Origin: Lysobacter sp. A03
GTDB lineage: Bacteria > Pseudomonadota > Gammaproteobacteria > Xanthomonadales > Xanthomonadaceae
Assembly (NCBI RefSeq): GCF_000855665.1
Contig: NZ_JXSS01000033.1
Location: 1 to 42,235, forward strand
Direction of reading: 5' to 3'
DNA: 42,235 bases
The notes beneath the pieces were generated by a model. The model had not been told where the DNA came from, ran no database searches, and saw only the letters and a list, made by a program, of their open reading frames with translations. Made by a program: the position numbers and the translations under genes. Position 1 is the first letter of the stretch, and every line of letters begins with the position of its first letter. Below are positions 1 to 42,235 of this stretch, in pieces.

Positions 1-92
1 TTGTTGGTGTTCTTACTTTTTTTGTGATACTTCTCCCACAGTGGTTGTGTCTTGCCTCTTCGTCGGCAGCGTCAGAGGTGTATAAGAGACAG
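1..92 (+). other. Illumina Nextera adapter at contig end (non-genomic)
   Basis: Bases 60-92 match the Nextera read-1 transposase adapter. The 14-nt TCGTCGGCAGCGTC is at 60-73 and the 19-bp Tn5 mosaic end at 74-92, with one mismatch (G for T at 78). The TGATAC at 25-30 lies exactly where the P5 flow-cell oligo would put it given an 8-nt index before base 60. The rest of 23-51 matches P5 only partly (about 15 of 29 by eye), with most errors to T or G, as in a low-quality read end. The composition is AT/T-rich, unlike everything after base 92. The relA reading frame begins cleanly at base 93, so bases 1-92 should be trimmed. Confidence 0.95.
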
Positions 93-932
93 CGCCTGCA
101 CAGCGGCGACCGGGTCGAGATCATGACCGCCAAGACGGGTGAGCCGCGGCGTGACTGGCTGATCGAATCCAACGGCTTTCTCGCCAGCAGCCGCTCGCGG
201 GAGAAGGTCCGCAACTGGTTCCATCGCCTCGACCGCGAACGCAATGAAACGGCCGGCAAGGAGTTGCTGGAGAAGGAGCTGCGCCGGATGGGCCTGCTGG
301 GGGCGGACCTGGCGCCTGCGCGCGAGCGTTTCAGCCTGGCCAGCGACGGCGAGCTGTATGTGCTGGTGGCGCTGGGCGACATCGGGCCGCATCAGGTGGG
401 ACGCTTGCTGCAGGATCACCAGCGGGTGCAGAGTGCGCCGGCGGCGGCTGAACCTGCGCCTGCGCCGGTGCGCACGCGGCGGCGTTCGGCGAGCAAGGCC
501 CGCGACTTCACGGTGCAGGGACTGGGCAACCTGCTGGTGCAGCCCGCACGCTGCTGCCAGCCATTGCCCGGCGAGCCGATTGCCGGTTACCTCACGCGCG
601 GGCGCGGGGTGACCGTGCATCGCAGTGGCTGTGCAACGCTGCAGCGACTGGCGGAGAAGGATCCCGATCGCGTGCTCACGGTGGAATGGGGCGCGAGCGG
701 CGGTTACGAGGTCGAGATCGAAGTGCTGGCGGTGGACCGCAAGTGGCTGCTCAAGGAGGTGACCAACGTCGTCGCCCAGGCCAACATCAACATGGGCGGC
801 ATCCGCAGCGATTCGCAGCACAATCGCATGCGTATCCGCATGCGGGTCAAGGTCGAGGACTTCGATCAGCTGTCGCAGTTGCTGAGCAAGCTGGATGCGG
901 TCCCGGGAGTGGAGCATGCGCGCCGCTGCTGA
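93..932 (+). CDS. relA: RelA, (p)ppGpp synthetase, C-terminal part (5' end missing)
   Basis: This is the C-terminal regulatory half of a long RelA/SpoT homologue, which makes (p)ppGpp when uncharged tRNA stalls ribosomes. The visible order is the end of the TGS domain (LHSGDRVEIMTAKTGEPRRDW), a helical stretch, the conserved-cysteine/zinc-finger domain (ARCCQPLPGEPIAGYLTRG with the later HRSGC), and a C-terminal ACT/RRM domain (VEIEVLAVDRKWLLKEVTNV). RelA is preferred over SpoT because the PGEPIAGYLTRGRGVTVHRSGC region looks like the RelA version, but the synthetase and hydrolase domains that would settle it lie outside the window. The gene is open at its 5' side because the contig ends; apparent coding before base 93 is adapter. 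It ends at 932, overlapping the next gene by 17 nt. Confidence 0.9.
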   Translation, partial: RLHSGDRVEIMTAKTGEPRRDWLIESNGFLASSRSREKVRNWFHRLDRERNETAGKELLEKELRRMGLLGADLAPARERFSLASDGELYVLVALGDIGPHQVGRLLQDHQRVQSAPAAAEPAPAPVRTRRRSASKARDFTVQGLGNLLVQPARCCQPLPGEPIAGYLTRGRGVTVHRSGCATLQRLAEKDPDRVLTVEWGASGGYEVEIEVLAVDRKWLLKEVTNVVAQANINMGGIRSDSQHNRMRIRMRVKVEDFDQLSQLLSKLDAVPGVEHARRC

Positions 933-2412
933 CCCACGTGATAGTGGAGCGAGACGGTGGGGCTCGCTGGCCCTGGGCGTTCTCCTGGCTGCGGCACTGC
1001 TGTGGTGGCACAAACCGATCTCCGAGGCGATCTGGCCCGATACCCGCATCCAGCAGCTCCAATCCGACGCCGCCCGTGCGCTCCAAGCCGGCGAGCTGAG
1101 CCGGCCTGACGGCCGCGGCGCACGCGAGCTCTACGAAGCCGCGTTGGCCCTGGACCCCGATCGTGGCGACACCCGCGATGGATTGCTGCAGGTGGGCGAG
1201 GCAGCGCTGGCACGTGCCAGCGCGCAGATCGATGCCGGCCAGCTGGACGGGGCGCGCGCGTCACTGCAGCTGGCACGCGAGCTGGCCATGCCCCGGGCGG
1301 CAACCGAGGAGGTCGCCTCCCGGCTGGAGCGAATCCGCGACAGCGCGGGCAATGTTGAGCAACTCATTCGCCGCGCCGACGCCGCGCGCGCCGCGGGCCG
1401 CCTCGATGACGAGGACGACGCGGCCTTGCCGCTTTACCAGCAGGCGCTGGCCCTGCGGCCCAATGACGTTGGTGCCCTGGAGGGGCGCGAGGACGCGCTC
1501 TCTGACCTGCTGCAGAAAGCCACCCATGCGAGCGAGACGGGCGACCTGTCTGCCGCCTCAACTATGGTGGAGCGTGCCCGCGAGGTCGATCCGGGCCATA
1601 TCGACCTGCCGCGGGTGGTCTCGCTGCTGGCCAGCCGGACCGACCAGCGCCTGCAGAAAGCCGACGCGGACCTGAGCCGGGGACGCCTGGAACGGGCGCT
1701 CGAGGGCTACGACATGGTTGCCAGGATCCAGCCCGGCAATGAGGCCGCCGCGCGCGGTCGATTGCGGGTGGCCACTGCCCACGCGGCGCTGAGCCAGCGC
1801 CATGCAGCGGATTTCCGCATCCGCGAGGCGCAACAGGAGCTGGGCGCCGCCGCCGCCATCGCGCCGGATGCGCCGGCGGTGATCGAAGCCAACGAGCACC
1901 TGGCGCAAACCCGTTTGCTGCAGGCGCGACTGCAAAGTCACTTGCCTCCGGCGCAGCAAAAAAAACGCGTCCGGGAGTTGCTCGACGCCGCTGCGGCCGC
2001 CGAGGCCCGCGGCGACCTGCTGTCGCCACCCGGTGACAGCGCCTACGACAAGCTGCGCACGGCCCGCGCGATTGCCGCCGATGATCCGGGCGTCATTGCG
2101 ATGACGCGGCGCTTGCGGCCCGCTGCGCACGAGTGTTTCGTGACGGCCCTGCGGCGCAATCAACTGGCAACCGCGGGTGGCTGCCTGGATGCCTACGCGG
2201 TCCTGGAAGGCGAGGAAAACAGCGTGCACGCGTCGCGTCGTCAGCTGGCGCTGCGCTGGATCGCGGTGGGCGACGAGCGGCTAGGCGCCGGTGACGTGCA
2301 GTCGGCGCGGCGCGCGCTGGCCATGGCGCGCTCGCTGGACCCGTCCACAGAGGGACTCGAGGCATTTTCCCGCCGTCTGGAGCGCGCCTCGCTGCCTCCG
2401 CGCGCGGAATGA
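916..2412 (+). CDS. membrane-anchored TPR-repeat protein, function unknown
   Basis: This 498-residue protein has a short N-terminal tail, one membrane segment at about residues 16-30 (GSLALGVLLAAALLWW), and then an almost wholly helical region. The repeats resemble tetratricopeptide units, for example ELYEAALALDPDRGDTRDG, PLYQQALALRPNDVGALEG and EGYDMVARIQPGNEAAARG. With a small N-terminal tail inside, most of the protein should be periplasmic (inference). The start at 916 is chosen because GGGAG at 904-908 is well spaced before it; an in-frame ATG at 895 lies deeper in relA. The 17-nt overlap with relA suggests translational coupling. No enzymatic domain is visible. It probably acts as a scaffold, but no partner can be named from sequence. 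Confidence 0.7.
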   Translation: MRAAADPRDSGARRWGSLALGVLLAAALLWWHKPISEAIWPDTRIQQLQSDAARALQAGELSRPDGRGARELYEAALALDPDRGDTRDGLLQVGEAALARASAQIDAGQLDGARASLQLARELAMPRAATEEVASRLERIRDSAGNVEQLIRRADAARAAGRLDDEDDAALPLYQQALALRPNDVGALEGREDALSDLLQKATHASETGDLSAASTMVERAREVDPGHIDLPRVVSLLASRTDQRLQKADADLSRGRLERALEGYDMVARIQPGNEAAARGRLRVATAHAALSQRHAADFRIREAQQELGAAAAIAPDAPAVIEANEHLAQTRLLQARLQSHLPPAQQKKRVRELLDAAAAAEARGDLLSPPGDSAYDKLRTARAIAADDPGVIAMTRRLRPAAHECFVTALRRNQLATAGGCLDAYAVLEGEENSVHASRRQLALRWIAVGDERLGAGDVQSARRALAMARSLDPSTEGLEAFSRRLERASLPPRAE

Positions 2413-2432
2413 CAGGCCCCGAATGAGCCGCG

Positions 2433-4535
2433 TCAGCCTCGTCCGAGCAGTACCTCGCGGACCACCGCGCGTCCGGCATCCAGCGAGAAATGGCGCTGGA
2501 TATTTTCCCGCCCGTTGCGTGCCAATTGCTGCCACAGGTCCGGCTCGCGGTAGACACGAAGGACCGCTGCAGCGAACCCTGCGGCGTCATCGGCCACCAG
2601 CACGTCGACGCCCGGTCGCAGGTGCATCCCCTCGATCGCGCAGGCGGTCGCGACCACCGGCTGGCCATGGGCCATGGGCTGGTTCACCTTGCCCTTTACT
2701 CCGGCGCCGTAGCGCAGGGGGGCAACCGTCAAGCGCACCCCGGCCAGCAGGGGTGTCAGGTCCGGGACGTGCCCGTGCACGATCACGCCCGGCCGCGTCG
2801 ACAAGGCCTGCACCTCGGGCGGTACATCGCCGCCGATGCAATGGAATTGCAGCGCCGGCTCCTGCGCGCGCAGCAACGGCCACACCTCGTCGACGAACCA
2901 GCAAGCCGCATCGACGTTGGGCGGGTGGCGGAAACCACCGACAAACATCACGTCGCGGCGCTGTTCAAACGGCAGGCCTTCGCCGCCCATGCGGTGCAGG
3001 TTGGACAGCACCTCGACGCGGCTGTCGGGCAACTCCCGGGCCAACAGCTCGCGCTCCACCTCGCTGACCACGAAGGTGGCATCGCTGCGGGCGATCACGT
3101 CCAGCTCGCTGCGCCGGGTGCGCAGCGCGGCTCGGGCGCGCGCCGGATCGTTGGCCAGCTCGGCGCCGCGTTGCTCGCGCAGGTAGTGCAGATCCACCGT
3201 GTCCAGGATCACCCGCGCCTGCGGTGCATGCCGGCGCAAGAGCGGCAGCACCTCGCGCATCACGTAATGGCGGCATACCAAAACGCTGTCGAAGCGTGAG
3301 CCGTGCTTGCGCAGCCAGGTGGGCAGTGGCTGCGCGAAGGGGACGTACCAGACTTCGACGCCCAGTTGCTGCATCTCCCGGGTGTAGTCGCCCGCGTGGC
3401 CACGGTCGGCGGGGAGGAACACGACATGCGCGCCTTCCTCGCGCAGCATCAGCATCAGGTTGAACAGACGCAGTGAACCCGAGTCGCGATCGGGCTGGGG
3501 AGTCAAGGCATCAATGATCAAAACGGTGTTGTTGCCACGATGGGTCGCAGCACGATCCGCATCGGTGCCCGACGCAGGCTGCAACGCCAACGCCGCCCGC
3601 CACTTCTCCGCAAACGTCCCCTGATTGCGTACCTGGTAAGCCTTCGCGCCGTGGCGTACATCGGTACCCCCGGTGACGCCCTCCAGATGGACAACCCGCG
3701 ACGCCGGCTGGTAGCGGACTTTCAGGCCGGCATCGCGCACGGCAAACGCCAGGTCGGTGTCTTCGAAGTAGGCGGGCGAGTAGCGCGGGTCGAACCCCCC
3801 CAACTCTGCGAACAGTGATCGACGGATGGCGATGGCCGCACCGGAGCAATAGTCTGCTTCCCGCACAAAGGCATGCCGGGGCGCGTCAGGCGCCTCAAAG
3901 CGCCCGTAGTTCCAGCCGCTGCCATCGGCGAAGACGATTCCGCCGGCTTCCTGAAGACGGCCATCGGGATAGACCAGTTGGGCGCCGGCAAGGCCGGTGT
4001 CGGGAAATTGCTCGAAGGTGGCCAACAGCCTGTCCAGCCAACCGGGCTGCGGCACAGTGTCGTTGTTGAGAAATACGAGGAACTCGCCCTTGGCCAATGA
4101 CGCACCGTCATTGCAGGCGGCGATGAATCCCTGGTTGTTCGCGCGCCGGTGGTAGCGCAGTCCCTCGATGACCGGCAAAAACGTCCCGCTGTCATCGCTG
4201 CTGCCGTCGTCGACAACGATGATCTCTATCTCCGTGCTTGGCGGATATGCAGCCAGCGCACGCAGGCACCCCAGGGTGTGCTCGAGCTGGTTGAAGACAG
4301 GAACGATGATGCTCGCGCGAGGGCGCGCGCTCGTCGGGACGCGATCCGGTGCGGAGACGGATGGCTCGGGCAGATACAACGCGGCCCGTTGCGCCTTTGG
4401 AACCGGCTGGAGCTGGCTGATCGCCCGGCTCACCGAGACCCGCACGCCGCGCGTGCGCAGACTGGTCAGGCCGCGCTGGAGCAGTCCGCTGCCACGGTTG
4501 AACAGGAACCGCAGTTCGGCCCGCGATATCGGCAT
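2433..4535 (-). CDS. two-domain glycosyltransferase (GT2 plus GT4-like)
   Basis: This 700-residue protein has two glycosyltransferase modules. Residues about 73-290 form a GT2 (GT-A) domain: ASIIVPVFNQ start, VVDDGSSDDS, the metal-binding FLNNDT (DxD-like) and YFEDTDLAF as catalytic-base region. Residues about 330-700 form a GT-B/GT4-like domain with VMFVGGFRHPPNVDA, an APLRYGAGVKGKV nucleotide-sugar loop and a final C-terminal helix. It probably adds two sugars in succession to a surface glycan or glycoprotein; donors and acceptor are unknown. The ATG at 4535 is chosen because GGAG lies 7 nt upstream; the frame stays open to 4679, but that extension has non-protein-like composition. The gene stands alone, divergent from mrcB, without a polysaccharide cluster around it. 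Confidence 0.85.
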   Translation of the reverse strand: MPISRAELRFLFNRGSGLLQRGLTSLRTRGVRVSVSRAISQLQPVPKAQRAALYLPEPSVSAPDRVPTSARPRASIIVPVFNQLEHTLGCLRALAAYPPSTEIEIIVVDDGSSDDSGTFLPVIEGLRYHRRANNQGFIAACNDGASLAKGEFLVFLNNDTVPQPGWLDRLLATFEQFPDTGLAGAQLVYPDGRLQEAGGIVFADGSGWNYGRFEAPDAPRHAFVREADYCSGAAIAIRRSLFAELGGFDPRYSPAYFEDTDLAFAVRDAGLKVRYQPASRVVHLEGVTGGTDVRHGAKAYQVRNQGTFAEKWRAALALQPASGTDADRAATHRGNNTVLIIDALTPQPDRDSGSLRLFNLMLMLREEGAHVVFLPADRGHAGDYTREMQQLGVEVWYVPFAQPLPTWLRKHGSRFDSVLVCRHYVMREVLPLLRRHAPQARVILDTVDLHYLREQRGAELANDPARARAALRTRRSELDVIARSDATFVVSEVERELLARELPDSRVEVLSNLHRMGGEGLPFEQRRDVMFVGGFRHPPNVDAACWFVDEVWPLLRAQEPALQFHCIGGDVPPEVQALSTRPGVIVHGHVPDLTPLLAGVRLTVAPLRYGAGVKGKVNQPMAHGQPVVATACAIEGMHLRPGVDVLVADDAAGFAAAVLRVYREPDLWQQLARNGRENIQRHFSLDAGRAVVREVLLGRG

Positions 4536-4678
4536 CTTGCAACTCCGTTGGTGGGGAACATCCGTGCGGCCATCGTCCGGTCGGGCGCTGAACCTGCAAC
4601 GAATCGGCCGGTGCGGGCCCGGATGGCCGGCCGCTCCGCCTGCGTTAGACTCGGGTTTGTGAGGGCGCAGCCCTGTCA

Positions 4679-7111
4679 TTGTCCCATGCCGTGGCCCGAA
4701 TCGATTACGACGAAGACGATCTTGAACAGGGTGATTTGCCCGGGTCGCGCTGGCCGCGCCTGCTGTCCACGGCGATCCTGGCCATCATCGGGCTGGGCCT
4801 GGGCTTCCTGATTCCCTACTCGCTCTACCTCAACCACGAGGTCGGGCAGCGCTTTGACCAGCTGCGCTGGCAATTGCCGACCCGTGTGTATGGCCGTCCG
4901 CTGGAGCTGGCTCCGGGCCTGGCGATGGATGCCGACACGCTGGAGGTCGAGCTCCGTGCCTCGGGCTACCACGCCGGTGATGGCGTTCGCCCCGGCACCT
5001 ACCTCCGGGACGAGGCGGAGTGGAAAATTTCCAGTCGCGGCTTCAACGACGTCGACGGGCCGGTCGCGCCGCGGATGGCCCAGCTCACCCTGGGTCGCGG
5101 AAGGGTGGCGAAGCTGGAGGCCACCGGCGGCAAGGACGCGCCGCCCCGGCTCCGTCTGGACCCCGCCCGCATTGCCACGCTGTACGGACAGAAGCAGGAA
5201 GAGCGCCGTCTGGTGCAGCTGGACGAGGTACCCGAGTTGCTGGTCACAGGCCTGCAGGCCGTGGAGGATCGCGACTTCGCCAGCCATCACGGCATCGACC
5301 TGTCAGGCATCATTCGGGCCGCGTGGTTCAACATGCGCTCGGGCGAGGCGCGCCAGGGCGCGAGCACGCTCACCCAGCAGTTGGCGCGGAGCGGCCTGCT
5401 TGGCATCGGCCGCGAACAGACCTACACCCGCAAGTTCAACGAGATCATCTACGCGCTGCTGATGGAGGCGCGCTACGACAAGCGGTTGATCCTTGAGGCC
5501 TATTTCAATCAGGTCTACATGGGCCAGCGCGGCGCCCAGGCCATCCACGGGATGGCAGCCGCGTCGGAGTTCTGGTTTGGCCGCGACCTGGCCGACCTCA
5601 CTACCGAGCAGATCGCGCTGCTTATCGGAATCGTGCGCGGACCGTCGTACTACGATCCGCGGCGCAATCCGGAGCGGGCGACCGAGCGGCGCAATTTCGT
5701 CCTCGACAAGATGCTGGAATCAACCTTGATCGATACCGCCGAGCACGAGCGCGCGCGCGCGGCGCCGCTGGGAATCAGCACCGATCCCGGCCGTACCTCG
5801 GCCAACCGGTTCCCCGCCTATGTCGATCTGGTCAGGCGCCAGCTCGCCCGCGACTATTCCTCCGAGGCACTCGCCGGCGCCGGGCTGAGCGTGATGACGG
5901 CGATGGCGCCCTCGGCGCAGGCGTACGCCGAAGGTGCGGTGATCAAGACGCTGAAAGGGCTGGAGGCGAAGAACCGGCCGACGTTGCAGGCCGGTGTGGT
6001 GGTCACGGACGTCGAGCACGGCGACGTGCTGGCGGTGGTCGGCAGCGGCACCCCCGCGCAGCCCGGCTTCAACCGCGCGGTCGAGGCGCAGCGGCCTGTT
6101 GGCTCGCTGCTCAAGCCCTTTGTCTACCTGCTGGCGCTGGCCAGTCCGCAGCAATGGTCGTTGGCCAGCTGGGTGGATGACTCACCGGTCACCGTGATCC
6201 TTGGCAACGGCAAGCGCTGGACTCCGGGCAACTCGGATGGCCGCAGCCACGGCACCGTGCGCCTGATCGATGCACTCGCGCGTTCCTACAACCAGGCGAC
6301 CGTCCGGGTGGGCATGCAGGTCGCGCCGGCACGAATCGCCGAGCTGGTGCACACGCTCGCCGGCATCACCGCCGAGCCGAATCCGGCATTGATCCTGGGT
6401 TCGCTCGACCAGAGTCCGTACGCGATGGCCCAGCTCTATCAGTTCCTCGCGTCCGGCGGCGAGATCCAGCCGCTGCACTCGGTGCGCGGCGTGCTCGACA
6501 CCGAGGGCAAGGCGCTCAACCGCTATGACGATCGTCCCGACGCGGCGCAGGAAGGGGACATGGTGTTCGCCCGGCTGGTCACGATCGCATTGCAGCGGGC
6601 GGTCACGGCCGGCACCGGCCGGCAGCTGGTGGCGGACGGCCTGGGCCACCTGAACGCCGCGGGCAAGACCGGCACCAGCAACGACGGCCGCGACAGCTGG
6701 TTTGCCGGCTACACCGGCGACCACCTCGCCGTGGTCTGGGTCGGTAACGACCAGAACGAGGCCACCGGGTTGTTTGGCGCCACCGGCGGCATGCGGGTGT
6801 GGTCCAACCTGTTCAAGCTGCTGCCCAGCGCGCCGCTCAAAGTGGGCGATGAGGGAATCGACTGGCAGTGGGTCAGCGGCAGCAATGTGAGTGATGCCAG
6901 CTGCCCGGGTGCGAGCCGCTTCGCCTTCGCCGATGGTTATGCACCCGCGTACATGCCTTGCCGGCCGGCGGAACCGGACCTGCCGGTTGGAACGCCACCT
7001 CCCACCGAGGAATCCGGTAGCCGCGGAGGGTGGCGGGAGTGGTTCGGCTTTGGTAGCGGCCGTCGCAACGACTCGCAAGACCCCGGTACCGAGCCGCAGG
7101 AATCCCCATGA
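4679..7111 (+). CDS. mrcB: penicillin-binding protein 1B (bifunctional peptidoglycan synthase)
   Basis: This class A PBP of 810 residues polymerises lipid II and cross-links peptidoglycan in the periplasm. It has one N-terminal membrane anchor (about residues 24-44), a UB2H-like segment, a GT51 domain with catalytic Glu196 in VEDRDFASHHGID, and GASTLTQQLAR. The transpeptidase has SxxK at Ser476/Lys479 (PVGSLLKPF), SYN at 536-538 and KTGT starting at Lys663. Length and motif order fit PBP1b better than PBP1a. The start is uncertain: the TTG at 4679 has GAGGG 13 nt upstream, and an in-frame GTG at 4691 is an alternative. The stop overlaps the next gene by ATGA, consistent with co-expression with a candidate activator lipoprotein. 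Confidence 0.93.
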   Translation: MSHAVARIDYDEDDLEQGDLPGSRWPRLLSTAILAIIGLGLGFLIPYSLYLNHEVGQRFDQLRWQLPTRVYGRPLELAPGLAMDADTLEVELRASGYHAGDGVRPGTYLRDEAEWKISSRGFNDVDGPVAPRMAQLTLGRGRVAKLEATGGKDAPPRLRLDPARIATLYGQKQEERRLVQLDEVPELLVTGLQAVEDRDFASHHGIDLSGIIRAAWFNMRSGEARQGASTLTQQLARSGLLGIGREQTYTRKFNEIIYALLMEARYDKRLILEAYFNQVYMGQRGAQAIHGMAAASEFWFGRDLADLTTEQIALLIGIVRGPSYYDPRRNPERATERRNFVLDKMLESTLIDTAEHERARAAPLGISTDPGRTSANRFPAYVDLVRRQLARDYSSEALAGAGLSVMTAMAPSAQAYAEGAVIKTLKGLEAKNRPTLQAGVVVTDVEHGDVLAVVGSGTPAQPGFNRAVEAQRPVGSLLKPFVYLLALASPQQWSLASWVDDSPVTVILGNGKRWTPGNSDGRSHGTVRLIDALARSYNQATVRVGMQVAPARIAELVHTLAGITAEPNPALILGSLDQSPYAMAQLYQFLASGGEIQPLHSVRGVLDTEGKALNRYDDRPDAAQEGDMVFARLVTIALQRAVTAGTGRQLVADGLGHLNAAGKTGTSNDGRDSWFAGYTGDHLAVVWVGNDQNEATGLFGATGGMRVWSNLFKLLPSAPLKVGDEGIDWQWVSGSNVSDASCPGASRFAFADGYAPAYMPCRPAEPDLPVGTPPPTEESGSRGGWREWFGFGSGRRNDSQDPGTEPQESP

Positions 7112-7629
7112 GCCGTTCCGGATCCGTCGCCGCGATGGCGCTCCTGCTGATGCTGTCGGCCTGCGCATCGGCGCCGCCTGCGCCAACGCCGGTCGCCGTT
7201 GCTTTCGATCCGGCGGCGATGATGGCCACCATCGACCAGGCCGGCGTTGCCGACAGCCGCGAACTGGTGGTGCGCCCGCTCACCGATGGGCACATGGAGG
7301 GCCTCAAGGAGCAACTGGGCGACCTGCGTGCACCCGATCACCTGGCGGCAACGGCTCAGCAGCTGGACCGCGCGCTGGAATCCCACCCCGACGACGCTGA
7401 ACTGCTGCAGTCCCGGGCCGAGAACGCGATCCTGCAGCGTGACCTGGCAACCGCGGAGCGAATGGCACGTCGCGCCGCCGCCGCAGGAGCCCAGGCAGGC
7501 CCGCATTGCCGGCGCCACTGGGAGACCGTGGTCCAGGTGCTCCATGCAGGCGCGGCGGATGGCGATGCGATCGCCGCTGCCCAGGCCAGTCGCGACGCGT
7601 GCACCGTTGCCGCACCGCCAAGGTATTGA
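7108..7629 (+). CDS. TPR lipoprotein, likely LpoP-like activator of PBP1b
   Basis: This 173-residue protein has a lipoprotein signal: a short charged start, LLLMLSAC lipobox with Cys19, and Ala/Ser at +2/+3, which favours outer-membrane sorting. The mature part is mostly helical with a TPR-like unit around HLAATAQQLDRALESHPDDA. Two cysteines (CRRHWE and RDACTV regions) lie near the end and could form a disulfide. It overlaps mrcB by ATGA. In Pseudomonas aeruginosa the PBP1b gene is followed by lpoP, encoding a TPR outer-membrane lipoprotein that stimulates PBP1b. Matching position, architecture and topology suggest the same role here. That assignment is inference; sequence similarity to LpoP could not be tested. 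Confidence 0.8.
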   Translation: MSRSGSVAAMALLLMLSACASAPPAPTPVAVAFDPAAMMATIDQAGVADSRELVVRPLTDGHMEGLKEQLGDLRAPDHLAATAQQLDRALESHPDDAELLQSRAENAILQRDLATAERMARRAAAAGAQAGPHCRRHWETVVQVLHAGAADGDAIAAAQASRDACTVAAPPRY

Positions 7630-7630
7630 A

Positions 7631-9760
7631 ATGAGCGTCGCCTCCAGCCGTCTCGGCCAAGCCGCACGCGCCGCGCTCAGCGAAGGCGGCGACCTGGCCG
7701 GCAACATCCCGGCATTTGCTCCGCGCGAGGCGCAGCAGGACCTCGCCGTCGCGATCGCGAATGCGTTCGATACCCGTGGGGTCCTGTTGGCGGAGGCCGG
7801 CACCGGCACCGGCAAGACCTTCGCCTACCTGGTGCCGGCGATCCTGTCGGGGCAGAAAACCATCGTCTCCACCGGGACGCGCGCGCTGCAGGACCAGCTC
7901 TACCATCGTGATCTGCCGCGCGTGCGTGAGGCGCTGGGCATCGGCCTGAAGACCGCGCTGCTGAAAGGGCGCTCCAACTACCTGTGCCATTACCGTCTGG
8001 AGCAGGCCAAGGGCGAGGGCCGGTTCGCGAACCGGGAGACGGCCGCGCAGTTCCAGCGCATCGTCGCCTGGGCCGGACGGACCCGGATGGGCGATCTGGC
8101 CGAGCTGGAAACACTGCCCGATGACTCGCCCCTACTGCCGCAGGTTACCTCGACCGCCGACAATTGCCTGGGCAGCGAGTGCCCGTTTTTCTCCGAATGC
8201 TTCGTCGTCCAGGCACGCCAGCGCGCCCAGGCGGCCGACCTGGTAGTGGTCAATCACCATCTGCTGCTGGCCGACCTGGCGTTGAAACAGGAGGGCTTCG
8301 GCGAGATCCTGCCCGGCGCGCAGGCCTTCGTGGTCGATGAGGCCCACCAGTTGCCCGAGTTGGCCGCGCAGTTTTTCGGCGACGCTCTCAGCGCCCGGCC
8401 GCTGGTGGAGCTGGCCCGCGACGCGCTGGCCGAATGCAGGCAGGTCCCCGCTGCGCTGGCCGTGCTGCAGGAGCCGGCGCGCGCCTTGGAACAGGCAGTC
8501 CGCGGTTTGCGTGCCGCGATGGATGATCTGCCGGTACGCGGTACCCGCCTGCGTGCCGGGGAAGACCCTGTCGCCGAAGCCGGTCTGGATGTCTTGCTGG
8601 ACTCTCTGCGCGCCCTGCACGCGGCGCTGCTGCCGTTGCGGGAAACCGCACCGGGTTTTGACAGCTGCACGGCGCGCGCGCGCGAGTTCGAGATGCGCCT
8701 GTTGCGCTGGCGCGACGGAAGCGGTTCTTCTGAAGACGCTCACCAAGTGCCGGATGCCGACTTCGATCCCTTCGAGCAAACGGTCCCGTCGCTTCCCGGC
8801 AATGAGCGCGAAAGCGGCGAAGTGCCTGCCGATGCCGACGACAGGGCGCCGTTGAATGCCGACGACGCGCCCAGCGTGCTGTGGTACGAACTGACCGCGC
8901 GCGGCTTCCGCCTCAGCCGGACCCCGCTGGACGTCGCCGGTCCGCTGGCCCAGCACCGCGCGCGCTCGCATGCGGCGTGGGTTTTCACCTCCGCGACACT
9001 GGCGATTGGCGGACGCTTCGAACATTACGCGATCAAGCTCGGACTGCGCGAACCGGCCACGCTGCTTGCCCCCAGTCCCTTCGACTGGGCGCAACAGGCG
9101 CTGTGCTACCTCCCGCCCGGCCTGCCCGAACCGTCGGCCCGGCATTACACCGAATCCATCGTGTCGGCGATCCGGCCGGTGCTGGAAGCTTCGGGTGGCC
9201 GTGCCTTCGTGCTGTTCGCCTCGCACCGTGCACTGCGCGAGGTGGCCGGGCTGCTGCGCGATGGGCCATGGCCGCTGTTCGTCCAGGGCGAAGCGCCGCG
9301 TTCAACGTTGCTGGAGCGCTTCCGTGCCTCGGGCAACGGTGTGCTGCTCGGCGCGGCCAGCTTCCGCGAGGGGGTCGATGTTGCCGGCGATACGCTCAGC
9401 GTTGTTGTCATCGACAAGCTGCCCTTCGGCGCGCCGGATGATCCGGTGTTCGAGGCCCGGCTGGAGGCGATCCGCCGCGCCGGCGGCAACCCGTTTCGTG
9501 ACGAGCAACTGCCGCAGGCGGTGATCGCGCTCAAGCAGGGTGCCGGTCGCCTGATCCGCAGCGAAACCGATCGCGGTGTACTGGTCCTGTGTGACCCGCG
9601 CCTGGTGGCGAAAAGCTACGGCAAGGTGTTTCTCGATTCCCTGCCGCCATTGCCGCGCACGCGGCACATCACCGATGTGCAGGACTTTTTCCGCGACAGC
9701 CAGTCCGGTGAAGCGGGGTCAGAGCCGGCTGCGGCGCGAGAGACAGGGGTGCTGCTGTGA
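7631..9760 (+). CDS. yoaA: DinG/YoaA-family Fe-S ATP-dependent DNA helicase
   Basis: This 709-residue XPD-like superfamily 2 helicase has Walker A AGTGTGKT at residues 56-63. Four cysteines (119, 179, 184, 190) are spaced as an iron-sulfur cluster, followed by the DEAH box at 236-239. Motif V/VI residues lie in ASFREGVDVAGD and QGAGRLIRSETD. YoaA/DinG enzymes unwind forked DNA or R-loops in 5'-3' direction during repair. The protein is longer than E. coli YoaA (about 636 aa), mainly through an acidic low-complexity insertion around residues 370-410. The start at 7631 is chosen because it gives the usual N-terminus ending in EAQQDLAVAIANAF; the frame is open further upstream inside the lipoprotein gene. 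It ends with a GTGA overlap with tsaB. Confidence 0.9.
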   Translation: MSVASSRLGQAARAALSEGGDLAGNIPAFAPREAQQDLAVAIANAFDTRGVLLAEAGTGTGKTFAYLVPAILSGQKTIVSTGTRALQDQLYHRDLPRVREALGIGLKTALLKGRSNYLCHYRLEQAKGEGRFANRETAAQFQRIVAWAGRTRMGDLAELETLPDDSPLLPQVTSTADNCLGSECPFFSECFVVQARQRAQAADLVVVNHHLLLADLALKQEGFGEILPGAQAFVVDEAHQLPELAAQFFGDALSARPLVELARDALAECRQVPAALAVLQEPARALEQAVRGLRAAMDDLPVRGTRLRAGEDPVAEAGLDVLLDSLRALHAALLPLRETAPGFDSCTARAREFEMRLLRWRDGSGSSEDAHQVPDADFDPFEQTVPSLPGNERESGEVPADADDRAPLNADDAPSVLWYELTARGFRLSRTPLDVAGPLAQHRARSHAAWVFTSATLAIGGRFEHYAIKLGLREPATLLAPSPFDWAQQALCYLPPGLPEPSARHYTESIVSAIRPVLEASGGRAFVLFASHRALREVAGLLRDGPWPLFVQGEAPRSTLLERFRASGNGVLLGAASFREGVDVAGDTLSVVVIDKLPFGAPDDPVFEARLEAIRRAGGNPFRDEQLPQAVIALKQGAGRLIRSETDRGVLVLCDPRLVAKSYGKVFLDSLPPLPRTRHITDVQDFFRDSQSGEAGSEPAAARETGVLL

Positions 9761-10485
9761 AATTGCTGGCGTTTGAACTGGCCACCGAAGCGTGCTCGGT
9801 CGCGGTGTGGATCGACGGCGAGGTGCATGAGCGTTTTGAGATCGCGCCGCGTCGCCATGCCGAAATCGCGCTGCCATGGGCGGATGCGATGTTGGCCGAG
9901 GCGGGTATCGCCCGCGCACAACTGGACGCCATCGCCGTGGGGCGGGGCCCGGGGGCATTCACCGGGGTGCGGCTGGCGATCGCGATCGGGCAGGGCATCG
10001 CTCTGGCCCTGGAACGGCCGATCTTCGCGGTGTCGACGCTCGCGGCGCTGGCGCTCGCCGCCGTGCCGGCGGGCGATGACGCGCAGCAGGAGCAGCGCGT
10101 GCTGGCGTCCATCGATGCGCGCATGGGTGAGGTTTACGTGGGCGCGTTTCGCGTGCACGACGGTGATGCAACCCTGATCGGCAGTGAGGCCGTGCTGGCA
10201 CCCGATGCGGTCGTCCTGCCTGATGGCGACGCAGGCTGGCTGGCTACCGGAACCGGTTTCGCCGCCGCCGACGGCGCGCTGCGTGAGCACCTGGCGGCAC
10301 AGCTGGCGCGGGTCGATGCCGAAGCCCTGCCACGCGCCGGGGATGTTGCAAGGCTGGCGGCAAAGATGTCGCTGCGCGGCGAGGCGTCTGCGCCCGAAAG
10401 GGTCGAACCGGCTTACCTGCGCAACCAGGTTGCGCTGACGATCGCCGAGCAGAAAGCGCTGCGCGCGCAGAAAGAGCGGAACTGA
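9757..10485 (+). CDS. tsaB: TsaB, tRNA t6A biosynthesis protein
   Basis: TsaB is the scaffold partner of TsaD in making N6-threonylcarbamoyladenosine at position 37 of ANN-decoding tRNAs. The 242-residue length fits the family. The ASKHA fold start (KLLAFELATEACSVAVW) and the signature GPGAFTGVRLAIAIGQGIALA are clear. Translation starts at GTG 9757, overlapping the helicase stop (GTGA); this gives the canonical N-terminus. The yoaA-tsaB pairing is common in gammaproteobacteria and implies coupled translation. The 98-nt convergent gap to tonB after it shows no obvious terminator. Confidence 0.95.
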   Translation: MKLLAFELATEACSVAVWIDGEVHERFEIAPRRHAEIALPWADAMLAEAGIARAQLDAIAVGRGPGAFTGVRLAIAIGQGIALALERPIFAVSTLAALALAAVPAGDDAQQEQRVLASIDARMGEVYVGAFRVHDGDATLIGSEAVLAPDAVVLPDGDAGWLATGTGFAAADGALREHLAAQLARVDAEALPRAGDVARLAAKMSLRGEASAPERVEPAYLRNQVALTIAEQKALRAQKERN

Positions 10486-10583
10486 GCGCGAGCGCCCCGG
10501 CGCGACGTCGCCCGCGCCCGCTGTGCGGCTTGCGAATCTGTTCCGTCGAGCCGGCGTGACGCGCTGCAGGACACAAACCCTGC

Positions 10584-11459
10584 TCAGCGATCCACCAGCT
10601 CTCCGCCGGCGAGGAAGGCCCAGGTGCGCGTCACATGCAGGATGTCCGGATTGTCGTCGGTCTGCGGCAGCGGCGGGTAGGGCTCGGCGAGCCGGGCGAT
10701 CCGCAGCGCCGAGGCATCCAGCAGCGGAATCCCGCTGCTCAGCACGATCTGGGAGTTCTCCACACTGCCATCGCGTCGGATCGCAATGCTGATCACGACC
10801 TGGCCTGCGAGGCGACGCCGCCGCGCTTCATCGGGGTAGTTGAGGTTGCCGACGCGCTCGACCCGGTCGACCCACTCGCGCAGGTACCCCGCCCACGCGT
10901 ATTCCGTGGTGCTGGCGGACACGAACTTGCGCTTGGGCCTCTTCGCATAGCGCTCCGACCGCAGGTGGATCTCCGCGGCCAGCCGGGCCATCGCCATGTC
11001 CCGATCGATTTTTTCCTGACCCGGCGGCAGCGTGCGCTCGGCCGGCTCCGGGGTCTCCTGGGCGCTGGCGACCGTGTCCTCGCCGCGGGTGCTGGCGATG
11101 ATCCGTGCCTGGGGCGGAGGCTGCTGCGTCGGCGACTGCGCGCGCAGTTCCCGCGGCGCCTGGCCGTCGGCGTCCTGCGGCAATGGCCCCGACTGGTTGT
11201 CGCGCGGGCGCACCGCGCGCTCGCTTTCCCCGCCACCGTCGTTGTTGGCCTGGGCGAGAAAGTCGGCCTGCTTCGGAGTGAGCGCGCTGGTGGTGCGGGT
11301 CAGGATCACATCCAGCGTGGGCACCACCGGCGCGGCAAGTTCCATGCTGAAACCCACCCCAAGCAGAAGCAGGGCGTGCAGGAGCAGCGACAACACCATC
11401 GTCGCGCCCAGGCGTTGGCGCTCAGCGCTGCCGGTCATCGATGCCGCGGCCACGCTCAT
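10584..11459 (-). CDS. energy transducer TonB-family protein (TonB3-like by context)
   Basis: This 291-residue protein has an N-terminal membrane segment at about residues 19-36 (GATMVLSLLLHALLLLGVGF) containing the Ser/His pattern typical of TonB proteins. A polar, partly proline-containing periplasmic linker follows. The C-terminal TonB domain includes YPDEARRRRLAGQVVISIAI and RRDGSVENSQIVLSSG. It would transmit proton-motive force from an ExbBD-like motor to outer-membrane partners. It overlaps gshB by ATGA. In P. aeruginosa the TonB-like protein beside gshB and pilG is TonB3, needed for twitching motility. The same synteny here suggests a pilus-related rather than iron-uptake role (inference). 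No exbB/exbD genes are nearby. Confidence 0.88.
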   Translation of the reverse strand: MSVAAASMTGSAERQRLGATMVLSLLLHALLLLGVGFSMELAAPVVPTLDVILTRTTSALTPKQADFLAQANNDGGGESERAVRPRDNQSGPLPQDADGQAPRELRAQSPTQQPPPQARIIASTRGEDTVASAQETPEPAERTLPPGQEKIDRDMAMARLAAEIHLRSERYAKRPKRKFVSASTTEYAWAGYLREWVDRVERVGNLNYPDEARRRRLAGQVVISIAIRRDGSVENSQIVLSSGIPLLDASALRIARLAEPYPPLPQTDDNPDILHVTRTWAFLAGGELVDR

Positions 11460-12409
11460 GCCGAGGCGGCAGCCCGCGCTTCGATGGCGTCAAACAGGCC
11501 CGCGGAGATATTCAGGCCGAACTGGGCGTCGAGCTCACGGATGCAGGTCGGGCTGGTCACGTTGACTTCGGTGAGGTAATCGCCGATCACGTCAAGGCCG
11601 ACAAACAGCATGCCGCGCCGCTTCATTTCCGGCGCCACCTGGGCGGCGATCCAGCGGTCACGATCGCTCAACGGGCGTCCCTCGCCACGCCCACCGGCAG
11701 CAAGGTTGCCGCGGAACTCGTCACCCTGCGGGATGCGCGCCAGGGTGTAATCCACGACCTTCCCGTCGACCAGCAGGATGCGTTTGTCGCCCTCGCTGAT
11801 CTCCGGCAGGTAGCGCTGTGCCATCGCCAGACTGCCTTCGCCGACCAGGGTCTCAAGGATGACATTGGTGTTGGAGTCGCCGTGTGCCACACGGAAAATC
11901 GAGCGGCCGCCCATCCCGTCCAGCGGCTTGAGCACCGCTTCCCCGTGTTCGGCGACGAAGGCCTTCAGCACCGCAGGATCGCGACTGACCACCGTGGGCG
12001 GGCAGCAGTGAGGGAACAGCAGCGCAGCCAGCTTCTCGTTGTAGTCACGCAAGCCCTGCGGATCGTTGACCACCATGGCGCCCGCCTGCTGGGCGAGGCT
12101 GAGGATCTGGGTGTCGTGGATGTAGTCATTGTCCACCGGCGGGTCGCGCCGCATCAGCACCACGTGGCCCGGGCCCAGATCCGACTGTGATGCGGTTCCC
12201 AATTCGAACCATCCGTCCGGATCGTCACGAACGGTCAATGGCGCCATCGTTGCTATCGCGTTTCCGTCGCGCAGTCCGAGTCCTCCAGGCACCACGTACC
12301 AGAGCCTGTGCGAGCGACGCTGCGCCTCCAGCAGCATGGCGAACGTGGAGTCCTTGGCGATCGTGATGGATTCGATCGGATCCATCACGACGACGATATC
12401 AAGCGGCAT
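11456..12409 (-). CDS. gshB: glutathione synthetase
   Basis: GshB ligates gamma-glutamylcysteine and glycine with ATP to make glutathione in the cytosol. The protein has 317 residues, the usual length. It shows the family N-terminus (MPLDIVVVMDPIESITIAKD), the GNAIATMAPLTVRDD region, RDPAVLKAFVAEHGEAVLKPLDGMGGRSIFRV (ATP-grasp) and the C-terminal GDYLTEVNVTSPTCIRELD. The ATG at 12409 is chosen because it gives that N-terminus; the open frame continues 36 codons upstream with no family similarity. It is first in a gshB-tonB operon and diverges from pilG across a 194-nt promoter region. Confidence 0.95.
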   Translation of the reverse strand: MPLDIVVVMDPIESITIAKDSTFAMLLEAQRRSHRLWYVVPGGLGLRDGNAIATMAPLTVRDDPDGWFELGTASQSDLGPGHVVLMRRDPPVDNDYIHDTQILSLAQQAGAMVVNDPQGLRDYNEKLAALLFPHCCPPTVVSRDPAVLKAFVAEHGEAVLKPLDGMGGRSIFRVAHGDSNTNVILETLVGEGSLAMAQRYLPEISEGDKRILLVDGKVVDYTLARIPQGDEFRGNLAAGGRGEGRPLSDRDRWIAAQVAPEMKRRGMLFVGLDVIGDYLTEVNVTSPTCIRELDAQFGLNISAGLFDAIEARAAASA

Positions 12410-12510
12410 GGCAGATGGCCTTGGCAGGGGTCGCGTGGATGGTAGCAGGCAGGTTCCCGGCCAGCGCCCGGACCTCGCGCATTCAGCATCGAAGCGGTCC
12501 GGAAACGTGC

Positions 12511-12539
12511 TTGACACCTTGCGTCCGGCTTGGAATAAA
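12511..12539 (+). promoter_or_regulatory. sigma-70 promoter for the pil-chp operon
   Basis: A perfect -35 TTGACA lies at 12511-12516. After a 17-nt spacer, a moderate -10 AATAAA (4 of 6 to TATAAT) is at 12534-12539. It points toward pilG, whose ATG is 65 nt downstream with AGGG just before it. This is a consensus match only; no transcription start is known. Confidence 0.55.
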
Positions 12540-12603
12540 GAGACCCTAGCTGGCGCGTCGGGGAATTCGCGTAAGCGCTTCGCAATACTGGGGAACAGGG
12601 AAC

Positions 12604-13002
12604 ATGCAAGACGAGGTCCGCAGCGGCAGCCTCGATGGGCTGCGAGTCATGGTGATCGACGACTCAAAGACCATCCGCCGCACCGCTGAAACATTGCTCA
12701 AGCGTGAAGGCTGCGAAGTGGTGACCGCCACCGATGGTTTCGAGGCACTGGCCAAGATCGCCGACCAGAAGCCGCAGATCATCTTTGTCGACATCATGAT
12801 GCCGCGCCTGGATGGCTATCAGACTTGCGCTTTGATCAAGAACAACCAGGTTTTCAAGCACACACCCGTGATCATGCTGTCTTCCAAGGACGGCCTGTTC
12901 GACAAGGCCCGAGGCCGTATCGTCGGCTCCGAGCAGTACCTCACCAAACCATTCACGCGCGGGGAACTCCTCGACGCCATACGAACACACGTCAACGCCT
13001 GA
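12604..13002 (+). CDS. pilG: PilG, CheY-like response regulator of twitching motility
   Basis: This 132-residue single receiver domain has the acidic pair Asp19-Asp20 (MVIDDSKTIRR), phospho-acceptor Asp63 (FVDIMMPRLDG), Ser-Ser in MLSSKDG and Lys115 (YLTKPF). The N-terminal extension before the receiver and the SSKDGLFDKARGRIVG stretch are typical of PilG. In Pseudomonas, PilG is phosphorylated by ChpA and promotes pilus extension and cAMP signalling. It is the first gene of the operon, with AGGG upstream of the ATG. A gap of 18 nt separates it from pilH. Confidence 0.93.
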   Translation: MQDEVRSGSLDGLRVMVIDDSKTIRRTAETLLKREGCEVVTATDGFEALAKIADQKPQIIFVDIMMPRLDGYQTCALIKNNQVFKHTPVIMLSSKDGLFDKARGRIVGSEQYLTKPFTRGELLDAIRTHVNA

Positions 13003-13020
13003 CCGGGGGGTAGGGCATAT

Positions 13021-13386
13021 ATGGCACGCATTCTGCTGATCGAGGATTCGCCGACGGATACGGCGGTGCTGACCCAATTGCTGGAGCGTAACGGACACGA
13101 CGTACTGGTGTCGGGGAATGCGGAGGACGGCATCGAGATCTGCCGCCGCGAGCAGCCCGACCTGGTGCTGATGGACGTGATCCTGCCCGGCATGAACGGT
13201 TTCCAGGCGACCCGCGCGCTGTCGCGTGACGAGAAGACCAGCACCATTCCCGTGCTGATCGTCAGCACCAAGGGCATGGAGACCGACAAGGCCTGGGGCC
13301 TTCGCCAAGGCGCTCGCGACTACATCGTCAAACCGCCTCGCGAGGACGAGCTGGTCGCGCGCATCAACGAGTTGCTCGGCCCGTGA
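13021..13386 (+). CDS. pilH: PilH, CheY-like response regulator
   Basis: This second stand-alone receiver has 121 residues, with Glu8-Asp9 (LLIEDSPTD), phospho-acceptor Asp52 (VLMDVILPGMNG), Ser-Thr in IVSTKGMETD and Lys104 (YIVKPP). The IVSTKGMETDKAWGLRQGARDYI signature is characteristic of PilH. In Pseudomonas it opposes PilG, favouring retraction or acting as a phosphate sink. A strong GGGGGGTAGGG precedes its ATG. Its stop overlaps pilI by GTGA. Its presence separates this organism from Xylella, in which, as I recall, the equivalent operon lacks pilH. Confidence 0.92.
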   Translation: MARILLIEDSPTDTAVLTQLLERNGHDVLVSGNAEDGIEICRREQPDLVLMDVILPGMNGFQATRALSRDEKTSTIPVLIVSTKGMETDKAWGLRQGARDYIVKPPREDELVARINELLGP

Positions 13387-14018
13387 GTCCATCGGGCATC
13401 GAGCGGGTCGACCCGTTCGCCATCCTCCGCGACTACGAGCGTCGCAGCCTGGACCACGTCGCCGGACTGCCCGAGCAGCTGGACGCTCCCGGGATGTGGC
13501 GCGGCGTCGGCTATCGCGTCGGCTCGCGTCGTCTGGCGTCGAGCTTCGACGAAGTGCTGGAGATCCTGCCGTTGCCGCAGGCCACGCCGGTGCCCGGTGC
13601 CCAGCCCTGGTTGCTGGGGCTGGCCAATGTGCGCGGAAACCTGTTGCCTGTGGTTGACCTCAAGCACTTCCTGGAAGGCGAGCGGACGGTCCTCCACGAA
13701 GGCCAGCGCATGTTGCTGGTCCGCCAGCCCGGCGGTGATGTCGCCGTCCTGATCGACGAATTGTTCGGCCAGCGCAGTTTCAACGAGTCACAGCTCGACT
13801 CCGAGGCCGTCCTCGCGACGGGTCTTGGCGAGGGCCGCTATTCCTACTTCATCGACCAGGCCTACCGTCTGGGCGAGCACACCTGGGGCGTTTTCAGCCT
13901 GGACCGGCTGGCGCGTACTCCCGAGTTCCGACACGCAGCGCTCGATACCCCACGGGTCGAGCAGCCCACTACCGAAAACCACGCCAGCACCGAAATTGAG
14001 GTCGATCATGAGCACTGA
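13383..14018 (+). CDS. pilI: PilI, CheW-like adaptor
   Basis: This 211-residue protein has a CheW domain at about residues 40-180: [20 protein letters not shown], then [25 protein letters not shown]. CheW-type adaptors couple the receptor PilJ to the kinase ChpA at the inner membrane. Translation starts at GTG 13383 overlapping the pilH stop. The last 30 or so residues are acidic and polar and look disordered. It overlaps pilJ by 11 nt. Confidence 0.9.
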
Positions 14019-16029
14019 GATGAATTCCGTCGCCGGCAAGGGCCGTACCGTTGGCACCAACACCTGGCTCGTGGTGCTGGGCATTTCCATACTGGTGCTT
14101 GCGCTCAACGTGGGTTACGCCACCTACAAGGCCAGCCTGCTCAGTGGCGCCGGCGCGTCCGCCAGCAGTCTGCAGGTGGCGTCGCAGCGCCTGGCGGTGC
14201 AGGGACGAGAGGCAGTCGGCGGTGATGAGGCGGCCTACGCCGCATTCAAGACCACCAGAAGCGAAGTGGTTTCCGATATCAATGAGTTGAACGCCACCTT
14301 CGGCGACACTCCCGGGGTGTCGGGTCCCATCGCGACGGTGACCAATACATGGGCGCCGCTTGACAAGAGCGCGGAGCAGTTGATCGCCAGCGAGAAGGCG
14401 GTGCTGGGCCTGGCGACCAACGCCAACAGCTTCGAGCAACAGGTCCCCGACCTGCAGGCGCGCCTGGATGAACTCGTGCGGGCGATGTCGGCCAGCGGCT
14501 CGCCGTCCTCGCAGGTCTACTACGCGCTGCGCCAGGTGGTGCTGTCGGGAACCATGGCCCGCCGCGTGACCGAGATCCGCGCCGGTGGGCGCAACGCCGA
14601 AGCGGCGGGTGAAGGCCTCGCGCGTGACGCGGCCGTGTTCGGCAACGTCCTGGCCGGCCTGCGCAACGGCGACGAGGCGACCGGTATCACCCCGCTGGGC
14701 AATGCGGGCGCGGTGGCCGCGCTCGGCCAGGCCGAGGCGCTGTGGCAGACGATGAAAACCGACCTGGACGCCATTCTGGCGACCTCGCAGGACCTGTTTG
14801 CGGCGCAGTCGGCGGCGGATGCGATCACCAACGGCTCGGACAAGCTGCTCGCCGACAGCGAGTCGCTGTTCAACGCGTTCAACGCCCTCGGCACCCTCAA
14901 GGATCCCAGCCTGCTGGGTAACCTCTGGGTGTCCATCATTGCCGGCGCATTCGCCCTGGCCGCGATCGTCGGCCTGCTGTTCTCGCTCAGCAAGGCGCAG
15001 CGCGACCGGTACACCACCACCAAAGAACTCAACGACCGCAACCAGGAGGCGATCATGCGCCTGCTGGACGAAATGGGCTCGCTGGCGGAAGGCGACCTGA
15101 CGGTCAAGGCGACGGTGACCGAGGACATGACCGGCGCAATTGCCGACTCCATCAACTTTGCCATCGAGCAGCTGCGAACCCTGGTGCAGACGATTACCGA
15201 CACGTCCGTGCAGGTCGCGTCCAGCGCACAGGAAACGCAGGCCACCGCCATGCACCTGGCCGAGGCCGCCGAGCACCAGGCGCAGGAGATCACTTCCGCC
15301 TCCAGCCGCATCAGCGAGATCGCGACCAGCATCGACCAGGTCTCACGCAACTCCGCCGAGTCCGCCGACGTGGCGCAGCGCTCGGTGCAGATCGCGACCG
15401 CCGGTGCGGGCGTGGTCCGCCAGACCATCCAGGGCATGGACTCCATCCGTGACCAGATCCAGGAAACCTCCAAGCGCATCAAGCGGCTGGGCGAGAGCTC
15501 GCAGGAGATCGGCTCGATCGTTGAACTGATCAACGACATCTCCGAGCAGACCAACATCCTGGCGCTGAACGCGGCGATCCAGGCGGCCTCCGCCGGTGAG
15601 GCCGGCCGCGGGTTCGCGGTGGTGGCCGACGAAGTGCAGCGACTGGCGGAACGCTCCTCCAACGCGACCAAGCGGATCGAGTCGCTGGTCCAGGCCATTC
15701 AGGCCGATACCAACGAGGCGGTCAGCTCGATGGAGCAGACCACCACCGAGGTGGTCGCCGGTGCACGCCTGGCCGAGGACGCCGGCACCGCGCTGGGCGA
15801 GATCGAGAAGGTCTCCTCCGACCTGTCCGGGCTCATCCAGGGCATCTCGCTGGCCTCGCAGCAGCAGTCCGGCGCGGCGGCCAACATCACCGAGACCATG
15901 AACACGATCCAGCAGATCACCTCGCAGACCACGCAGGGTGCCAACCAGACCGCGCAGTCGATCGGCAACCTTGCGCAGATGGCCTCCGACCTGCGTCGTT
16001 CGGTCGCCGACTTCACGCTTCCTGCCTGA
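14008..16029 (+). CDS. pilJ: PilJ, methyl-accepting chemoreceptor for type IV pili
   Basis: This 673-residue protein has a first membrane segment at about residues 16-36 ([20 protein letters not shown]), a periplasmic PilJ-type sensor region to about 308, and a second membrane segment at about 308-330 ([20 protein letters not shown]). A HAMP-like linker follows, then a cytoplasmic signalling domain with the conserved hairpin tip ([25 protein letters not shown]). In Pseudomonas PilJ senses pilus surface contact through PilA interaction and controls ChpA. The ATG at 14008 has TGAGG 6-7 nt upstream and overlaps pilI by 11 nt; ATG 14020 is an alternative. No methyltransferase gene follows, so whether this receptor is methylated is doubtful. 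Confidence 0.93.
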
Positions 16030-16049
16030 GCCCCGCATTGGATCGAAGG

Positions 16050-16124
16050 ATGAACAGCATGACCCCCGGCCGCCGCCCGCACCCGCTGCGCGAGTGCGCA
16101 GCGCAATGGAGCATCGCGCCATGA
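16050..16124 (+). CDS. possible 24-codon leader peptide before chpA
   Basis: An ATG at 16050 preceded by GAAGG opens a 24-codon frame ([20 protein letters not shown] and four more residues). It ends TGA at 16122-16124, overlapping the chosen chpA start as ATGA. It lies in the only sizeable gap of the operon. It could drive translational coupling into chpA, or be a remnant of a lost gene. No homologue is recognised and the reading may be chance. Confidence 0.3.
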
Positions 16125-19100
16125 CGGTGATGCGCGATGCCATCGACACCACCACGCTGGGCTGGATCAAGCCGGAGCTGGACGAGACCCTGCGCCAGGC
16201 GCGCGAGCAGATCGAGGCCTTTGCCGAATCACCCGATGATGGCGAGGCGATGCGGGTGTGTGCCAGTCACCTGCACCAGGTGCATGGCACGCTGCGCATG
16301 GTTGAGCTGTACGCGCCGGCAATGGTCGCCGAGGAAATGGAGCGGCTCGCCCTCGGGCTGTTGCACGGCGAGATCGCCGACCGCGACGTCGCGTGCACCA
16401 TCCTGATGCGCGGCGCCGTCCAGTTGCCCGACTACCTGGAGCGCCTGCAGGGTGGGCACCGCGACATCCCCATCGTCCTGCTGCCGCTGCTCAATGAGCT
16501 GCGTGCCACTCGCGGTGAGTCGGGCCTGAACGAAAGCGTCCTCTTCGCGCCCAATCTCGATCGCCCGTTGCCTGTCGACCTACCGGCACCGGTCGTCGAA
16601 GACGCTCCGACCATCCGTACCGGTGTGCAGCCGATGAGCGCGAACCTGACCGGTTTGCGCGAAGCCATGGCGCAGTGGCCGGAAGGCGGCGAGCCTGCCG
16701 ATCCGGCCCGGCTGGCGGAAGTGGTGGATGGCCTGCTGGCCGAAGTCTCGGTGGAGCCGCTGCGGCGGATGCTGTGGGTGGCATCCTCGGTGGCCGGCGC
16801 ACTGCGCGACGGTGCATTGCCGGCAACCCGCGCGCTGCGCCAGGCATTCGGCGGCGTCGAGCGCGAAGCGCGCCAGCTGATGCGGGATGATGTCAGCGTC
16901 CCAGGCATCGAGCCCAATGCCGAGCCCACTCGCCAATTGCTCTATCACGTCGCCCACAGCGACGGCGGGCATCCGGCGCTGGACAGCCTGCGCAAGACCT
17001 TCGAACTGGACAGCCAGCTGCCTTCGGAATCGGAGCTGGACCATGCCCGAGGCAGCCTGAGCGGCCGTAACCGGGCGTTGCTGGACACCGTTTCGGCGGC
17101 GATCAAGGAAGACCTGCTGCGGGTCAAGGATGCCCTCGACCTCCACCTGCGCACCGGCCAGACGGGAGTCGAGGATCTGCGCCCGCAGGTCGATGCCCTC
17201 GGTCGGGTCAGCGACACCCTGGGAATGATGGGACTGGGCGTCGCGCGCGGCGTGGTGATGCAGCAGCGCGACGCGATGCACGAGATCGTGGCCGGCAACC
17301 GCGCCGCCGACGAATCGGCCCTGCTGGATGTGGCCGGCGCGTTGTTGTACGTGGAGACCTCGCTGGATGACCAGGTTGCACGCCTGGGCCTGTCGGATGA
17401 GCGCGCCGACAAGGACCTGCTCGAGAGCGAGTCGCGCAAGGTGCTTGAAGTGGTCGTGCGCGAGGCGATCGGCAACTTCGGTGACGCCCGCCAGTCCTTC
17501 GTTGCCTTCGTGGAGACCAACTGGGACCACGCCGAGCTGGTGGAAATCCCGCGCCTGCTCGATGAGGTCTGCGGGGCACTGCGCATCCTCGATCTCCACC
17601 TGCCGGCGGACTACCTGCATGGCGTGAAGCGCTACATCGAAGTCGAGTTGATCGGTCGCAAGCGGGTTCCGCACGGCAAGCAGCTCGACACCCTGGCTGA
17701 CGCCCTGGCCAGCGTCGAGTACTACCTGGAGGCGCTGCGCGAGCAGCGTCCCAACCGCGATCGAATCCTCGAAATCGCGCGCTACAGCCTGGAAGCACTG
17801 AGCTATTGGCCCGTGCCCGACGACCACGCCGCGACGGAGCAGTCGGCCTCGCCGGTCTCGGAGCAAGACGAAGAGAACGCCGCTGCCGCCCTGGACCAGT
17901 GGGCCTCCAAGGCGCGCCAGATCGACGCGCCGCGTTGGACCGAGGCCAAATCGGACACCACGCCACCTACCGAACAGCCGGGTTCCGAAAGCGTGCCAGA
18001 CATGCTTTCAGAAGCCCCGGTGGACCCTTCCGCTATTCCGGCACCTGTGCAAGACAACGCAGCGGCACCGACGGTGGCTGCGGCCGACGGCGTGGATGGT
18101 TTCGCGCAAAGCGACGACATCGACGACGAAATCCGCGAAGTCTTCCTTGAGGAGCTGGAGGAGGAAATCACCAATCTGGGCACGATGCTGGAGCAGTGGC
18201 GGCACGCGCCGGAGAACATGGAGCAGTTGCGCGGCATCCGCCGTGTGTTCCACACGCTCAAAGGCAGCGGCCGGTTGGTCGGTGCCAGAACGCTGGGCGA
18301 GTTCAGCTGGAAAGTGGAAAGCATGCTCAACGGTGTGCTCGGCGGAAGCCGGCTTGCCAGTCCGGCGGTCGTCGCGTTGGTCGAACAGGCTCACGCGGTC
18401 CTGCCGCAATTGCACGCCGCCCTGGCCGGCACCGGTAGCGTTACCGCCGACCTGGCGGGTCTGGAAGCGGTCGCCGACCGGATCGCCGAGGGGCAGGAAA
18501 CGTTCTATACCGCGCCGACCGAGGAAGTGGTCGCACCCGAAGTTTCCGAATTCGATGCAGGCAACGTTGCGCCTGAGCCGGCGATAGCGGACACGGAGTT
18601 GGCGCTGGAGGAGGGCATCCCGGCCTCGGTCGATGCCGTGCTGCTTGAGATCCTGGGCAGCGAGGTCGCCGGCCATCTGGAGACGATGCACCAGTGGCTG
18701 AGCGAGGCACATCTGGTGCCGCAGCCCGCCGATGATCGCCTGCAGCGCGCCATCCACACGCTCAACGGCGCCTTCGCAATGACGGAAGTGCCGGTGATCA
18801 CCGACATCACCACGCCCGCCGAAGCTTACGTCCGTCGTCTGTTGGCGGCCGGCGAGCCTGCCACTGCTGAAGGCGTAGCCGGCATCTCGGCAGTCTGCGA
18901 GGCAGTTGAGCGGACCTTGTCGGCCCTGCAATCCAGCCACCCGCGGATTCCGGCTTTCGCCGGCCTTGCGGAGCAACTGCTAGCGCTGCGCGACAGTCTT
19001 CCCGAAGTCCGCACGCAGCATCCGGTCGATGTGGACGTGCCGCTACCCGGCGCGCCGTCTGTTGGCCCCTCCGTGGCAGACCTCACTTCGTACATCGAGC

Positions 19101-22100
19101 CTGAAGAGGAAGGGGCGGGCAGCGAAATCGAAGACACTGCGGCCGAGCAGCGTGAAGCTGAACGCCTCCAGGCGGAGAGAATCGAAGCCGAGCGGATCGA
19201 GGCTGAGCGGGTCGAGGCTGAGCGGATCGAAGCCGAGCGGATCGAGGCCGAGCGGCTCGAGGCTGAGCGGGTCGAGGCCGAGCGAATCGAAGCTGAGCGG
19301 ATCGAAGCTGAGCGGATCGAGGCTGAGCGAATCGAGGCTGAGCGGATCGAAGCCGAGCGGCTCGAGGCTGAGCGGATCGAGGCCGAGCGAATCGAAGCCG
19401 AGCGAATCGAAGCCGAGCGAATCGAAGCTGAGCGGATCGAGGCTGAGCGGATCGAGGCTGAGCGGATCGAGGCTGAGCGGATCGAAGCCGAGCGGCTCGA
19501 GGCCGAGCGGCTCGAAGCTGAGCGGATCGAAGCCGAAGACGCAGCCGAATACGCCCTCCTCGAGGCGCAGTACGAGGCCGAGCGGCTTGCGCGTGAGGAG
19601 TTGGATTCCTCGCGCAGCTCCGACGACGAGGAAGCAGACGAATCCTTCGAAGACGCAGAAGCAGAAAAACGCTCGCATCAACCCAAGTCAGAAACCGAGT
19701 CGGCTTCGGAATCGGAAGCGGAGATCGAGTCCGACATCGAGTCCAGCTTCCCGGCGGTGCGCGCTGACGCTGAGCCGATCATTGTGGCGCCGTCCGCCGC
19801 GTTCGCGACGGTCGAGGATCCCGATGAGCCGCTCGATCTGAGCGACCTGGACCCGGAGCTGATCGACATCTTCGTGGAGGAGGGGAGCGACCTGCTGGAC
19901 CACTCCGACTCGCTGCTGGCCCAGCTCCGCGAGAGCCCCGGCGACGACGAACTTCTGGTAGGTCTGCAGCGCGACCTGCATACGCTCAAGGGCGGCGCCC
20001 GCATGTGCGGGATCATGGAAGTCGGCGAACTGGGCCACGTCATGGAGTCGCTGCTCGAGGCGGTGGTCGGGCAACAGTCCGAGCTGGGTAGCGACGGCGT
20101 ACCGTTGTTGGAACGCGGATTCGACCGTCTGCACGCGATGCTGACGCGTGTCGGCGATCGTCGCGCCATCGCGATGCCGACTGCACTGATCAACGAATTC
20201 GAAGCACGCGTCCGCGGCGAGTCGGTGGCTGCCGAGGTGGGTACCTCCGCCACCGAAGCCGGGCCGGCCGTTGCCACAGAGATGTACGAAGCGACGCTTG
20301 CCCCACCAGCGGATGGGCCCGACGCAGACATCCAGGAACCTGCAGAGCCGCAGCCGGAAATTGCGGAAGCTCCGCAGATGTCGGGGGCTTCCGAGGAGCC
20401 GGCTGTCCCGGCTGAAGTGACGCAGCTCGTCCACAAGACGAACATCCTTGGTCCGCTTTCCGCTCCGATCGTTGAACATCAGGATGACGACGACGAGATC
20501 GGTATCCGCGCCCCACAGGAGCAGGTGCGCATCCGCGCGGACCTGCTGGACCGTCTGGTCAACTACGCCGGTGAAGTGGCGATCTATCGCGCGCGCCTGG
20601 AGCAGCAGCTGGGTGCATTCCGCGGTGCCATCGGTGAAATGGCGGCCACCAACGAGCGCATGCGCGACCAGTTGCGCCGGCTGGAGATGGAGACCGAAGC
20701 CCAGATCGTCGCCCGCTACCAGCGCGAAGGCGAGGATGCGGAACAGACCTTCGATCCGCTGGAGCTGGACCGGTTCTCCAACCTGCAGCAGCTCTCGCGT
20801 GGCCTGTCCGAATCGGCCGCCGACCAGAGCAGCCTGCAGGTCACCCTGGACGACCTGACCCGTCAGTATGAGACTTTGCTGTTGCAGCAGTCGCGGGTCA
20901 GTTCCGACCTCCAGGAAGGCCTCATGCGCACCCGCATGGTGCCCTTCGACGGTCTGTTGCCGCGCCTGCGCCGGGTCATCCGCCAGGCGTCCGGCGAGTT
21001 GGACAAGCAGGTTGCGCTAAAGCTTGACGGCGCGCAGGGCGAACTTGACCGCAACGTGCTGGAACGCATGACGGCGCCGCTGGAGCACATGCTGCGCAAC
21101 GCCATCGCTCACGGCGTGGAGACCCCCGAGCAGCGCCGTGACGCTGGAAAGCCCGAGGAGGGCACGGTCCGCATCGCGATCCGGCGTGAAGGTTCCGAAG
21201 TGGTGCTGGAGGTCAGCGACGATGGTCGCGGACTCGACAGTGCGGCGATCCGTCGCCGCGCGGAGGAGCGAGGCCTGGTCGCGGCCGACGCAGTGATGAG
21301 CGACTTCGCACTGCATTCGCTGATCCTCCAGGCAGGGTTCTCGACGGCCGATTCGGTCAGTCGCCTGGCCGGACGCGGCGTGGGCATGGACGTGGTGGCA
21401 AGCGAGGTTCGCCAACTCGGCGGCTCGTTGGACATCCAGTCCCGTCCGGGGCAGGGGACCACGTTCGTCCTGCGCCTGCCGCAGACACTGGCCGTCACCC
21501 AGGCGGTGTTCGTCAAGATCGGCGAGACCACCTTTGCGGTGCCGATTGCCTCCGTGCGCGGCGTGGGTCGCATTGCTCGCGAGGAGTTGGTCGACGAGCA
21601 GGGCCAAGCGCGCGAGGCCAGCTACCGCTACGGTGGCGACGACTACACGGTGCACGACCTTGGCCAACTCGTCGGCCAGGCCCCCGCGGTCGCCGAAGGG
21701 CAGATCCAGATGCCTGTGCTGCTGGTGCGCTCCGGCGATCTGCATGCCGCAGTGACGGTCGACCAGGTCATCGGCAACCGCGAGATCGTGGTCAAGCCGG
21801 TCGGCCCGCAGGTGGGTTCGATGCCGGGCATCTTCGGCGCCACCATCATGGGTGATGGACGGGTCGTGGTGATCCTCGACGTCGCGCCGCTGGTGCGCCG
21901 CATGATCTCGATGCCGGCCTCGATGATGGCCGAGCCCGCGCCGACGTTGGAGTCGCGCCCGGTCCCACTCGTCATGGTCGTCGACGATTCGGTGACCATG
22001 CGCAAGGTCACCGGCCGGATCCTGGAGCGGCACAACTTCGAAGTCGCCACGGCGCGCGACGGCCAGGATGCGCTGGAGCGGATGGCGGACATGGTGCCGG

Positions 22101-22345
22101 ACCTGATGCTGCTGGACATCGAGATGCCGCGCATGGACGGCTACGAACTGGCGACCCGGATGAAGGGCGACGCACGCCTGCGCGACGTTCCGATCGTCAT
22201 GATCACGTCGCGGACCGGAGACAAGCATCGCCAGCGCGCGATGGAGATCGGCGTGGATCGGTACCTCGGCAAGCCGTATCAGGAACCCGAATTGATGCGC
22301 AACGTGTACGAGCTGCTCGCGCTTGAAAACCGCCATGAGCAGTAA
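16121..22345 (+). CDS. chpA: ChpA/PilL, giant hybrid chemotaxis kinase for twitching motility
   Basis: This 2074-residue CheA-type hybrid kinase has four recognisable phosphotransfer modules with histidines at 52 (HQVHG), 711 (FHTLKG), 879 (IHTLNG, less canonical) and 1287 (LHTLKG). A pentapeptide-repeat region at 1018-1137 separates the third and fourth. A CheA dimerisation/ATPase core follows (N box around Asn1660, then DDGRGLD and GRGVGMDVV), then a CheW domain and a C-terminal receiver with Asp1999 ([11 protein letters not shown]). Residues about 80-600 contain FimL-like helical segments. It phosphorylates PilG/PilH in response to PilJ. P. aeruginosa ChpA is about 2470 aa with more transfer domains. 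The ATG at 16121 has GGAG 9 nt upstream; 16106 and 16130 are alternatives. It overlaps the next gene by 11 nt. Confidence 0.95.
19172..19531 (+). repeat. 24 tandem 15-bp repeats encoding (AER[I/L/V]E)n in chpA
   Basis: Twenty-four in-frame 15-bp units follow without interruption: 18 encode AERIE, 4 AERLE and 2 AERVE. Codons vary synonymously (GCC/GCT, GAA/GAG), so the array is not freshly duplicated throughout, though some neighbouring units are identical. Imperfect related sequence flanks it (EAERLQ before; [14 protein letters not shown] after). The encoded 120 residues alternate acidic and basic side chains and contain no Pro or Gly, so they should form one long helix. Confidence 0.97.
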
Positions 22346-23786
22346 TCCGCTGAAGGTTGCACTTCTGGCCCAGGCCGGTTCCGCCCGTGACCGGCTGCGC
22401 GAGGTGATCGACGCGGCCGGCGCGCAATGCGTGCTGGAATCGGACCCGCAGGAAATCAGTCCGGCGGATGTGTCGACGTCGGAGGCGAAAGTCGTGCTGG
22501 TGGCGCTGGATCCCCAGACCGAAGATGCCATGGAGGCGTTCGACGAGGTGCTGGCTGATCCGGACCTGGAAGTCGTCTACGAGGAAGCCAGTCTGGCGGC
22601 CGCGCGCGAGGGCTGGGACATGGCCCGGTGGCAGCGCCACCTGGTGGCGAAGATCCAGAGCCACGGCAACGTCCTGCCCCCGGGAACCGAGCAGGAGGCG
22701 CCCGAACCTGGGCAGGGCGTCAACCTGGACACGATAAGCGGGGGTCCGGGCGGTGCCCCGGAGCTTGAACCGCAGGTCGATTCTGCCTCTCTGGCGGAGA
22801 CGATCAACCCGTTTGATCCGGTGTTCGCCGAAACCGCGGCCCAGGAGTCCGGCCACGTTCCTGCATTTGAACCCGGCGATGTTGCTGACGGACTGGACCT
22901 GAGCCTCACCCTGGATCCAATGGTCGACAATGACGAGGCGGGAGCCGCTGAAGCCTCCCTGGATCGAGTCAGCGCACAGCAGCCGGCTTTCGATACGGCG
23001 ATGGACGAGACGGGGCAGCCCGCCGCACCTGGCATCGACGCCGAAGCCTCCACGGGGCCGCAATCCTCCAGCTCTGCCATGGCGTCCGATGAAGACGGAG
23101 AGGCGGCCGGACGTTTCGGCGTACTGACGCTGGACGATGGGTCCACCCCGTTGGCGTCCGGCGGGTCAGCTGAGTCGGACGACCGCCTGGCCCGCGACAT
23201 CGTCGAACTGGAAGAGCGGATCTCCGGATTGACCCTCGTGGACGACTCCCCCAGGAAGGAGCCCGAGCACGCGCGTGGAGCGGTGCTGGTGCTGGCGGGC
23301 CTGGGTGGACCCGATGCGGTGCGGCAACTCGTCGCCGCGATGCCCGCCGGGTTCCCGCGGCCGGTCCTCATCCAGCAACGCCTGGACGGCGGGCGCCATG
23401 ACCGGTTGGTCGCGCAGATGCAGCGTGCCACCGAATTGCCGGTCCGGCTTGCCGAAGCCGATCAGTACGCGATGGCGGGCACGGTGTACATCCTGGCGGA
23501 GGATCTGGGGATTGATGTCAGCGACGCCGGGATCCGTTTCCGGACGGGAAGCGAACTCGTCGCCTCATTGCCGTCCAGTGACAGCGCGGTGCTTCTGCTC
23601 AGTGGCACTGATCCCTCGGTAGTCGACGCGACCCTGCGACTGGGCTGGGCCGGCGCGCTGGTTGCAGGGCAATCCGCCGACGGCTGTTACGACGCCACCG
23701 CTTCTGCCGCGTTGGCGTCACGCGGCGGCGATACCGCAACCCCGGCCGAGCTGGCGCAGCGATTGGGCGAGCGTTGGCCGGCCTGA
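22335..23786 (+). CDS. chpB: ChpB-like, CheB-type protein lacking catalytic residues
   Basis: This 483-residue protein has an N-terminal receiver-like fold (about 6-110), a long acidic linker and a C-terminal CheB methylesterase-like domain from about residue 315. Where CheB has GASTGG, this protein has LAGLGGP (residues 320-326), putting Gly322 at the catalytic Ser. Exactly 26 residues later the expected His is Gln348 (LIQQR), the same spacing as Ser164-His190 of Salmonella CheB. The GMGxDG aspartate motif is replaced by SGTDPSVVD. It is therefore probably a non-enzymatic CheB relative. Position between chpA and chpC matches chpB of Pseudomonas and Xylella. Start at 22335 overlaps chpA by 11 nt. 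Confidence 0.8.
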
Positions 23787-23795
23787 GGAAGAACC

Positions 23796-24317
23796 ATGTC
23801 AAATGATCCAGCAAATCCAGTACTCAACCACAACGAATCTGCGCCGGCCGAGGGGTCTGAGCAGGACATCCGTGGTGTCTTGATCCAGGTTGCTGGCGCG
23901 CGCCTGCTGTTGCCCAACGCCACCGTGGCCGAGGTGATGTCATTTGCTCAGCCCGAGACGGTGCCCGGCGCGCCGGGCTGGCTGCTCGGCCTGACCCGCT
24001 GGCGTGGCTGGCAGGTACCGCTGATAGGCTTCTCCCAGTTGGCCGGGCTAGCCGATGAGCAGGGCAGCCTGAGCAGCAAGGTGCTGGTGCTGAAGGCGCT
24101 TGGTGGTGATCCCAAAGCCCCCTATTTCGCGATCCTCAGCCAGGGATTCCCTCGCCTGGTCACCGTGTCGCGCGCTGCACTCGGCGTGACCGGGGACACC
24201 GGGGAGCTGCCATCGATGGTGCTTGCCGCCGTCCGCCTGAACGAAGACGACGCCTACGTTCCGGACCTGGTGGAGGTAGAGAACCTGATCATCGATACAC
24301 TTTCCGCCGCAGCCTGA
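23796..24317 (+). CDS. chpC: ChpC, CheW-like adaptor
   Basis: This 173-residue CheW-domain protein has IRGVLIQVAGARLLLPNATV, then PGWLLGLTRWRGWQVPLIGF and a C-terminal helix. It is the second adaptor of the system; in Pseudomonas ChpC is thought to connect additional receptors to ChpA. AGGAAG lies just upstream of the ATG and only 9 nt separate it from chpB. It is the last gene of the operon, converging on rsmE across 74 nt that contain only a short CCCG/CGGG hairpin. Confidence 0.85.
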   Translation: MSNDPANPVLNHNESAPAEGSEQDIRGVLIQVAGARLLLPNATVAEVMSFAQPETVPGAPGWLLGLTRWRGWQVPLIGFSQLAGLADEQGSLSSKVLVLKALGGDPKAPYFAILSQGFPRLVTVSRAALGVTGDTGELPSMVLAAVRLNEDDAYVPDLVEVENLIIDTLSAAA

Positions 24318-24391
24318 AGCCCGCGTGCGGGAGACCGGGCGCCTGCCGAGCCCGACTGCATGCGAACGAATTCGTATGGCCTGGATCGGAC

Positions 24392-25171
24392 TCAGTTGAG
24401 GTCGCCGAAGCCCGCCTGCAACGCCGCGATCGCCGCCAGACCGGCCGTTTCGGTGCGCAGGATCCGCGGGCCCAGGCGAAGGCCGGCAAACCCCGCGGCA
24501 AGCAGTTGCCCACGATCATCCGGTGACCAGCCGCCCTCCGGGCCAACGGCAAGGATTACTTCGGTATGGCTGTTCGCGAGGGGCAGGTCGTTCAGGGCCA
24601 GTTCTCCGTCCGGATCCAGTAGCAATCGCAGATCGTCTGCGTCAGCTCCCTGATGTGCCCGCTCACCACGTGGCGATGTGCCCAGACCGGCCAGCACGGC
24701 TGACAGGGGCAGGGGAGCCGCCACCCTGGGGACACGTGCCCGTCCGCATTGCTCGCAAGCAGCGATGACGACGCCCTGCCAGTGGGTGAGGCGGCGCGCC
24801 GCGCGGGCAGCATCGAGCTTCACCTCGCTTCGCTGCGAAACCAGTGGCCGCACCTCCGCGACCCCCAGTTCGGTGGCTTTCTGCAGGATCAGGTCCATTT
24901 TTTCCCCGCGCGCAACGCCTTGCAGCAACACGATCCGCAGCGATGACTCGTTATCCACCGCGACCGGCGCATCCAGTCGCACCCGCAGCTCGCGCTTGCC
25001 GACCGCGGTGACGATCGCCGGATAGTCCTGCCCATCTCCGTTGAACAGGACGCAGCGGTCGCCCGCCGCCAGACGCAGCACTCTCGCCAGGTGAGCCGCG
25101 GGGCCTTCGGGCAGGGCCAGCTCCGCGCCAACCGCCAGCGGCATCTCCACGTAGACCCGGGTCAGTCGCAT
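24392..25171 (-). CDS. rsmE: 16S rRNA m3U1498 methyltransferase RsmE
   Basis: RsmE is a SPOUT-class enzyme that methylates N3 of U1498 in the small-subunit rRNA using SAM. The 259 residues include an N-terminal PUA-like domain (MRLTRVYVEMPLAVG, HLARVLRLAAGDRCVLFNGDG). The SPOUT knot has IVLLQGVARGEKMDLILQKATELGV, ILAVGPEGGWSPDD and LGPRILRTETAGLAAIAAL. All family landmarks are present. It is a single gene, convergent with chpC and divergent from nudE. Confidence 0.96.
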   Translation of the reverse strand: MRLTRVYVEMPLAVGAELALPEGPAAHLARVLRLAAGDRCVLFNGDGQDYPAIVTAVGKRELRVRLDAPVAVDNESSLRIVLLQGVARGEKMDLILQKATELGVAEVRPLVSQRSEVKLDAARAARRLTHWQGVVIAACEQCGRARVPRVAAPLPLSAVLAGLGTSPRGERAHQGADADDLRLLLDPDGELALNDLPLANSHTEVILAVGPEGGWSPDDRGQLLAAGFAGLRLGPRILRTETAGLAAIAALQAGFGDLN

Positions 25172-25331
25172 GCGAGCCCCGTGAAAGTCCGGTTGCGGAC
25201 AGGCCTGCGCACAAATTGGCGCGCGGCGCGGTCGCCGGGCTCTGCTAGCATCGTGGGATCGTGATCTCTATCAGTCATTCCTTCATTATCGTCGTTCCGC
25301 GCCGTGCCGCGCCGCCTCAGGGCTCGCATCC

Positions 25332-25880
25332 ATGACGCGAAAGCTGCCGATCATTCATCGCGTCGTCGAGAGTGACGTCGGGCCATACCGGGTTGAAGAT
25401 CTCGACCTGGAATTCAGCAACGGCGAGCGGCGCAGGTTCCAGCGAATGCACGGTCGCGGGCACGGCGCCGTGGTCGTGGTGCCCATCCTGGACGCGGAAA
25501 CCGTCTTGCTGGTTCGCGAGTATGCCGCTGGCGTCCACCGCTATGAGCTGGGTCTGGTCAAGGGTCGCATCGATGCAGGCGAAACCCCGGTCGAGGCGGG
25601 CAACCGCGAGTTGAAGGAAGAGGCCGGGTACGGCGCGCATTCGCTGCTCAACCTGCGCGAGCTGACCTTGGCGCCGTCCTATATGAGTCATTCGGCGCAC
25701 GTGATCCTCGCCCGCGATCTCTATGATGAGCGGCTGCCAGGCGATGAGCCTGAACCGCTGGAAGTGGTGCCGTGGCGATTGGACGCGTTGCACGAGCTGG
25801 TCCTGCGCGAGGACTTCTCGGAAGGCCGGAGCATGGCCGCGTTGTTCGTCGTGCGTGAATGGTTGCGCATGCATGGCTGA
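25332..25880 (+). CDS. nudE: NudE, ADP-sugar/nucleotide Nudix hydrolase
   Basis: This 182-residue Nudix hydrolase has the complete Nudix box GRIDAGETPVEAGNRELKEE followed by AGYG (residues about 78-100). NudE enzymes cleave ADP-ribose, Ap3A and NADH-type compounds. Length (E. coli 186) and the linked cysQ gene downstream support NudE rather than another Nudix member. The ATG at 25332 gives the family-like N-terminus (MTRKLPIIHRVVESDVG). It is separated from divergent rsmE by 160 nt without a convincing promoter consensus. Confidence 0.88.
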   Translation: MTRKLPIIHRVVESDVGPYRVEDLDLEFSNGERRRFQRMHGRGHGAVVVVPILDAETVLLVREYAAGVHRYELGLVKGRIDAGETPVEAGNRELKEEAGYGAHSLLNLRELTLAPSYMSHSAHVILARDLYDERLPGDEPEPLEVVPWRLDALHELVLREDFSEGRSMAALFVVREWLRMHG

Positions 25881-25922
25881 TCCGCGTGCACGTCGCTTGC
25901 CGAACGTCTTGGGAGTAACTGC

Positions 25923-26720
25923 ATGATCGAGCCTGCCCTTCGTGAGGGCGTTATCCGAATTGCGCATCAGGCCGCCGCGGAAATACTGCAGGTGTATGAG
26001 GGCGCGTTCGACATCGAACGGAAGGACGATCGATCGCCCGTGACGGCCGCCGACCTGGCTGCGCACCGCTGCATTGTCGATGGGCTGGCGCGTCTGACGC
26101 CTGCGATTCCCGTGCTCTCGGAAGAGTCGGCCGCCGGCGACATAGCCGAGCGCTGCCAGTGGGCGCGCCTGTGGCTGGTCGATCCACTGGACGGTACGCG
26201 TGAGTTCATCAAGCGCAACGGCGAGTTCACCGTCAACATCGCGTTGATTGAAAGCGGTGTGGCCACCTGGGGCGTGATCCAGGCGCCGGTAACCGGCGCC
26301 CTATGGCACGGCGGGGCCGGGCTGGGCGCGTTTCGCCGCGAAGCCAATGGCGCCGAGCGTGCGGTTGAAGTTCGCGCACCGGCCACCGCGCCGCTGCGGG
26401 TGGCGGCCAGCCGCTCCCATCGCGATCAGCGCAGCACGGACTTCATCGCGCGCATGGGTGATACGCAACCGCTTGGCATTGGCTCGTCTCTGAAGTTCTG
26501 CCTGATCGCCGAAGGCGGCCTGGACGTGTATCCGCGTTTCGGTCCCACCAGTGAGTGGGATACGGCCGCTGGCCAGGCCGTACTGGAAGGGGCAGGTGGG
26601 GGCCTTTATGACCCGCGCGGGCGACCGTTCCGCTACAATCAGCGCGAGAGCCTGCTCAATGGCGGGTTCGTGGCACTGGGGGATACTTCGCTGCCCTGGC
26701 AGGACTGGGCTGCCGTTTGA
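25923..26720 (+). CDS. cysQ: CysQ, 3'(2'),5'-bisphosphate nucleotidase
   Basis: CysQ removes the 3' phosphate of PAP, the by-product of PAPS reduction in sulfate assimilation, and so prevents its toxic build-up. The 265-residue inositol-monophosphatase-fold protein has metal-binding LSEESAAGD, the signature DPLDGTREFIKRNGEFTVNIAL and the C-terminal GPTSEWDTAAGQAVLEGAGG. GGGAGT precedes the ATG. The nudE-cysQ pairing is common in gammaproteobacteria. It overlaps the next gene by TTGA. Confidence 0.95.
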   Translation: MIEPALREGVIRIAHQAAAEILQVYEGAFDIERKDDRSPVTAADLAAHRCIVDGLARLTPAIPVLSEESAAGDIAERCQWARLWLVDPLDGTREFIKRNGEFTVNIALIESGVATWGVIQAPVTGALWHGGAGLGAFRREANGAERAVEVRAPATAPLRVAASRSHRDQRSTDFIARMGDTQPLGIGSSLKFCLIAEGGLDVYPRFGPTSEWDTAAGQAVLEGAGGGLYDPRGRPFRYNQRESLLNGGFVALGDTSLPWQDWAAV

Positions 26721-27190
26721 GCACCGTCCAGCAGCGCGGCGAGGCCCCGGATGCGTCCGCGTTGGATGGTATCGCCACGGACCTCACCGCCTGGGAGCGC
26801 GCGCGTATGCTGCAGTCGCGCGCCGCGCAGCGGGGCTTCGATTGGCCCGATGCGCGAGCAGTGGTCACCAAACTCTACGAGGAGATCAACGAGGTCCTGG
26901 CCGAGTTCGACGCGCTGCAATCCGACCCCGATGACCCGGCAGCGCAGGACCGGATCGAGGACGAGATCGGCGATCTGCTGTTTGTGGCGACTAATCTGGC
27001 GCGGCACGCGAGCGTGGATGCGGACCAAGCGATGCACCGGGCGAATGCCAAATTCGAGCGCCGCTACCGCGCCATGGAAGTGCTTGCGCGATCGCGCGGG
27101 AAAGCGCTTGAAAGGGCTTCCCTCGAGCAGCAGGAGGCTTACTGGGCCGCGACGAAAGCCAGCGAAAAGGGCAACCAGTGCGACGTTTAA
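26717..27190 (+). CDS. mazG: single-domain MazG-type nucleotide pyrophosphohydrolase
   Basis: This 157-residue protein matches the C-terminal MazG domain. GFDWPDARAVVTKLYEEINEVLAEFDAL carries the ExxE metal site, RIEDEIGDLLFVATNLARHASVD the ExxD site, and MHRANAKFERRYRAME the C-terminal signature. MazG hydrolyses NTPs to NMP and PPi. E. coli MazG is about 263 residues with two such domains, and in that enzyme the C-terminal one is the active one. The N-terminal domain is missing here. Translation apparently starts at TTG 26717, overlapping cysQ's stop. No internal frameshift is visible; upstream sequence is entirely cysQ. Confidence 0.8.
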   Translation: MSTVQQRGEAPDASALDGIATDLTAWERARMLQSRAAQRGFDWPDARAVVTKLYEEINEVLAEFDALQSDPDDPAAQDRIEDEIGDLLFVATNLARHASVDADQAMHRANAKFERRYRAMEVLARSRGKALERASLEQQEAYWAATKASEKGNQCDV

Positions 27191-27213
27191 TCAAAAGACT
27201 CCGATCAACAGAT

Positions 27214-27261
27214 GCGTCATGTCTTCACATCATGTAGACCACTGCGGCGTCAGTCTTCACA
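27214..27261 (+). promoter_or_regulatory. direct-repeat candidate operator upstream of the response regulator
   Basis: Two copies of a 15-16 nt sequence, GCGTCA(T)GTCTTCACA, lie at 27214-27229 and 27247-27261. They start 33 nt apart, about three DNA turns, and differ by one inserted base. The second copy overlaps an inverted repeat CTTCA-N6-TGAAG at 27255-27270. They end 23 nt before the regulator's ATG. OmpR-type regulators bind direct repeats, so autoregulation is plausible but untested. Confidence 0.4.
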
Positions 27262-27284
27262 AAACTGAAGCCAAGGGGACCTAC

Positions 27285-27995
27285 ATGCAAAATACGCAGG
27301 ATGGCGGTCTTGTCCTCATCATTGAGGACAACCGCAACATTTCCGAGATGGTCGGCGAATACCTCGAGAGCAAAGGCTTCGAGGTGGACTTCGCTGCCGA
27401 CGGGCTTGATGGCTATCGCCTCGCCGCTGAGAACAGCTACGACGTGATCGTGCTGGACCTCATGCTGCCGCGCCTGGACGGACTGGAGGTGTGCAAGCGA
27501 CTGCGCGAGGAAGCGCGCAAGTCAACCCCGGTGCTGATGCTGACCTCGCGCGACACCCTCGACGAGAAGCTCACCGGCCTGTCGGCGGGCGCGGACGACT
27601 ACCTGACCAAGCCTTTCGCCATCCAGGAACTGGAAGCGCGCCTTCGCGCATTGATCCGGCGGGAGCGTCGCCAGGTCGGAGGCGAGGTGCTCAAGGTGGC
27701 CGATCTGGTGTTGGATCCGGCGAGCCTTCGCGTGACCCGCGGTGGCAGCGAGCTGCAGCTCTCCCCAATCGGCCTGCGCCTGCTCACCATCCTGATGCGC
27801 GAATCGCCACGGGTGGTCAGCCGCCAGGAAATCGAGCGCGAGATATGGGGCAACGGCCTGCCTGATTCCGACACGCTGCGCAGCCACCTCTACAATCTGC
27901 GCAAGACGATCGACAAGCCGTTCGACAAGCAGTTGCTGCATACCGTGCAATCGGCCGGCTACCGCGTGGCGGACATCTCGCAGCCGCAGGAATGA
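27285..27995 (+). CDS. OmpR-family response regulator
   Basis: This 236-residue regulator has a receiver (Glu14-Asp15, phospho-acceptor Asp58 in VLDLMLPRLDG, Lys109 in YLTKPF) and an OmpR/PhoB winged helix (about 135-232: SELQLSPIGLRLLTILMRES, DTLRSHLYNLRKTIDKPF, LLHTVQSAGYRV). The start at 27285 is preceded by AAGGGG; the frame is open upstream through the mazG region but that is shadow sequence. It lies 16 nt before its sensor kinase gene and just ahead of an efflux operon it may control. Its specific regulon cannot be named. Confidence 0.93.
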   Translation: MQNTQDGGLVLIIEDNRNISEMVGEYLESKGFEVDFAADGLDGYRLAAENSYDVIVLDLMLPRLDGLEVCKRLREEARKSTPVLMLTSRDTLDEKLTGLSAGADDYLTKPFAIQELEARLRALIRRERRQVGGEVLKVADLVLDPASLRVTRGGSELQLSPIGLRLLTILMRESPRVVSRQEIEREIWGNGLPDSDTLRSHLYNLRKTIDKPFDKQLLHTVQSAGYRVADISQPQE

Positions 27996-28011
27996 TTCTG
28001 CGGTTGCGTCA

Positions 28012-29328
28012 ATGAGCCCGGGACTGCCGCGCCGGATCAAACTGGCGTTCATCATGCAGGCCATGCTTGCCAGCATCGTCATCACCGGCGGCGTGCTGGT
28101 GACGGGCCTGATCGTGCGCGACAGTGTCATCAAGGAACGCCTGGACGCAGAAGCCTCCACCTTCTGGGCCGGTCGCGCCGCCGACCCGGCCTACCCACTG
28201 CCGAAGACCGCGACGCTGACGGGCTACATCGTGCCCTCCGGTGACGGCCAGCGCGCGGTCCCGGAGTACATGCGCGGCTTACCTGCCGGGCGCCATCGTG
28301 TGACCCCGCCGAAGGCGCCACGGCCCGACCGCGCGTTCCGCGAGCGCTCCATCGATGAAGTGGTTCTGGTCGAGACGCGGGGGGCTGACACCTTCTACCT
28401 GAGCTTTGAATCGGGTCACATCGATCGGGCCATCGGCCTGACCGGCCTGGTCTCGCTCCTGTTGTCGCTTCTGGCCACCTATCTGGTGACCTGGCTGACC
28501 TACCGGACGTCAAAACGACTGGTCGCGCCGGTCAGCTGGCTGGCCGGAGTGGTGTCGCGTTGGGATCCGCGCGAATCCGACGTGACGGCTATCAAAGCGG
28601 CCAGCCTCCCGCGCGATGCCGGCGTGGAGGTGCAGCAGCTCGCCGAGGCGTTGGTGGGCCTGACCGACCGCGTAGCGGAGTTCGTCCAGCGCGAGCGCGA
28701 CTTCACCCGCGACGCCAGCCACGAGCTGCGTACGCCGCTGACCGTCATCCGCATGGCCACCGACATGCTGCTGGCTGATCCGAACACGTTGCCGGCTACC
28801 AGTCGCTCCCTGGCCCGAATGCAGCGCGCCGGGCGAGACATGGAAGCGGTGATCGACGCGTTCCTGATTTTGGCCCGCGAAGCTGATGTTGGGCCGCAGG
28901 ACCGGGAATTCGACGTCGCCGAGGTGGTGCGCGAGCAGGTGGAGCGGATGCAGCCGCGACTGGCCGACAAGCCGGTCTCAATCGAGGTGCTCGATGAAGG
29001 TGCGCCGGCCGTGGTCGGGTCCCCGCACGTGCTCGCTGTGATGGTCGGCAATCTGCTCAGCAACGCGGCGCACTTCACCCACCTCGGCCGGATCCAGGTG
29101 CGCATGTCAGCCGATCAGATCGAGGTGATCGACAGCGGCATCGGCATGGACCCGACAACCCTGGCCAAGGCGTTCACTCCTTTCTATCGTGCGGACATCG
29201 CCCACGAGGATCGCAAGGGGATGGGTCTGGCGATCACCCGCCGTCTTGGCGACCGGGTCGGGTGGTCCGTCAAGCTGCGCAGCCAACCCGGCAAAGGCAC
29301 CACGGCGACGATCCGGCTGGTGCCCTGA
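28012..29328 (+). CDS. sensor histidine kinase
   Basis: This 438-residue kinase has a first membrane segment at about 11-36 and a periplasmic sensor of about 105 residues containing a basic/proline-rich patch (RHRVTPPKAPRPDRAFRER). The second membrane segment is at about 141-163, then a HAMP-like linker. The dimerisation/phospho-acceptor domain has His237 (DASHELRTPLT). A HATPase domain follows with MVGNLLSNAAHFT, VIDSGIGMD and GMGLAITRRLGDRVGW. It is the likely partner of the preceding OmpR-type regulator. The ligand is unknown; the adjacent MacAB-type pump hints at envelope stress or antimicrobial compounds. Confidence 0.92.
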   Translation: MSPGLPRRIKLAFIMQAMLASIVITGGVLVTGLIVRDSVIKERLDAEASTFWAGRAADPAYPLPKTATLTGYIVPSGDGQRAVPEYMRGLPAGRHRVTPPKAPRPDRAFRERSIDEVVLVETRGADTFYLSFESGHIDRAIGLTGLVSLLLSLLATYLVTWLTYRTSKRLVAPVSWLAGVVSRWDPRESDVTAIKAASLPRDAGVEVQQLAEALVGLTDRVAEFVQRERDFTRDASHELRTPLTVIRMATDMLLADPNTLPATSRSLARMQRAGRDMEAVIDAFLILAREADVGPQDREFDVAEVVREQVERMQPRLADKPVSIEVLDEGAPAVVGSPHVLAVMVGNLLSNAAHFTHLGRIQVRMSADQIEVIDSGIGMDPTTLAKAFTPFYRADIAHEDRKGMGLAITRRLGDRVGWSVKLRSQPGKGTTATIRLVP

Positions 29329-29414
29329 GCGACCGACCCGGGACTCGGCGGGCGGTCAACCGATCGCCGTCTCGAACGTTGACGCCTTAACTCCCTGGAT
29401 CGACGACGCCAACG

Positions 29415-30917
29415 ATGACTGCAACCGCTCGCAAGACGCCCGCATCCCGTCGATCCCCGAAGTGGCGGCGTCGCGTTCTCGTGGCTGGCGGCGCGCTCGT
29501 CCTCGTCGTGGCCGGCGTCTATGTGTGGCAGAAGCGCGGAGCCGATGCGGGTGCAAATGATTACCGGACCGCCACCGCTGAGCGCGGTGATGTCCGGGTC
29601 GGCATCTCCGCCACAGGTACGCTGGGCGCGATCTCCACCGTCGACGTTGGCAGCCAGATCTCTGGCCTGGTCACCGAGGTCCTCGCCGATTTCAACGACA
29701 CCGTGAGCAAGGGGCAGATCATTGCCCGGATCGATCCAAGCACCTTCGATGCCCAGATCGCCCAGGGCAATGCCGCGGTCCAGGCGGCGCAGGCCAGCCT
29801 GGCGACCGCCCGCGCGGCGGCGATCAACGCCGAGGCCGATTTCCGCCGCAAGTCCGAACTGGGCGAGCGCCAGCTGGTGGCGACCAGCGATATCGACCTG
29901 GCGCGGGCCGCGCGTGACCAGGCGCGTGCGCAGGTCAATTCGGCGCAGGCACAGATCGCCCAGCAGCGCGCGTCCACCCGCACCTCGCAGCTCAATCTGG
30001 AGCGCACCGAGATCCGTTCGCCGGTGGACGGCGTGGTGCTGACCCGCACCGTCGAGCCGGGTCAGACGGTGGCAGCCAGCCTGCAGGCGCCGGTGCTGTT
30101 CCAGATCGCCGAGGACCTCTCGAAGATGGAGATCGTGCTGGCCATCGACGAGGCCGACATCGGCCAGGTCAAGACCGGCCAGGGGGTGTCGTTCGGGGTG
30201 GACGCATTCCCTGATCGCCAGTTCCGCGGCAGCGTCCAGCAGGTGCGGCTTTCGGCCACCAATACCAACAACGTGATCACCTATCCGGTGGTCGTGGCAG
30301 TCGACAACCCCGACCAGATCCTGCTGCCGGGGATGACCGCAAACGCGGAGATCGAGGTGAGCCGGCGCGACGACGTGCTGCGGGTGCCCAACGCGGCGCT
30401 GCGCTACAAGCCCGCTGAGGATGATGCCGCTGCGGCGCCCACCGCCACCCGCAGCAGTCCGGCCGAGGAGTTGCCGCGCATTGCGGCGGCTCTGGATCTG
30501 GACGCGAATCAGCAAGCCGCATTCGATGAGGCATTGAGCAACATGCGCGAGCGCGCTGCGGCGCGCGCCCCCGCAGCTGCCCGTCCACCCGCAGGCGGAC
30601 CGCCCATGATGGGACCGCCTCGCAGCGGAGCCAATGCCGGCAACAGCGGCGCGATGCGGCAACGAATGCAGGAGCGCTTCACCCAGCAGTTCGCAGCCTT
30701 CCGCGAGACGCTCCCTGATGAGAAGAAGGCGCGCTGGGATGGCGAGCTGGGCTCGCTGCTCGCCGCTCGCCGCGCGCCGCTTTACCTGCTGGTGGCTGGC
30801 AAACCCAAGCCGATCACGGTGCGCATCGGCGTCAGCGACGGCAGCTGGACCGAGGTGTCGGGGGATATCGCCCAGGGTGACCAGGTGATCATCGGCAGCG
30901 GGCGCCCGGCACGATGA
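29415..30917 (+). CDS. MacA-like periplasmic efflux adaptor with extra helical insertion
   Basis: This 500-residue membrane-fusion protein has an N-terminal anchor (about 19-38), a lipoyl half (DVGSQISGLVTEVLADFNDTV), an alpha-helical hairpin (about 110-195) and a second lipoyl half (EIRSPVDGVVLTRTVEPGQT). A beta-barrel ends at about 330 and a membrane-proximal domain resumes at about 459 (PITVRIGVSDGSWTEVSG). Between these, residues about 333-458 form an insertion with two helical segments separated by a Pro/Gly/Ala linker; MacA of E. coli is about 371 aa. It overlaps the ATPase gene by ATGA. It would bridge the inner-membrane ABC pump to a TolC-like channel, which is not encoded here. Confidence 0.9.
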   Translation: MTATARKTPASRRSPKWRRRVLVAGGALVLVVAGVYVWQKRGADAGANDYRTATAERGDVRVGISATGTLGAISTVDVGSQISGLVTEVLADFNDTVSKGQIIARIDPSTFDAQIAQGNAAVQAAQASLATARAAAINAEADFRRKSELGERQLVATSDIDLARAARDQARAQVNSAQAQIAQQRASTRTSQLNLERTEIRSPVDGVVLTRTVEPGQTVAASLQAPVLFQIAEDLSKMEIVLAIDEADIGQVKTGQGVSFGVDAFPDRQFRGSVQQVRLSATNTNNVITYPVVVAVDNPDQILLPGMTANAEIEVSRRDDVLRVPNAALRYKPAEDDAAAAPTATRSSPAEELPRIAAALDLDANQQAAFDEALSNMRERAAARAPAAARPPAGGPPMMGPPRSGANAGNSGAMRQRMQERFTQQFAAFRETLPDEKKARWDGELGSLLAARRAPLYLLVAGKPKPITVRIGVSDGSWTEVSGDIAQGDQVIIGSGRPAR

Positions 30918-31612
30918 GCGCTCCCGTCGCGGTGATCCAGACCCGCGGACTGGGCAAGGTCTACTCGCCGGGCACCCAAGCGGAGGTGGTCGCGCTTCGC
31001 GACGTCGATCTGCGGATCGAGCGCGGCGAATTCGTCGCCATCATGGGCCCGTCCGGCTCCGGAAAATCGACCCTGATGAACCTGCTGGGCTGCCTGGACA
31101 GTCCGAGCACGGGTACCTACCACTGCGATGGCGTGGACATCGCCACCCTCGACGCCGAAGAGCGGGCGGTCCTGCGCCGGGACAAGATCGGTTTCGTCTT
31201 CCAGGGCTTCAACCTGCTGCCGCGCATGAGTGCGCTGGAAAACGTGGCCATGCCGATGGGCTACGCCAACGTGGCGGCCGCCGAGCGCGCTCAGCGCGCG
31301 CACGAGGCGCTCGCTGCGGTCGGGTTGGGCAGTCGCGAGCAGCACCGGCCCAGCGAACTCTCCGGAGGCCAGCAGCAGCGCGTGGCGATCGCCCGCGCCC
31401 TGATCAACCGGCCGCCGATCCTGCTCGCCGACGAGCCCACCGGCGCACTGGACAGCAAGACCGGCGAGGAGATCCTGGCGCTGTTCAAGCAGCTTCGCGA
31501 TGACGACCACACGGTAATCCTGATCACCCACGATCCCGAGGTTGCCGCGCACGCGGACCGCACCTTCGTCATGCATGACGGTGAACTGCACGAGCAGGGA
31601 GCGCCGGCATGA
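30914..31612 (+). CDS. MacB-type ABC transporter ATP-binding protein
   Basis: This 232-residue ATPase belongs to the MacB/LolD family, with Walker A GPSGSGKST, the Q-loop in FVFQGFNLLPRMSALENVAMP, signature LSGGQQQRVAIARAL, Walker B ILLADEPTGALD and the H-loop (ILITHDPEVAAHADR). Unlike E. coli MacB, ATPase and permease are separate proteins, as in LolCDE or YknYZ-type systems. It overlaps both neighbours by ATGA, so the three pump genes are tightly coupled. Confidence 0.94.
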   Translation: MSAPVAVIQTRGLGKVYSPGTQAEVVALRDVDLRIERGEFVAIMGPSGSGKSTLMNLLGCLDSPSTGTYHCDGVDIATLDAEERAVLRRDKIGFVFQGFNLLPRMSALENVAMPMGYANVAAAERAQRAHEALAAVGLGSREQHRPSELSGGQQQRVAIARALINRPPILLADEPTGALDSKTGEEILALFKQLRDDDHTVILITHDPEVAAHADRTFVMHDGELHEQGAPA

Positions 31613-32844
31613 ACTTCAGCGAGGTCCTGCGGACCGCGATATTCGCCCTGCGCGGCAACTGGTTGCGCAGCGCGCTGACTTCCCTGGGCGTGATCATCGG
31701 CATCGCCGCCGTGATCGTGATGGTATCGGTCGGCCAGGGCACCCAGGCCCAGATCGACAAGCTTGTTTCGGGGCTGGGGTCCAATCGCCTGGACATCAGC
31801 TCCAACTCCGGACGTGGCGCCGGGGGCGTGCGGATGAGCGCCGGCAGCGCCTACACCCTCACGGCAAGCGATGCGGACGCCATCCGCGAGGAGATTCCAG
31901 AGGTGCAGTACGTCGCGGCCGCCGTGCGCGGCAGCACCCAGGTGGTATTCGCCGAGAACAACTGGGCGGCAAGCTGGTACGGGGTACAGCCGGACTACTT
32001 CGATCTGGAGGGCTGGAGGATCGCACTGGGTACCGCGTTCGATGTGCGCGACTACAGCGGCAGCAGCAAGTCGGTGATCCTGGGGGAGACGGTGCGCCGG
32101 TCGCTTTTCGGAGACGAGGACCCGGTCGGGCAGAGCGTGCGGGTCGGGCGGGTTCCCTTCACCGTTGTCGGCGTGTTGGCACCCAAGGGGCAGGGCGGCT
32201 TCGGTCAGGACCAGGACGACGTGATGCTGGTGCCGCTGGAAACCGGTCGGCGCCGGCTGATGGGAGCGATGGGCCTGCCACCGGGTGCGGTGCAGCAGAT
32301 CGCGGTCGGTGTTGCGCGCGCGGACGACCTGGTCTGGGCCCAGGAGCAGATCGAGTCACTGCTGCGCCAGCGCCACAAACTGCAGCCGGGCGCTGACGAT
32401 GACTTCCGCGTCCGCAACATCGCCGAGATCGTCGAGGCGCGCAGCCAGACCACGCGCCTGATGTCGCTGCTGCTGGCGGCGGTGGCGACCATCTCGTTGA
32501 TCGTGGGCGGCATCGGAATCATGAACATCATGCTGGTGTCGGTGACCGAGCGGATCCGCGAGATTGGCCTGCGCATGGCGGTGGGCGCCGGACCGTCGGA
32601 TATCCGCTCCCAGTTCCTCGCCGAGGCGATGCTGATCTCGCTGATCGGCGGCGCCCTGGGTATCGCGATCGGCATTGTCGGCGCGCTGTTGGTCGGCAAG
32701 TTCGGTGCCCTGCCGGTGGTGCTCAACGCACAGGTGATCGTGCTGGCGGCCGGGTTCTCCATCGCGACGGGGTTGTTTTTCGGCTACTACCCGGCGCGCA
32801 AGGCCTCCCTGCTGGACCCGATCGAGGCCCTGCGGCAACAGTAG
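31609..32844 (+). CDS. MacB-type ABC transporter permease
   Basis: This 411-residue permease has the MacB topology: a first membrane helix at about 20-42 (WLRSALTSLGVIIGIAAVIVMVSVGQGTQ), a large periplasmic domain (about 45-280) and three C-terminal helices (LLLAAVATISLIVGGIGIMNIMLVSVTER, the ISLIGGALGIAIGIVGALLV region and VIVLAAGFSIATGLFFGYYPARKASLLDPIEALR). The family uses mechanotransmission to push substrates from the periplasm through a TolC-like duct. A Gly/Ser stretch after the first helix (SSNSGRGAGGVRMSAGS) is typical. Substrate unknown. Confidence 0.94.
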   Translation: MNFSEVLRTAIFALRGNWLRSALTSLGVIIGIAAVIVMVSVGQGTQAQIDKLVSGLGSNRLDISSNSGRGAGGVRMSAGSAYTLTASDADAIREEIPEVQYVAAAVRGSTQVVFAENNWAASWYGVQPDYFDLEGWRIALGTAFDVRDYSGSSKSVILGETVRRSLFGDEDPVGQSVRVGRVPFTVVGVLAPKGQGGFGQDQDDVMLVPLETGRRRLMGAMGLPPGAVQQIAVGVARADDLVWAQEQIESLLRQRHKLQPGADDDFRVRNIAEIVEARSQTTRLMSLLLAAVATISLIVGGIGIMNIMLVSVTERIREIGLRMAVGAGPSDIRSQFLAEAMLISLIGGALGIAIGIVGALLVGKFGALPVVLNAQVIVLAAGFSIATGLFFGYYPARKASLLDPIEALRQQ

Positions 32845-32892
32845 GGCGAAGGCCCGCGCTATCCTCATCGCTCTCTCAGCGGGAATCACGCG

Positions 32893-33918
32893 ATGCGAAC
32901 CTACGTGGTATTGACGGCTTTGGTGTTGGGCCTGGCCGCTCCGGTCACGCAGGCGCAGCAGGGGGAAAGCAGCACCACCCCGGCCACTCCCATCACCGCA
33001 CTGGTGATCCACGGCGGGGCGGGTTACGTGGCCCGCGACGCCTTGAGCACCGAGGACGAGAACGCCGCGCGTGCGGATCTGGACGCTGCCCTGGATGCAG
33101 GCAACGCGATCCTCTCCAGCGGCGGAACCGCGCTGGACGCGGTGGAAGCCGCTGTCCAGGTGCTGGAGGAATCGCCACGATTCAATGCCGGCAAGGGTGC
33201 GGTGTTCAACGCCGAAGGTGGACACGAACTGGACGCGTCGATCATGGCAGGCCACACGCGCCGCGCCGGGGCCGTGGCGGGAGTTACCACCGTGCGCAGC
33301 CCGATCGCGCTCGCCCGCGCGGTGATGGAGCATTCCCCGCACGTGATGCTCGCTGGCGGTGGCGCGGAGGCATTTGCCGATACGCGGCCGGAGATCGAAC
33401 GGGTTCCCAACCAGTGGTTTGACACCCACAAGCGCCGGCGGCAGCTTGAAGCGGCGCAAACCAAGGCGCAGGCGCGAGCGGATACGTCGGGTGAGCCGGG
33501 CCGGTACTTCGGCACGGTGGGCGCGGTGGCACTGGACCAGCGCGGCCACATCGCCGCGGCGACCAGCACCGGTGGCATGACCAACAAGAAGTGGGGACGC
33601 GTCGGCGATGCGCCGATCATCGGTGCGGGCACCTGGGCCGATGACCGCTGCGGTGTCTCGGGCACCGGCTGGGGCGAGTTCTACATCCGCAATGCCGTCG
33701 CCCACGACATCTGCGCGCGCGTGGCCTACCGCGGGGATTCGCTGGCCGATGCGGCGCAGGAAGTGGTCAACACGATTGTTCCGGCCGCCGGCGGCGACGG
33801 TGGCGCGATTGCCCTGGACCGGGACGGCAACATCGCCATGCCATTCAACAGTGGGACGATGTACCGCGCCTGGATCAAGCCCGACGGCAACCGCGGCGCG
33901 GCGATTTTCGAGGACTGA
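32893..33918 (+). CDS. secreted isoaspartyl peptidase/plant-type L-asparaginase
   Basis: This 341-residue Ntn-hydrolase begins with a signal peptide (about residues 1-22, ending VTQAQQ), so the enzyme is probably periplasmic, unlike cytosolic E. coli IaaA. The core shows ALVIHGGAG, SPRFNAGKGAVFN, DASIMAG and the autocleavage site GTVGAVALD with nucleophile Thr208. Later come STGGMTNKKWGRVGDAPIIGAG and VSGTGWGEFYIRNAVAHD. It would self-cleave into two subunits and hydrolyse isoaspartyl dipeptides or asparagine. A weak GGGA precedes the ATG. It stands alone 48 nt after the permease and may have its own transcript. Confidence 0.93.
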   Translation: MRTYVVLTALVLGLAAPVTQAQQGESSTTPATPITALVIHGGAGYVARDALSTEDENAARADLDAALDAGNAILSSGGTALDAVEAAVQVLEESPRFNAGKGAVFNAEGGHELDASIMAGHTRRAGAVAGVTTVRSPIALARAVMEHSPHVMLAGGGAEAFADTRPEIERVPNQWFDTHKRRRQLEAAQTKAQARADTSGEPGRYFGTVGAVALDQRGHIAAATSTGGMTNKKWGRVGDAPIIGAGTWADDRCGVSGTGWGEFYIRNAVAHDICARVAYRGDSLADAAQEVVNTIVPAAGGDGGAIALDRDGNIAMPFNSGTMYRAWIKPDGNRGAAIFED

Positions 33919-34094
33919 AGCGCGGTCGCCAGCGCAGGATCGCAGCGTTTCGACAGGCGCGGAAAGGGTCGATGTGGCAGACTTCTGCGCTTGCCGCGGC
34001 GTGCGCCGCGTCCCGGTTCGGATGATGGGTTCGATGTTGACGCTTTGGCGATGCTTTCCCGTTCACTTCGTTGCCACCCACGTGGTGCAGTGAG

Positions 34095-34487
34095 ATGGCG
34101 GACAGGTATGGCCATTTCCCGCGCGGGCCGCGCGGCGTCCTCAAAGCTGGCCAGTGGTCGATCCAGGGGCTGAAAGCAGCTTGGCTGCACGAGTCTTCGT
34201 TCCGCCTGGAAGCGTGCGCCTTCCTGCTGCTGGCACCGATTGCCCTCTGGCTCGGCGCCAATTCGGTCGAAAGAGTCCTGCTGGTCGGCTCGATTCTGCT
34301 GGTCCTGGCGGCCGAGCTGCTGAACTCCGCCATCGAAGCGGTTATCGAGCGCTTTGGCAACCAGCACCATGAGCTGATCGGCCGGGCCAAGGACATGGGC
34401 TCTGCGGCCGTGTTCGTGTTGCTGATGAACGCGCTGATGACCTGGTCACTGATCCTGTTGCCGCGGCTTTTTGCCAGCGCGGGCTGA
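34095..34487 (+). CDS. dgkA: diacylglycerol kinase (DgkA)
   Basis: This 130-residue integral membrane kinase recycles diacylglycerol, for example from periplasmic glucan or LPS modification, to phosphatidate. It has an N-terminal amphipathic helix (GVLKAGQWSIQGLKAAWLHESSFRLEA) and three membrane helices. The signature AAELLNSAIEAVIERFG binds substrate, and AKDMGSAAVFVLL completes the active site. The ATG at 34095 gives the family length. The preceding 176 nt after the peptidase gene hold no feature I can recognise. Confidence 0.94.
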   Translation: MADRYGHFPRGPRGVLKAGQWSIQGLKAAWLHESSFRLEACAFLLLAPIALWLGANSVERVLLVGSILLVLAAELLNSAIEAVIERFGNQHHELIGRAKDMGSAAVFVLLMNALMTWSLILLPRLFASAG

Positions 34488-34569
34488 TCGGTCGGGGGTT
34501 GATAGTGCGGCGCGCACCCTCAGTTATTACCCTTGCGCCACGTTCCGTGCCGAACCCTAGGAAATCCCC

Positions 34570-35304
34570 GTGATTGAAATGCTGCTGGATCCGGATGTCT
34601 GGATCACCCTGATGACCCTGAGCGCGATCGAGATCGTGTTGGGCATCGACAACCTTGTGTTCATTTCGATCGCGGTGAGCCGACTGCCCGTGGAAATCCG
34701 CGAGAAGGCGCGCAAGCTCGGAATCGCGGTGGCGTGTGTCAGCCGTATCGTCCTGCTGTTGGCTCTGGCCTGGCTGGCGGGACTGAAGACGCCGCTGTTC
34801 GAGCTGTTCGGCGAGGGTATTTCAGTCCGTGACCTGGTCCTCATCGTGGGCGGCATATTCCTGCTCGTGAAGGGCACGATGGAGATCCGCGACTCGATCT
34901 TCGGCGGCGGGGAATCCGATGGCCTGCCGGCCAAGCCGGTCGCGACCTTCGGCATGGTGATGGCCCAGATCGCGGTGATCGATATCGTGTTCTCGCTCGA
35001 CTCGGTGATCGCCGCCGTGGGCATGGCCAACCACACCTGGATCATGGTCGCTGCGATCCTGCTGGCTGTGGTGGTGATGCTGTTTGCAGCCACGCCGCTG
35101 GGTCGCTTTATCGACCGCAATCCGACCGTGAAGATGCTGGCGCTGGCCTTCATCGTCCTGATCGGCGCCTACCTGCTGCTCGACGGCCTCGGCATCCACA
35201 TCCCCAAGGGCTACATCTACGGATCGATGGGCTTCTCGGCGCTGGTGGAAGGGCTCAACCTCTGGGCGAAGCGCCGGGCCACCTTGAGCGAGCTGGGCGA
35301 GTAG
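34570..35304 (+). CDS. TerC-family integral membrane protein
   Basis: This 244-residue protein has about seven membrane helices and the TerC hallmark acidic motifs within them (SAIEIVLGIDNLVFISI and IDIVFSLDSVIAAVGM). Relatives such as Alx and YkoY export manganese or act in metalation of secreted proteins; which applies here cannot be decided. Translation starts at GTG 34570 with AGGAAA upstream. The 82-nt leader is too short and lacks visible similarity to the yybP-ykoY manganese riboswitch found before some family members. Confidence 0.9.
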   Translation: MIEMLLDPDVWITLMTLSAIEIVLGIDNLVFISIAVSRLPVEIREKARKLGIAVACVSRIVLLLALAWLAGLKTPLFELFGEGISVRDLVLIVGGIFLLVKGTMEIRDSIFGGGESDGLPAKPVATFGMVMAQIAVIDIVFSLDSVIAAVGMANHTWIMVAAILLAVVVMLFAATPLGRFIDRNPTVKMLALAFIVLIGAYLLLDGLGIHIPKGYIYGSMGFSALVEGLNLWAKRRATLSELGE

Positions 35305-35337
35305 TCCGTCTGCTTCCAGGACTTCGCGCTGCGCGGG

Positions 35338-35361
35338 GGGCGCGCACTTCACGGCGCGCCC
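35338..35361. other. hairpin downstream of the TerC-family gene
   Basis: An 8-bp perfect GC stem, GGGCGCGC at 35338-35345 and GCGCGCCC at 35354-35361, encloses an 8-nt loop. It abuts a second, larger hairpin. No U-tract follows. Confidence 0.5.
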
Positions 35362-35391
35362 ATTGCACCGCCCGGTCGCGGGTGGTGCAAT
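35362..35391 (+). terminator. strong hairpin, candidate terminator or lemA leader structure
   Basis: A 13-bp stem forms between ATTGCACCGCCCG (35362-35374) and CGGGTGGTGCAAT (35379-35391) with one G-U pair and the tetraloop GTCG. It lies 58 nt after the TerC-family stop and 29 nt before lemA. There is no U-run on either side, so intrinsic termination is not assured; it could instead stabilise or regulate the lemA transcript. Confidence 0.45.
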
Positions 35392-35420
35392 GCCGGTATT
35401 GACCTGAACGGAGTACTTCC

Positions 35421-36023
35421 ATGCGCATTTTGCTTCTGCTCGTGCTGGCGACCTTGCTCAGCGGTTGCGGCTACAACACCATCCAGCAGAAGGACGAGGC
35501 GGTGGATGCGGCTTGGTCGCAGGTCCTCAATGTCTACCAGCGCCGTGCCGACCTGGTGCCCAACCTGGTCGCGACGGTAAAAGGCTACGCCAGCCACGAA
35601 CAGCAGGTCCTGACCCAGGTCACCGAGGCGCGCGCCCGGGTGGGCAGCATCAACGTTGATGCCGAGGACCCGGCTTCGCTGGAGCAGTTCCAGCAGGCCC
35701 AAGGGCAGCTGCAAAGTGCGATCGGCCGACTGCTGATGGTCAGCGAGAACTACCCCGACCTGAAGGCGGACCAGAGCTTCCTGCAACTGCAGGCGCAGCT
35801 GGAAGGGACCGAGAACCGGATCACCGTCGAGCGCCAGCGCTATATCCAGACGGTGCAGGACTACAACACCTATATCCGCCAGTTCCCGACCAACCTGACG
35901 GCCAAGGTATTCGGCTACAAGCCCAAGCCCAACTTCACGGTCGACAACGTGCAGGAAATCCAGCGTCCGCCGGAGGTCGACTTCGGCCAGCCTGCGGCGG
36001 CTCCCGCGCCAGCCAATGGCTGA
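35421..36023 (+). CDS. LemA family lipoprotein
   Basis: This 200-residue protein has a lipoprotein signal with LLSGC lipobox (Cys16) and a helical LemA domain. DEAVDAAWSQVLNVYQRRADLVPNLVATVKGYA is the signature, followed by RLLMVSENYPDLKADQSFLQLQAQLEGTENRI. LemA proteins are envelope proteins of unclear function. The gene is followed at 48 nt by two TPM-domain proteins, a trio often found together, which suggests an envelope-associated module. The C-terminus is Ala/Pro-rich. Confidence 0.93.
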   Translation: MRILLLLVLATLLSGCGYNTIQQKDEAVDAAWSQVLNVYQRRADLVPNLVATVKGYASHEQQVLTQVTEARARVGSINVDAEDPASLEQFQQAQGQLQSAIGRLLMVSENYPDLKADQSFLQLQAQLEGTENRITVERQRYIQTVQDYNTYIRQFPTNLTAKVFGYKPKPNFTVDNVQEIQRPPEVDFGQPAAAPAPANG

Positions 36024-36071
36024 TATTGCGTTCGTGCGCTTTCCGCACCTCGCCCAGTCCGTGCGGCTTGC

Positions 36072-36980
36072 ATGAACCTGGGTGCGCCAACGGATCGTCC
36101 TGCAGCAACTGACATAGCGGATGCCGCGCAGCCGCAGGCGTGCGCCGGGCTGCGCCGGATCCGCGCGTCGGCGCACCGGAATTTCCGTTCGCTGGCATGC
36201 CGGGTCTGGATGCTGGCGCTGTTCTTCGCGGCCGGGGTGCTGCACGCACAGACGCTGGCGCCGGTGCCCGCGCTGGACTCGCCCGTGGTCGATACCACCG
36301 GGACCATCGATGCGGCGACACGGCAGCAGCTGGAAGCCCAGGCGGTGGCGCTGCGTGATCGCAAGGGCAGTCAGCTGCAGGTGCTGGTGGTGCCAACCAC
36401 ATCGCCGGAGGACATCGCCCAGTACGCCACCCGCGTTTACGACGAGTGGCAATTGGGCCGCGGCAAGGTCGACGACGGGGTGTTGTTGATCGTGGCCAAG
36501 GACGATCGCCGCGCCCGTATTGAAGTGGGCTACGGCCTGGAGGGCGCGATCCCGGATGCCACTGCCAGCCGGGTGATCCAGGAATACCTGGTTCCGCACT
36601 TCCGGCGCGATGACTACGCCGGTGGGATTGTCGAGGCGACCGCTGCACTGACAAGCCTGATCGACGGTGAGCCTCTGCCGGCACCGATGGCCGACAATCG
36701 CCCCGACGGGGGAGACGGGAACTGGCTGTTTGCGCTGATGGCCGCCTTCATCGTCGCCCGCGTCGTGGCGGGAATGTTTGGCCGCACGCCCAAGCCGATT
36801 CGTGGCGTGGCCGGAGCGGCCGCGGCAGGCGGTGTCGCATGGCTGTTGTCCTCGTTGCTGGTGATTGGCGGCATCGGCGCGGTGATGGGGCTGGTGCTGG
36901 CGCTCGCCGGTTCCGGCGGTGGTGGATGGAGCGGCGGTGGCGGCATGAGCGGAGGCGGTGGCGCCTCAGGCAGTTGGTGA
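36072..36980 (+). CDS. YgcG-type TPM-domain membrane protein
   Basis: This protein of up to 302 residues has a hydrophobic segment at about 43-60 (RVWMLALFFAAGVLHAQ) that looks like a signal peptide. The TPM domain (about 68-200) has SPVVDTTGTIDAATRQQLEAQ, QLQVLVVPTTSPEDIAQYATRV and VLLIVAKDDRRARIEVGYGLEG. Two further membrane segments follow, then a Gly/Ser-rich tail ending SGGGGASGSW. TPM (Psb32/MOLO-1/YgcG) domains occur with LemA. The start is uncertain: 36072 gives an unusually long, basic n-region and no clear ribosome site precedes it, while the ATG just before the hydrophobic stretch leaves almost no n-region. Confidence 0.85.
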   Translation: MNLGAPTDRPAATDIADAAQPQACAGLRRIRASAHRNFRSLACRVWMLALFFAAGVLHAQTLAPVPALDSPVVDTTGTIDAATRQQLEAQAVALRDRKGSQLQVLVVPTTSPEDIAQYATRVYDEWQLGRGKVDDGVLLIVAKDDRRARIEVGYGLEGAIPDATASRVIQEYLVPHFRRDDYAGGIVEATAALTSLIDGEPLPAPMADNRPDGGDGNWLFALMAAFIVARVVAGMFGRTPKPIRGVAGAAAAGGVAWLLSSLLVIGGIGAVMGLVLALAGSGGGGWSGGGGMSGGGGASGSW

Positions 36981-37011
36981 TGCATTCAATCCATAACTCG
37001 GGGTTTTGTTG

Positions 37012-37500
37012 ATGCGTTGGTTCCGGCACCTGTTTCCGCCCTCGAGCCGACGCTGGTTTCCCGACCCGGTCATGGCGCGCATTGCCACGGCGATCGCGGC
37101 AGGCGAGCAGAGGCATAGCGGCGAACTGTGCTTTGCAGTGGAGCCGGCTTTGCGATTGCGTGCCGTGCTGGCGGGCGCCAGTGCCCGCGACCGCGCACGC
37201 GAGCTTTTCGGTCAGTTGGGCGTGTGGGATACAAAGGACAACAACGGCGTGCTCCTTTACCTGCTGCTGGCGGAGCACCGGATCGAACTGGTCGCAGATC
37301 GCGGGTTTGACGGCCTCGTCGAATCCGACCAGTGGCGCCAGGCGTGTCAGGTGATTGAAGCGCACCTGCAGGCCGGCGACGCGGAGGCCGCCATCACCCA
37401 TGGCATCGAGGCACTTTCGACGCTGATGGAGGGCGCCTTCCCGGCCATTCCCGGGCAACGGGGCGAAAACCAGCTGCCCAATGAGCCCCATCGCCTGTAA
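37012..37500 (+). CDS. cytosolic TPM-domain protein
   Basis: This 162-residue protein has a basic, Trp-rich N-terminus (MRWFRHLFPPSSRRWFPD) and one TPM domain (HSGELCFAVEPALRLRAVLAG, WDTKDNNGVLLYLLLAEHRIELVADRGFDG). It lacks a signal peptide and membrane helices, so it is predicted cytosolic or peripheral. It is the third gene of the lemA-TPM-TPM cluster, 31 nt after the previous one. A TTG two codons upstream (37006) could also be used. Function unknown. Confidence 0.85.
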   Translation: MRWFRHLFPPSSRRWFPDPVMARIATAIAAGEQRHSGELCFAVEPALRLRAVLAGASARDRARELFGQLGVWDTKDNNGVLLYLLLAEHRIELVADRGFDGLVESDQWRQACQVIEAHLQAGDAEAAITHGIEALSTLMEGAFPAIPGQRGENQLPNEPHRL

Positions 37501-37564
37501 ATCCCGCCGACAGCGGCGACAATAGGCGGGCGCAGCCCCACTTCGACCGGACTCCAGCGACTAA

Positions 37565-38434
37565 ATGATCATCCTGCATCAAATCGACCCTATCGCTCTC
37601 AGCCTCGGCCCGCTGCACATCCACTGGTACGGCGTGATGTACCTGCTGGGCTTTGGGATCGCGTGGTGGCTGGGCGTGCGGCGGATCCGCGCCGGGCGCC
37701 TGCCGGGAGTCACCGAGCAGGCGTTCGGTGACCTGTTGTTTTACGGAATGCTTGGCGTCGTCCTGGGCGGTCGCATCGGCTACGTGTTGTTCTACGGGTT
37801 TGCCGATCTGGTGAAGGATCCGCTGATGCTGCTGCGGATATGGGAAGGCGGCATGAGTTTCCACGGCGGCCTGCTCGGCGTCGCGGCCGCCGGGCTCTGG
37901 TGGTCGCGCAAGCAGAACCAGCATTTCTTCGACGTGGCCGACTTTGTCGTGCCGCTGGTGCCGGCCGGCTTGGGCCTGGGCCGGCTGGGCAACTACATCG
38001 GCGGCGAGTTGTGGGGCAAGCCCACCGGCGCGGACTGGGGCGTGGTGTTTCCGCGCGCGCCGGAATTCGCCGGCTGGAGCGCAGAGCAGTTGCAAGCGCA
38101 ATTCGCCAGCGGGGCGCTTGACCGGTTCGCCCGGCACCCGTCCCAGCTCTATCAGGCGCTCCTCGAGGGGCTGGTGACGTTCTGTCTGGTGTGGTGGTTC
38201 TCGCGCAAGCCGCGGCCGCGCTACGCGGTCTCCGGGCTGTTTCTACTCCTGTACGGCAGCTTCCGCTTCCTGGTCGAGTTCGTGCGCGTGCCGGACGTGC
38301 AACTGGGCTACCTGGCGTTTGGCTGGCTGACGATGGGCCAGGTCCTGAGTCTGCCGCTGATCGCGTTGGGCCTGTTCGGCCTTTGGCTGGCCCGGCGTTC
38401 GCCAACGGTCCAGCCGGTCGCCTCGGGAGCCTGA
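37565..38434 (+). CDS. lgt: prolipoprotein diacylglyceryl transferase
   Basis: Lgt transfers diacylglycerol from phosphatidylglycerol to the lipobox cysteine of prolipoproteins, the first step of lipoprotein maturation in the inner membrane. The 289-residue protein has seven predicted helices and the family signatures [22 protein letters not shown] and [16 protein letters not shown]. It would serve the lipoproteins encoded here (LemA and the LpoP-like protein). It is one base from thyA, and the lgt-thyA-folA order is common. Confidence 0.96.
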
Positions 38435-38435
38435 G

Positions 38436-39230
38436 ATGCGCCAGTACCTGGATTTGATGCGGCATGTGCTCGAGCACGGCGATGAAAAGTCCGACCGCAC
38501 GGGTACCGGCACCCGCAGCGTCTTCGGCTGGCAGATGCGCTTTGATCTTGCCCGCGGGTTTCCGCTGGTCACGACCAAGAAACTGCACCTGCGCTCGATC
38601 ATCCATGAGCTTCTGTGGTTCCTGCAGGGCGATACCAACATCGGCTACCTGCGCGAGAACCGGGTCCGCATCTGGGACGAGTGGGCCGATGAGGCCGGTG
38701 AGCTCGGGCCCGTGTACGGCAAGCAATGGCGGCGCTGGGCGGGAGCCGACGGCGTCGAGGTCGACCAGATCCAGTGGGTGATCGACGAGATCCAGCGCAA
38801 TCCGGATTCGCGGCGCCTGATCGTGTCGGCGTGGAATGTCGCCGAGTTGCCGCAGATGGCCTTGATGCCCTGCCACACGCTGTTCCAGTTCTACGTGGTC
38901 AACGGCCGGCTCAGCTGCCAGCTCTACCAGCGCAGCGGCGACATCTTTCTGGGTGTTCCCTTCAACATCGCCAGCTACGCGCTGCTGACCCACATGGTCG
39001 CGCAGGTGTGCGGACTGGAAGTCGGTGACTTCGTCTACACCCTCGGCGATGCGCACCTCTACTCCAACCATTTCCAGCAGGCGCGCGAACAACTGTCGCG
39101 TGAGCCACGCGCGCTGCCGCGGCTGACGCTCAACCCGACGGTCGCCGGCATATTCGACTTCACCATCGATGACATCACCATCGAGGACTACGATCCGCTG
39201 CCCGCCATCAAGGCGCCGGTGGCGGTGTGA
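38436..39230 (+). CDS. thyA: thymidylate synthase
   Basis: ThyA converts dUMP to dTMP using methylene-tetrahydrofolate. At 264 residues it matches the E. coli length. The catalytic Cys146 lies in [17 protein letters not shown]. The N-terminal [12 protein letters not shown] loop (folate/phosphate site), [23 protein letters not shown] and the C-terminal IKAPVAV are intact. Its stop overlaps the GTG start of folA, tying production of dihydrofolate to its reduction. Confidence 0.97.
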
Positions 39231-39730
39231 ATCCGACGGTGGTGCTGATCGCCGCGCTGGACCGCAACGGTGCGATCGGGCGCGACAATGATCTGCCGTG
39301 GCGCCTGCCGGACGATCTGAAACGTTTCAAGGCGCTGACGCTTGGCAAAACCCTGCTGATGGGCCGTAAAACCGCCGAGTCCCTGGGCAGGGCGCTGCCG
39401 GGGCGGCGCAACCTGGTACTGACCCGTAGCGGGCGGGTGCCCTTCGATGGCATGGAGGCGGTCGGCAGCGTGGATGACGCACTCGCCGCCGCGCGAAGCG
39501 GCGAGTCGGATCAGCTGTGCGTGATCGGCGGCGGCGAGGTCTACGCGCTGTGCCTCCCGATCGCGACGCAGTTGCAGCTGACCCACGTGGACACGGCGGT
39601 GAAAGGCGCAGATGCGTTTTTCCCGAAGTTCGACCCCAGCAACTGGACGATTTGCTCGCGTGAGTCTCATCCGGCCGATGAGCGTCACCGGTTCGGGTTT
39701 GAATTCGTCGAATACGTCCGCGAGCGCTGA
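39227..39730 (+). CDS. folA: dihydrofolate reductase
   Basis: FolA reduces dihydrofolate to tetrahydrofolate with NADPH. The 167-residue protein has [28 protein letters not shown] with the catalytic acid at Asp30 (equivalent to E. coli Asp27), [22 protein letters not shown] and [24 protein letters not shown]. It starts at GTG 39227 within the thyA stop (GTGA). It converges on apaH with a 51-nt gap, as I recall for E. coli too. Confidence 0.96.
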
Positions 39731-39781
39731 CGCGAAGAGATCGCGGCGGACCGAATCCGGGACGTGCGATCGCCGCCCGAC

Positions 39782-40669
39782 CTACCTCTGCGCTGCCTGC
39801 GCCGGCCGCTGTGGTCGTGAGCGATGACGAGGTCTCGGCGGGGGCGCGGGCTTGTCGCGTCCGGGCACCTGCACGACCCGCAACTCGTCGGTGTCCAGCT
39901 GCAGCGCGGTCAGCTTGCCGCCCCAGACGGCACCGGTGTCGATCGCGTGCACGCCATGGCCGATGAACAGGTCCAGCGCCGACCAGTGTCCGCAAACGAT
40001 CTTGAGGTCGCGTTCGACGCGCCCGGGAACTTCGTACCAGGGGTACAGGCCGGGCGGCTGGGTGCCGGGCACGCCCTTCTCCTCGTAGGCGATCCTGCCC
40101 TTGGGTGAGCAGTAGCGCATGCGGGTGAGCAGGTTGATGATCGCGCGGTGGCGATCGATCCCGCCCAGGCGCGGATTCCACGCCGGGCCGTCGCCGTACA
40201 TGTGCCTGAGCAACTGCCGGTACTGGTCGCCGCGCAGGGCCGCCTCGACCTCGCGGCCGTGCTTTTCCGCCAGTTGCGTGGTCCATTTCGGTGCGAGACC
40301 GGCGTGGACCATCATCCAGCCCAGTTCGCGATCGATGTGCACCATCTCCTGCATCCGCAACCACGTCAGCAGCTCGTCGCGATCGGGCGCGAACACCACC
40401 CGCTGCAGATCGGCGTTGACCTTGCGCTGGTCTTCTTCGCGGCGTTCGCCGATCGCGAGCAGGGACAGGTCGTGGTTACCCAGCACGACGCTGGAGTTGG
40501 CGCGCAGGGAATGGACGAGGCGCAGCGTTTCGAGCGATTGGCCGCCGCGGTTCACCAGGTCGCCGCAGAACCACAGGCGATCGCTGGCCGGATCGAAGGC
40601 GATGCGCTCGAGCAGGCGCTGCAGTTCGTCGTAACAGCCTTGCAGGTCGCCAATTGCCCAAACACTCAT
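39782..40669 (-). CDS. apaH: diadenosine tetraphosphatase ApaH
   Basis: ApaH cleaves Ap4A symmetrically to two ADP, and also removes Np4 caps from RNA. The 295-residue metallophosphatase has AIGDLQGCYDELQRLL, FCGDLVNRGGQSLETLR and VVLGNHDLSLLAIGE metal-site motifs, and the C-terminal DTGAVWGGKLTALQLD. The C-terminal tail is rich in Arg and Pro and looks disordered. It is the last gene of the pdxA-rsmA-apaG-apaH operon, 13 nt after apaG. Confidence 0.96.
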   Translation of the reverse strand: MSVWAIGDLQGCYDELQRLLERIAFDPASDRLWFCGDLVNRGGQSLETLRLVHSLRANSSVVLGNHDLSLLAIGERREEDQRKVNADLQRVVFAPDRDELLTWLRMQEMVHIDRELGWMMVHAGLAPKWTTQLAEKHGREVEAALRGDQYRQLLRHMYGDGPAWNPRLGGIDRHRAIINLLTRMRYCSPKGRIAYEEKGVPGTQPPGLYPWYEVPGRVERDLKIVCGHWSALDLFIGHGVHAIDTGAVWGGKLTALQLDTDELRVVQVPGRDKPAPPPRPRHRSRPQRPAQAAQR

Positions 40670-40682
40670 TCCGGAGCCGCCA

Positions 40683-41066
40683 TCAGTGAAGGGTGCGCGG
40701 CACGGTCAGGGTAAACGGGGGGATCGGCACCTCAAAGCGGGTGCCATCTTCGGTGACCATCGTGTAGCTGCCTTCCATCGTGCCCAGGTCGGTGTCCAGC
40801 ATCGCCCCGGAGGTGTACTCGAAGCCCTCGCCGGGGTGCAGCCACGGCTGTTCACCCACCACGCCTTCGCCTTCGACCCGATCGACCTTGCCGTTTGCGT
40901 CGGTGATTATCCAGCGGCGCGAGACGAGCTGGGCCGATTCATCACCAGCGTTGCCGATGCGGATCGTATAGGCGAACAGGAAATGGCCGTTCGCAGGCTC
41001 GGACTGCTCATCCAGGTAGCGCGTGGTCACATCGATGGTGAAGGCGGGGCCGGTACGGTGTTTCAT
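40683..41066 (-). CDS. apaG: ApaG (Co2+/Mg2+ efflux-associated protein)
   Basis: This 127-residue protein has one fibronectin-III-like ApaG domain: FTIDVTTRYLDEQSEPANGHFLFAYTIRI, ESAQLVSRRWIITDANG, VVGEQPWLHPGEGFEYTSGA and a C-terminal MEGSYTMVTEDGTRFEVPIPPFTL. ApaG is linked to cobalt resistance in Salmonella, but its molecular role is unclear. The ATG at 41066 is chosen because it gives the usual length of about 125 residues; the frame is open 10 codons further upstream. Confidence 0.95.
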   Translation of the reverse strand: MKHRTGPAFTIDVTTRYLDEQSEPANGHFLFAYTIRIGNAGDESAQLVSRRWIITDANGKVDRVEGEGVVGEQPWLHPGEGFEYTSGAMLDTDLGTMEGSYTMVTEDGTRFEVPIPPFTLTVPRTLH

Positions 41067-41129
41067 GTCAGACAGTGTAGAGGCTGGCCGCGGCATAAGG
41101 GAGCGGCAGCGGGCGGTTCGCAGCAGTCC

Positions 41130-42002
41130 TCAGACCGGTGCTTCCACCAGAGAGTTGGCCAGGCGGACGAAATCCGCCACCGGAATCTGCTCGGCGCGTG
41201 CCTGCGGGGAGATGCCCGCCGACTCCATCGCCGCCGTGTCGCAGATGCGAGACAGTGCATTGCGCAGGGTCTTGCGGCGCTGGCCGAACGCGTCGCGCAC
41301 CACGTTGGCGAACAGCGTGCGATCGACCACGCCAATCTCCGTGGCGGGCCGTGGGACCAGGCGCACCACCGCCGAGTCCACCTTGGGCACCGGGTGGAAA
41401 GCGCCCGGGGGCACGACGAACAGCGGGTGGACCGTGCAATAGGCCTGCAGCATCACACTCAGCCGGCCGTACACCTTGCTGCCCGGGCCCGCAGCCATAC
41501 GGTCGACCACTTCCTTTTGCAGCATGAAAACCATGTCGGTGATCGCGGCGGCATGGTCCAGGGCATGAAACAGGATGGGTGAGGACAGGTTGTAGGGCAG
41601 GTTGCCGACCAGGCGGATCCGAGCGTCCATGCTCGTGGCTGGCGCGTCAGGATTGCCGCTGGTCGCGCCGCTGGCCGCCAACGCGGTGAAGTCGACCTGC
41701 AGCACGTCCCGATGGATGACATCGAGTCGCCCGTGCTGCCTGGCCATCTCCGTCAGCGGGCCGACCAGATCGCGATCGAACTCGATGACGGTCAGCTGGC
41801 CGTGGCGGTCAAGCAGCGGAAAAGTCAGCGCGCCCTGGCCCGGGCCGATTTCAACCAGCCGGTCGCCTGGTTTGGGGTTCACCGCCTGGACGATCTTGTC
41901 GATGACCGAGCGGTCGTGGAGGAAGTTCTGGCCGAGATGCTTCTTGGCCGGACTCGAGAAGGCTGAGCCGAACGGGCGGGCGGTACTTTTGTGGGAACTC
42001 AT
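41130..42002 (-). CDS. rsmA: 16S rRNA A1518/A1519 dimethyltransferase RsmA (KsgA)
   Basis: RsmA dimethylates two adjacent adenosines in the 3' hairpin of 16S rRNA during late 30S assembly; loss gives kasugamycin resistance. The 290-residue protein has [14 protein letters not shown] site [20 protein letters not shown] and catalytic [14 protein letters not shown] short Ala/Ser-rich segment ([19 protein letters not shown]) is inserted before the catalytic motif and is not usual. The ATG at 42002 overlaps the pdxA stop (ATGA); the frame continues upstream inside pdxA. Confidence 0.96.
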
Positions 42003-42235
42003 CGCGCCATTATGGCGCTGCGGGCGCGTGCCATGCGTGCACACGTGGCCATGGCGGCCATCAGGCTCGAGGGGTCGGCGCTGCCTTTGCCGGCGAGGTC
42101 CAGCGCCGTGCCGTGGTCGACCGCCACGCGCGGGTACGGCAACCCCAAGGTGATATTGACCGCCTGCTCGAAACCACTGAATTTCAGCACCGGCAAGCCC
42201 TGGTCGTGGTACATCGCCAGCACGGCATCGTAGCC
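41999..42235 (-). CDS. pdxA: 4-hydroxythreonine-4-phosphate dehydrogenase PdxA, C-terminal part
   Basis: Only the last 78 residues are in the window. They include [19 protein letters not shown], the following [34 protein letters not shown], and a C-terminal helix, all diagnostic for PdxA. PdxA acts in vitamin B6 (pyridoxal phosphate) synthesis. The gene runs off the right edge, so its start is not seen. The pdxA-rsmA-apaG-apaH order is the classic gammaproteobacterial operon, usually preceded by surA. Confidence 0.95.

Follow-up and report, generated by a model that had tools for sequence, protein, structure and literature searches.

The closest described counterpart of the element studied here is domain II of TolA in Escherichia coli, which is, as we propose for the array described below, a long helical spacer built from repeats that vary in number and lies between functional domains. 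Among 234 E. coli isolates, TolA domain II carries 8 to 16 repeats and their number tunes the phenotype, with contraction of the repeats measured at 6.9 × 10-5 and dependent on RecA (PMC3477136). The domain is known as a long helix that can partly be replaced by another structured spacer (PMC10666116), and in other TolA/TonB lineages domain II is Pro-rich or disordered (PMC10666116, PMC12204202). Charged single alpha-helices (SAHs) also serve as spacers (PMC5347031, PMC5812594). The designed sequence AEEEKKK forms such a single helix, a Glu followed three residues later by Arg is the most stabilising Glu-Arg pairing, the persistence length of a single helix is about 15 nm, and in one study Arg-rich designed single helices aggregated (PMC5347031). 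ChpA of Pseudomonas aeruginosa and other CheA proteins of the Tfp class share with the protein described here multiple Hpt domains, a kinase core, CheW, a receiver and a gene neighbourhood of the same kind (PMC10542144, PMC12632253), and some of the Hpt domains of pilus kinases are without a settled role (PMC10542144).

The window analysed here is a stretch of 42,235 nucleotides, contig 37 of the 119 contigs that make up the 2.86 Mb genome of Lysobacter sp. A03. An ORF at 15938-22345 encodes four Pfam Hpt stretches together with H-kinase_dim, HATPase_c, CheW and receiver domains, the composition of a Tfp-class CheA (ChpA), a kinase acting on type IV pili. Because CheW and MCP genes precede it and CheB-like and CheW genes follow (gene order CheW, MCP, chpA, CheB-like, CheW), we identify the ORF as the chpA gene of a pil-chp cluster; names of genes here follow homology and context. 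The linker between its penultimate and last Hpt domains (Table 1) contains 24 consecutive 15-nt units in the chpA frame, as counted in this assembly, of which 18 encode AERIE, 4 AERLE and 2 AERVE. The initial annotation had proposed a 24-copy AERIE-type pentapeptide array in ChpA, and this array is confirmed as real, in frame and at exactly the positions tabulated. Tandem Repeats Finder recovers it with a period of 15, 24.1 copies and 87% matches (19170-19530), and in 2000 residue shuffles of ChpA no AER[ILVA]E stretch exceeded a single unit. The composition of the unit is 40% Glu, 20% Arg and 20% Ile/Leu/Val with almost no Lys, giving a net charge of -1. Codons at the A, E, R and final E positions vary only synonymously, and swaps between Ile, Leu and Val are confined to position 4. 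The codon preference within the array (GCT for Ala, CGG/CGA for Arg) differs from that in the remainder of chpA, as expected of a locally duplicated tract, and no lag stands out that would indicate a higher-order repeat within the array.

Table 1. Features of chpA and its repeat-bearing linker (positions counted from the first base of the window)
Feature	Positions	Strand	Basis
chpA, encoding a multi-Hpt CheA of the Tfp class	16106..22345	+	ORF from 15938; ATG at 16106 or 16121 probable start
Penultimate Hpt, HTLNG motif (nt 18755)	18629..18991	+	Profile match and motif
Acidic linker, 285 residues, penultimate Hpt to last Hpt	18992..19846	+	Hpt profiles
Predicted unbroken helix of 156 residues (170-325 of the model)	19136..19603	+	AlphaFold2 model
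AER[I/L/V]E array, 24 units, 15-nt period	19172..19531	+	Tandem Repeats Finder and unit count
Conserved 18-residue motif, EYARLEAEYAEADR-like in relatives	19544..19597	+	LExY/LExxY motif search
Last Hpt, HTLKG motif (nt 19979)	19847..20140	+	Pfam and profile
Kinase core and tail: H-kinase_dim, HATPase_c, CheW, receiver	20519..22303	+	Pfam

The array is not peculiar to one genome and is common in the family. With the kinase region of ChpA as a query, 146 of 149 family genomes give a match at E 1e-100; with the array as a protein query, 83 of the 149 do so at E 1e-10, some of these matches being to an RNase E-like protein and not to ChpA. In wider draws the same query matched 6 of 321 genomes at class level and 14 of 349 at phylum level, both counts including the source genome itself and G018 of the same family; outside the family, matches in the draws searched are few and those examined are other proteins. 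Hpt boundaries were set by profile search across ChpA loci, 209 of which have a last Hpt, 178 a recognised penultimate Hpt and 154 a penultimate Hpt above its score cut-off of 100. The relatives contributed 129 loci, 7 of which were dropped by the penultimate-Hpt criteria, leaving 122, with 114 in the family of the window. ChpA was taken from 121 of the 146 matching family genomes and 114 of these gave a complete linker; most ChpA genes cut by a contig end were left out of this sample, and such loci would often carry arrays. Of the 114 complete family linkers, 71 have six or more ER-type pentads and 52 have six or more of the strict AER[ILVA]E form. The other 43 fall below six ER pentads, which implies that ChpA is able to function with different spacers, a Pro-rich EPEV repeat among them. 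The relatives that could be named belong to Lysobacter (L. maris, now Marilutibacter, family Lysobacteraceae), Xanthomonas, Stenotrophomonas, Pseudoxanthomonas and Dyella, and linkers that are not of the array type occur in the last four of these. The position within the protein is nearly constant, with 182 of 185 strong repeat rows (from 152 ChpA ORFs, many incomplete) falling in this linker and the other three in L250 and L257. The ChpA ORF of L250 (G150) carries a second ER array outside this linker.

Related repeats were also seen in proteins other than ChpA. Two loci that share one genus code (L268 and L269, from G012 and G114) hold 25 and 28 VEAPR pentads, or 36-37 when variants are included, in what we take to be the C-terminal tails of an RNase E-like protein; these Pro-containing tails are probably a disordered counterpart of the 15-nt repeats. 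A run of 37 AERLE units lies in the middle of the L273 protein (G226), presumably a TolA-like protein from another family, and ER-rich repeats occur in the proteins of L280, L287, L290 and L275, which we take to be FtsY-like and IF-2-like proteins, with the repeats near the N-terminus, and an ExeA-like ATPase.

The reading that best accounts for the array is a helical spacer kept by selection, with a putative role in signalling. In its full form this reading, which we consider probable, holds that the array is a mostly solvent-exposed Glu-Arg single alpha-helix, a spacer arm between the upstream Hpt domains and the last Hpt and kinase core, whose charged skeleton is under selection while its length drifts.

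The 15-nt period is a property of this linker across relatives. The period is a multiple of 15 nt in 85 of 99 strong linker tandem arrays (score at least 150), a count that includes at least four genomes twice (L033/L202, L041/L183, L040/L141 and L046/L237) and in which relatives are not independent, and in none of the 5 strong arrays found in 1.04 Mb of other sequence (the window and 80 named loci). The unit itself differs between lineages: AAAAE-type units fill the ChpA linker in L150, L227, L228, L231, L244 and L254, and further units are AEAIE (L135), AEAVE (L136), AEEAT (L236), EKLAA/EQAAA (L056) and the Pro-rich EPEV, present 29 times in L258. Within a single genus code, g52, the same ChpA slot holds three unrelated tandem repeats, AAAAE in L254 (G130), AERVE in L257 (G155, where the contig ends nearby) and EPEV in L258 (G104).

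Array length changes fast between species while the charged pattern is kept. Among the best-matching listed pairs of array-bearing ChpA, which are 0.904-0.995 identical over two Hpt domains (ungapped) and in which many loci recur, the number of pentads differs in 25 of 25. Eight complete linkers from the genus of the window carry from 17 to 52 relaxed pentads, 26 of them in the window. The two Hpt domains of the window and its nearest relative, G007, are 97% identical, and when the repeat units are joined, 0 of the window's 349 30-mers are common to both; over whole linkers, 13 of 826 30-mers are common with G007 and 68 of 826 with G001. The comparison among close relatives that the initial annotation called for thus gave unequal copy numbers throughout, and the change expected of a tandem DNA repeat is borne out, and is fast, between species, the collections holding one genome per species.

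In one alternative, which we regard as unlikely but credible, the linker is an acidic spacer under little or no constraint, nothing but its length and negative charge counts, and 15-nt slippage in GC-rich genomes makes pentads with the helix as a by-product. Every one of the 154 linkers tabulated for features is net acidic, irrespective of its repeat, the 122-linker set ranges widely in length, from 151 to 619, and 22 of 99 background arrays (score at least 50) have a period of 15, so a preference for 15 nt at the DNA level is possible; the VEAPR tails, from two genomes of one genus code, likewise show pentads that contain Pro. To assess selection on the unit, we compared each codon with the commonest codon at that position of its array, counting single-base changes only; duplicated variants within one array are not independent mutations. 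In 48 arrays with 1400 units, pN/pS is 0.216 at A, 0.033 at the first E, 0.031 at R, 0.811 at the hydrophobic position (0.50-1.29 when arrays are resampled) and 0.041 at the last E, and other transition weights leave this picture unchanged. The 416 nonsynonymous changes seen in 49 arrays include one to Pro, where 44.3 are expected, and 14 to Gly, where the expectation is 42.6. Changes from E to K are similarly rare in the 49 arrays (2 observed, about 20 expected) and changes from A to T are in excess (58 observed, 25.8 expected); since both arise by the same G-to-A change, mutation bias does not explain the deficit of E to K. Pro makes up 0.05% of residues inside and 6.7% outside the arrays of the same 52 linkers, a difference that is partly by construction because the pattern fixes three of the five positions. 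The constraint at E and R and the near absence of Pro indicate selection on the sequence, which argues against a spacer in which only length and charge count. Pro is, moreover, part of the unit in the RNase E-like tails and is not depleted in nine other ChpA pentad arrays (8 observed, 5.0 expected; Gly 3 against 7.6). On our reading of these substitutions, selection appears to keep a salt-bridged, unbroken helix and to ignore the residue that a coiled coil would need.

A second alternative, less likely still, assigns the function to the EYARLEAEYAEADR-like helix just after the array, with the array serving only as a stalk that presents this helix for partner docking. A EYARLEAEYAEADRLARE-like segment lies directly after the array in the window and in L119, L121, L200 and others, while the remaining linker is hypervariable, and the LExY/LExxY pattern occurs in 45 of 73 array linkers and in 5 of 77 others. 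As read from the sequence, the motif has a heptad-like Y-L-Y face, and the segment is a possible docking or dimer contact. The motif as searched is absent from the other 28 of the 73 array linkers, and it may be just an old array end.

The only pairings in the pentad are from Glu to Arg at i+3 and from Arg to Glu at i+4, and the pairing predicted for the Arg residues, with Glu at i+4 and i-3, is true of every Arg in the unit. The helical moment at 100 degrees is 0.083, compared with 1.33 for a leucine-zipper peptide, and there are no hydrophobic i+3 or i+4 pairs, so the claim that no continuous hydrophobic stripe forms holds. The array residues of the 52 linkers are 37% Glu and 19% Arg, and in this richness and in the lack of a hydrophobic seam they resemble SAHs. 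We therefore consider it very unlikely that the array is a conventional coiled coil, dimeric or trimeric, joining the two ChpA protomers, even with a helix predicted over the array and with H-kinase_dim found in ChpA. Dimerisation of ChpA is expected through H-kinase_dim; in the array we found a period of 5 only and neither heptad or hendecad spacing nor conserved hydrophobics, the hydrophobic position being the least constrained, the reverse of a coiled coil.

That the array forms a helix is a prediction, and that the helix is monomeric is what we infer. The AlphaFold2 model (monomer, 14 rows, 504 residues) places the array within one helix with block-mean pLDDT of 85-95 over the array and a pTM of 0.34; AlphaFold is prone to draw helices for such repeats, and a monomer-only run cannot exclude oligomers. 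With the same 14 rows, the array-free linker of L046 (Stenotrophomonas) has pLDDT below 50 over most of its length and no long helix in the slot, and taken together with the 43 linkers below six ER pentads this predicted disorder indicates that the helix is not essential to ChpA generally. Among solved structures the best sequence match is a collagen VI alpha 3 repeat at E 0.0059, and no usable template was found. The mean helix cost of the array on the Pace-Scholtz scale is 0.284 kcal/mol, against 0.283 for AEEEKKK. Opposite-charge pairs number 0.40 per residue, or 0.23 of the density in EEEEKKK, unweighted and without network terms (this ratio is not a Waggawagga-CLI score, for which the default cut-off is 0.25), and each pentad also contains one acid-acid i+3 pair. 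Of the stable single alpha-helix first proposed for this segment, an unbroken helix is favoured by both selection and the model; its stability is putative, given this pair density and the aggregation of Arg-rich designs.

The proposal that a rigid helix holds the domains apart stands in part as well. The helix length is 18 nm for the array and 23 nm for the model helix, and at a persistence length of 15 nm the r.m.s. length of the arm ranges from 15.0 nm for the array to 18.6 nm for the model helix, compared with about 7-11 nm if as many residues formed a coil. Separation is thus expected; rigidity is not, since the length is comparable to the persistence length and mostly low-confidence chain, about 48 and about 81 further linker residues, flanks the model helix. 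A helix between such tails would separate the domains and not hold them rigidly, and flexible tails would leave their distance set and their orientation free.

It is highly improbable that the number of repeats, or the array itself, is an assembly artefact. At least six array matches, among those listed, begin within 30 nt of the first base of their contig, and N occurs in some linkers: that of L118 (G005) has a run of 50 N, and those of L143 (G025) and L216 have one N each. In L118 and L143 the upstream sequence looks out of frame, probably from assembly trouble at the repeat. In the window, the longest exact in-register repeat is 44 nt and every 45-mer of 19001-19700 is unique, so an ordinary assembler is able to resolve the array; the reading frame is preserved through it, and arrays are present in the relatives G002, G006 and G007, each listed as a single contig.

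A pentapeptide beta-helix of the PF00805 type or an RNA-level element can be set aside as having almost no likelihood, because the PF00805 match to the same DNA (E 2e-13) lies in another frame (19029-19841) and is a periodicity artefact, the chpA frame has no PF00805 match in Pfam up to E 1, and the RNA of the array folds no better than shuffles (z 0.81). An antisense ORF at 19043-19681, whose sole match is PF05287, below the cut-off (E 0.0017), is in our view a fortuitous product of the repeat.

Returning to the selected helical spacer, the mechanism that we envisage is as follows. A salt-bridged Glu-Arg helix, set in an acidic linker whose remainder is probably disordered, would form a spacing arm of about 15-19 nm between the upstream Hpt domains on one side and the last Hpt with the kinase/receiver core on the other. 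Selection retains the E-R-x-E skeleton and excludes helix breakers, and duplication and loss of 15-nt units alter their number, so that length drifts between species. Such an arm may lower the rate at which an upstream Hpt encounters the last Hpt, kinase or receiver inside one protomer, and it could let the upstream Hpt domains reach neighbouring dimers; its job may be to set the reach and local concentration of Hpt relative to kinase and receiver within the same or a neighbouring dimer. We know of no measurement of the distance between Hpt and kinase in pilus kinases.

A broader and doubtful extension is that seam-free five-residue helical repeats arose more than once in the ChpA slot (AERxE, AAAAE, EKLAA/EQAAA and perhaps AEAIE), the 5-residue period spreading side chains evenly, and that copy number is an evolving ruler for Hpt exchange within one dimer versus with neighbours in a receptor array. 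A quick tree, built from 148 rows and 219 columns with no mixture model, requires the ER state to change at least 6 times, and starred branches force 4 of these changes; the ER labels come from a loose pattern that also takes in L056 and L057, whose repeats are EKLAA/EQAAA or irregular. This count is blind to gain versus loss, and an old origin followed by losses may fit much of it; the case for convergence therefore rests on the differing units and not on the history of ER.

If the array is a spacer of this kind, the differences in helix length between close species amount to a natural test of how reach affects a phosphorelay of several steps, and the selection pattern is a structure-free read-out of the requirements of a natural single helix, namely a conserved charged skeleton, the exclusion of Pro and a free choice of hydrophobic residue. 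Within the literature collection searched, we found no published report of the ChpA array, and the Pseudomonas linkers, inspected over the first 420 residues, show no ER pentads. Like ER/K motifs and SAH domains, the array is long, rich in Glu and Arg, seam-free and built on opposite-charge pairs at i+3 and i+4; unlike them, it has a strict 5-residue period, 20% Ile/Leu/Val, almost no Lys, a charge of -1 in each unit and a pair density roughly one quarter that of EEEEKKK. EAAAK, the rigid helical linker of protein engineering, is also a five-residue unit with salt bridges, and the ChpA slot of other lineages has the pentads AAAAE and EKLAA/EQAAA. The array differs from EAAAK in being natural and Arg-based, with two pairings per unit and many more copies. 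With regard to TolA, the host of the array is a kinase, and the membrane anchor, domain III and tol-pal operon of a TolA do not apply to it. TolA is a periplasmic force transducer with Lys/Ala/Glu repeats, whereas ChpA has a cytoplasmic kinase linker of Glu/Arg pentads, and the two have no domain in common. The Pro-rich or disordered domain II of other TolA/TonB lineages parallels the other linkers of ChpA, the AERLE units of L273 link the ChpA-type unit to a TolA-like protein, and the idea of a variable repeat length, as known from TolA, is extended here from the envelope to a cytoplasmic kinase.
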